Below, piece after piece: positions 1-34,363 of a stretch of DNA of 34,363 bases. The DNA is from Ruminiclostridium sp. GTDB lineage: Bacteria; Bacillota; Clostridia; Oscillospirales; Ruminococcaceae. Where the stretch lies: the NCBI GenBank assembly GCA_017479645.1, contig JAFVBZ010000254.1:1-34363 (forward strand), read 5' to 3'. Position 1 is the stretch's first letter; every line of letters begins with the position of its first letter. The notes beneath the pieces are model-generated. The model did no database searches. It saw nothing but the letters and a program-made list of their open reading frames with translations, and was not told the origin of the DNA. The position numbers were made by a program, and so were the translations under genes.

Positions 1-968
1 CCGGAAGCCTGTGCAGCATCACTCTCCCCTGCATCTTCACCTTCTGTGGAATCTGCCGGTACTGTTGTATCTTCGGAAGCCGCAGTAGGCAGTGTTTCCG
101 CATTGACCTCATCGTCAGTTGACTTCTTTGCCTTTACGGTTTTCTTGGTAGTAGTGCTTTCTTCGGGAACCTCCGGTTCTATTTTAATGATCTTTATGGA
201 ATCAATGATTATGGACTGGAGCGGTTTAGACGGCATATCCTGCTTATCATCCGATTTATTGCCGGATACGACTTCAACAGAAGTAATAGCCTTGAGCACA
301 TCAAAGCCGTCGATGACCTGTCCGAACACTGTGCTTGTACCGTCAAGATCGTAGAGACCGCCTACGCGTTTATATTTCTCCTTAACCTCTTCGGGGATAG
401 CCTTAAGCTTATCGAGGTATTCCTGGTATTTTTTCTTGTCTTCTTCGAGGAGTCTTGCCGAGATCTCCTCATTGCCGAGCTGTTCGCTCAGCTTATCTAT
501 AACAGCATCGATATCCTGGGGCTTGTCGTTGTCAACGATGTAGAACTGCGCATAGCAGCCCTTTTTGGAAGCGGCAAGGCACAGCGCACCGTAGAAGTTG
601 AAGGTTACCGGAGATGTCTCAACGGGTATGTAAAGCGAATCCGGGACTTTTCCGTCGCTTCCGTCGCCGTTCAGCGAACCGCCCTGGATAACATACTCGT
701 CGATAACGCGGTGAATGGTGGTGCCGTCATAATAGCCGCGGTCTGCATATTCAACGAAACGGTCAACTGCATTCGGAGCTGCCCCGTGGAACAGCTTCGC
801 CGTAATATCGCCGTAATCCCGCACGCTGATAACCGCGTACATATCGTTCTCTTCCAGCGCAACTTCACCGAGATTGCCCACAACAGGCTCTTCTCCGCAA
901 GCCGCAGCCGTCATTATCATAGCCGCAGCAAGTATCGCCGCAGGCGCCCTTTTCAGTGTTCTTATCAT
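1..968 (-). CDS. Cyclophilin-type peptidyl-prolyl isomerase lipoprotein (3' end outside window)
   Basis: This is a predicted secreted, lipid-anchored cyclophilin that would help fold exported proteins at the cell surface. The ATG at 968 is preceded by GGAG about 10 bases upstream. The first 24 residues form a basic and hydrophobic signal peptide ending in a lipobox-like TAAAC, with Cys24 as the likely lipidated residue. The cyclophilin core follows, with HRVI then IQGG around residues 75-85 (the catalytic Arg is kept), a QFYIV segment, and GQVIDGFDVL near the end of the domain. After the fold comes a Thr/Ser/Glu/Ala-rich low-complexity tail that is still open at position 1, so the C-terminus is missing. 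An insertion of about 50 charged residues (EEDKKKYQEYL region) interrupts the fold, as in other clostridial lipoprotein cyclophilins. It lies downstream of a second cyclophilin-like lipoprotein, with 294 bases between them. Confidence 0.85.
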   Translation of the reverse strand, partial: MIRTLKRAPAAILAAAMIMTAAACGEEPVVGNLGEVALEENDMYAVISVRDYGDITAKLFHGAAPNAVDRFVEYADRGYYDGTTIHRVIDEYVIQGGSLNGDGSDGKVPDSLYIPVETSPVTFNFYGALCLAASKKGCYAQFYIVDNDKPQDIDAVIDKLSEQLGNEEISARLLEEDKKKYQEYLDKLKAIPEEVKEKYKRVGGLYDLDGTSTVFGQVIDGFDVLKAITSVEVVSGNKSDDKQDMPSKPLQSIIIDSIKIIKIEPEVPEESTTTKKTVKAKKSTDDEVNAETLPTAASEDTTVPADSTEGEDAGESDAAQAS

Positions 969-1032
969 AACTCATCATCTCCGTCAGAGATTGTCACTCG
1001 CGCTCGAGAAGGTCGCGCACGGCGCTCGAGAC

Positions 1033-1069
1033 TTGGGGGAAACCTTTCTGAAGAAAGGTTCTCCCCCAA
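1033..1069. repeat. Imperfect inverted repeat between the two cyclophilin genes
   Basis: The arms TTGGGGGAAACCTTTC and GAAAGGTTCTCCCCCAA surround a TGAA loop, with one bulged base. There is no T-run right after it on either strand, so a plain intrinsic terminator is unlikely. It lies in the 294-base gap between the two cyclophilin genes. A second hairpin (CGCCGC/GCGGCG, 1209-1226) followed by TTTC on the minus strand could be a weak terminator of the upstream gene. The form resembles dispersed intergenic repeats, but only one copy is seen in this window. Confidence 0.6.
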
Positions 1070-1258
1070 ACCCCTTTCCAAAGACTTTTAATCGCTCCGC
1101 ACTTAAGGGAGAATGTATTCAGATCCTTTTATGAAAAGTCTCAAAGCTCGTCACGATTCTGATTTGTCGTCGAAGACAAAGCAGGACGCTTTGTGTTTGT
1201 CCCCGAAACGCCGCAAGGAGGCGGCGATAAAAGGGACAGACACGACACACAATAATTA

Positions 1259-1279
1259 TTCATTATTCATTTTTCATTA
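1259..1279. repeat. Heptamer tract (TTCATTW x3) covering a stop codon
   Basis: Three tandem 7-mers TTCATTA, TTCATTT, TTCATTA. The TAA stop of the cyclophilin-like gene (1263-1265) lies inside the tract, so the last residues (LMKNE) are encoded by the repeat. Just beyond it is an AATAATTATT segment. A similar five-unit tract abuts the mutL stop at 28884-28918. Confidence 0.6.
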
Positions 1280-2024
1280 ATTCCGCGCGGTACTCCCCTA
1301 TAGTCACTTTATTGATGTAAATAGGCTCAACCGGGATCGAAAGATTTCCGCTTACCTCGGCATTGCATATCTTCTCTATAACATCAAACCCGTCAATCGT
1401 CTGCGCAAACACCGTGTAAGCGCCGCAGAAGTCGATTATAACGCCCTTTTCAACGAACGCGTCAATGAGACTGTCGGGAAGAAGCGGTTCGTCATTCTCA
1501 TTCTTGAAATTGTGCAGATCGGTGATCTCCTGCTCCGAAAGAGGGCGCTGATTGAGAACCATAAAACGGCTGTCTCCGGAACCGGTATATCCGCTGAACG
1601 AGCAGATAGCGCCTTTAAACGGCCACAGATCAACCGAATACTCATTCTCTATCGGCTTTCCGTCATCGGTAAAACCGGAATTTCTCGATTCGTCATACGC
1701 ACCGGACATAAATATCGACTTGTCGATAATGCAGTAAATATCCTTGCCGTTGTAGTAGCCCTCATTCGCACGATTCACGAAGTTACGCACAGTGTTTGGC
1801 GCGTATTCGGGATAAAGAACAGCGGTTATGGTTCCGGCAGTCGTTTCGATAACCGCAGTCTGCTGTCCTTCTTTCGGCTCCTCAAGCTGCACGAGATGCA
1901 TATTGGCGTAGTCGTATGTGAACAGCGGGTTCTTGGTCATTCCGTCGGTATTTCCGAACAGCGAACACCCCGAGATCAGCATCGTTCCGGCAAGTGCGGC
2001 GCAGGCGAATATCTTTTTCAGCAT
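1263..2024 (-). CDS. Degenerate cyclophilin-like lipoprotein
   Basis: 253 residues. I chose the ATG at 2024 because it begins a clean lipoprotein signal, MLKKIFACAALAGTMLISGC, with lipobox LISGC and Cys20. It lies 4 bases after the cysS stop, so it is translationally coupled, with AAAGG in the cysS end as ribosome binding site. The longer open frame upstream only reads cysS out of frame. The cyclophilin fold is recognisable: TTAGTITAVLYPEYAPNTVRNFV, then GYYNGKD, FMVLNQ and FAQTIDGFDVI. However, the FHRVI-type segment reads YCIID, so the catalytic Arg is absent, and QGG reads MSGA. It therefore probably lacks isomerase activity and may act as a surface chaperone or binding protein. It is the last gene before a 294-base gap and a second cyclophilin that keeps the catalytic Arg. 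Confidence 0.85.
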   Translation of the reverse strand: MLKKIFACAALAGTMLISGCSLFGNTDGMTKNPLFTYDYANMHLVQLEEPKEGQQTAVIETTAGTITAVLYPEYAPNTVRNFVNRANEGYYNGKDIYCIIDKSIFMSGAYDESRNSGFTDDGKPIENEYSVDLWPFKGAICSFSGYTGSGDSRFMVLNQRPLSEQEITDLHNFKNENDEPLLPDSLIDAFVEKGVIIDFCGAYTVFAQTIDGFDVIEKICNAEVSGNLSIPVEPIYINKVTIGEYRAELMKNE

Positions 2025-2028
2025 ACCG

Positions 2029-3441
2029 TCACGCCTTTCTGATGACAGTACCCTGTCTCGTTTCCTCAACGATGTAGCCGAGATCGGTGATCTGCTTTCT
2101 GAGCTCGTCCGCAAGCGCGAAATCCTTCGCTTTTCTCGCAGCCGCGCGCTTTTCTGCAAGTTCCGCTATCTCTGCAGGCAGTTCCCCGCCCTCCTTCTTC
2201 TCGGAGAGCTTTTCAGCCTCCTTTACAAGTCCGAGCGACAGCACAGTGTCAAAGTCCTCTATAAGTTTCAGCTTGGTAGCATTGTCCGCGTCGGATTTGA
2301 GAACATCGTATATCGCAGTAACTGCCTGTGCGGTGTTGAGATCATTGTCAAGTGCTTCCGTGAATGCGCCTTTAAGCTCCGCATACTTTGCTTCGTTCAC
2401 GCTGCCGCCCTTGCCGTCAAGTATCTGTGCAACACGCGCCGCCAGCTTCTTGTACGCCTCAGCCGCGTTATCAAGGTTCTCCCATGTAAATACAAGGTTC
2501 TTGCGGTAGTGGGACTGGAGGCAGAAGAAACGGTATGCGAGCGGATCATAGCCTTTCTCCTCAAGCAGCGAAACGGTAAGGAACTCGCCCTTCGACTTGC
2601 TCATCTTGCCGTCGTTGGTGTTGAGGTGGTGAACGTGGAACCAGTATTTGCACCACTCATGACCGAGGAACGCTTCACTCTGCGCTATCTCGTTGGTGTG
2701 ATGCGGGAACTGGTTGTCGATGCCGCCGCAGTGCAGATCGAGGTATTCCCCGAGGTGCTTCATGCTTATGCAGGAGCATTCGATATGCCAGCCGGGGTAG
2801 CCTACGCCCCACGGGCTGTCCCATTTGAGTTCCTGGTCTTCAAACTTGGACTTCGTGAACCAGAGAACGAAATCAGCCTTATTGCGCTTGTTCTCGTCTG
2901 CTTCAACGCCGTCACGGACGCCGACTGCAAGATCCTCCTCGGTGAAGTCGTTGAATACATAGTATTTATCAAGCTTTGATGTATCGAAGTAGATGTTTCC
3001 CCCTGCCTCGTAGGCATAACCCTTTTCGATGAGGGAGGAGATCACCTTTATAAACTCGTCGATGCAGCCGGTAGCCGGCTCAACAACGTCCGGAGTTTTA
3101 ATGCCGAGCTTTGCGCAGTCGGCAAAGAATGCGTCGGTATAGAATTTTGCAATCTCCATAACGGTCTTGTGCTCCCGCTTTGCGCCTTTGAGCATCTTGT
3201 CGTCGCCGGTATCGCCGTCACTGGTCAGGTGTCCTACATCGGTTATGTTCATTACGCGGGTAACGTCAAATCCGGTAAAGCGGAGATACTTTTCAAGCAC
3301 ATCCTCCATGATGTAGGTGCGCAGATTGCCGATATGGGCATAATGATACACCGTGGGACCGCAGGTGTACATTTTCACCTTTCCCTCGGTGTAAGGTATG
3401 AACTCTTCTTTTGTTCTTGAAGCTGAATTGTAGATATACAT
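2029..3441 (-). CDS. cysS: Cysteine--tRNA ligase
   Basis: A cytoplasmic class I aminoacyl-tRNA synthetase that charges tRNA-Cys with cysteine. It has 470 residues, the usual length. The zinc ligand Cys27 is in MYTCGPTVY, the HIGH motif is HIGN at 36-39, WHIECS is at 218-223, the HHTNE zinc/active-site segment is at 247-251, and KMSKS is at 279-283. The C-terminal DALR-like helical and anticodon region follows. The start ATG at 3441 has AAAGGA about 10 bases upstream. There is no room for a T-box leader, because a small membrane-peptide gene ends 25 bases upstream. It is thus probably transcribed from promoters upstream in the ruvX/malic enzyme gene train. It is followed by a cyclophilin-like lipoprotein 4 bases away. 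Confidence 0.98.
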   Translation of the reverse strand: MYIYNSASRTKEEFIPYTEGKVKMYTCGPTVYHYAHIGNLRTYIMEDVLEKYLRFTGFDVTRVMNITDVGHLTSDGDTGDDKMLKGAKREHKTVMEIAKFYTDAFFADCAKLGIKTPDVVEPATGCIDEFIKVISSLIEKGYAYEAGGNIYFDTSKLDKYYVFNDFTEEDLAVGVRDGVEADENKRNKADFVLWFTKSKFEDQELKWDSPWGVGYPGWHIECSCISMKHLGEYLDLHCGGIDNQFPHHTNEIAQSEAFLGHEWCKYWFHVHHLNTNDGKMSKSKGEFLTVSLLEEKGYDPLAYRFFCLQSHYRKNLVFTWENLDNAAEAYKKLAARVAQILDGKGGSVNEAKYAELKGAFTEALDNDLNTAQAVTAIYDVLKSDADNATKLKLIEDFDTVLSLGLVKEAEKLSEKKEGGELPAEIAELAEKRAAARKAKDFALADELRKQITDLGYIVEETRQGTVIRKA

Positions 3442-3465
3442 TATACATTTTCCTTTCGGATATAT

Positions 3466-3591
3466 TTATTTAACAAAATAGTAACAGATTATAATAAGCG
3501 CCAGCGAGCCGAACATTATTATCCAGTTGCGCGTCATTGTCCGCTTCATGCGCTTTTTGGATTCCTCGGGATCGTACTTCTTCTTATACAT
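3466..3591 (-). CDS. Small single-pass membrane peptide, 41 residues
   Basis: I cannot assign a function. The ATG at 3591 overlaps the last 8 bases of ruvX and has AGGAG 8 bases upstream. That is why I prefer it to the longer frame, which only re-reads ruvX. The peptide has a highly charged N-terminal half (KKKYDPEESKKRMKRT), then one hydrophobic span (WIIMFGSLALIIICYYFV) near the C-terminus, consistent with a tail-anchored inner-membrane peptide. The overlap with ruvX and the short gap to cysS suggest co-translation with both. The good ribosome binding site and membrane-like composition support a real gene. Confidence 0.7.
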   Translation of the reverse strand: MYKKKYDPEESKKRMKRTMTRNWIIMFGSLALIIICYYFVK

Positions 3592-4006
3592 TCCTGTTTC
3601 TCCTGTACGCGAGATAGCTCTCAAGTATGATCGCTGCGGCTGCCGAATCAATCACAGCCTTGCGCTTCCTGCCGCGCTTGTTGAGTTCGTTCATGATCTC
3701 ATGCGCCGTTACAGTCGAGCTTCTCTCGTCCCACATCTCAACCGGGATATCGAGCCGCGCCCGAAGCAGTTCCGCGAACTCACAGCACTTCTCGCTTCTC
3801 GGTCCTTTTGTGCCGTTCATATTTATCGGGTTGCCGACCACGGCGAGTTCCGCGCCGAGCTCTTTTATCTTATCCGCGACTTTGTCCGCGCAAACCTCGA
3901 ACCGCTTCTCGTCTATTATGCACACGGGGGTTGCTATCATCTCAAGCCTGTCGCATTCCGCAATGCCGGTGTGGCTGTCACCGAAATCTACCGAAACTAT
4001 TTTCAT
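3584..4006 (-). CDS. ruvX: Putative Holliday junction resolvase / pre-16S rRNA nuclease (RuvX/YqgF)
   Basis: 140 residues, the normal size of the YqgF/RuvX RNase H-like family, whose E. coli member matures the 5' end of 16S rRNA. The start ATG at 4006 has AAGGAG 7 bases upstream. The family acidic residues are present: Asp7 in SVDFGDSHTGIA, a VGNPINMNGT segment in place of the usual VGLP, the Glu in MWDERSSTVTA, and the Asp in VIDSAAAAIILESYL. It lies 10 bases after a lipoprotein gene and overlaps a small membrane-peptide gene. The fold and motifs are clear. Whether the main substrate is rRNA or DNA cannot be told from sequence. Confidence 0.93.
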   Translation of the reverse strand: MKIVSVDFGDSHTGIAECDRLEMIATPVCIIDEKRFEVCADKVADKIKELGAELAVVGNPINMNGTKGPRSEKCCEFAELLRARLDIPVEMWDERSSTVTAHEIMNELNKRGRKRKAVIDSAAAAIILESYLAYRRNRNV

Positions 4007-4016
4007 ATATCTCCTT

Positions 4017-4856
4017 TTATGTATGCGCCCAGAGATCAGCCTTATCGGGATCAAACCGCACGCGTATCACCTGCGTGTCATATTCGCTTGTGCAGACGTG
4101 AACGTTCTCGTTCGAGGGTTCTGCAAAATACGGAGGCTCCTTTGTCTCAAAGTTTCCTTCTACCGCTTCCTGTATCCGCAGATCGGTAAGGTACAGACCG
4201 AGCTTCGAGACCCCGTCGTAAACGCTGTCGTCGTACATCATAAATTTGCCCTGAACCGCCGCGTACTCCGCGTAGCCTGCTTTTTCTTCAGTATCAACCT
4301 CGGTGCCGCCGCTCGGACAACGCAGATAGATGAACTCGTTGTCCGTCCACCACTGTTCCGACGGATCATCGTAGAACTCCCAGCCGTGCACACCGCTGTG
4401 GCACCAGTAACCGTCTGTGAAAGTGTTCATCGGCGAGAACCACAGCGCTCCGCCGTCCACTATATCACCGCAGCGAAAGCCGTTGTTGAGAATGCGCACA
4501 AGTCCTCCGTGAAACTTGCTGTAGCCGAGAACTATGACCGCTTCGCCGTTATCCGCCTTCATTTCACCGAAATAGCGTATCTGGCAGTAATCGTCGGCGT
4601 GAATGAGCTGTCCGCTTGTCTGAAGCTCCGTTATAAGCTCGCCGGCAGCGTCCGTTTCAACGGTCTCGATATCCCCGTCCCACTCGTCCGGTTCATCGGT
4701 CTGCTCCACGCTCGTTTTGCCGGAAACGGAAATCTCCTCCGTATTTGTCGTTGTCACGCTGACAGGCGGTGTTGACTCTGTCTTTTGCTCTGTCCCCCCG
4801 CATCCGGCGCACAGCAGCACCGACAGCATCAATGCCGTCAGATGTTTTTCTTTCAT
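4017..4856 (-). CDS. Lipoprotein of unknown function
   Basis: 279 residues. The ATG at 4856 is chosen because GGGAGAAG lies just upstream and the protein then opens with a Lys-rich signal ending in the lipobox LLCAGC (cysteine about residue 19). After it comes a Thr/Ser/Glu-rich spacer, then a soluble domain rich in aromatic residues with paired Trp (for example WDGDIETVETDA, GYWCHSGVHGWEFYDD, EQWWTDNEFIYLR). I do not recognise the domain. It is predicted to sit on the outer face of the membrane. It lies 50 bases downstream of malic enzyme and 10 bases upstream of ruvX, so it is probably cotranscribed with them, but the neighbours do not suggest a role. Confidence 0.8.
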   Translation of the reverse strand: MKEKHLTALMLSVLLCAGCGGTEQKTESTPPVSVTTTNTEEISVSGKTSVEQTDEPDEWDGDIETVETDAAGELITELQTSGQLIHADDYCQIRYFGEMKADNGEAVIVLGYSKFHGGLVRILNNGFRCGDIVDGGALWFSPMNTFTDGYWCHSGVHGWEFYDDPSEQWWTDNEFIYLRCPSGGTEVDTEEKAGYAEYAAVQGKFMMYDDSVYDGVSKLGLYLTDLRIQEAVEGNFETKEPPYFAEPSNENVHVCTSEYDTQVIRVRFDPDKADLWAHT

Positions 4857-4906
4857 TTTATCTTCTCCCGTGAACACTTCTTTGTCTATATCTTTAGGTA
4901 TTGCCT

Positions 4907-6061
4907 TTACTCTTTATACGCGTCAGCCACCGCTTTTGCCACGGTATCCGCTACCCGCTTGTCAAGCGGGCTCGCGATGATGTTCTCCGGGGTTATCTCA
5001 TTATCCGGGATAATCGACGCAATAGCATAAGCCGCCGCGCGCTTCATTTCCTCGGTTATGCGTTTTGCCTGCACTGAAAGAGCGCCCTTGAACAGTCCGG
5101 GGAACACAAGGACGTTGTTTATCTGATTCGGGAAGTCGCTTCTGCCTGTGCCGACGATGAACGCACCGGCTTCCTTTGCCTTGTCGGGCATTATCTCCGG
5201 TGTCGGATTCGCCATTGCGAATACGATCGGCTTTTCTGCCATGCTCTGCACCATTTCTTCCGAAACGAGGTCAGGGCGGGAAACGCCGATGAACGCGTCC
5301 GCGCCTTTCATTGCGTCGGCGAGCTTACCCTTGCGACAGTTCTTGTTTGACTTGTTCTTTATGTCTTCATGAGCGGGATTGTCATAGCTGTCATCGCGGT
5401 TGATTATGCCGCAGAGATCTACCATTATCAGATCACCTATGCCGAGACTGAGCAGGAATGTGCCAATCGCGATGCCTGCCGCACCTGCGCCGTTTATTAC
5501 GACTGTCATATCCGAAAGCTTCTTGCCGGCGCACTTTGCCGCGTTTATCAGCGCCGCGCCGACTACGACCGCAGTTCCGTGCTGATCGTCGTGGAATACC
5601 GGGATATCCAGCTTCTCTTTCAGCTTCCGCTCGATCTCGAAACAGCGCGGAGCCGCGATATCTTCAAGGTTGATGCCGCCGAAGCTGTCGGACAGCAGTT
5701 CTATCGTATGAACGATCTCGTCAACGTCCTTGCTCTTTATGCAGAGCGGGAATGCGTCAACCCCCGCGAACTCCTTGAACAGGCAGCATTTTCCCTCCAT
5801 TACCGGCATACCGGCAAGTCCGCCGATATCTCCGAGACCGAGCACCGCCGTACCGTCGGTAATAACTGCGACAATGTTCTTTCTGCGGGTGAGCTTGTAT
5901 GACAGCGACGGGTCTTTCCGGATCTCAAGGCAAGCCTGCGCAACGCCGGGAGTATATGCGAGGGACAGATCCTCTCTTGTATTTATCGGCGCACGGGAAA
6001 TGACCTCGATCTTACCCTGCCATTCGTAGTGCTTCTTGAGTGCTTCTTCTTTGATATCCAC
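4907..6061 (-). CDS. NAD(P)-dependent malic enzyme (oxaloacetate-decarboxylating type)
   Basis: It converts malate to pyruvate and CO2 with reduction of NAD(P), in the cytoplasm. It has 384 residues, typical of the short bacterial form without a phosphotransacetylase domain. The N-terminal malic domain has the Tyr in [11 protein letters not shown], the [15 protein letters not shown] segment, and [12 protein letters not shown] with metal-binding Asp residues. The Rossmann part has [17 protein letters not shown] and later [10 protein letters not shown] and [16 protein letters not shown]. The start is a GTG at 6061-6059. An in-frame TGA lies two codons upstream, so no earlier start is possible, and AAAAAAGG directly abuts the GTG with no spacing. 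The heptamer end of the four-helix-bundle cassette begins 10 bases upstream, so its original leader may have been displaced. Confidence 0.95.
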
Positions 6062-6070
6062 CTTTTTTCA

Positions 6071-6121
6071 ATGCACAATGCACAATTCACAATGCACAAT
6101 TATGGTATCGCCTTCGGCGAT
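6071..6121 (-). repeat. Left end of the cassette: four heptamers plus hairpin
   Basis: Units ATGCACA, ATGCACA, ATTCACA, ATGCACA occupy 6071-6098. ATTATGG follows, then the hairpin ATCGCC-TTC-GGCGAT at 6107-6121. It is the inverted counterpart of 6526-6573. The same unit type occurs as a solo tract at 17846-17873. Confidence 0.8.
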
Positions 6122-6161
6122 GATCATAAAAGGGTAAATTGACTATCGTGCTTCTCCTTTC

Positions 6162-6518
6162 TCACTTCTGTTCAAAAATCCTTTTAACTATTGCAGTCAA
6201 GATCCTGATGATCTCCTTGCAATCGTTGTAAATACTTTCATAATGTTCTTTTTCTATATAATCGGTTTTATATAAAAGTTCGAGCCAATACTCGGTCTCA
6301 CATGCTTCTTTCAGAGCAATGTTCATTTTTGCTCCGAAATCCGCTCTGCTCTGTCCTCTTATTGCTTCCCTGACATTTGCACCTATGCTTGTTCCGCTGC
6401 GAAGGATCTGCTTTGACATAACATATTCACTTTTTTCAGCGCACAAATACTTATACAGATTAACGATCCGCACAGCAAATTCCATACTTTTTTCAACAAT
6501 AATGTTATTATCCGTCAT
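6162..6518 (-). CDS. Four-helix-bundle protein, 23S rRNA intervening-sequence (S23/IVP) family
   Basis: 118 residues, the full length for this family. Recognisable features are the N-terminal SMEFAVRIVNLYKYL helix, the conserved QILRSGTSIGANVREAIRGQS segment around residues 40-62, KMNIALKEACETEYWLELL, and a C-terminal IIRILTAIVKRIF helix. Family members were first found in intervening sequences of 23S rRNA genes and are structurally related to the accessory protein (Avd) of diversity-generating retroelements. No reverse transcriptase or rRNA is nearby. There is no clear ribosome binding site before the ATG at 6518, because the cassette hairpin lies there. It points the same way as the PHP and malic enzyme genes and is wholly inside the inverted-repeat cassette. 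A basic, nucleic-acid-binding role is plausible, but the actual function is unknown. Confidence 0.9.
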   Translation of the reverse strand: MTDNNIIVEKSMEFAVRIVNLYKYLCAEKSEYVMSKQILRSGTSIGANVREAIRGQSRADFGAKMNIALKEACETEYWLELLYKTDYIEKEHYESIYNDCKEIIRILTAIVKRIFEQK

Positions 6519-6525
6519 TCAAATA

Positions 6526-6573
6526 AGCGCGAAGCGCCTCCATAATTGTGAATTGTGCATTGTGAATTGTGCA
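6526..6573 (+). repeat. Right end of the cassette: hairpin plus four heptamers
   Basis: Hairpin GCGC-GAA-GCGC at 6527-6537, then CCATAA, then TTGTGAA, TTGTGCA, TTGTGAA, TTGTGCA at 6546-6573. It ends two bases before the TGA stop of the PHP gene (6577-6575). It is inverted relative to 6071-6121. Confidence 0.8.
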
Positions 6574-6574
6574 T

Positions 6575-7429
6575 TCACACATTAAGGTGTTCTCCGCGGG
6601 TGATGATCGCTCTCACCGACTGCTCCGGGGTGAACTTATAGCCGAGGGAGATAGCATAGTGATTGTAGAAGCCGTGGAAATCAGAACCTCCCGTCGGCAG
6701 CAGTCCGTACTGCTGGCACATATCGAGAAGCTGCTCTTCCTCGGTCTCGTCGGCGCTCTCGTGATAGACCTCGATGCCGTCGATCTTGCCCTGCGCGGCA
6801 AGCTCCTCGATAAGCTCGAAGCTGTTATACACTTTCGGGTGCGCGATAACGGCAGTACCGCCTGCGGAACGTATAAGCTCCAAAGCAAAGCGCACATCCG
6901 GATTGTGTTCCGTCTCCTTGCGAACTTCTTCTGCGCAGAGACCGGTCTGTGCATTGAACAGCTTGTCATACACATCGCCGTACAGGTCTGTGGTATATCC
7001 ATAGTCCATGAGTGCGTGCATTATATGGCACTTGTATATCGTCTTTCCTCCGGCTGCATATCGCAGAATGTTCTCGAAAGCGATCGGGTACTGTTCAATG
7101 ACCTTCAGCGCCATTTCCTTGCCCCTGCGCTTTCTTGCCTCTGTGGTGCGCAGGCAGAGCCCTTCGAGTCTGTCCGGCTTATGGGGCATATAGCAGAGGA
7201 TATGCACCTTTCTGCCGCGTGTGCCGTCAACGGCGGATATCTCCACAGCCGGCAGCACTCTGATGCCGTAACGCTGACCGAGTATCACAGCGCGGGCGGT
7301 AGATGCAAGGCTGTCGTGATCGGTTATCGAGAGAACGTCGATATTGTTGCGCTTAGCCTGCGCTATGACTTCCTCGATACCGAGTGAACCGTTCGATAAA
7401 GTGGTGTGACAATGTAAATCTGCTCTCAT
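6575..7429 (-). CDS. PHP-domain phosphoesterase
   Basis: 284 residues from the ATG at 7429, which has AGGAG 8 bases upstream and places the PHP motif at the N-terminus. Metal-ligand motifs of the polymerase/histidinol phosphatase (PHP) superfamily are all present: DLHCHT (His6, His8), ITDHDS, PAVEIS, the histidine in AVIAHPKVY, and GSDFHG near residue 260. The layout matches stand-alone YciV/TrpH-like enzymes, which act as metal-dependent 5' exonucleases or nucleotide (3',5'-bisphosphate) phosphatases. The exact substrate cannot be told from sequence. It lies about 110 bases downstream of the DUF624 gene. Its TGA stop falls in the 4-bp repeat bordering the four-helix-bundle cassette. Confidence 0.92.
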   Translation of the reverse strand: MRADLHCHTTLSNGSLGIEEVIAQAKRNNIDVLSITDHDSLASTARAVILGQRYGIRVLPAVEISAVDGTRGRKVHILCYMPHKPDRLEGLCLRTTEARKRRGKEMALKVIEQYPIAFENILRYAAGGKTIYKCHIMHALMDYGYTTDLYGDVYDKLFNAQTGLCAEEVRKETEHNPDVRFALELIRSAGGTAVIAHPKVYNSFELIEELAAQGKIDGIEVYHESADETEEEQLLDMCQQYGLLPTGGSDFHGFYNHYAISLGYKFTPEQSVRAIITRGEHLNV

Positions 7430-7522
7430 GACAATTCTCCTGTTTTCCAATCCTTTCGTGTAAACTTACCCGCCATGCTCTGCGAAGCAAATCGGAGACA
7501 GCGCAGGGCGGATATATCCGAC

Positions 7523-7539
7523 TGCGGCACGGTGCCGCA
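7523..7539. repeat. Short perfect hairpin between DUF624 and PHP genes
   Basis: TGCGGCACGGTGCCGCA can fold into a GC-rich stem in the gap after the DUF624 gene. There is no T-run behind it on the minus strand, so it is not a standard terminator. It may stabilise the 3' end of the message or reduce downstream transcription. Confidence 0.4.
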
Positions 7540-7542
7540 TAA

Positions 7543-8406
7543 TTACTTGATAACTTTTCCTTTTGTCTTTACTTTCACAGCCGCGCCGTGAGTACGGGCG
7601 GACTTTTTCTCCTTCGGGATCTCTGTCGGCTCCTCGAAGCCTCCTCTGTCCTCGAAAACCGCTTCCTCTTCCGTATCATAGCGTGAGTATTCGGGATTTT
7701 TCTCGCCCTTTGACTCATAGAAGGGGTCAATGATGAACTTCTGTATCACCGGGTACGCGCAGAATGTGGCGATGAAATTGAGCCACGCAAAGGGCAGTAC
7801 CGGCAGGAGCAGCATAGAGTACGGAAATCCGAGCATCATCAGCGCGATGATCGCAAACCACGCGAAGAATGCGGCGAAACTTCTCTTGAAGCCTACAACC
7901 ATGAGAATGAACGAGTTCTTGATTATCTGCGGGAGTTTAAGGTTGAGGGCGACTATCTGCGGATAGATGTAGAAGTGCATCATTATCACGAAAAAGCCCA
8001 TTGCCACCGACAGCGCAAGTATTATCTTCGTCTGCATGTCGGAAGTGTTCTGCAAAGCCGCGGAGTAGAAGTTCAGGTTATATGCGAGTATGAATATCAG
8101 TCCGAGGTCTATGATGCCGACGATAAGGGACTGTTTGAAATTCTTCTTGAAAGCTTCAAAGAACTCATGGAACACGAATATCGGTTCCCCTATCACGAAT
8201 TTGCGCATAAGCTGGGTCATTGCCGCTGTTGCGGGTCCGAATGTGACCACGGGAATGCAGAAAAGAACGTATATAAGATTGATCTGGAAGAACTTCCAGA
8301 ACTTTTCACCGAATATCTCCCAGAACAGAAAGAAGGCTTTTTTCTTAGGTCCGCCCTTCTGAACGCCACTTCCTGTTTTTCTGTAATTATATAAGCCGAA
8401 TGCCAT
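7543..8406 (-). CDS. DUF624 (YesL-like) membrane protein
   Basis: 287 residues with about five membrane segments. The segment near residues 42-65 (INLIYVLFCIPVVTFGPATAA) carries the conserved pattern of the DUF624/YesL family, and others follow around 95-115, 130-155, 175-195 and 195-220. A charged cytoplasmic N-terminus precedes the first, and a Lys/Glu-rich tail closes the protein. YesL-like proteins often lie beside carbohydrate-uptake genes but their biochemical role is unknown. Here it is the first gene of a long minus-strand train and has its own SigA promoter (8460-8488). The ATG at 8406 has GGAAGGG upstream. A link to the PHP and malic enzyme genes is suggested only by co-orientation. 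Confidence 0.88.
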   Translation of the reverse strand: MAFGLYNYRKTGSGVQKGGPKKKAFFLFWEIFGEKFWKFFQINLIYVLFCIPVVTFGPATAAMTQLMRKFVIGEPIFVFHEFFEAFKKNFKQSLIVGIIDLGLIFILAYNLNFYSAALQNTSDMQTKIILALSVAMGFFVIMMHFYIYPQIVALNLKLPQIIKNSFILMVVGFKRSFAAFFAWFAIIALMMLGFPYSMLLLPVLPFAWLNFIATFCAYPVIQKFIIDPFYESKGEKNPEYSRYDTEEEAVFEDRGGFEEPTEIPKEKKSARTHGAAVKVKTKGKVIK

Positions 8407-8459
8407 AAATACCCTTCCACAAACACGGCTCTTGCCGCAGAAAATAAAATACCAATCAT

Positions 8460-8488
8460 ATTATACTACATTTCGTCACATTTTGCAA
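8460..8488 (-). promoter_or_regulatory. SigA-type promoter for the DUF624 gene train
   Basis: On the minus strand TTGCAA (8488-8483), a 17-base spacer, then TATAAT (8465-8460), with TG-rich spacer end. It lies 54 bases upstream of the ATG at 8406 and is back to back with the uvrC promoter. Confidence 0.82.
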
Positions 8489-8557
8489 GCATTTTTTTGC
8501 TTTTTTACGAATACGGCGGGCTGATACACGGATCATTTCAAAAAAGAACGATAATAA

Positions 8558-8586
8558 TTGACATTTCGGGTAAAATATGTTATTAT
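8558..8586 (+). promoter_or_regulatory. SigA-type promoter for the uvrC operon
   Basis: TTGACA at 8558-8563, a 17-base spacer and TATTAT at 8581-8586, 43 bases before the uvrC start codon. One mismatch to consensus. No SOS (LexA) box was recognised close to it. Confidence 0.88.
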
Positions 8587-8629
8587 GTATATACTTGTAA
8601 TTCTGTACCGGGAGAGTGGTGGATAAGCT

Positions 8630-10453
8630 TTGTTTGAACGGCTCGAATATCTGCGCGAAAAATCAAACAAGCTCCCCTTGCGTCCCGGAGTATATCAGAT
8701 GAAGGACAAGTCCGGCAAGATAATCTATATCGGCAAGGCAAAGCTGTTAAAGAACCGCGTGACTTCCTATTTTCATGCTGTGGAAGCGCATAACGCAAAG
8801 ACCTATAAGCTCGTGTCGGTGATCTATGATTTCGATTTTATCGTATGCGATACCGAGCTGGACGCGCTGGTTCTTGAAGCAAGCCTCATCAAGCTTCATT
8901 CGCCGAAGTACAATATCCTGCTGAAGGACGACAAGGGCTTCAGCTATTTCCGCATAACCGGCGGAGATTATCCGCGGATATGCCATTCCTTCAAGAACGA
9001 CGATCCCGCTTCCGCATACATCGGTCCGTATATGAGCGCGTGGACGGTCAAGCAGACCTGTGAGGAGTGCAATAAAATATTCATGCTCCCCACCTGCAAT
9101 AAAGAGTTCCCCCGCGATTTCGGCAAGGAGCGCCCCTGCCTCAACTACCACATCAAGCGCTGCATGGGCGTGTGCAAGGGCAATATCTCCCCGGAAGAAT
9201 ACGGCGGTATCATCAGACAGGCTGTCGATTACATCAGAAACGGCAGCAAGGACAGTGTTGAGCGGCTCACCGAGGAAATGAACGCGGCGGCGGAAGCACT
9301 CGAATTTGAGAAGGCGGCAAAGCTCCGTGACAGGATCGCCGCAATAGAACGCGCCGCGAACGTGCAGTCAATACGCTCGGAACGGGATATAAGCTGCGAT
9401 GTGTTTGCCCTTTCGCACAACACGGGACTTACGGCGGCTGCCGTGGTCAAGTACAGGAACGGTCAGCTCATCGACAAGGAAAACTACTTCATCGGAGATG
9501 AGGGCGAGCCGGAATTTATGCGCTCGGAGTTCCTTATGCGCTATTACGAGAACGGCAGAGAGATACCGAAGCTGATACTGCTGGACGGCGATACCGAGGA
9601 CAACGGACTGCTGGAGGAATACTTCCGCGGCATTTCCGGTCACAAGGTGTCGATAAATGTTCCGAAACGGGGCGAGAACCTTGTTCTCTCAACGCTTGCC
9701 AAGAGCAATGCGGACGAGTATCTCGCGCTCCGGGTTGGACGGACAAGCCGTGAGATAACCGCGCTCCAGGATCTCCAGAAACTTCTCGGGCTGAAGAAGA
9801 TACCCGAACTGATCGAAAGCTACGATATATCCAATATGGGCGAACAGACACGCGTTGCGGGTATGATAACATATAAGAACGGCAGACCGTACAAGGCGGG
9901 CTACCGAAGATTCAACATCAAGGACGTTGCCGGTATAGATGACTACGCCTGTATGCAGGAAGTCCTCCGCAGACGCTTCACCCATTACCTCGACGGCGAC
10001 GAAAGCTTCTCCGAGCGCCCCGATCTTATCCTGCTGGACGGCGGAAAGGGTCATGTGGCGGCAGTTCGGGAAGTGTTCGATGAAATGGGCATAGATGTGC
10101 CGCTGTTCGGACTCGTCAAAGACGACAAGCACCGCACCCGCGCGATAGCTGCGGACGGCGGCGAGATACAGGTGAACGCGAACCGCAACCTGTTCAGACT
10201 GCTGACAGAGATACAGGACGAGGTACACCGCTACTCGATCAACTATCAGCGCAAGAAGCACAAGATGACGCAGTACGAACTTGATCTCACCAAAGTGAAC
10301 GGCATCGGCGAGAAAAAAGCGCTGGCACTTCTTAAAGAATACAAGACAAAACAGGGCATAAAAGCCGCCACAGTCGAACAGCTGATGCAGACCGCAAAGA
10401 TCAGCAGAGAGACTGCAGAAGAGTTGTATGTCTTTGTACAGGACGCATTCTGA
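8630..10453 (+). CDS. uvrC: UvrABC system protein C (excinuclease subunit)
   Basis: UvrC makes both incisions beside a bulky DNA lesion in nucleotide excision repair, working after UvrA and UvrB. 607 residues, standard length. The GIY-YIG nuclease opens the protein (GVY at 20-22, YIG at 33-35). The Cys-containing segment PTCNKEF...RPCLNYHIKRCMGVC follows, then a UVR helix pair (EALEFEKAAKLRDRIAAIE, about 220-240), the RNase H-like second nuclease region with ESYDISNMG and LILLDGGKGHV, and a C-terminal helix-hairpin-helix (VNGIGEKKALALL). The start is TTG at 8630, supported by GGTGG about 8 bases upstream and by the match of the N-terminus to the family. First gene of an operon with rsmD and coaD. 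Confidence 0.98.
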   Translation: MFERLEYLREKSNKLPLRPGVYQMKDKSGKIIYIGKAKLLKNRVTSYFHAVEAHNAKTYKLVSVIYDFDFIVCDTELDALVLEASLIKLHSPKYNILLKDDKGFSYFRITGGDYPRICHSFKNDDPASAYIGPYMSAWTVKQTCEECNKIFMLPTCNKEFPRDFGKERPCLNYHIKRCMGVCKGNISPEEYGGIIRQAVDYIRNGSKDSVERLTEEMNAAAEALEFEKAAKLRDRIAAIERAANVQSIRSERDISCDVFALSHNTGLTAAAVVKYRNGQLIDKENYFIGDEGEPEFMRSEFLMRYYENGREIPKLILLDGDTEDNGLLEEYFRGISGHKVSINVPKRGENLVLSTLAKSNADEYLALRVGRTSREITALQDLQKLLGLKKIPELIESYDISNMGEQTRVAGMITYKNGRPYKAGYRRFNIKDVAGIDDYACMQEVLRRRFTHYLDGDESFSERPDLILLDGGKGHVAAVREVFDEMGIDVPLFGLVKDDKHRTRAIAADGGEIQVNANRNLFRLLTEIQDEVHRYSINYQRKKHKMTQYELDLTKVNGIGEKKALALLKEYKTKQGIKAATVEQLMQTAKISRETAEELYVFVQDAF

Positions 10454-10489
10454 CATATTACCGATAATAGAAGACCGAAAGGATAAGTT

Positions 10490-11056
10490 ATGAGAGTTAT
10501 TACGGGAAAAGCCCGTGGAATGAAGCTCAGGTCGCTGGAAGGCACCGACGTTATAAGACCCACTGCCGACGCGGTAAAGGAAGCTATGTTCAGCATCGTG
10601 CAGTTCGATCTCGATGAGGACAGCGTAGTGCTCGATCTCTTTGCCGGCTCCGGTCAGCTCGGTATCGAAGCACTCAGTCGGGGTGCAAAAAAGGCTTACT
10701 TCGTTGACAGCAGCCGTGAGTCGATAGCGGTGATACGGGAAAACCTTGCACACACGAAGCTTGAAGACCAGGCGCAGGTCATTAATATGCCCAATTCCGC
10801 ATTTTTGCGCACCGCACGGGAAAAGATAGATATAGCATTCCTCGATCCGCCTTACGGAAAAGACCTGATAAAGCGCTCGCTCCCTGCACTCACGGAAATA
10901 ATGAGCGAAAACGGCATAATCGTCTGCGAACATGAGAAGGAATGCAGGCTCCCCGAGGAGGAGAACGGATTTGTGATATCCGGAAAATACAGATACGGAA
11001 AGATCGCCCTCACCGTTTACAAGCGGAAAGAGAGCGAGGAAACGGAGACTGAATGA
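10490..11056 (+). CDS. rsmD: 16S rRNA (guanine(966)-N(2))-methyltransferase
   Basis: Methylates G966 (E. coli numbering) of 16S rRNA using S-adenosylmethionine. 188 residues, normal for RsmD. N-terminal MRVITGKARGMKL and RPTADAVKEAMFSI are family signatures. The SAM-binding motif VLDLFAGSGQLGIEALSRGA lies at 47-66 and the catalytic DPPY at 119-122. The ATG at 10490 has AAAGGA upstream and sits 36 bases after uvrC. Its stop overlaps the coaD start as ATGA, so the two are translationally coupled, a pairing common in Firmicutes. Confidence 0.97.
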   Translation: MRVITGKARGMKLRSLEGTDVIRPTADAVKEAMFSIVQFDLDEDSVVLDLFAGSGQLGIEALSRGAKKAYFVDSSRESIAVIRENLAHTKLEDQAQVINMPNSAFLRTAREKIDIAFLDPPYGKDLIKRSLPALTEIMSENGIIVCEHEKECRLPEEENGFVISGKYRYGKIALTVYKRKESEETETE

Positions 11057-11559
11057 AGAAAGCAATTTATCCGGGAAGCTTCGATCCCGTGACCAACGGT
11101 CATTACGAGATAATCAAACGCGCGTCGGGTATGTTCGACCGCCTCATAGTGCTGATCTCGGTAAATCCGAACAAGCACTCCAGCTTTACTGTCGAAGAAC
11201 GCGCAGACCTGTTAAGGCGCGTGTGCTACGATATACCTAATGTACAGATAGACAGCTGCAGCGGACTTATCGTTGACTATTTCAAGGAGCATGACTGCGA
11301 CATTATCGTAAAGGGACTGCGCGCAATGTCCGATTTCGAGACAGAGTTCCAGATGGCGCATGTCAACAAGCATCTCTGCCCCCGTGCGGAGACGGTATTC
11401 CTGTGCGCAGACAACGAGAACACATACCTGTCATCGAGCATGGTCAAACAGATAGCGGTATTCGGAGGCGATATCTCGCCTTTCGTACCCGAATCTATCA
11501 AAGAAGATATAATGAAAAGACTTGATACAACAAAGACAAACGGAGGAACACAGAAATGA
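11053..11559 (+). CDS. coaD: Phosphopantetheine adenylyltransferase
   Basis: Catalyses the penultimate step of coenzyme A synthesis, joining 4'-phosphopantetheine with ATP to give dephospho-CoA. 168 residues, typical. The nucleotidyltransferase motif is TNGH at 14-17 inside YPGSFDPVTNGHYEII, with the KGLR segment near 87-90 and the SSSMVK phosphate-binding motif at 127-132. The start overlaps the rsmD stop by 4 bases, and the stop overlaps the next gene start by 4 bases. So it sits in the middle of a tightly coupled set. Confidence 0.98.
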   Translation: MKKAIYPGSFDPVTNGHYEIIKRASGMFDRLIVLISVNPNKHSSFTVEERADLLRRVCYDIPNVQIDSCSGLIVDYFKEHDCDIIVKGLRAMSDFETEFQMAHVNKHLCPRAETVFLCADNENTYLSSSMVKQIAVFGGDISPFVPESIKEDIMKRLDTTKTNGGTQK

Positions 11560-12008
11560 GTATTGATGAAATTCTTGAAATGATGGACGATATGCTGGAC
11601 AAGGCGGTTAATATGCCGTTTTCGAGCAAGAAGTCGCTGATCGACGTTGACAAGATGCGCGAGCTTATCGACGAGATACGTCTCAATATGCCGCGCGAGA
11701 TAAAGCAGGCACATGACCTTGTAAATGACCGCAAGACCATACTCAACGACGCAAAGAATGAAGCTGCATCTATCGTTCAGCGTGCCGAACAGCGTGCAGC
11801 CGCAATGGTAGCACAGCAGGAGATCGTGCGCCAGGCTACCGCAAAGGCGAACGAGATCAATGCGGCAGCGCAGGAGCAGACCAAGGAACTGCGCGACATG
11901 ACCAACAAGTACGTTGACAATATGCTCACCAAGATCGAGGAGCTTCTCTCCAACGACATTATCGACGTCAAGAAAGCCCGCAGTGCATTAAAGAATACGA
12001 TCAAGTGA
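11556..12008 (+). CDS. Coiled-coil protein of unknown function downstream of coaD
   Basis: 150 residues, starting in an ATGA overlap with coaD. The protein is almost wholly helical and charged, with a long Ala/Gln/Glu/Lys heptad region from about residue 50 to 125 (NDAKNEAASIVQRAEQRAAAMVAQQ and onward). That stretch resembles stator or DivIVA-like coiled coils. There is no membrane segment or signal. Similar small coiled-coil proteins, often named ATPase-like, are found after coaD in many Clostridia (family recollection, not checked). Possible roles are scaffold or membrane-associated adaptor. It is the last gene before a strong terminator. Confidence 0.85.
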   Translation: MSIDEILEMMDDMLDKAVNMPFSSKKSLIDVDKMRELIDEIRLNMPREIKQAHDLVNDRKTILNDAKNEAASIVQRAEQRAAAMVAQQEIVRQATAKANEINAAAQEQTKELRDMTNKYVDNMLTKIEELLSNDIIDVKKARSALKNTIK

Positions 12009-12050
12009 ACCGGTGAATAAGATAGCCTGCTGATTATTAATTCTCAATTA

Positions 12051-12080
12051 AAAAAGTCCTCCTTTCGGAGGACTTTTTTT
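12051..12080. terminator. Bidirectional intrinsic terminator
   Basis: AAAAAGTCCTCC, loop TTTC, GGAGGACTTTTTTT: an 11-12 bp stem with A-run before and T-run after. It ends the uvrC operon (plus) and can also serve the FliD-like gene (minus), whose stop is 13 bases away. Confidence 0.92.
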
Positions 12081-12092
12081 GACATCATTCTA

Positions 12093-12800
12093 TCAGAATA
12101 ACTGATTGTAGAGAACTCCGCTCAGTGCGGAAGCATTGGAGCTGGCGACAGTACCCGATTTGGTATAAGTGCTGTTCGCGTCAAGATAGGCTGCGGTCTG
12201 TGCATACGCATTGATCGCATTTGCCTGCTCGGACATGAAGCTTGCGTAGGAATTCTTCTTGCCGAAGATCTCCTCACGGGCTTCTGCGCTCGAATTGCTG
12301 AAAGTATCCTTATCAATGGAAAGCTTGCCGTCGTTTCCTACGGAAATGCCGACTTTAGCAAGTTTATTGGAGTAAGCGCTGGTCATCTTCGCAACAAACT
12401 CGGATTTGCCGGAAACTGTGGAGTTGCCGGATCCTCTGGTTGAAGAGTAAAGCTCATTGTAGCTGTCAACAAAGGACTGTGCAGCGGAAAGTGCCTTCTC
12501 GTTGTCAACCTCGCCTGTTTTGGCGTCCTCCTTGAACGCGGACTCGAGATTCGATACCGCAGTCTTAAGGTTGGAAGAATACGTCTTGAGCTTGTCGTTG
12601 TTTGCAGCGGAATACGCGGTCGAAGACGATGTCTTCTTGTTTGTATTCTCAAGCTTGCTCGCAGCCTCCTTTGCGGAGTCGGCAGCGTTCGACTTCTGCA
12701 TTGCGAAGTAGGACTTGTAGAGATTCTTGCTTACGCGGAAATCACTCCATTGATTAAGAACGTTACTCATGGACGAGTAAAATAAACTCATGTCGCTCAT
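12093..12800 (-). CDS. FliD C-terminal-like / filament-cap-like coiled-coil protein
   Basis: 235 residues with no cysteine, no signal peptide and a Ser/Ala/Asn/Lys-rich composition typical of flagellar axial proteins. Residues about 105-200 resemble the C-terminal part of the flagellar hook-associated protein FliD: FVDSYNELYSS, then KLAKVGISVGNDGKLSIDKDTF (the lGi...dGkLslD pattern). The usual N-terminal FliD half is absent, so it is at most a short relative. No other flagellar gene is in the window, so it could equally be part of a non-flagellar surface or export system. It has a GGGAAG ribosome binding site before the ATG at 12800 and lies 139 bases after the DUF5610-like gene, possibly cotranscribed. 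Confidence 0.7.
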   Translation of the reverse strand: MSDMSLFYSSMSNVLNQWSDFRVSKNLYKSYFAMQKSNAADSAKEAASKLENTNKKTSSSTAYSAANNDKLKTYSSNLKTAVSNLESAFKEDAKTGEVDNEKALSAAQSFVDSYNELYSSTRGSGNSTVSGKSEFVAKMTSAYSNKLAKVGISVGNDGKLSIDKDTFSNSSAEAREEIFGKKNSYASFMSEQANAINAYAQTAAYLDANSTYTKSGTVASSNASALSGVLYNQLF

Positions 12801-12843
12801 ATTATCACTTCCCTTCGATAGTGCGGATATCCGGAGCCGTTCC

Positions 12844-12880
12844 CGTAATGCGGCAGAAAGCGCATTTAGCGCACATTACG
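12844..12880. repeat. Inverted repeat between DUF5610-like and FliD-like genes
   Basis: CGTAATG at 12844-12850 pairs with CATTACG at 12874-12880, and inner GCGC/GCGC segments can also pair. There is no T-run. Direct copies of TACCGGT also flank the DUF5610-like stop (near 12923-12942). It might be an RNA processing or attenuation signal between the two genes. Confidence 0.45.
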
Positions 12881-12939
12881 CGGTTTCGGGTACCGCCGAT
12901 TGAGCTGTGAATGATGTCATTTACCGGTAACAGTACCGG

Positions 12940-13320
12940 TTACTGTGCAGCAGCCTGAGCCGCAGCATCAGACTGGGCGTTGAATTCCTTCTCCCAGTCA
13001 TCGAAGCCCTTGCGGACAAGTTCGGCAGTCTGATTGCAGACATCGGGAAGATTTCCTCCCCAGATGCCGGAGCACTCACCGAAGCCCTTCTCGAATGCGT
13101 CTTTGACCTTCTTGAAGTTGTCGGGATCGTTGCCTGCAAGACTCTTGGCAAAATCGAGGATACGATTTGCCGTCTTTTCCGCACCCCAGAAATCCTCGGA
13201 GCCGTCGCTCTCGATATAGTCGAGACCGTAGCTCTTCATTATGGACTCAAGTGTAAGCCCTTCCTTCTTGCCGGAAGAATTAGCCGCCTGACCGAGGAGC
13301 TGCGAAACCATGTTCTTCAT
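12940..13320 (-). CDS. DUF5610-like domain (downstream part of an amber-interrupted gene)
   Basis: 126 residues holding a compact helical domain with FWGAEKTANRILDFAKSLAG, then ENDP-like spacing, VKDAFEKGFGECSGIWGGNLP and TAELVRKGFDDWEKEF. I recognise this pattern as that of DUF5610, whose function is unknown. The tail is Ala/Gln-rich. It is in exactly the same frame as the 83-residue open frame upstream, and only TAG-AAC-GAA-GGC separates that frame from the ATG here. One C-to-T change (CAG to TAG) would explain the split. If it is expressed alone, translation must re-initiate at the ATG at 13320, where GAAGG lies too close to be a normal ribosome binding site. Confidence 0.75.
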   Translation of the reverse strand: MKNMVSQLLGQAANSSGKKEGLTLESIMKSYGLDYIESDGSEDFWGAEKTANRILDFAKSLAGNDPDNFKKVKDAFEKGFGECSGIWGGNLPDVCNQTAELVRKGFDDWEKEFNAQSDAAAQAAAQ

Positions 13321-13329
13321 GCCTTCGTT

Positions 13330-13581
13330 CTAGATATTGAGAGCGGATTTGCCCGCGTGCTCAGTAGCTATGCCCTTGGTGTAGGTGTTGTTCTTAACGG
13401 AGCTGTCGGAGCGCTCGAACTTATCGGTGCGCTTTTCGGAAGCCTTTTCAGCCGATTTTTCCTCTGCTGCGGACGAGGTCTTCTTAGCGGAATCTTCTAC
13501 CTTGTCGGTTTTCTGCTTTCCGTAAGCCTTGCCTGCATTAGCGGGAGAATAGCCGCCGTTTATGGAATTAAGCATGCTCAT
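13330..13581 (-). CDS. Low-complexity N-terminal part of the amber-interrupted DUF5610-like gene
   Basis: 83 codons from ATG 13581 to TAG 13330-13332. The product is a disordered Lys/Ser/Glu/Ala-rich stretch (TDKVEDSAKKTSSAAEEKSAEK and onward) with no domain, hydrophobic core or signal. Read through the TAG it would join smoothly to the DUF5610-like domain, giving about 213 residues with a flexible N-terminus and folded C-terminus, a usual layout for such proteins. AAAGGA lies about 10 bases before the ATG. It follows a 15-codon leader frame in the same frame, stopping 3 bases before this start. Confidence 0.65.
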   Translation of the reverse strand: MSMLNSINGGYSPANAGKAYGKQKTDKVEDSAKKTSSAAEEKSAEKASEKRTDKFERSDSSVKNNTYTKGIATEHAGKSALNI

Positions 13582-13584
13582 ACG

Positions 13585-13632
13585 TTACCATTCCTTTCTT
13601 CCCGAGGTGCGGTATGAAAATGTACTTCTCAT
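13585..13632 (-). CDS. Possible 15-residue leader peptide
   Basis: ATG at 13632 with an excellent AAGGAGG 8 bases upstream opens MRSTFSYRTSGRKEW and stops at TAA 13587-13585. Only CGT separates it from the next ATG, and it is in the same frame. The ribosome binding site here is better than that of the following gene, so translational coupling or leader control is plausible. The ATG lies inside a near-palindrome (13611-13635). No run of one amino acid suggests classical attenuation. Confidence 0.4.
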   Translation of the reverse strand: MRSTFSYRTSGRKEW

Positions 13633-13635
13633 ACC
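13611..13635. promoter_or_regulatory. Near-palindrome at the leader start, possible operator or RNA hairpin
   Basis: GGTATGA (13611-13617) and TCATACC (13629-13635) form 7-bp arms around an 11-base centre with GTAC. It covers the start codon of the leader frame and is 8 bases from its Shine-Dalgarno. Folding of the RNA or binding of a regulator could control translation or transcription. Confidence 0.45.
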
Positions 13636-13862
13636 GATTCCTCCTTGAATTTTGTAGCCGGAGCATTTCCGTCTGCCCCGGAAAAAAATCCGGCAAGGCG
13701 CAATTCCCTTACGCCTCGATTATTATATCGTCACAAACTTTAAAAACTTTAGTAAAATATCAATATTTTTTCTTCTTCTGCGCGAAATGCCGTAAAACCG
13801 GCGCGAAAAGCTTCCTTCATTCATAAAATCGGACAGAAAGCATGCAAAAGTGCGTTAATTGC
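13636..13862. other. Divergent intergenic region between DUF5610-like locus and amino acid symporter
   Basis: No gene is seen here. On the minus strand a TATAAT-like box lies at 13727-13722, without a convincing -35, which could start the DUF5610-like transcript. Downstream of it the leader holds two small hairpins (GGCG...CGCC at about 13695-13713, and CCGGATTTTTTTCCGG at 13678-13693). The rest is AT-rich. Confidence 0.4.
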
Positions 13863-13891
13863 TTGACAAACAGTTCAAAATAATGTAAAAT
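13863..13891 (+). promoter_or_regulatory. SigA-type promoter for the amino acid symporter operon
   Basis: TTGACA at 13863-13868, 17-base spacer, TAAAAT at 13886-13891, 50 bases before the start codon at 13942. Confidence 0.88.
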
Positions 13892-13941
13892 CTTAATATA
13901 TATGTATAAAGGACATACTTCGCAACACAGGAGGACTGCCA

Positions 13942-15348
13942 ATGGCGGCAATCGACGCGATAATAAAACAGATAGATGATATTGTATGGGGCGTACCGCT
14001 GATAGTTCTGATACTCGCCTGCGGCATTATGCTCACCATAAGGCTGCGCTTCGTTCAGATACGAAAGCTCGGCAAGAGCTTCAAATATATGCTGCATGAC
14101 GATGACAGCGGACACGGCGATGTTTCGAGCTTCGCCGCACTCTGTACTGCCCTTTCCGCCACTGTCGGCACCGGCAACATCGTGGGCGTTGCCACCGCGG
14201 TATCTACAGGCGGCGCAGGTGCGCTCTTATGGATGGAAGTCGCTGCCCTGTTCGGAATGGCGACAAAATACGCCGAGGGACTTCTTGCGATAAAATACCG
14301 CACCAAAGACCAGAACGGCAATATCCTCGGCGGTCCGTTCTACTACATAGAAAACGGCATGGGCAAAAAATGGAAGTGGCTCGCAAAGATCTTCGCGTTC
14401 TTCGGCGTTTTTGTCGGATTAATGGGTATCGGTACATTCACGCAGATCAACGGTATAACCTCGGCAGTAAAGAACTACTTTGACCCGGAATCGCTCAATA
14501 CGGTCAGCATTTTCGGAAGTGAATACAGCATCTCGGTCGTTATCGCAGGAATTATAATAACCGTACTTGCCGCACTTGTACTTATCGGCGGTCTGAAGAG
14601 CATATCTTCTGTTGCGCAGGTAGTTGTTCCGGCGATGATAATCACTTATGTGGGCTGCTGTCTGACAGTTCTGCTCACACACATACCGGAAATACCCGCG
14701 GCTGTCGTTGAGATAGTTGAGAGCGCATTCGGTCTCCGCCCGATAGCCGGCGGAATCGCAGGTATTTCGATAGTTATCCTGTCGGCGCAGAGAGGTATAG
14801 CCCGCGGTATATTCTCGAATGAAGCGGGTCTCGGTTCCGCGCCTATCGCTGCATCTGCCGCAAAGACAAAAGAGCCTGTGAGACAGGGTCTTGTATCTAT
14901 GATAGGTACGTTCATCGACACGATAATCGTCTGCACAATGACGGGACTTGTAATAGTTATCGAGGGAAGCCATACAAAGGGACTGCAGGGCGTTGATATA
15001 ACGATAGACGCGTTCACCAGCGGACTCCCGCTCCCTCCGAGAGTAAGTGCATTCATAGTAATGGTGTGTCTCGCGGTATTCGCGTTTACGACAATTCTCG
15101 GCTGGAACTACTATTCCGAGCGCTGTCTTTCTTATCTGATAAAACCGCACAAGTATGTAACTATCAGTTACAGGTGGATCTACATAGCCGCTGTATTTAT
15201 CGGACCATATCTCACAGTTGAAGCGGTATGGAACATTGCCGACATCTTCAACGGACTTATGGCGCTGCCGAATATTGTCGCACTTGTTGCGCTTTCCGGT
15301 GTAGTACAGCGGGAAACAAAGGATTATCTGCAGAGGACCGGAGACTGA
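13942..15348 (+). CDS. Alanine/glycine:cation symporter (AGCS family)
   Basis: 468 residues, about ten or eleven membrane helices, the normal size for sodium:alanine/glycine symporters that import small neutral amino acids. Signatures include TVGTGNIVGVATAVSTGGAGA around residues 74-94, WMEVAALFGMATKYAEGLLA, the GIARGIFSNEAGLGSAPIAA segment near residue 290, and WNYYSERCLSYL near 395. AGGAGG lies 9 bases before the ATG, and a consensus promoter is upstream. A SLOG-family gene follows 19 bases after the stop. The exact substrate (alanine, glycine or glutamine) cannot be told from sequence. Confidence 0.95.
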   Translation: MAAIDAIIKQIDDIVWGVPLIVLILACGIMLTIRLRFVQIRKLGKSFKYMLHDDDSGHGDVSSFAALCTALSATVGTGNIVGVATAVSTGGAGALLWMEVAALFGMATKYAEGLLAIKYRTKDQNGNILGGPFYYIENGMGKKWKWLAKIFAFFGVFVGLMGIGTFTQINGITSAVKNYFDPESLNTVSIFGSEYSISVVIAGIIITVLAALVLIGGLKSISSVAQVVVPAMIITYVGCCLTVLLTHIPEIPAAVVEIVESAFGLRPIAGGIAGISIVILSAQRGIARGIFSNEAGLGSAPIAASAAKTKEPVRQGLVSMIGTFIDTIIVCTMTGLVIVIEGSHTKGLQGVDITIDAFTSGLPLPPRVSAFIVMVCLAVFAFTTILGWNYYSERCLSYLIKPHKYVTISYRWIYIAAVFIGPYLTVEAVWNIADIFNGLMALPNIVALVALSGVVQRETKDYLQRTGD

Positions 15349-15367
15349 CCGGACGGAGGTTTTAGCT

Positions 15368-15835
15368 ATGACAGTAAGCTTCACGGGACACAGAACAGCG
15401 GATCCTGCAATGATCGGGGAGAAACTGTATGACACGGTGAATGAGCTTGCCGGAGAGGGAGCCGATATTTTCTGCGCCGGCGGTGCGCTTGGCTTCGATA
15501 CGCTCGCTGCGGAAGCGGTTATCCGCGTAAAGTCGGAAAAGCCGTGGATATCTCTGAAACTTGTGCTGCCCTGTCCTCCCGAACAGCAGACGCGTTCGTT
15601 TTCCCGGGAAATGAAGGAGCAGTACTTCGATATCCTAATGTCAGCCGACGATACCGAGTACATTTCCCCCTTCTATACGGAAGGCTGTATGAAGGAGCGC
15701 AACCAGCGCCTTATTGACCTTGCCGATGTCTGCGTATGCTGGTATGACTCCCGGCGCTCCGCTTCCGGCACAGGTCAGACGGTGCGTATGGCGCAGCGTA
15801 AAGGCATTAAGATCATCAACCTGTACAGCGAGTGA
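15368..15835 (+). CDS. SLOG-family (DUF1273/YpsA-like) nucleotide-binding protein
   Basis: 155 residues. It opens MTVSFTGHRTAD, a signature of the DUF1273/YpsA group, followed by FCAGGALGFDTLAAEAVI (the SLOG glycine-rich loop that binds nucleotides or their derivatives), a KLVLPCPPEQQTRSF segment, NQRLIDLADVCVCWYD, and GTGQTVRMAQRKGIKIINL at the end. SLOG proteins sense or process nucleotide-like ligands. B. subtilis YpsA affects cell division when over-produced, but the role here is unknown. CGGAGG before the ATG and the 19-base gap make it part of the symporter operon. It precedes a GC-rich repeat and a terminator. Confidence 0.9.
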   Translation: MTVSFTGHRTADPAMIGEKLYDTVNELAGEGADIFCAGGALGFDTLAAEAVIRVKSEKPWISLKLVLPCPPEQQTRSFSREMKEQYFDILMSADDTEYISPFYTEGCMKERNQRLIDLADVCVCWYDSRRSASGTGQTVRMAQRKGIKIINLYSE

Positions 15836-15883
15836 CATTCTGCGCTGTTCCATTTGGCGACCGTCAAAGAAGACGCTTTGCTT

Positions 15884-15934
15884 GAGACCGGGCTCTGCCC
15901 GGACCCGCCAGCCCCCTTTGAAAAAGGGGGCTGG
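15884..15934. repeat. GC-rich double-hairpin repeat, copy 1
   Basis: Hairpin CCGGGC-TCT-GCCCGG (15888-15902), a short ACCCG link, then hairpin CCAGCCCCC...GGGGGCTGG (15908-15934). An inverted copy lies at 16078-16120, and the arrangement resembles paired REP elements. The symporter operon is upstream. Confidence 0.8.
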
Positions 15935-15985
15935 ACCCCCTAAACAAGTCCCGTGTCACGGAGATCAGTTACTAACATCATAAAT

Positions 15986-16024
15986 AAAAAGCCTGCTGAA
16001 AGTGTTGGTTTTCAACAGGCTTTT
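15986..16024. terminator. Bidirectional intrinsic terminator between convergent genes
   Basis: AAAAAGCCTGCTGAAA, loop GTGTTGG, TTTTCAACAGGCTTTT, a long stem with A-run and T-run. It serves the symporter/SLOG operon from one side and the glycoside hydrolase gene from the other. Confidence 0.9.
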
Positions 16025-16077
16025 GTTCTGTTCCGATTTCTTCTCACTTCCGTTATACGGGAATAGGTTTAGGATAC

Positions 16078-16120
16078 AGCCCTTTTTAAAGGGCTGGCGG
16101 GTCCGGGCAGAGCCCGGTTC
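16078..16120. repeat. GC-rich double-hairpin repeat, inverted copy 2
   Basis: Carries AGCCC...GGGCT and CCGGGC-AGA-GCCCGG stems in reverse order to copy 1 at 15884-15934. Its edge touches the TAG stop of the glycoside hydrolase gene (16122-16120). Confidence 0.8.
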
Positions 16121-17082
16121 TAATCTCTGTTCCGATACCATTCTTTCAGCACGGATTCGGCTTTCTTGCCGTAGATCGTGAAGTCCTTGTTCTCGGAAGC
16201 CTTCTCCAGGGGGGGCAGAACAGCCTTCCAGTCCCACCAGAAGAACCCGCGGAAATACGGCTCGCCCCACATCGTCTCCATCGCGCTCTGATAGAAATCC
16301 GCCTGTTCCTGCTCATCGTACGGAGCATCGGGGCGATATTTGAAATCCCAGGGATACATCGTGCAGCCGCGCTCGTTCCGGACTCCGATCTCCGCGAACA
16401 TAACCGGCTTTCCGTAATGCTCGTGGCATCTTCGCACCGTTTCCCTGTGCTCCGCCCACTTCTTCCGCATCATATCAAGGGAATTGTCGTCCGGCACTGA
16501 TACCGGGTAATACGCCGAAATGCCGATCACATCGATTTCGCCGAGCCAGCGGAAACGCAGTTCATCGCCGTGGTTTATATTGTGCATTACTATGCCGGTG
16601 TACACCTCGCGTACCTTGCCGATAAGTTCCGTGCAATGCCCCGCCTGTGAGTCCATTCCCGCCATTTCACAGCCGGTACAGAGCATCTCGACGCCCTCTT
16701 CCTCCGCAAGCTTTGCGTAATACAGCATAAAGCGGGTGTAGGATTCAAACCACTTGCCCCAGTAAAAGTCCGTCTCCGTCGGGAAGTTTATCCTCGCGCG
16801 CCATGAGCGGTCAAGGCAATCCACCATTGGTTTCAGACATACCTTAAGCCCCAGCGATCTGGCTTTTCTTACCGCAAACCGCACTTCTTCGTCTGTCTGC
16901 GTCCTGCCGAACAGCCAGAAAACGTTCAGCGAATAGAAAGCCTCCTGGAAGCAGTTCACCGGAATGCAGATCCAGTTCAGTCCGAGTGATGCAAGATACT
17001 CCATTGACTGTTCGGCTTCCGAAGTCGCAAACTTTCCGCTTCCGGAATAGAACCCCCATGTATATCCCTTTATCATTTCCAT
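16120..17082 (-). CDS. GH113-like glycoside hydrolase (predicted beta-mannanase type), cytoplasmic
   Basis: 320 residues with the character of a TIM-barrel hydrolase of family GH113. It opens IKGYTWGFYSG, has the GLKVCLKPMVD strand, the acid/base candidate Glu139 in CTGCEMAG, an ISAYYPV strand, and the nucleophile candidate Glu231 in PVMFAEIGVR, followed by WWDWK near residue 285. The positions of the two acids fit known GH113 mannanases. There is no signal peptide, so it would act on short oligosaccharides inside the cell. GGAGG lies 8 bases before the ATG at 17082, and a consensus SigA promoter lies upstream. It is single, with no transporter beside it. The substrate is unproven. Another TIM-barrel family is possible. 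Confidence 0.82.
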   Translation of the reverse strand: MEMIKGYTWGFYSGSGKFATSEAEQSMEYLASLGLNWICIPVNCFQEAFYSLNVFWLFGRTQTDEEVRFAVRKARSLGLKVCLKPMVDCLDRSWRARINFPTETDFYWGKWFESYTRFMLYYAKLAEEEGVEMLCTGCEMAGMDSQAGHCTELIGKVREVYTGIVMHNINHGDELRFRWLGEIDVIGISAYYPVSVPDDNSLDMMRKKWAEHRETVRRCHEHYGKPVMFAEIGVRNERGCTMYPWDFKYRPDAPYDEQEQADFYQSAMETMWGEPYFRGFFWWDWKAVLPPLEKASENKDFTIYGKKAESVLKEWYRNRD

Positions 17083-17120
17083 AACCTGTTCCTCCGATCA
17101 AATCTCCGGATATTTCAATT

Positions 17121-17149
17121 ACTATATCATACCTCGGTTGAATTGTCAA
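17121..17149 (-). promoter_or_regulatory. SigA-type promoter for the GH113-like gene
   Basis: Minus-strand TTGACA (17149-17144), 17-base spacer, TATAGT (17126-17121), 38 bases upstream of the ATG at 17082. Confidence 0.87.
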
Positions 17150-17271
17150 TCGGTTACGGGAAAAAAAGCCGTTTTTGACAGCATAAGCACGTTTCCGACC
17201 GCAAAATTACGCCGAAAGCGGAATAATCTTAGTTACAGAGCGGATTATTTTAGTTTTTTATGCAAAATATG

Positions 17272-17300
17272 TTGACAAATGCCGAAAAATGCGCTATAAT
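17272..17300 (+). promoter_or_regulatory. Perfect-consensus SigA promoter for HU
   Basis: TTGACA (17272-17277), exactly 17 bases, TATAAT (17295-17300). Both hexamers match consensus, fitting a highly expressed nucleoid protein. The untranslated leader would be about 55 bases. Confidence 0.93.
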
Positions 17301-17362
17301 ATGGGACAGTGCCGATAGAATGTCAGAATTCGGCAAAATACAACATTCAAGGAGTATTTATT

Positions 17363-17638
17363 ATGACAAAGACTGAACTTATTTCGGCTATCGCTGAAAA
17401 GACCGAACTCACAAAGAAGGATTCGGGCAAAGCACTCGACGCTTTCACAGCTGTAATCGCAGAAACACTTGCTAAGGGTGAGAAGGTACAGCTCGTTGGT
17501 TTCGGTACATTCGAAGCTCGTGAGCGTGCTGCAAGAACAGGCATCAACCCCCAGACAAAGAAGAAGATCAAGATCAAGACTACAAAGGTTCCCGCTTTCA
17601 AGGCTGGACAGGGTCTCAAGGACGCAGTTGCTAAGTAA
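17363..17638 (+). CDS. HU family DNA-binding protein
   Basis: 91 residues, the classic size. It dimerises, bends DNA and organises the nucleoid. The helical N-terminus is [27 protein letters not shown], then [24 protein letters not shown] covers the beta arms with the conserved Pro that intercalates into DNA, and the end is [13 protein letters not shown]. The ATG at 17363 is chosen over an earlier open-frame start because AAGGAG lies 8 bases upstream and the N-terminus then matches HU. Codons are strongly biased toward one choice per residue (GCT, AAG, CTC), as in highly expressed genes. It is a single-gene unit with its own promoter and terminator. Confidence 0.97.
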
Positions 17639-17661
17639 GCTTCTCACAAAACAGCAATCAG

Positions 17662-17689
17662 GACCGGTCATGTAAATGACCGGTCTTTT
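17662..17689 (+). terminator. Intrinsic terminator of HU gene
   Basis: GACCGGTCAT, loop GTAA overlap, ATGACCGGTC then TTTTG and CTTTT. A perfect 10-bp stem 23 bases after the HU stop. Confidence 0.92.
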
Positions 17690-17720
17690 GCTTTTGCCGA
17701 AAATATACCGGACAACAGAA

Positions 17721-17755
17721 AAACCGCTTGCTGTGAACTCCGCAGCAAGCGGTTT
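17721..17755 (-). terminator. Intrinsic terminator at the end of the transketolase operon
   Basis: AAACCGCTTGCTG pairs with CAGCAAGCGGTTT. On the minus strand the stem is followed by TTTTTCTGTT, so it ends the 16-kb minus-strand gene run. It lies about 125 bases past the transketolase stop. Confidence 0.85.
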
Positions 17756-17807
17756 ATGTCTTTTACACTTAATTAATATCTATCCATAGACAAAACCAAA
17801 TAATTTT

Positions 17808-17873
17808 GTCACGATTCAGATATGCTCACAGAGCGCGATCCACAATTGTGCATTGTGCATTGTGAATTGTGCA
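17808..17873 (-). repeat. Solo heptamer element beside the transketolase stop
   Basis: Contains GTCACGATTCAGATATG (17808-17824) and then four units TTGTGCA, TTGTGCA, TTGTGAA, TTGTGCA at 17846-17873, with the palindrome CACAATTGTG at 17841-17850. A closely similar 17-mer (GTCACGATTCTGATTTG, 1150-1166) lies upstream of the heptamer tract at 1259-1279. No partner end or gene lies between here and the HU terminator, so this is a solo copy. Confidence 0.65.
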
Positions 17874-17878
17874 TTTAT

Positions 17879-18808
17879 CTATAGAGCGGCTTTTACTGTC
17901 GCAGTAATGTTCTCTGCGGAAAGACCAAACTCCTTCAGAAGCGCAACAGCCGGTCCGGAATGACCGAAAACGTCCTTTACGCCGATCTTGATGACCGGCA
18001 CGGGGTAAGTCTCCGTAACTACGGAAGCTACTGCGGAACCAAGTCCGCCTATAACGCTGTGCTCCTCGACAGTAACGATCCTGCCTGTCTCACGGGCTGC
18101 CTTCTCGATTATCTCGCGGTCAATGGGCTTGATCGTGTGTATGTTGATGATGCGCGCATCGATCCCCTGCTCCGCAAGAGCCTTGCCTGCCTCGATAGCC
18201 TCGGCGACCATAAGTCCGGTAGCGATAATTGTGATATCCTTGCCGTCCTTTACCGTAACGCCCTTGCCCACTTCAAACCTGTATGTGTCGGGATCGTTGA
18301 ATACCGGTACAGCAAGACGTCCGAAGCGCATATATGTAGGACCCTTGTAGTCAGCCATCGCAAGGACTGCCGCAGTAGCTTCAACATGGTCAGCGGGGTT
18401 GATCACCGTCATATTCGGTATTACCGACATAAGCGCGATATCCTCGCAGCACTGGTGAGAAGCGCCGTCCTCGCCTACCGAGATCCCCGCGTGTGTAGCG
18501 CCGATCTTGACGTTAAGATTCGGATAGCCTATGCTGTTGCGGACGATCTCGAATGCACGTCCGGAAGCGAACATTGCGAACGAGCTTGCGAAAACAAGCT
18601 TTCCGGTAGTTGCGATACCTGCCGCAACGCCCATCATATTGGCTTCCGCGATACCGCAGTCGAAATGCTTTTCGGGATAAGCCTTCTTGAAAATACCGGT
18701 CTTTGTTGCAGCCGCAAGGTCAGCGTCAAGCACAACAAGATCGGGACGTATCTCGGCGAGCTTGCAGAGAGCTTCGCCGTAGCTTTCGCGTGTTGCTTTC
18801 TTATCCAT
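17879..18808 (-). CDS. Transketolase, C-terminal subunit
   Basis: The second half of a split transketolase. It carries the pyrimidine-binding (PYR) and C-terminal domains, 309 residues. Signatures are VVLDADLAAATKT, HFDCGIAEANMMGVAAGIA with the catalytic Glu that activates thiamine diphosphate, VKIGATHAGISVGEDGASHQ, and VTVEEHSVIGGLGSAVA in the C-domain. AAGGAG precedes the ATG, 17 bases after the partner gene. With it, the enzyme exchanges two-carbon units in the non-oxidative pentose phosphate pathway in the cytoplasm. It ends at a TAG five bases from a heptamer repeat tract and is the last gene of the long minus-strand run. Confidence 0.96.
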   Translation of the reverse strand: MDKKATRESYGEALCKLAEIRPDLVVLDADLAAATKTGIFKKAYPEKHFDCGIAEANMMGVAAGIATTGKLVFASSFAMFASGRAFEIVRNSIGYPNLNVKIGATHAGISVGEDGASHQCCEDIALMSVIPNMTVINPADHVEATAAVLAMADYKGPTYMRFGRLAVPVFNDPDTYRFEVGKGVTVKDGKDITIIATGLMVAEAIEAGKALAEQGIDARIINIHTIKPIDREIIEKAARETGRIVTVEEHSVIGGLGSAVASVVTETYPVPVIKIGVKDVFGHSGPAVALLKEFGLSAENITATVKAAL

Positions 18809-18825
18809 AACCGTTATCTCCTTTC

Positions 18826-19668
18826 TTACTTCTCAAGCTCGGCAAGATGCGCCTTGAGCTCATTCATGGCGATGTTGTACTGCTCTTCATTGGGAGCCGC
18901 GCCGTGCCATGAAACGTTGTTCTCCATATAGGAAACGCCCTTGCCCTTTGTTGTTTTCTGGATTATAACGGTAGGCTGATTTGCCACATTCTCCGCTTCA
19001 TTGAATGCCTTTTCGATCTGGTCAAAATCGTGACCGTCGATGTTGATGACATGCCAGCCGAAAGCCTCAAATTTCTGATCTATCGGATAGGGGTTCATTA
19101 CCTTGCTGATCTCGCCGTCGATCTGGAGGTTGTTGTTATCTACCACATAAACGAGATTGTCGAGCTGGTAGTGAGCAGCGAACATTGCGGATTCCCATAC
19201 CTGACCCTCTTCTATCTCACCGTCGCCGAGAATAGCATATACTTTGTATGAATCGTTTGAGATCTTACCGGAAAGCGCCATTCCGCAGGCAGCGGATACG
19301 CCCTGACCAAGAGAGCCTGTGCTCATATCTATACCCGGGCATTTGCCGAGCGAGGGGTGACCCTGGAGTCTCGAACCCTGCTTTCTGAGGGTTTTCAGCT
19401 CCTCAACGGGTATAAATCCTCTCTGTGCGAGCACCGCGTACAGTGCGGGAGCCGTATGACCCTTCGACAGCACAAGTCTGTCCCTGTCCTCCATTTCGGG
19501 GTTCTGAGGATCAACATGCATTCTGTGCATATAAAGATAAGTGAGTGTATCTGCTACGGAGAGGGATCCGCCCGGGTGACCGGCTTTTGCGTTATACACG
19601 CCCTCGATGATACCCATTCTTACCTTTGTTGCGGTGATCTCAAGATCTTTTCTGAGTTTTGCGTCCAT
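18826..19668 (-). CDS. Transketolase, N-terminal (thiamine diphosphate-binding) subunit
   Basis: 280 residues, the usual length for the first half of a split transketolase. GHPGGSLSVADTLTYLYM, then SKGHTAPALYAVL, MSTGSLGQGVSAACGMAL, and the thiamine-diphosphate/magnesium motif ILGDGEIEEGQVWESAMFAAHYQLDNLVYVVDNNNLQ, mark the family. It acts with the C-terminal subunit encoded 17 bases downstream. The ATG at 19668 has AAAGGAAAG upstream. The upstream neighbour is an unrecognised 206-residue protein, 45 bases away. Confidence 0.97.
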   Translation of the reverse strand: MDAKLRKDLEITATKVRMGIIEGVYNAKAGHPGGSLSVADTLTYLYMHRMHVDPQNPEMEDRDRLVLSKGHTAPALYAVLAQRGFIPVEELKTLRKQGSRLQGHPSLGKCPGIDMSTGSLGQGVSAACGMALSGKISNDSYKVYAILGDGEIEEGQVWESAMFAAHYQLDNLVYVVDNNNLQIDGEISKVMNPYPIDQKFEAFGWHVINIDGHDFDQIEKAFNEAENVANQPTVIIQKTTKGKGVSYMENNVSWHGAAPNEEQYNIAMNELKAHLAELEK

Positions 19669-19713
19669 AAGTTCTTTCCTTTCGTGGTATTTGTTATATT
19701 TGAAAATAAATTT

Positions 19714-20334
19714 TCACGCTATACCGAGATTGCTTCCGACAGCCGTAACGACTGACCGCACATAATTCTCGAATGTGGGGTTCTTGTCGAATGCCCGTAT
19801 GAGGTACATGAAGTTGCTGATACAGAAGCCGACAGCCGCAGCGTCACTGTCCGTGACCTCCTGGACTATCGCATTGAATTCTTCGCTGAACGGGGCTATC
19901 TTGTCCATGCTGGAACGCAGCCGCATGCTTACGTCCTTGGCTGCGGCAAGATCGAACCTGCTGAGGTCTATGACCACATTTCCCTTTGACGGCATTGCCG
20001 GTCCGTCTTTAAGCTGCTGTCTTACATCGCGCACATAGCTTTTGCTCTTGTCCGCAAGGTCTATTTCAAGATCAACGGCTTTCTTGAAGCTGCTGCGGAA
20101 ATCGTCGTTCACAAGCAGCCCGAGATATATCACCGAAAACTCCTCGAAAAGATAATCTGCAAGCTCTGTCCGCACAGATCTGTCCTCTTCCGAAAACCCG
20201 TTCTCACAGCCGAGAAATACATTCTCACGCAGGGTCTTGTCATCAATAGCGGCAATATTGCCGAAATATTCACCTATAAGAGCAACTATAAAATCCTCGG
20301 CATAAGCGTCCGGTATCGCTTCGTCGAATTCCAT
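19714..20334 (-). CDS. Conserved-looking hypothetical protein, 206 residues
   Basis: I do not recognise this protein. It is acidic and mostly helical, with no signal peptide and no membrane segment. There are regions such as ENGFSEEDRSVRTELADYLFEEFSVIYLGLL (about 45-77), a GNVVIDLSRFDLAAAKDVSMRL strand-helix (about 116-137), and a hydrophobic end (AAVGFCISNFMYLIRAF). It lies 21 bases after the FMN-binding protein gene and 45 bases before transketolase. AAAGGAG lies 11 bases before its ATG. Operon position suggests expression with HAD phosphatase, flavoprotein and transketolase, but no function can be inferred from this. Confidence 0.75.
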   Translation of the reverse strand: MEFDEAIPDAYAEDFIVALIGEYFGNIAAIDDKTLRENVFLGCENGFSEEDRSVRTELADYLFEEFSVIYLGLLVNDDFRSSFKKAVDLEIDLADKSKSYVRDVRQQLKDGPAMPSKGNVVIDLSRFDLAAAKDVSMRLRSSMDKIAPFSEEFNAIVQEVTDSDAAAVGFCISNFMYLIRAFDKNPTFENYVRSVVTAVGSNLGIA

Positions 20335-20355
20335 TACAGCTCAGCTCCTTTCAGT

Positions 20356-20829
20356 TTACTTTTCATGCACAAGCTTTCCTGTCATGTGCTCTATCGTTAT
20401 CTCCACAAAGTTCACCCGTGAGAAGTCCTTTCGTATCTCCTCATCGACTTCTGCTTCTGACGGATAGTATTTCATACCGAATCGCTTTATCTTTTCACGC
20501 TTCTCTTCCTCATTGTCCATGACCTTTGCCCTGCCAAACACGATCACGCTGGTAACGTAGTAAGACCAGTCCTCTTTCTGATAGCCGGTGTTGTAAACGG
20601 TGAAGCAGACCCTGTCGTCTTTCAGCATAGCGTCAAGCTTGTGACCGGCTTTTGAGCAGTGAAAGTATATCCTGTCCGCCTCGCTGTCATACCAGAAATT
20701 CACCGGCACCGCATACGGATAGCCGTCATCGCCGTTTACCGCGAACACGGCACGCTTTTCCTCCGTCAGTATCTTAATGCATTCCTCACGGCTAACTTCC
20801 TGCTTGAAACGTCTCATCGGTCTGAACAT
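20356..20829 (-). CDS. Pyridoxamine 5'-phosphate oxidase-like FMN-binding protein
   Basis: 157 residues with the split-barrel flavin-binding pattern of the NimA-like subgroup: MFRPMRRFKQEVSREECIKIL, then GYPYAVPVNFWYDSEADRIYFHCSKAGHKLD, and VCFTVYNTG with SYYVTSVIVFGRAKV. It should bind FMN and reduce small substrates, sometimes nitroimidazoles. The physiological substrate is unknown. The start ATG lies two bases after the HAD gene stop (TGATATG), with AGGAG upstream. It is followed 21 bases later by the unknown 206-residue protein. Confidence 0.9.
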   Translation of the reverse strand: MFRPMRRFKQEVSREECIKILTEEKRAVFAVNGDDGYPYAVPVNFWYDSEADRIYFHCSKAGHKLDAMLKDDRVCFTVYNTGYQKEDWSYYVTSVIVFGRAKVMDNEEEKREKIKRFGMKYYPSEAEVDEEIRKDFSRVNFVEITIEHMTGKLVHEK

Positions 20830-20830
20830 A

Positions 20831-21634
20831 TCAAAGTCTCCTTATATGCTCTATGATCTCGCTCATGGGCGCATGGTTGTTGTCGCTTACGATAATATCA
20901 GCGGCTTCCTTAACGCTGTCAAGGGCGTTATCTACCGCAGCTCCGAGATCCGCTTCCGCGATCATTGCTCTGTCGTTGCCGTAATCGCCTGCCGCCGCAA
21001 CGAACTTATCCTGAAATCCGAGTATCTCAACGAGCTTTCGTACACCGGACGCCTTGCTTATCCCTTCCGGGAGCATCTCGTAATACATCGGCGAGGAATG
21101 CACCCAGTTCACGCCCTCTTTGCAGTGCTCCTGCGTATATTCAATGACCTTGTGTATCTTCTCCGGCGGGTAGGCGATAAGCACTTTCAGCCGTCCCTCC
21201 GACGGAACATCTTCAAGCTTGCGGTAAGTCGGCGTGAGCTTTTCAAAAGCCATGTGCTCAACGACAGTCTGATTGTTGTCCGTCACATAGACTTCCTTTT
21301 CGTGCAGTATCTCTACCCCGATATCCGGGAACTCCTTTTCGAGCATACGGATATACTTGTCCGCTATCTCCGGCATATCGCTGTGCCAGAGGAATTTGTC
21401 AGCTTTGAAATCGTAAACGGCAGCGCCGTTGAATATTACACAAGGAGTACGGATATCCAGCTCATCGATTATGCGCCTTGCCATTGCGACACCGCGCCCC
21501 GTAGCTGCGGCAAAATGCCCGCCCTTTTCGCGAAATTCGTTTATCGCGCGGATATCGGCATCGGCAATATTCTTGTTGTCGTCCAGCAGTGTACCGTCAA
21601 GATCGGTCACTATCAGTACATCTTTGAAATCCAT
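20831..21634 (-). CDS. Cof-type HAD-IIB family phosphatase
   Basis: 267 residues, a haloacid dehalogenase phosphatase of the Cof/YbjI group that removes phosphate from small sugar or cofactor phosphates. Motif I is DLDGTLLDD (catalytic Asp at about residue 11, second Asp at 13). An AATGRGVAMAR segment gives motif II, a Lys in GISKASGVRKL provides motif III, and GDYGNDRAMIAEA gives motif IV. The cap domain lies in between. The start is 3 bases after the pseudouridine synthase stop, and its own stop is one base before the next ATG. So the four genes here are translationally coupled. The exact substrate is unknown. Confidence 0.95.
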   Translation of the reverse strand: MDFKDVLIVTDLDGTLLDDNKNIADADIRAINEFREKGGHFAAATGRGVAMARRIIDELDIRTPCVIFNGAAVYDFKADKFLWHSDMPEIADKYIRMLEKEFPDIGVEILHEKEVYVTDNNQTVVEHMAFEKLTPTYRKLEDVPSEGRLKVLIAYPPEKIHKVIEYTQEHCKEGVNWVHSSPMYYEMLPEGISKASGVRKLVEILGFQDKFVAAAGDYGNDRAMIAEADLGAAVDNALDSVKEAADIIVSDNNHAPMSEIIEHIRRL

Positions 21635-21637
21635 ATA

Positions 21638-22540
21638 TCATCTCAGACTTTTCAGAAATTTAGTAAAATACTCCGGCAGCTCGCTCTCAAATTCAAGCCA
21701 CTCCCCTGTTATGGGGTGTACGAAGCCGATGTGCTTTGCGTGCAGGCACTGTCCTCCGAGAGACGCGGGTTTTCCGTTCCCGTAAACATCGTCGCCTGCT
21801 ACCGGGTGACCGATGTACGCCATGTGAACGCGTATCTGGTGCGTTCTTCCGGTCTCAAGCTTAAGACGCAGATGTGTGTGATTTGCGTAGTTTGCTATCA
21901 CGGAGTAATGGGTGACTGCTTCACGGCTGTTTTCCGCCGTAACACACATTTTCTTGCGGTCAGCCTTGCTCCTGCCTATCGGAGCATTCACCGTCCCGCC
22001 CTCTTTTATGCTCCCGCAGACTACCGCCTCATATTCCCGGCTGAAGCTGTGGGCTTTTATCTGTTCAGCGAGCCCCTTATGCGCCGCATCGCTCTTTGCA
22101 ACGATAAGCAGACCGCTCGTATTCATATCTATCCTGTGGACTATCCCCGGACGCAGCTCACCGTTTATCCCCGAAAGGCTGCCGCCGCAGTGATACATCA
22201 GCGCATTCACGAGAGTTCCGCTGTAATGCCCGTGAGCCGGGTGTACTACCATGCCTTTCGGCTTGTTCACAACTAACAGGTCATTGTCCTCATACACTAT
22301 ATCCAGCGGGATATTCTCCGGGAGTATATCTGTCTCTTTCGGTTCGGGTATCTCCACGGAAACGCTGTCTCCTGCCCGGAGCCGGTAATTCTTCTGTACC
22401 GCCGCTCCGTTCACGGTACAGGCTCCGTCCTCTATGAGCTTTGCCGCAAAAGAGCGTGTCATATCTCCGTCGGAAGCGTCCGCGACAGCCTTGTCGATCC
22501 GCTCGCCGGCTGTCCCGGCAGTAAATTCAAGCCTGCTCAT
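21638..22540 (-). CDS. RluA-family 23S rRNA/tRNA pseudouridine synthase (RluD-like)
   Basis: 300 residues. An N-terminal S4 RNA-binding domain (about 1-70, with ERIDKAVADASDGDMTRS and the VNGAAVQKNYRLRAGD loop) is followed by the synthase domain with LLVVNKPKGMVVHP and HRIDMNTSGLLIVAK. The catalytic Asp is in HRID, GRTHQIRVHMAYIGHPVAGD is the later signature. The layout matches RluD-like enzymes that modify large-subunit rRNA, though the precise site is not determinable here. It overlaps lspA by 14 bases at its 5' end and precedes the HAD gene by 3 bases. lspA-rluD adjacency is common in Firmicutes. Confidence 0.95.
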   Translation of the reverse strand: MSRLEFTAGTAGERIDKAVADASDGDMTRSFAAKLIEDGACTVNGAAVQKNYRLRAGDSVSVEIPEPKETDILPENIPLDIVYEDNDLLVVNKPKGMVVHPAHGHYSGTLVNALMYHCGGSLSGINGELRPGIVHRIDMNTSGLLIVAKSDAAHKGLAEQIKAHSFSREYEAVVCGSIKEGGTVNAPIGRSKADRKKMCVTAENSREAVTHYSVIANYANHTHLRLKLETGRTHQIRVHMAYIGHPVAGDDVYGNGKPASLGGQCLHAKHIGFVHPITGEWLEFESELPEYFTKFLKSLR

Positions 22541-23084
22541 CAGTACCGTTCTCCGCAGGTTCGGACGGTGCTTTTTTCTTCTTCCGCTCTTCCTTTATCT
22601 CATCTATTAGCATTGCCGCACCGAAATAAATACCTCCGCATACCGCGCAGATATCGGCAAAGTTAAAGATAGCGAAGTTGATTATGCGCACATCGATAAA
22701 ATCTACGACATAGCCGAGGAATACACGGTCTATAAGGTTGCCGAGTCCGCCTCCCGCAAGTGCCGCAAGCGCGAAAATGATATCGGTGCGGATTGCCTTT
22801 CCGGAAAAAATATACCACTCAACCGCGGCGATAAGCAGGATCGGAACAGCGATAAGAATTACCCTCTGTCCCTCAAGCAGACTGAACGACATACCTGTAT
22901 TCTCGCAGTATGTGAAATTCAGCCATTCCGTATCCCCTATCTTTATCAGCGGGATACTGCCATCCGGCTTTATATACGCGACTGTGAGCGCCTTTGTTAT
23001 CTGATCTATTACGGCAAGCAGTACGGTGAAAACCACCGAAATAATTCTTATCGCAAGAGTCTTGTTTTTCAAAACCTTCTCCAT
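22527..23084 (-). CDS. lspA: Lipoprotein signal peptidase (signal peptidase II)
   Basis: Cleaves signal peptides of prolipoproteins before the lipidated Cys. It would process the several lipoproteins encoded here. 185 residues with four membrane helices. The conserved motifs are NTGMSFSLL (usual NTGAAFS), GGGLGNLIDRV with catalytic Asp119, and FNFAD with catalytic Asp144. The C-terminus is charged (KKKAPSEPAENG). I chose ATG 23084. An in-frame GTG at 23114 would add ten residues but sits inside a hairpin (23094-23120). Neither has a good ribosome binding site, so the start is uncertain. It overlaps the pseudouridine synthase gene by 14 bases. Confidence 0.93.
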   Translation of the reverse strand: MEKVLKNKTLAIRIISVVFTVLLAVIDQITKALTVAYIKPDGSIPLIKIGDTEWLNFTYCENTGMSFSLLEGQRVILIAVPILLIAAVEWYIFSGKAIRTDIIFALAALAGGGLGNLIDRVFLGYVVDFIDVRIINFAIFNFADICAVCGGIYFGAAMLIDEIKEERKKKKAPSEPAENGTDEQA

Positions 23085-23093
23085 ATACACGCA

Positions 23094-23120
23094 AGAGCCA
23101 TACAATTCATGCACGGCTCT
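23094..23120 (-). promoter_or_regulatory. RNA hairpin before lspA
   Basis: On the minus strand AGAGCCGTGCA, loop TGAAT, TGTATGGCTCT: 11 base pairs including two G-U pairs. It lies between divIVA and the lspA ATG at 23084, and covers an alternative GTG start. No T-run follows, so it is more likely a translational or processing element than a terminator. Confidence 0.5.
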
Positions 23121-23139
23121 GCAATCTTTTCATTTGATG

Positions 23140-24198
23140 TTATCTTCTTTTCTTCTTGTGGTGGTAGTTGTTATTGTTCTTATTGCTGTCGTTGTTGCTG
23201 CCGAATTCGAGCTTGTCATACTTTGAGTTGTTATTTCTGTTGGGTTTGGATCTTAAGAAATCGGGAACATCGTCCTCTTCCTCTTCATCTTCCCCTGCAT
23301 CACTTTCCGTAACTCCGAAAGCATTCTCGACAGTAAAGCTGTTCTCTGTACCCTCATCATCGGACATTTCAACGGCTGCTTCTGCTGTATCTTCAGCCGG
23401 CGCTTCTTCAACAGTCTCTTCGGTGATCTCCTCCGATTCATTCTCGGAAACCTGGATATCGGAATAAGACTCAACTACCTTGACATCTTCGTCCGATGAA
23501 GTTTCTTCCGCAGCCACAGCCTCTTCAACTGCTTCGGGTATCTGCGGAACTTCTATTCCCTGCTGTGCCGCGATAAGCTCACGAAGTGTATTGCTGCTGT
23601 GCTCGTTTGCGGTGTTCACAACAAACTCGTTGAAGCATATCTCCGGCATTTTCTTTATCATCTCAATATGGTTCTGATACTCAACGATGAGGCGGGTACG
23701 GAAGTCCTCAGACTCACGCTTTGTTCTCGCAAGAGCTTCCTTGTCAAGCTCTGTCTGTATCTCCATCTGTGCATGGATATCTTCCTTCGTCTTGGTTGCT
23801 TCTTCTTCGATGCGAGCTTTTTCCTTGAGGGCTTCCTCAACTATCTTCTCGCCCTCTTCCTTCTTGGAAGCAACATAATCATCGGCTTCCTTGCGAAGCT
23901 CATCCGCCTTTTCCTCAGCTTCCTGGACAATACCCGCAGCCTTCTCTTTGCACTCGGCAATTATTGCGTTACCTGCCTTCTGGGCGCCGAGAAGAGCGTC
24001 CTTGAGAGCTTCCTCGTCCTCGCGGTATTCTCTTATCTTGTCCGCGCAGACCTGAAGCTTCTTCTCGAGATCAACATTTTCCTTCTGCAGCTGTGAAAAT
24101 TCACGCGCCAACTCTCCGAGATATTCCTCTACTTCCTCTTTCTTGTAGCCTCTCATGGCCTCGGTAAATGTCTTATCCATGATGCTGTTAAGATCCAT
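23140..24198 (-). CDS. DivIVA-domain protein with long acidic and Asn-rich tail
   Basis: 352 residues. The N-terminus has the short DivIVA lipid-binding region: MDLNSIMDKTFTEAMRGYKKEEVEEYL, with the RGY-x-EEV pattern. A coiled coil follows from about residue 33 to 190, then an extended acidic low-complexity stretch (about 205-310), and an Asn/Lys-rich tail (SKPNRNNNSKYDKL to NNYHHKKKRR). DivIVA proteins gather at negatively curved membrane and recruit division or wall-growth proteins. The usual B. subtilis DivIVA is about 164 residues, so the tail here is a large addition. GGAGG precedes the ATG. It lies 50 bases after ylmH and before lspA, as part of the division cluster. Confidence 0.93.
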   Translation of the reverse strand: MDLNSIMDKTFTEAMRGYKKEEVEEYLGELAREFSQLQKENVDLEKKLQVCADKIREYREDEEALKDALLGAQKAGNAIIAECKEKAAGIVQEAEEKADELRKEADDYVASKKEEGEKIVEEALKEKARIEEEATKTKEDIHAQMEIQTELDKEALARTKRESEDFRTRLIVEYQNHIEMIKKMPEICFNEFVVNTANEHSSNTLRELIAAQQGIEVPQIPEAVEEAVAAEETSSDEDVKVVESYSDIQVSENESEEITEETVEEAPAEDTAEAAVEMSDDEGTENSFTVENAFGVTESDAGEDEEEEDDVPDFLRSKPNRNNNSKYDKLEFGSNNDSNKNNNNYHHKKKRR

Positions 24199-24248
24199 TG
24201 GTATCCTCCGTTCTTACACGATCATACGCATTAAGCGGCATGAAAGCG

Positions 24249-25019
24249 CTATATGTATTTTTTTATGATAAGTTTAAGTCTTCCCTTTTTTGTAGTCCCA
24301 GCTTCTCCGGAAACGGAAAATTTCCCGTGACCGCGCACGGTGAGTATATCCCCGTCCGAAACGTTCTTGCTGACATCATTGCATTCCGCGTAATTCAGCA
24401 GAAAACTGCCGGAGCGAATGAACGCGGCTGTCTTTTCACGGGAAAGTCCCGTGATACCGCTTACAACGCAGTCGGCTCTTTCAGATGCGACTGTGAGTGT
24501 GATCTCCTCAAAAGATGCCGGTCTGACGGCAGAAACAGCTTCCTCCGTAAGTCCGTCCGTTACGGAAACACCGACTCTGCCGACTGACGCAAGTCCGTCG
24601 GTTATCATATCTCTTGCCGTTTTGGTGCAGAACACTGCGGCAGCGCCTTCACCGATGAAGATATCGCCTACGGTCTCCCGCTTTATGCCGAGTCCCATGA
24701 ACGCGCCGAGGAAATCCCGGTGACCGGGCTTGTCCGCTTTTCTGAATGAAAGGCTCAGCGCATATACCGGGAAATCCGACATATCGTCGGGAAGAAAGCT
24801 CTCTTCCTCCGAAACGCGCAGCATCTTTCTTGCGCACGCGTCGTTTCCGCCCCAGAAAACGGCTTCAATACCGCTTCTTCCGGCGAGGATCCGTTCAGCC
24901 TCATACTGCTCGCGGTCATTAAGGAACTGGGAATACACAGGTCTTCCCCTTTTGACGGCAAGCGCGCACATATCCTCTATCCTTGCTGGAAAATTGTCTC
25001 CCGCGGAATTATCCTTCAT
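24249..25019 (-). CDS. ylmH: S4-domain RNA-binding protein YlmH
   Basis: 256 residues. An N-terminal YlmH-type domain (with AVKRGRPVYSQFLNDREQYEAE, VFWGGNDACARKML, and HRDFLGAFMGLGIKRETVGDIFI) precedes a C-terminal S4 domain (about 180-240, with LSREKTAAFIRSGSFLLNYAECNDVSKNVSDGD). YlmH binds RNA. In B. subtilis it is part of the ylm cluster near division genes, and has been linked to ribosome rescue. Its start overlaps the sepF stop as TGATG. The gene between sepF and ylmH in B. subtilis (ylmG) is absent here. It is followed by divIVA. Confidence 0.95.
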   Translation of the reverse strand: MKDNSAGDNFPARIEDMCALAVKRGRPVYSQFLNDREQYEAERILAGRSGIEAVFWGGNDACARKMLRVSEEESFLPDDMSDFPVYALSLSFRKADKPGHRDFLGAFMGLGIKRETVGDIFIGEGAAAVFCTKTARDMITDGLASVGRVGVSVTDGLTEEAVSAVRPASFEEITLTVASERADCVVSGITGLSREKTAAFIRSGSFLLNYAECNDVSKNVSDGDILTVRGHGKFSVSGEAGTTKKGRLKLIIKKYI

Positions 25020-25459
25020 CAGAAGTCTTCAACGTTTCCGAGATCCTCTATGATATCGCCGGAAATATCCACATTGACAGGAACGATGATGTATGTAGTA
25101 CCGGAAATACGCTTGAGATCGCCGTCTGCCGCATAAGCAACACCGCCGAGGAAGTCGATAAGTCTGTTGGCTACTTCCTTGTTTGTCTTATCGAGATTGA
25201 GCACTACAGTCTTCTTGTTCTTGAAGTGGTCAGCGATAGCAGCAGCATCACCGTACTTTTCGGGCTTTACAACGATGACCTGAAGGTGAGTTGTAGCGGG
25301 TATGCTCATCATCTTGCTGCTCTTGATAGTAGGCTTCGGTGTCTCATAATCATCGAAGTTGAGAGCAGACGGCATCTCGCTTGCGTAATCGTTGTCCGAT
25401 TCGTAGCTTTCGTCGCTGTTAAGACCTGTGATCTTCTTGAATGAATCCATAAATCCCAT
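25019..25459 (-). CDS. sepF: Cell division protein SepF
   Basis: 146 residues. SepF bundles and tethers FtsZ polymers at the membrane. The start at 25459 is chosen because AAAGGAGG lies upstream and the protein then begins MGFMDSFKKITGL, an amphipathic membrane-targeting helix. A disordered acidic link follows (to about residue 55), then the SepF core: VIVVKPEKYGDAAAIADHF, KTVVLNLDKTNKEVANRLIDFLGGVAYAADGDLKRISGTTYIIVP. The stop overlaps the ylmH start by one base. It lies 35 bases after yggS, the canonical order of the ylm cluster. Confidence 0.96.
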   Translation of the reverse strand: MGFMDSFKKITGLNSDESYESDNDYASEMPSALNFDDYETPKPTIKSSKMMSIPATTHLQVIVVKPEKYGDAAAIADHFKNKKTVVLNLDKTNKEVANRLIDFLGGVAYAADGDLKRISGTTYIIVPVNVDISGDIIEDLGNVEDF

Positions 25460-25494
25460 CTCAAAATCCTCCTTTTCCCGCTTTCTTTGCGGGA

Positions 25495-26232
25495 TCATAC
25501 AGATATATTTACTTTGGTATAATCTCTGTATCCATAAAGCACGCTGCCTATTCTTACGATAGTCGAGCCGTGCATTATTGCAGTCTCATAATCTCCGGAC
25601 ATTCCCATAGAAAGCGTATCTATAAGGAACCGCCCGTCGCCCGATGTCTTGTCCTTAAGGTCTGCGAACAGTCTCTGCATCGCTGCAAAGTACCGCTCCG
25701 AGCTTCCGTCAACGTCCACGGGAGGTATCGCCATAAGTCCGCGCAGCCTTACATTCTGCATCTCCGCAGTCCTGTAAGCAAGCTCGTCCAGTGCTTCCGG
25801 CACAATACCGCTCTTGCTTTCCTCGCCGCCGATGTTAACTTCTATAAGTATGTCCATTTTGACTCCGGCTTTCCCGGCACGCCTGTCGATCTCAGCGATC
25901 AGGTGTTCGCTGTCAGCCGAGTGGATCATACTTACCTTATCGATGATATATTTGACCTTGTTGGTCTGGAGCCCGCCTATGAAGTGGATCTCCGGATCAC
26001 CCTCATAGCGGTCGCGCTTTTCAAGGAATTCCTGTACCCGGTTCTCACCGAGAAGCGTAACTCCCTGGGAAACGGAGAAGCTTACGATCTCCGGATCTAC
26101 CGTCTTTGTAACGCCCATAAGCCGTACCGTATCGGTTCTTCCGGCCTTTGCCATCGCTTCCGCGATATTTGAGTTTATCCGTTTTATGTTATCTGCTACG
26201 GCGGAAAGCTTATCCGATGATCTTTCCTTCAT
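25495..26232 (-). CDS. YggS-family pyridoxal-phosphate homeostasis protein
   Basis: 245 residues, the cytoplasmic PLP-binding alanine-racemase-fold protein that controls vitamin B6 and amino acid balance (YlmE in B. subtilis). Signatures are VRLMGVTKTVDPEIV with the PLP-binding Lys, LLGENRVQEFLEK, IHFIGGLQTNKVKYI, LIEVNIGGEESKSGI, LRGLMAIPP and LSMGMSGDYETAIMHGSTIVRIGS at the phosphate-binding end. The start overlaps the HlyD-like gene by 23 bases, with GGAAGGG upstream. It comes before sepF as in other Firmicutes. Confidence 0.96.
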   Translation of the reverse strand: MKERSSDKLSAVADNIKRINSNIAEAMAKAGRTDTVRLMGVTKTVDPEIVSFSVSQGVTLLGENRVQEFLEKRDRYEGDPEIHFIGGLQTNKVKYIIDKVSMIHSADSEHLIAEIDRRAGKAGVKMDILIEVNIGGEESKSGIVPEALDELAYRTAEMQNVRLRGLMAIPPVDVDGSSERYFAAMQRLFADLKDKTSGDGRFLIDTLSMGMSGDYETAIMHGSTIVRIGSVLYGYRDYTKVNISV

Positions 26233-27451
26233 GCAGATCCCTTCCTTCCACTATGATATTGTCGTAAAGGGAGAGGTAGCCCTTCTCCTCGCTGGTATCC
26301 TCGACGAGGGTGTATTCCTCTCTCGAAAGTATCTGTCTTACCTTACGGAACGACGCTACGATACCGTCCTGTACATATACACCGATAGAACCGTCCTCGT
26401 CGCTCATTCTGAGCGCGGAATTCGGGATCATTATACCGCTGTAGTCTTCAAGGAGCAGCTTCGCCTGCGTTACTCTTGTATCAATGAAATCCGCGAGGAA
26501 CATATCGCACTTGAAAACCGCTATGCTTCTGCCGTCGTCCAGCCTTTTGAGCTTCACGATATCGGCTCTTACATTCTGGTTTGACGAGCCGATGCGAAGT
26601 GTTACCTGCGCGCCCTCGAACACTGTTCCGAGCTTTATTGTATCCAGCACTGCCGCCATATACCATGTATAATCGCTGACAAGCTTTCCGATAACGCCGT
26701 GAGGGTTCTCCTGTATCTCTTCCGCGGAGATTATCTCTTCGATGTCCTTTTCGGTAAGATCGAAGACAGTCGTGGTATTGAGTTTTTCCTCGAACCCGTC
26801 AACTCTGCTGATGAAATAGCCGGTCTCCGGTATCGAGATATCATACGGCTCCGTCGCTATCTGCGATCTCAGCCGTGCGATCTCGGAATCTATCTCCGCA
26901 AGCTTCGTATCGTATGAGGTAATGGAGCCCTTTACGATCTCACGCTTGCTCTGGAGATTAAGTATATCGCTTTTAAGATCAGATGCAAGCGCGTACTCCT
27001 TCAGATAGATGTCCTCAAGAAGCTGTGAATGCTTTTCGGTGATCTGATTGGAGAAGGACTCAAGCTGGGAAGTATCGGTGCCCACAAGTGCCTGCGCGTC
27101 CGTAAGCACATCACGCTGTGCTTCAAGCTCACTTATTCTCTGTCGTACAGCTATATCGCTGCGGTTCTTATAGACCTGTGCTATGACCGCATTCTTTCCG
27201 ACTTTCGAGCCGTCGGAGTGGGTGTAGCTTATAATGCCGTTCGCGTTGTAAGAAACGAGCTTTTCATCTCTTACATACACGCCCTTGAACCCGATCGACT
27301 CAGTCGCCATATACAGCGTTGCGACTTCGGTCTTTACGGAAGTGCCGAAATAGATCATCATCTGGCTTATGACCATTATCAGGAAGAAAACGCCGATAAC
27401 GATCCAGATGATCCGCGTAGTGACGGCACGCCTTTTATCCGTCTCTGCCAT
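26210..27451 (-). CDS. HlyD-like membrane-anchored adaptor protein
   Basis: 413 residues. One membrane helix near the N-terminus (ITRIIWIVIGVFFLIMVISQMMIYFG region, about 13-37), then an extracytoplasmic domain with barrel-sandwich/biotinyl-lipoyl-like stretches (GVYVRDEKLVSYNANGIISY, GSKVGKNAVIAQVY), a central coiled coil (about 95-195), and a beta-rich end (ITLRIGSSNQNVRADIVKLKRLDDGR, IMIPNSALRMSDEDGSIGVYVQ). That is the membrane-fusion (HlyD) layout. No ABC or RND partner is present, and such a gene is found beside yggS/sepF in other clostridia (recollection), so it may aid envelope assembly at the division site. It lies 7 bases after hfq. Confidence 0.85.
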   Translation of the reverse strand: MAETDKRRAVTTRIIWIVIGVFFLIMVISQMMIYFGTSVKTEVATLYMATESIGFKGVYVRDEKLVSYNANGIISYTHSDGSKVGKNAVIAQVYKNRSDIAVRQRISELEAQRDVLTDAQALVGTDTSQLESFSNQITEKHSQLLEDIYLKEYALASDLKSDILNLQSKREIVKGSITSYDTKLAEIDSEIARLRSQIATEPYDISIPETGYFISRVDGFEEKLNTTTVFDLTEKDIEEIISAEEIQENPHGVIGKLVSDYTWYMAAVLDTIKLGTVFEGAQVTLRIGSSNQNVRADIVKLKRLDDGRSIAVFKCDMFLADFIDTRVTQAKLLLEDYSGIMIPNSALRMSDEDGSIGVYVQDGIVASFRKVRQILSREEYTLVEDTSEEKGYLSLYDNIIVEGRDLHEGKIIG

Positions 27452-27458
27452 TCAGGGC

Positions 27459-27713
27459 TTATTCTTTTGCATCGGCGTCGTCTTTTTCAAACGCGTCGAG
27501 AAGTGAAATAGGTCTCAAAGGCGTTATTGTAGATATAGCATGCTTGTAGATAAGGTTCTGCTTACCGTCGGTATCGAGGATGACGGTGTAATTGTCAAAT
27601 CCCTTGACAATACCCTTGAACTGGAAACCGTTGGTGATGTAGATCGTTACCGGGATCCTGTCCTTTCTTGACTGATTGAGAAAAACGTCCTGTAAGTTGA
27701 GTTCCTTTGCCAT
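27459..27713 (-). CDS. hfq: RNA chaperone Hfq
   Basis: 84 residues. Forms the hexameric ring that binds A-rich RNA and small RNAs. The start at 27713 is chosen for its GGAGG and N-terminus [21 protein letters not shown]. The Sm1 motif follows: [25 protein letters not shown]. The Sm2 signature is YKHAISTI. The acidic C-terminal tail is short ([12 protein letters not shown]), as in Firmicutes. It is preceded by an inter-gene region of about 143 bases after miaA that contains GC-rich stems, one (TGCTC...GAGCA) just before the ribosome binding site. miaA-hfq adjacency is widely conserved. It is followed 7 bases later by the HlyD-like gene. Confidence 0.96.
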
Positions 27714-27856
27714 ATTAACCTCCGTGCTCCGCTCCCGGAGCAGCAAGCCGTCCTGTAAAAGACCGGCTTTCCTTCCAAAGTAAGAGTACCGTGAAGGCAC
27801 TTTACAAACGGCATTTCTGCATTTTGCCGCACCATATCACAATACCATACTGAATA

Positions 27857-28810
27857 TTATAACACATCTTTGATAAAAAAGCTATATTTTTTTATTAAAT
27901 TTTCTGCATTTTTTAAAATTTTATCATATTTAACGTCTTTAGGTGCCGAAATATGTTCAATTCGACTATCTTTTTTGAACCAAGTCAGCTGTCTTTTGGC
28001 ATATCTGCGTGTTTCCCGCTTCAATGTCTCCACGCATTCCTCCAGAGGAAGCACCCCATCGATATACGGTCTCAGCTCCTTGTACCCGATAGCCTGCGAC
28101 GCGGTGACATAGTCGTTATGAGTAAAGAACTCCCGCGCTTCCTCAATAAGTCCCGCTTCGAGCATCACATCGACTCTGCTGTCAATTCGTTCATACAGCA
28201 CCTCACGCGGGTGGTCTATCATCATCATGCAGGGTTCGTAAGGCGACGGATTGAGTCTGCTTGCCGCCTTCTGCTCCGACATCGTCTTTCCGCTGATATG
28301 GTAAACTTCCAGCGCGCGTATTATCCGCTTCAGATTGTTCTCGTGAAGCTGTGCGGCGCACTCCGGATCCACCTTCGCCAGCATTCCGAGCAGATGACCG
28401 TTACCCTTTTCTGCTGCGAGCGCATTCATCTCCGCGCGGAATCCGGGGTCGCTTCCCGTATCGTCAAACTCGATGTTATCAATGAGCGAATTTATGTACA
28501 GTCCCGTTCCTCCGCATATTACCGGGAGTTTCCCGCGGGCGTGTATATCGGCTATGACCTTTCTTGCCATTTCCACATAATCCGCAACGGAGAATGCTTC
28601 CGTCGGTTCGAGGAAGTCCATGATGTGGTGCGGGACGCCCTTTTTCTCTTCTTCCGTCGGCTTCGCGCTGGCTATATCCATTCCCTTGTAGATCTGCATT
28701 GAATCGGCGGAGACAATCTCCCCGCCGAACTTCAGCGCAAGATCGACCGCCAGCGCAGTCTTTCCGGAGGCTGTCGGTCCGCAGACCACAGCGACAAAAA
28801 TCTTATCCAT
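27857..28810 (-). CDS. miaA: tRNA dimethylallyltransferase
   Basis: Adds a dimethylallyl group to A37 of tRNAs reading codons that start with U. 317 residues, typical. Walker A is VCGPTASGKTALAVDLAL at about 9-26, then GGEIVSADSMQIYKGMDIASAKPT, PHHIMDFL, ICGGTGLYINSL, and later the basic RETRRYAKRQLTWFKKDSRI segment that contacts tRNA. GGAGG lies 9 bases before the ATG. It follows mutL with 108 bases between, where a heptamer repeat tract sits, and precedes hfq. Confidence 0.97.
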   Translation of the reverse strand: MDKIFVAVVCGPTASGKTALAVDLALKFGGEIVSADSMQIYKGMDIASAKPTEEEKKGVPHHIMDFLEPTEAFSVADYVEMARKVIADIHARGKLPVICGGTGLYINSLIDNIEFDDTGSDPGFRAEMNALAAEKGNGHLLGMLAKVDPECAAQLHENNLKRIIRALEVYHISGKTMSEQKAASRLNPSPYEPCMMMIDHPREVLYERIDSRVDVMLEAGLIEEAREFFTHNDYVTASQAIGYKELRPYIDGVLPLEECVETLKRETRRYAKRQLTWFKKDSRIEHISAPKDVKYDKILKNAENLIKKYSFFIKDVL

Positions 28811-28883
28811 TCAATCCGTCCTCCACAGTGGATCGGGGCAGTACCGCCTTTCAAAAATGTGAGCGAAGCGAACACCGCAATTA

Positions 28884-28918
28884 TTCATTCTTCACTATTC
28901 ACTGTTCATTATTCATTA
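28884..28918. repeat. Heptamer tract (TTCAYTN x5) abutting the mutL stop codon
   Basis: Five tandem 7-mers TTCATTC, TTCACTA, TTCACTG, TTCATTA, TTCATTA. The last one ends exactly at the base before the TAG stop of mutL (28921-28919). A GAGCGAAGCG stretch lies just to its left, with the same GAAG centre as the hairpin of the cassette ends. Related in design to 1259-1279. Confidence 0.65.
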
Positions 28919-30922
28919 CTACTGTATCCTGCTGAAATACTTCTCCAGCTCGTATTCGGAGAGTCTGAGCATAATCGGTCTGCCGTGAGGGCAGAACCGG
29001 ATCCGTTCATCGAACCATACCTCGTTTGCGAGGGCTTCAAGCTCGGCTCTGCTGTTTATGTCATGCGCTTTGATCGCGGATTTGCAGGCTCTTGTGTGCA
29101 GGAAATCCCCGTACAGCTCGTCAGAAATGTTCATATTTCCGCCTGCAAGTGCATCTGCCGCACGCAGGAGCATTTCAGCCGGGCTGTTCGCGCCGCCCTC
29201 TCCCGTGAAAGTCGAAGGTGCCGCCGTTATCTCGCATACTCCGCCATCCGAAAGCACTACCTCAAGACCTATCTCCGCAAGAAGATCGGTATGCTCGGCA
29301 ACCGCGGCATACTGATCCGCGTCAAGCGTTACGTTCACGCTCTCCGCAAGCAGCTGCGAAGATGTTATCAGCTCTGTTCTGCGCTTCTCGAAACGAATGC
29401 GTTCATGCGCCGCGTGCTTGTCTATAAGTATCAGCTCGTCCCCGCAGGTGCAGACGATATATGTCAGGAACACCTCACCGATCACCTTGAGCCGCGGCTT
29501 TTCCGGATCGGCTGTGACTTCCGTAACATTTTCATGCTCCGAGAAAGAGGAGCTGTCGATATATCTGAAACCGGTCTGTTCTTCGGGTGCAGGCTTCGGC
29601 GCATCCGGAACAGGCGGTTCCGTTGTCTCGTCATCGCTGTCCTCGTCGTATTCCACAGTGACCGGGCGGGAAACAAATCTCTGCTGAACAAACGGGTTTT
29701 CCTCATGCTTTATGCGGAACGGAGCAGTCTCCGCCTGTGTATATACCGGCTTTTCTTCGGGAACGAACACCTTGGGCGGTTCTGTTCTCACGGTCTCCGC
29801 TATATGAACGGCACTTGTATCAACTGCCGCTATCGCCTTTTCCGCTTTTTCCCGCAGAATGGCATCGCTGCTTCGCAGATCGGCTTTCTCCGCGGGTATC
29901 TCTTTCTTTTCAAGACGCACATCACGCCTGTTATCGGCATTAAGTATCGCGTTTCGTACACCGAAGTTTATCACGTCGAACACGTTCTTGTCGAAAGCGA
30001 ACCGCACCTCGGTCTTTGACGGGCTCACATTAACATCGCAAAGCTCCGGCGGCATGGTTATATTCAGCACACAAGCCGGGAACTTCCCGACCATGATGCT
30101 GTTCCGGAATCCCTCTTCAAGCGCGGTGGTACATATCACCGAACGCACATATCTTCCGTTCACATAGAAATATTGAAGTGAACGGTTGCCCCTTGTGAAC
30201 AGCGGTGACGACACATATCCCGTCACGGAAACGGAATTCAGCGAAAAGTCCACCGGTATAAGGCTTGTGGCGAACTGCTTCCCGAATACCGAGTATATCG
30301 CGGAGTAATAGTCCCCGCCTCCGCTCGTATCACGGACGCATTTGTTGTCGCGGATAAAACGGAATGCGATCTCCGGGTGTGCAAGCGCTAACTTATCTAC
30401 AAGGGTCTGTATCTGGTTGCCCTCGGTCACGTCCTTTTTCAGAAATTTCTGGCGCGCCGGAACATTATAGAAAAGATCTCGGATAATGATAGTGGTGCCG
30501 TCCGGACAGCCTGTCCGCTCATGCTCCTCAACTTCTCCCCCGCTGATGCGGAAACTTCCTCCCATTTCTGCATCGCGTTCTTTGGTAAGCAGCTCTACCC
30601 GTGATACCGCGGCAACGGAAGCAAGTGCCTCCCCGCGGAAGCCGAGGGTAAATATGCGGTCAAGGTCATCTGCGCTTTTCACCTTGCTTGTTGCATGCCG
30701 CAGAAAGGCGGTGGGGATATCCTCGTAGGGCATTCCGCAGCCGTCGTCGGTTATGCGCATAAACGTGGAACCGCCGTTCTTTATCTCGATCGTGATATGT
30801 TCCGCACCGGCATCAATCGAGTTCTCCACCAGCTCCTTTATTACGGAAGCCGGACGCTCTATTACCTCGCCGGCAGCTATGAGTTCAAATACGCTCTTGT
30901 CGAGCAGGTTGATCTTTGCCAA
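28919..30922 (-). CDS. mutL: DNA mismatch repair protein MutL
   Basis: 667 residues. The N-terminal GHKL ATPase has VIKELVENSIDAGA, DDGCGM and TLGFRGEALASVAA motifs. A disordered Glu/Pro-rich linker spans about residues 350-470. The C-terminal domain keeps the endonuclease-type motifs: DKHAAHERIRFE, the ACKSAIKAHD Cys motif, and CPHGRPIMLRL at the end. So it probably nicks DNA itself, as in most bacteria lacking mutH. The start is TTG at 30922, with AAAGG upstream. It is two genes after mutS, with a DUF3795 gene between. Its TAG stop abuts a heptamer repeat tract. Confidence 0.97.
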   Translation of the reverse strand: MAKINLLDKSVFELIAAGEVIERPASVIKELVENSIDAGAEHITIEIKNGGSTFMRITDDGCGMPYEDIPTAFLRHATSKVKSADDLDRIFTLGFRGEALASVAAVSRVELLTKERDAEMGGSFRISGGEVEEHERTGCPDGTTIIIRDLFYNVPARQKFLKKDVTEGNQIQTLVDKLALAHPEIAFRFIRDNKCVRDTSGGGDYYSAIYSVFGKQFATSLIPVDFSLNSVSVTGYVSSPLFTRGNRSLQYFYVNGRYVRSVICTTALEEGFRNSIMVGKFPACVLNITMPPELCDVNVSPSKTEVRFAFDKNVFDVINFGVRNAILNADNRRDVRLEKKEIPAEKADLRSSDAILREKAEKAIAAVDTSAVHIAETVRTEPPKVFVPEEKPVYTQAETAPFRIKHEENPFVQQRFVSRPVTVEYDEDSDDETTEPPVPDAPKPAPEEQTGFRYIDSSSFSEHENVTEVTADPEKPRLKVIGEVFLTYIVCTCGDELILIDKHAAHERIRFEKRRTELITSSQLLAESVNVTLDADQYAAVAEHTDLLAEIGLEVVLSDGGVCEITAAPSTFTGEGGANSPAEMLLRAADALAGGNMNISDELYGDFLHTRACKSAIKAHDINSRAELEALANEVWFDERIRFCPHGRPIMLRLSEYELEKYFSRIQ

Positions 30923-30956
30923 TTGTACACCTTTCTAAGTTCCATGAACGCTGTAT

Positions 30957-31370
30957 TTATTGTATCTGATCCTGTCTCTTTCCGGTCTTTATAAAACTGA
31001 TGAGTTCTTCCAATTCGATGAACTCGTCATAATCTCCCATGATGCCTTCGCGGTGATATACAACTCCTGCCTTTTCGTTGCGTTCAAGGCAATCGAGAAG
31101 CTCTTCCATGCCGTATCTTACCGCGAATTCCGCGAAAGCCCGCGGCTTTATCTTTTCGGCGTACAAACCCTTGCGGCAGCTCTGCGGATCACATTCATAG
31201 CAGCCCGCGAGCTTCTTCTCTATCACACATTTTCTGTTCTCACACCATTCCGCGTCCTTGCACCATGACAGCTCCAGAAAGCCGTCCCGTTTGCAGCCCT
31301 TGCACTCCATGTTTTCAGAACACAGACAGCAGGCAAGCCCGCAGCGTGCTATACCGAGTTCTCTTTTCAT
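30957..31370 (-). CDS. DUF3795-like Cys-rich protein
   Basis: 137 residues from the ATG at 31370 (AAAGGAG upstream; the longer open frame only reads the preceding spacer). The first 66 residues hold over a dozen Cys: GIARCGLACCLCS, ECKGCKRDG, WCKDAEWCENRKCVIEKKLAGCYECDPQSC. That pattern is the DUF3795 signature and implies metal (zinc or iron-sulphur) binding. The second half is helical and lacks Cys. Its function is unknown. It lies between mutS and mutL in one operon, 34 bases before mutL. That context could mean a regulatory or auxiliary role in repair, but this is only suggestive. Confidence 0.85.
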   Translation of the reverse strand: MKRELGIARCGLACCLCSENMECKGCKRDGFLELSWCKDAEWCENRKCVIEKKLAGCYECDPQSCRKGLYAEKIKPRAFAEFAVRYGMEELLDCLERNEKAGVVYHREGIMGDYDEFIELEELISFIKTGKRQDQIQ

Positions 31371-31452
31371 AAATGCTCCTTTATTTACAGAGTTATTTCT
31401 TTTCCCGCGGCGGCAGCTTTTTTGCAGCTTTGTATCACAGGTCATTTTCTCC

Positions 31453-34053
31453 TTACATCAGCATTTCCTTGAATTCCGCAAGCCTTGCGTACGCGTCACG
31501 CGGCGACATATCGTCAAGATCAAGATTCTTTATAGCCTGTATAACATTATTCTTGTTTATGGAACTGAAATCGAACTGCTCTTTCTGCTCCTCTTCCTCG
31601 TTGAGACGCTTTTCAAGGTCTATCTTCGAGCCGAGTTCGATATCCGCAAGAGCCGTCTTTGCCGCTTCGATCACCTTATTCGGCAGTCCGGCGAGCTTTG
31701 CTACCTCAATACCGTAGCTGTTGTCGGTTCCGCCCTCGACTATCTTGTGCAGGAACTTGATGTCGTCGCCTTTCTTCATTACCGCGACGCTGTAATTGCG
31801 CACGCCCTTGTTGTTCTTTTCGAGAGCCGTAAGCTCGTGATAGTGCGTGGCGAAGAGGGTCTTGCAGCCTATCTTGTTGTTTATGTATTCCGCAGTAGCC
31901 TTTGCTATGCTCATTCCGTCAAATGTGGAAGTTCCGCGCCCTATCTCGTCAAGCACCACAAGGCTGTTCTTTGTGGCATTCTTGAGTATCTCCGCAACCT
32001 CATTCATCTCCACCATGAACGTTGACTGCCCCGCCGCGAGATCGTCGCTTGCACCCACACGGGTAAAGATCTTGTCAACAATACCGATACGGGCGGAACG
32101 CGCCGGAACGAAACAGCCTATCTGTGCCATAAGCGTGATAATCGCCACCTGGCGCATAAATGTGGGTTTACCCGCCATATTCGGGCCTGTTATTATAAGC
32201 AGCCTGTTCTCGTTGGTATCCAGCAGTGCGTCGTTCGGCGTGAATACGGCATCATTTCGTATCTTCTCGATGACCGGGTGTCTGCCGTCCTTTATGTCGA
32301 TAACTCCTTCGAGAGAGATGTCGGGGCGGACGAAATTGTTCTCGCGGGAAGCCGCAGCATAGCTCTGAATTACATCGACATAAGCGACTGCGTCTGCGGT
32401 GCGCTGTATTATCTCCAGCTTGGACGAGATGAAATCCCGGACTTCTGAGAAGATTTCGGCTTCAAGAGCAAGTATCTTGTCATTCGCACCGAGTATCTCA
32501 TTCTCTGTCTTTTTCAGTTCTTCGGTTATGTAGCGCTCGCCGTTCGTGAGAGTCTGTTTGCGTATGTAAGTTTCCGGAACGAGCGGAATATTCCCCTTTG
32601 AAACCTCGATATAGTAACCGAAAACGCGGTTATAGCCCACACGCAGGTTCTTAATGCCGGTCGCTTCGCGTTCACGCTGTTCTATCTCGGCGAGTATCTC
32701 CTTGCCGCCGCTGGATATCTTGCGGAGCCTGTCAAGCTCGGCATTGAATCCGTCTCGGATATAACCGCCGTCCTTTGTGAGTGCGGGAGGGCTCTCCACT
32801 ATCGCGTTTTCCACAAGGTTTGCGATCTCCGTCAGCGGGTTTATCGACGCGTCCAGCTTTGCAAGGAGCTTGACATTCCCAGCTTCCGCCAGCTTTTCTT
32901 TAAGCAGCGGGATATTGCGGCAGGTCTTTCCGAGGGCTACCACATCACGGGGACCGGCAGCATGATATACCACTCTTGTGATAAGTCTTTCAAGGTCATA
33001 TATCCCGCTGAGGCATTCCCTTGTTTCCTCCAGCAGAACGTAGTCCGAGAAGAACCGTTCCACTGCGTCAAGCCTTTCAAGCACGGCAGTCGGCGCAAGC
33101 AGGGGCTGTTCGATAAAACCGCGGAGCTTTCTGCGCCCCATAGCGGTCTTGGTCTTGTCTATCACCCACATCAGCGAACCTTTGCGCTCGCCGCTTCGCA
33201 TAGTCTCGGTAAGCTCAAGGTTCCGGCGCGCCGTAATACCGAGATTCATATAATCATCGGAAAAATGCACCGTGAGCCTTACGGAACGTCTTATCTTCGC
33301 CTTCTGCGTCTCGTTGATATATCTGAATACCGCAAAAAGAGCCTTTTTGGCAAGCGGTGTCTTGTCCAGCTCATCCGCCTGCGAAGGCTCGCAGAAATAC
33401 TGCTCCGTCAGCGCCTTACCGTCGTTCAGAGAAAACTCGTCGTCGTCCAGCAGACTTCCGACTGCATTTTCTATACGGGTCTGCACAAAAGCGTTGACTT
33501 CCCTGCAGTCTATGAATTTGTCGTTAAAAAGTATCTCGGACGGAATATAACGCGAGATCTCGGCTATAATATCCCGTTCAAGCATCTTCCCTCTCTTTTC
33601 GAGGGCATGGAACTCACCTGTGGAGATATCGGCGAACACCATTCCGCAAACCGAACTCTCACAGTAAAAGCACGCTATATAGTTATTTCTGCCCTCATCG
33701 AGCATACTGTCCTCATAGAGAGTACCCGGCGTGACAACACGGATAACTCCGCGCTCAACAAGTCCCTTCGCAAGCGCAGGATCTTCCATCTGCTCGCAGA
33801 TAGCGACTTTGTAACCCTTGTCTATCAGCCTTTTTATGTACTGTTCGACCGAATGATACGGAACACCGCACATCGGAACGCCAGCACGGGAGGTAAGCGT
33901 AAGTTCAAGCTCCTTGGATATCTTTTCCGCGTCATCGTAGAACATCTCATAGAAGTCACCGAGACGATAGAAAAGTACACATTCCTTGTACTCCTTACGG
34001 ACTTTGAGATACTGCTCAAGCATGGGAGTCGGTTTTTTATCCGCTGCCGTCAT
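31453..34053 (-). CDS. mutS: DNA mismatch repair protein MutS (Walker A Ser replaced by Pro)
   Basis: 866 residues, the full-length MutS1. The mismatch-reading FYEMF motif is at about 34-38 (GDFYEMFYDDA), followed by connector, lever and clamp domains. The ATPase domain has Walker A at about 623-631, reading GPNMAGKPTFMRQ, whereas MutS almost always has GPNMxGKST. The codon at 32166-32164 is CCC (Pro630). The Ser there contacts the magnesium of ATP, so activity may be lost or lowered. Walker B LVVLDEIGRGTSTFDG and the STFMVEM signature are intact, and the C-terminal helix-turn-helix region is present. It lies after a ylbF-like gene and before DUF3795 and mutL. Confidence 0.97.
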   Translation of the reverse strand: MTAADKKPTPMLEQYLKVRKEYKECVLFYRLGDFYEMFYDDAEKISKELELTLTSRAGVPMCGVPYHSVEQYIKRLIDKGYKVAICEQMEDPALAKGLVERGVIRVVTPGTLYEDSMLDEGRNNYIACFYCESSVCGMVFADISTGEFHALEKRGKMLERDIIAEISRYIPSEILFNDKFIDCREVNAFVQTRIENAVGSLLDDDEFSLNDGKALTEQYFCEPSQADELDKTPLAKKALFAVFRYINETQKAKIRRSVRLTVHFSDDYMNLGITARRNLELTETMRSGERKGSLMWVIDKTKTAMGRRKLRGFIEQPLLAPTAVLERLDAVERFFSDYVLLEETRECLSGIYDLERLITRVVYHAAGPRDVVALGKTCRNIPLLKEKLAEAGNVKLLAKLDASINPLTEIANLVENAIVESPPALTKDGGYIRDGFNAELDRLRKISSGGKEILAEIEQREREATGIKNLRVGYNRVFGYYIEVSKGNIPLVPETYIRKQTLTNGERYITEELKKTENEILGANDKILALEAEIFSEVRDFISSKLEIIQRTADAVAYVDVIQSYAAASRENNFVRPDISLEGVIDIKDGRHPVIEKIRNDAVFTPNDALLDTNENRLLIITGPNMAGKPTFMRQVAIITLMAQIGCFVPARSARIGIVDKIFTRVGASDDLAAGQSTFMVEMNEVAEILKNATKNSLVVLDEIGRGTSTFDGMSIAKATAEYINNKIGCKTLFATHYHELTALEKNNKGVRNYSVAVMKKGDDIKFLHKIVEGGTDNSYGIEVAKLAGLPNKVIEAAKTALADIELGSKIDLEKRLNEEEEQKEQFDFSSINKNNVIQAIKNLDLDDMSPRDAYARLAEFKEMLM

Positions 34054-34081
34054 TTACGTCATCTCTTTTCATTTTGCTTTT

Positions 34082-34107
34082 GCTTCTTTTCGCGTCCGAA
34101 AAGAAGC
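34082..34107. repeat. 11-bp perfect inverted repeat upstream of mutS
   Basis: GCTTCTTTTCG, loop CGTC, CGAAAAGAAGC. On the minus strand it is followed by AAAAGC and then the mutS leader, so it is not a T-tailed terminator in the direction of mutS. It touches the GC-rich tandem repeats at 34107-34180. Confidence 0.6.
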
Positions 34108-34180
34108 GGGGTGCAGGGGCAGAGCCCTGCCGGGGTGCAGGGGCGGAGCCCTGCCGTGGCATGGGGCAGCGCCCCATCAG
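34107..34180. repeat. GC-rich tandem repeat between ylbF-like gene and mutS
   Basis: Two 24-base units CGGGGTGCAGGGGCRGAGCCCTGC at 34107-34130 and 34131-34154, differing by one base, then a diverged third (34155-34180). Each can fold as GCAGGGGC-AGAGCCCTGC. GC content is far above the surroundings. It is 7 bases from the stop of the ylbF-like gene. The same GGGC-AGAGCCC core occurs in the repeats at 15884-15934 and 16078-16120. Confidence 0.75.
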
Positions 34181-34184
34181 TCCA

Positions 34185-34363
34185 TCAGCCGCAGCCGCCG
34201 CATGTAGAGCAGCTTCCGCTGCAGCCGTGAGATGCGTGAGGATCGCAGGTCTCGGGATCCTCGCCCTCGCAGCTCATCGAGATTATCATGTTTACCTCGT
34301 TGAGCAGCATATCCAGCGCATTCTTGACAACAGCAAAATTTGCCATATTCACATTCTTCATAA
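34185..34363 (-). CDS. C-terminal end of a YlbF/YmcA-like (Cys-rich tail) protein, 5' end outside window
   Basis: Open to the right edge of the window. The visible end reads ...MANFAVVKNALDMLLNEVNMIIS, a helix like those of the YlbF/YmcA family, followed by an acidic SCEGEDPETC stretch and a tail of closely spaced Cys and Gly (GCSGSCSTCGGCG). YlbF/YmcA relatives form a complex that tunes RNA processing and development in Bacillus. They often lie before mutS, in agreement with its place here, 131 bases upstream of mutS. An ATG at 34361 is in frame but I cannot tell whether it is the real start, so the gene is treated as partial. Confidence 0.65.
   Translation of the reverse strand, partial: MKNVNMANFAVVKNALDMLLNEVNMIISMSCEGEDPETCDPHASHGCSGSCSTCGGCG

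Follow-up and report, generated by a model that had tools for sequence, protein, structure and literature searches.

The sequence at positions 6067-6577 of the window (the whole stretch of DNA analysed, 34,363 nucleotides from Ruminiclostridium sp.) is probably a free-standing S23 intervening-sequence element, located outside rRNA, slowly mobile and with ends that pair in RNA. Its kinship with the S23 intervening sequences follows from the agreement of gene, ends and heptamers. The cassette sits between a PHP-domain gene and a malic enzyme gene and not in 23S rRNA, and we therefore regard it as a new variant. S23 genes are known mainly as inserts in rRNA. Their association with arrays of seven-base repeats extends well beyond this locus, and points to a mobile element that is widespread and has gone unnoticed.

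Structure of the S23 cassette

A sequence-only reading of the window had described a cassette with one S23 gene, each end of which is made up of four heptamers, CCATAA and a hairpin, and direct reading confirmed this arrangement. The left heptamer array (6071-6098, minus strand) adjoins the malic enzyme gene. Its four plus-strand units are ATGCACA, one of them in the form ATTCACA (TGTGCAT and TGTGAAT on the minus strand). The array is followed, in phase with the heptamers, by the spacer CCATAAT (6099-6105, minus strand; ATTATGG on the plus strand) and, on direct reading, by the hairpin ATCGCC-TTC-GGCGAT (6107-6121). Among the related arms the stem sequence varies, but pairing is kept. On the other side, the hairpin GCGC-GAA-GCGC (6527-6537) and the spacer CCATAAT (6540-6546, plus strand), both also read directly, precede four TGTGMAT units (6547-6574, plus strand), which form an inverted copy of the left array and abut the PHP stop codon. 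A repeat search detected the two ends as an inverted repeat of 36 nt, 92% complementary, pairing 6070-6105 with 6540-6575. The flanking PHP-domain and malic enzyme genes lie on the same strand, with PHP upstream.

The gene between the hairpins (6162-6518, minus strand) encodes a 23S rRNA intervening-sequence (S23) protein of 118 aa, a four-helix bundle. In a profile search the protein matched PF05635 (E 4.4e-32) and also TIGR02436. Its predicted model matched the Avd-like four-helix-bundle fold, with a score only slightly above those of unrelated bundles. A search of the genome of origin (G000, 96% complete) revealed no S23 paralogue besides the window gene, and by reading no reverse transcriptase accompanied by template and variable repeats was apparent inside the cassette. 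No Rfam family matched window positions 5900-6700. Three Rfam matches in eight loci of the same genome were all below the gathering score, and were taken as chance.

Empty sites between the PHP and malic enzyme genes

Of 72 genomes of the genus, 61 gave a malic enzyme match, and 30 of those 61 loci were read; in 27 of the 30 a PHP gene was present within 1.5 kb upstream. The S23 cassette was present in two of these 27 loci, those of G000 and its sister G059, and absent from 25; in 13 of the 25, PHP and malic enzyme are no more than 54 bp apart. Because so many loci lack the cassette, about half of them with a short spacer, it is best read as an insertion, and the best explanation is that it inserted between the two same-strand genes in an ancestor of the two sister species. 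These empty alleles support the earlier proposal of an insertion element built round an S23 gene. The outcomes held to speak against it, a site that is always occupied and other S23 genes without such ends, both failed to occur, as 25 of the 27 sites are empty and arrays are found elsewhere.

The two occupied loci differ by one base over window positions 6064-6604, in surroundings that are about 95% identical and mosaic. The near-identity could mean either that the element was exchanged recently or that it changes slowly. In G000 the malic enzyme start beside the insertion (6050-6061) is GTG, with no clear Shine-Dalgarno sequence; by eye, malic enzyme in the relatives mostly starts with ATG and has a Shine-Dalgarno sequence. 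In another species (L102, in G007) the PHP-malic spacer contains a solo arm whose heptamer (ATTGATA/ATTGACA) and hairpin are different, and which represents a separate, independent hit in this spacer.

Heptamer arrays beside other S23 genes

Other S23 loci were scored for tandem repeats with periods of 4-13. The named loci are the best 80 of 585 confirmed S23 loci, ranked by similarity to the window S23; their titles name Clostridia, Bacteroidetes groups, Fibrobacter, Ignavibacteriae, Verrucomicrobia, Lentisphaeria, Epsilonproteobacteria and Propionigenium. On a relaxed score, 79 of these 80 loci had 7 as the strictly best period, a figure that, given how they were chosen, describes that clade. 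The same was true of all 10 plasmid S23 loci, which come from ten of 25 plasmid records (Treponema, cyanobacteria, Chloroflexota and Bacteroidota), but of only 19 of 29 S23 loci from relatives, the ten others being S23 genes more distant from that of the window. Period 7 was strictly best in 26 of 141 and 3 of 20 control windows, which are themselves rich in heptamer arrays. The locus L033, near-identical to that of the window, was included in the 30-locus count below and kept out of the period, inverted-match, flank-repeat and neighbour/heptamer counts.

Strict arrays gave the same picture. In 30 S23 loci from the genome of origin and related genomes, 23 strict period-7 arrays lay near the gene and 2 elsewhere, and there were no strict arrays at periods 5-6 or 8-13. 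Within about 300 bp of S23, 106 strict period-7 arrays were found in 62 of the best 80 loci; this corresponds to 106 arrays in 73 kb near the gene versus 47 in 388 kb farther out, an enrichment of about 12-fold. The only other periods between 4 and 21 seen near S23 in these 80 loci were multiples of 7, plus one period-17 array. Period 7 was still the best in 17 of the 18 S23 loci lacking strict arrays. All 18 were also scanned for an rRNA site, and only tRNAs were seen (L187, L246).

Arrays were present on both sides of the gene in 67 of 109 S23 loci. The two sides shared an inverted 7-mer in 63 of the 67 and a direct 7-mer in 3; the inverted-match rate for array pairs drawn from different loci was 9%. 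The median array length was 4.8 units, with a mode of 5. Among 94 loci (of 119) that were usable there were 54 canonical heptamers, and heptamer distance correlated weakly with S23 protein distance (Mantel r 0.21, p 0.0004, 80 thinned loci). The length of the array unit is fixed and its sequence is free to change. Of the hairpin-heptamer ends seen in the window, the heptamer array is the trait shared generally; the array-adjacent hairpin belongs to the family in this genome and to some others.

Polymerase slippage is given in PMC4692102 as a hypothesis for heptamer excess; on such a view the arrays would be simple-sequence repeats unlinked to S23. Slippage does not account for an enrichment at S23 that is limited to period 7 and its multiples and reaches about 12-fold in strict arrays, or for the inverted matching of the two sides. 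Slippage alone is strongly disfavoured by both observations, and we consider it extremely improbable.

Several of the more distant S23 genes (L047, L048, L049, L050, L053, L058 and L060) adjoin strings of different hairpins that, by eye, are set apart by a short spacer of constant form, for example AGCTAAAT or CTTCATT. These strings are perhaps another type of end.

Dispersed copies of the cassette ends

The cassette heptamer, counted in threes with up to 2 mismatches and with overlapping registers included, occurs 198 times in the 3.3-Mb genome of origin. The backward pattern was not found (0 occurrences), so the heptamers are present far beyond chance expectation. From 108 overlapping loci we obtained 87 distinct arms, in a genome with a single S23 gene. 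A hairpin of the GCGCGC type is present in 65 of the 87. Most of these belong to a repeat of about 150 bp, here called class A, that has its own outer inverted ends and one array; both outer motifs were recognised in 41 arms, and the 5' one in 53. A 6-bp Watson-Crick stem lies just before the array in 63 of the 87 arms, although these are not 63 independent events, and nine different stem sequences are represented; such a stem was found in 9 of 3500 shuffled segments. The hairpin is therefore kept as a structure.

Besides the S23 cassette, nine inverted pairs of 182-273 bp (overlaps merged) have the same ends and no S23 gene (class B). In place of one of them (L137), the sister genome G059 has 16 bp, with flanks 96-97% identical, and the element is missing also from the other relatives' aligned loci that were inspected. 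A second class B element (L134) is common to G000 and G059, and only a short scar is kept in G034 and G058. These pairs support the idea of non-autonomous relatives, one of them being absent from the sister genome. The scar at a class B site in G034 and G058 (L283, L284) holds parts of both arrays, and is perhaps an excision or deletion footprint.

The window itself also holds one class A copy and two solo arms. The class A copy at 17767-17885, with a hairpin and four TTGTGMA units (array 17845-17873), is situated beside an HU-like gene. A solo arm at 1140-1279, with a degenerate GTCACGATTC motif, a complex hairpin and other heptamers (ATTATTC), matches part of the L134 element. Another solo arm, at 28862-28918, consists of a GAA-loop hairpin followed by ATTATTC and ACTGTTC heptamers.

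Cognate heptamers in related genomes

Three heptamers were counted in 72 genomes of the genus, and each was most abundant where an S23 element carries it. Triplets of TTGTGMA were most numerous in G000 (185), G059 (130) and G021 (44), the three in which the S23 element is known to have TTGTGMA, and 58 of the 72 genomes had none. Similarly, TTATGMA peaked in G023 (57) and TAACTGT in G060 (101), each genome carrying the respective heptamer at S23; the next counts were 9 for TTATGMA (G009) and 15 for TAACTGT (G007). In G027 all 6 TTATGMA hits are inside its own S23 element. These counts suggest mobility that depends on the S23 protein.

The matching of S23 to heptamer across genomes is strong and non-exclusive. 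The S23 search covered 61 of the 72 genomes, G100-G110 being outside it. TTGTGMA had 21 hits in G034, although the S23 element there has another heptamer, and 14 in G108, outside the S23 search. A TTGTCAA-type family, which came to light as the backward control for TAACTGT, is abundant in G101, G020, G027, G041 and G008. It reaches 406 hits in G101, outside the S23 search, and 214 in G020, whose S23 has another heptamer, with no known matching S23 in either. Remnants of elements since lost, or some other driver, have to be considered.

Single-strand transposition with hairpin ends and without target duplication is a trait of the IS200/IS605 elements. The hairpins beside the ends, and the lack of a visible target duplication, would fit such a process, and one Y1_Tnp gene is present in G000. 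The ends might therefore be used in trans by a conventional transposase (of the Y1 type, as in IS200/IS605 or REP-associated elements, or a DDE enzyme), with S23 as a passenger. However, Y1_Tnp was not found in G059, G021, G023 or G060 (completeness 79%, 98%, 97% and 86%), four of the five genomes richest in cognate arrays, and a passenger role leaves unexplained why arrays of differing sequence lie beside S23 in many phyla. Y1 transposase as a necessary factor is disfavoured by its absence from these high-copy genomes, and we consider the transposase explanation as a whole unlikely.

Flanking sequences and signs of movement

The presence of TTCA directly outside each end had been taken as a possible direct repeat. 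The right copy (6574-6577), which includes the PHP stop codon (6575-6577), does touch its array in the TTGTGMA register, but the left copy (6067-6070) is one base away from that register, and in a symmetric register the two sides share only TCA. Among 65 S23 loci, direct repeats outside the inverted arrays followed the same distribution as cross-locus comparisons, with one 14-bp exception. The 4-bp TTCA consequently carries no weight, and as a target duplication it is no better than chance. The test showed no excess of flanking duplications in these loci, repeats of 4 bp or less being beyond its resolution. The exception, and the sole clear flanking duplication among the 65 loci, is a 14-bp direct repeat, CACACGCGGATATG, that flanks the S23 element of L045 (1469-1500 and 1880-1900 region) beside a tRNA-Leu gene.

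No near-identical S23 elements were found at two different sites among ten similar pairs. The flank shared by the members of a pair was at least 1.7 kb in nine of them and 586 bp in the tenth (L056/L059). Recent jumps of the S23-containing form itself are therefore without support.

Orientation and predicted RNA pairing

The strand of the neighbouring genes, taken crudely as that of the longest open frame, was scored in 82 of 90 loci, eight having been dropped for short flanks or lack of a frame. Both neighbours were on the same strand as S23 in 56 loci and both on the opposite strand in 9 (p 2e-9 for 56 versus 9). In the predicted fold of the cassette RNA the arrays are paired, at -145.9 kcal/mol compared with -115.1 in shuffles (z -4.9). 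Array identity was at least equal to far-flank identity in seven of seven orthologous pairs. The arrays of L192 and L205 are identical at 65 of 65 positions against 0.82 in the far flank; those of L212 and L229 match at 64 of 72 against 0.85, with the same unit position altered on both sides.

The sense bias, the predicted pairing of the arrays and the retention in orthologues, together with RNase III cutting in Coxiella, would also suit a cassette that is now immobile, in which S23 and its arrays form a host or selfish RNA-processing unit with an RNase III-type stem and descend vertically. The empty sites at the PHP-malic locus, the S23-less copies present or absent between sister genomes and the genome-wide expansion of the same heptamer argue against this explanation, which we regard as improbable. 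The data better fit a selfish S23 element that lies outside rRNA and spreads at a low rate, with S23 the likely specificity factor.

In such an element the two arrays of the transcript would, by analogy, base-pair as a stem of about 30 bp, with the S23 frame enclosed in its loop. It would resemble the stem of the 23S rRNA element in Coxiella that RNase III cuts. The S23 protein, which has five chains in solved relatives, may recognise 7-nt arrays of about five units as RNA or single-stranded DNA, and so help in trans to spread DNA bearing its own heptamer. For integration, Y1 transposase looks dispensable; by analogy with Avd, a reverse transcriptase acting in trans is a candidate partner.

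A bolder proposal, which we offer tentatively as possible though doubtful, is that S23 is the core of pan-bacterial mobile elements. Their sole protein, a small pentameric four-helix bundle, would read its own heptamer code in RNA or single-stranded DNA, at about five units per ring, and would spread heptamer-ended fold-back DNA without a known recombinase. Copies in rRNA would be the intervening sequences, and much of the heptamer excess would be debris.

Relation to known elements and repeats

The inverted ends of the Drosophila fold-back (FB) elements are made of short tandem repeats; FB elements differ from the window cassette in being eukaryotic, in their larger units and in having no S23.

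The closest described element is the Coxiella intervening sequence, which, in the part of the paper available, has three to four tandem heptamers, terminal inverted repeats forming a stem, a sporadic distribution and RNase III cutting at the first heptamer (Warrier 2016, PMC4990558). It shares with the window cassette a sense S23 frame, stem-able terminal inverted repeats and tandem heptamers. As far as described there, it lies in helix 45 of 23S rRNA, whereas the window cassette lies between protein genes, has arrays at both ends and is accompanied by many S23-less copies in the genome. The available text reports heptamers for Coxiella only; where S23 intervening sequences come from and what they do was, by its account, still unclear more than 25 years after they were discovered (PMC4990558). 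Among the papers listed in searches of the open-licence PubMed Central literature, we saw none that connects S23 genes with heptamer arrays beyond Coxiella, and none that reports an S23-array association across phyla or its link to heptamer excess. An article on a MITE with a minisatellite (PMC4596501) contains no S23 or heptamer term. Another close system is Avd of the diversity-generating retroelements (4DWL, 8UB7, 8UB8).

The GGGAATC repeats of Xanthomonas and GGGGA(C/T)T repeats of Nostoc (Rehm 2015, PMC4692102) resemble the window arrays in that, in the portion available, they are intergenic seven-base units, mostly four per array; 70-75 inverted heptamer pairs per genome are given there for Xanthomonas. 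No link to S23 was made, and the term is absent from the text of PMC4692102. The TAACTGA repeats of Beggiatoaceae, cyanobacteria and Bacteroidetes (MacGregor 2015, PMC4679880) are likewise, in the available part, dispersed heptamer arrays near start codons with a patchy distribution. They were read as possible regulatory sites, and that part does not mention S23.

S23 elements may help to explain why seven-letter repeats are common in bacteria. Linking the S23 intervening sequences with the heptamer excess makes both testable, through the flanks of XCC0516 of X. campestris, S23 binding and new array sites. Should S23 turn out to mobilise DNA, it would differ as a mobility protein from the familiar recombinases, and would be a simple relation of the machine formed by Avd and reverse transcriptase.

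Some plasmid S23 genes have neighbours of note. On cyanobacterial plasmids, S23 with heptamer arrays lies between cas2 and cas1 on the opposite strand (L253, L255) and between csx2 and cas1 (L257). Two other plasmid S23 genes (L256, L258) lie between a helicase-related gene and a DNA methyltransferase gene. The distribution of XisH/XisI is described as similar to that of the TAACTGA repeats in the available part of MacGregor's paper (PMC4679880). On Nostoc plasmids (L252, L254), S23 directly precedes XisH/XisI genes and a site-specific integrase.
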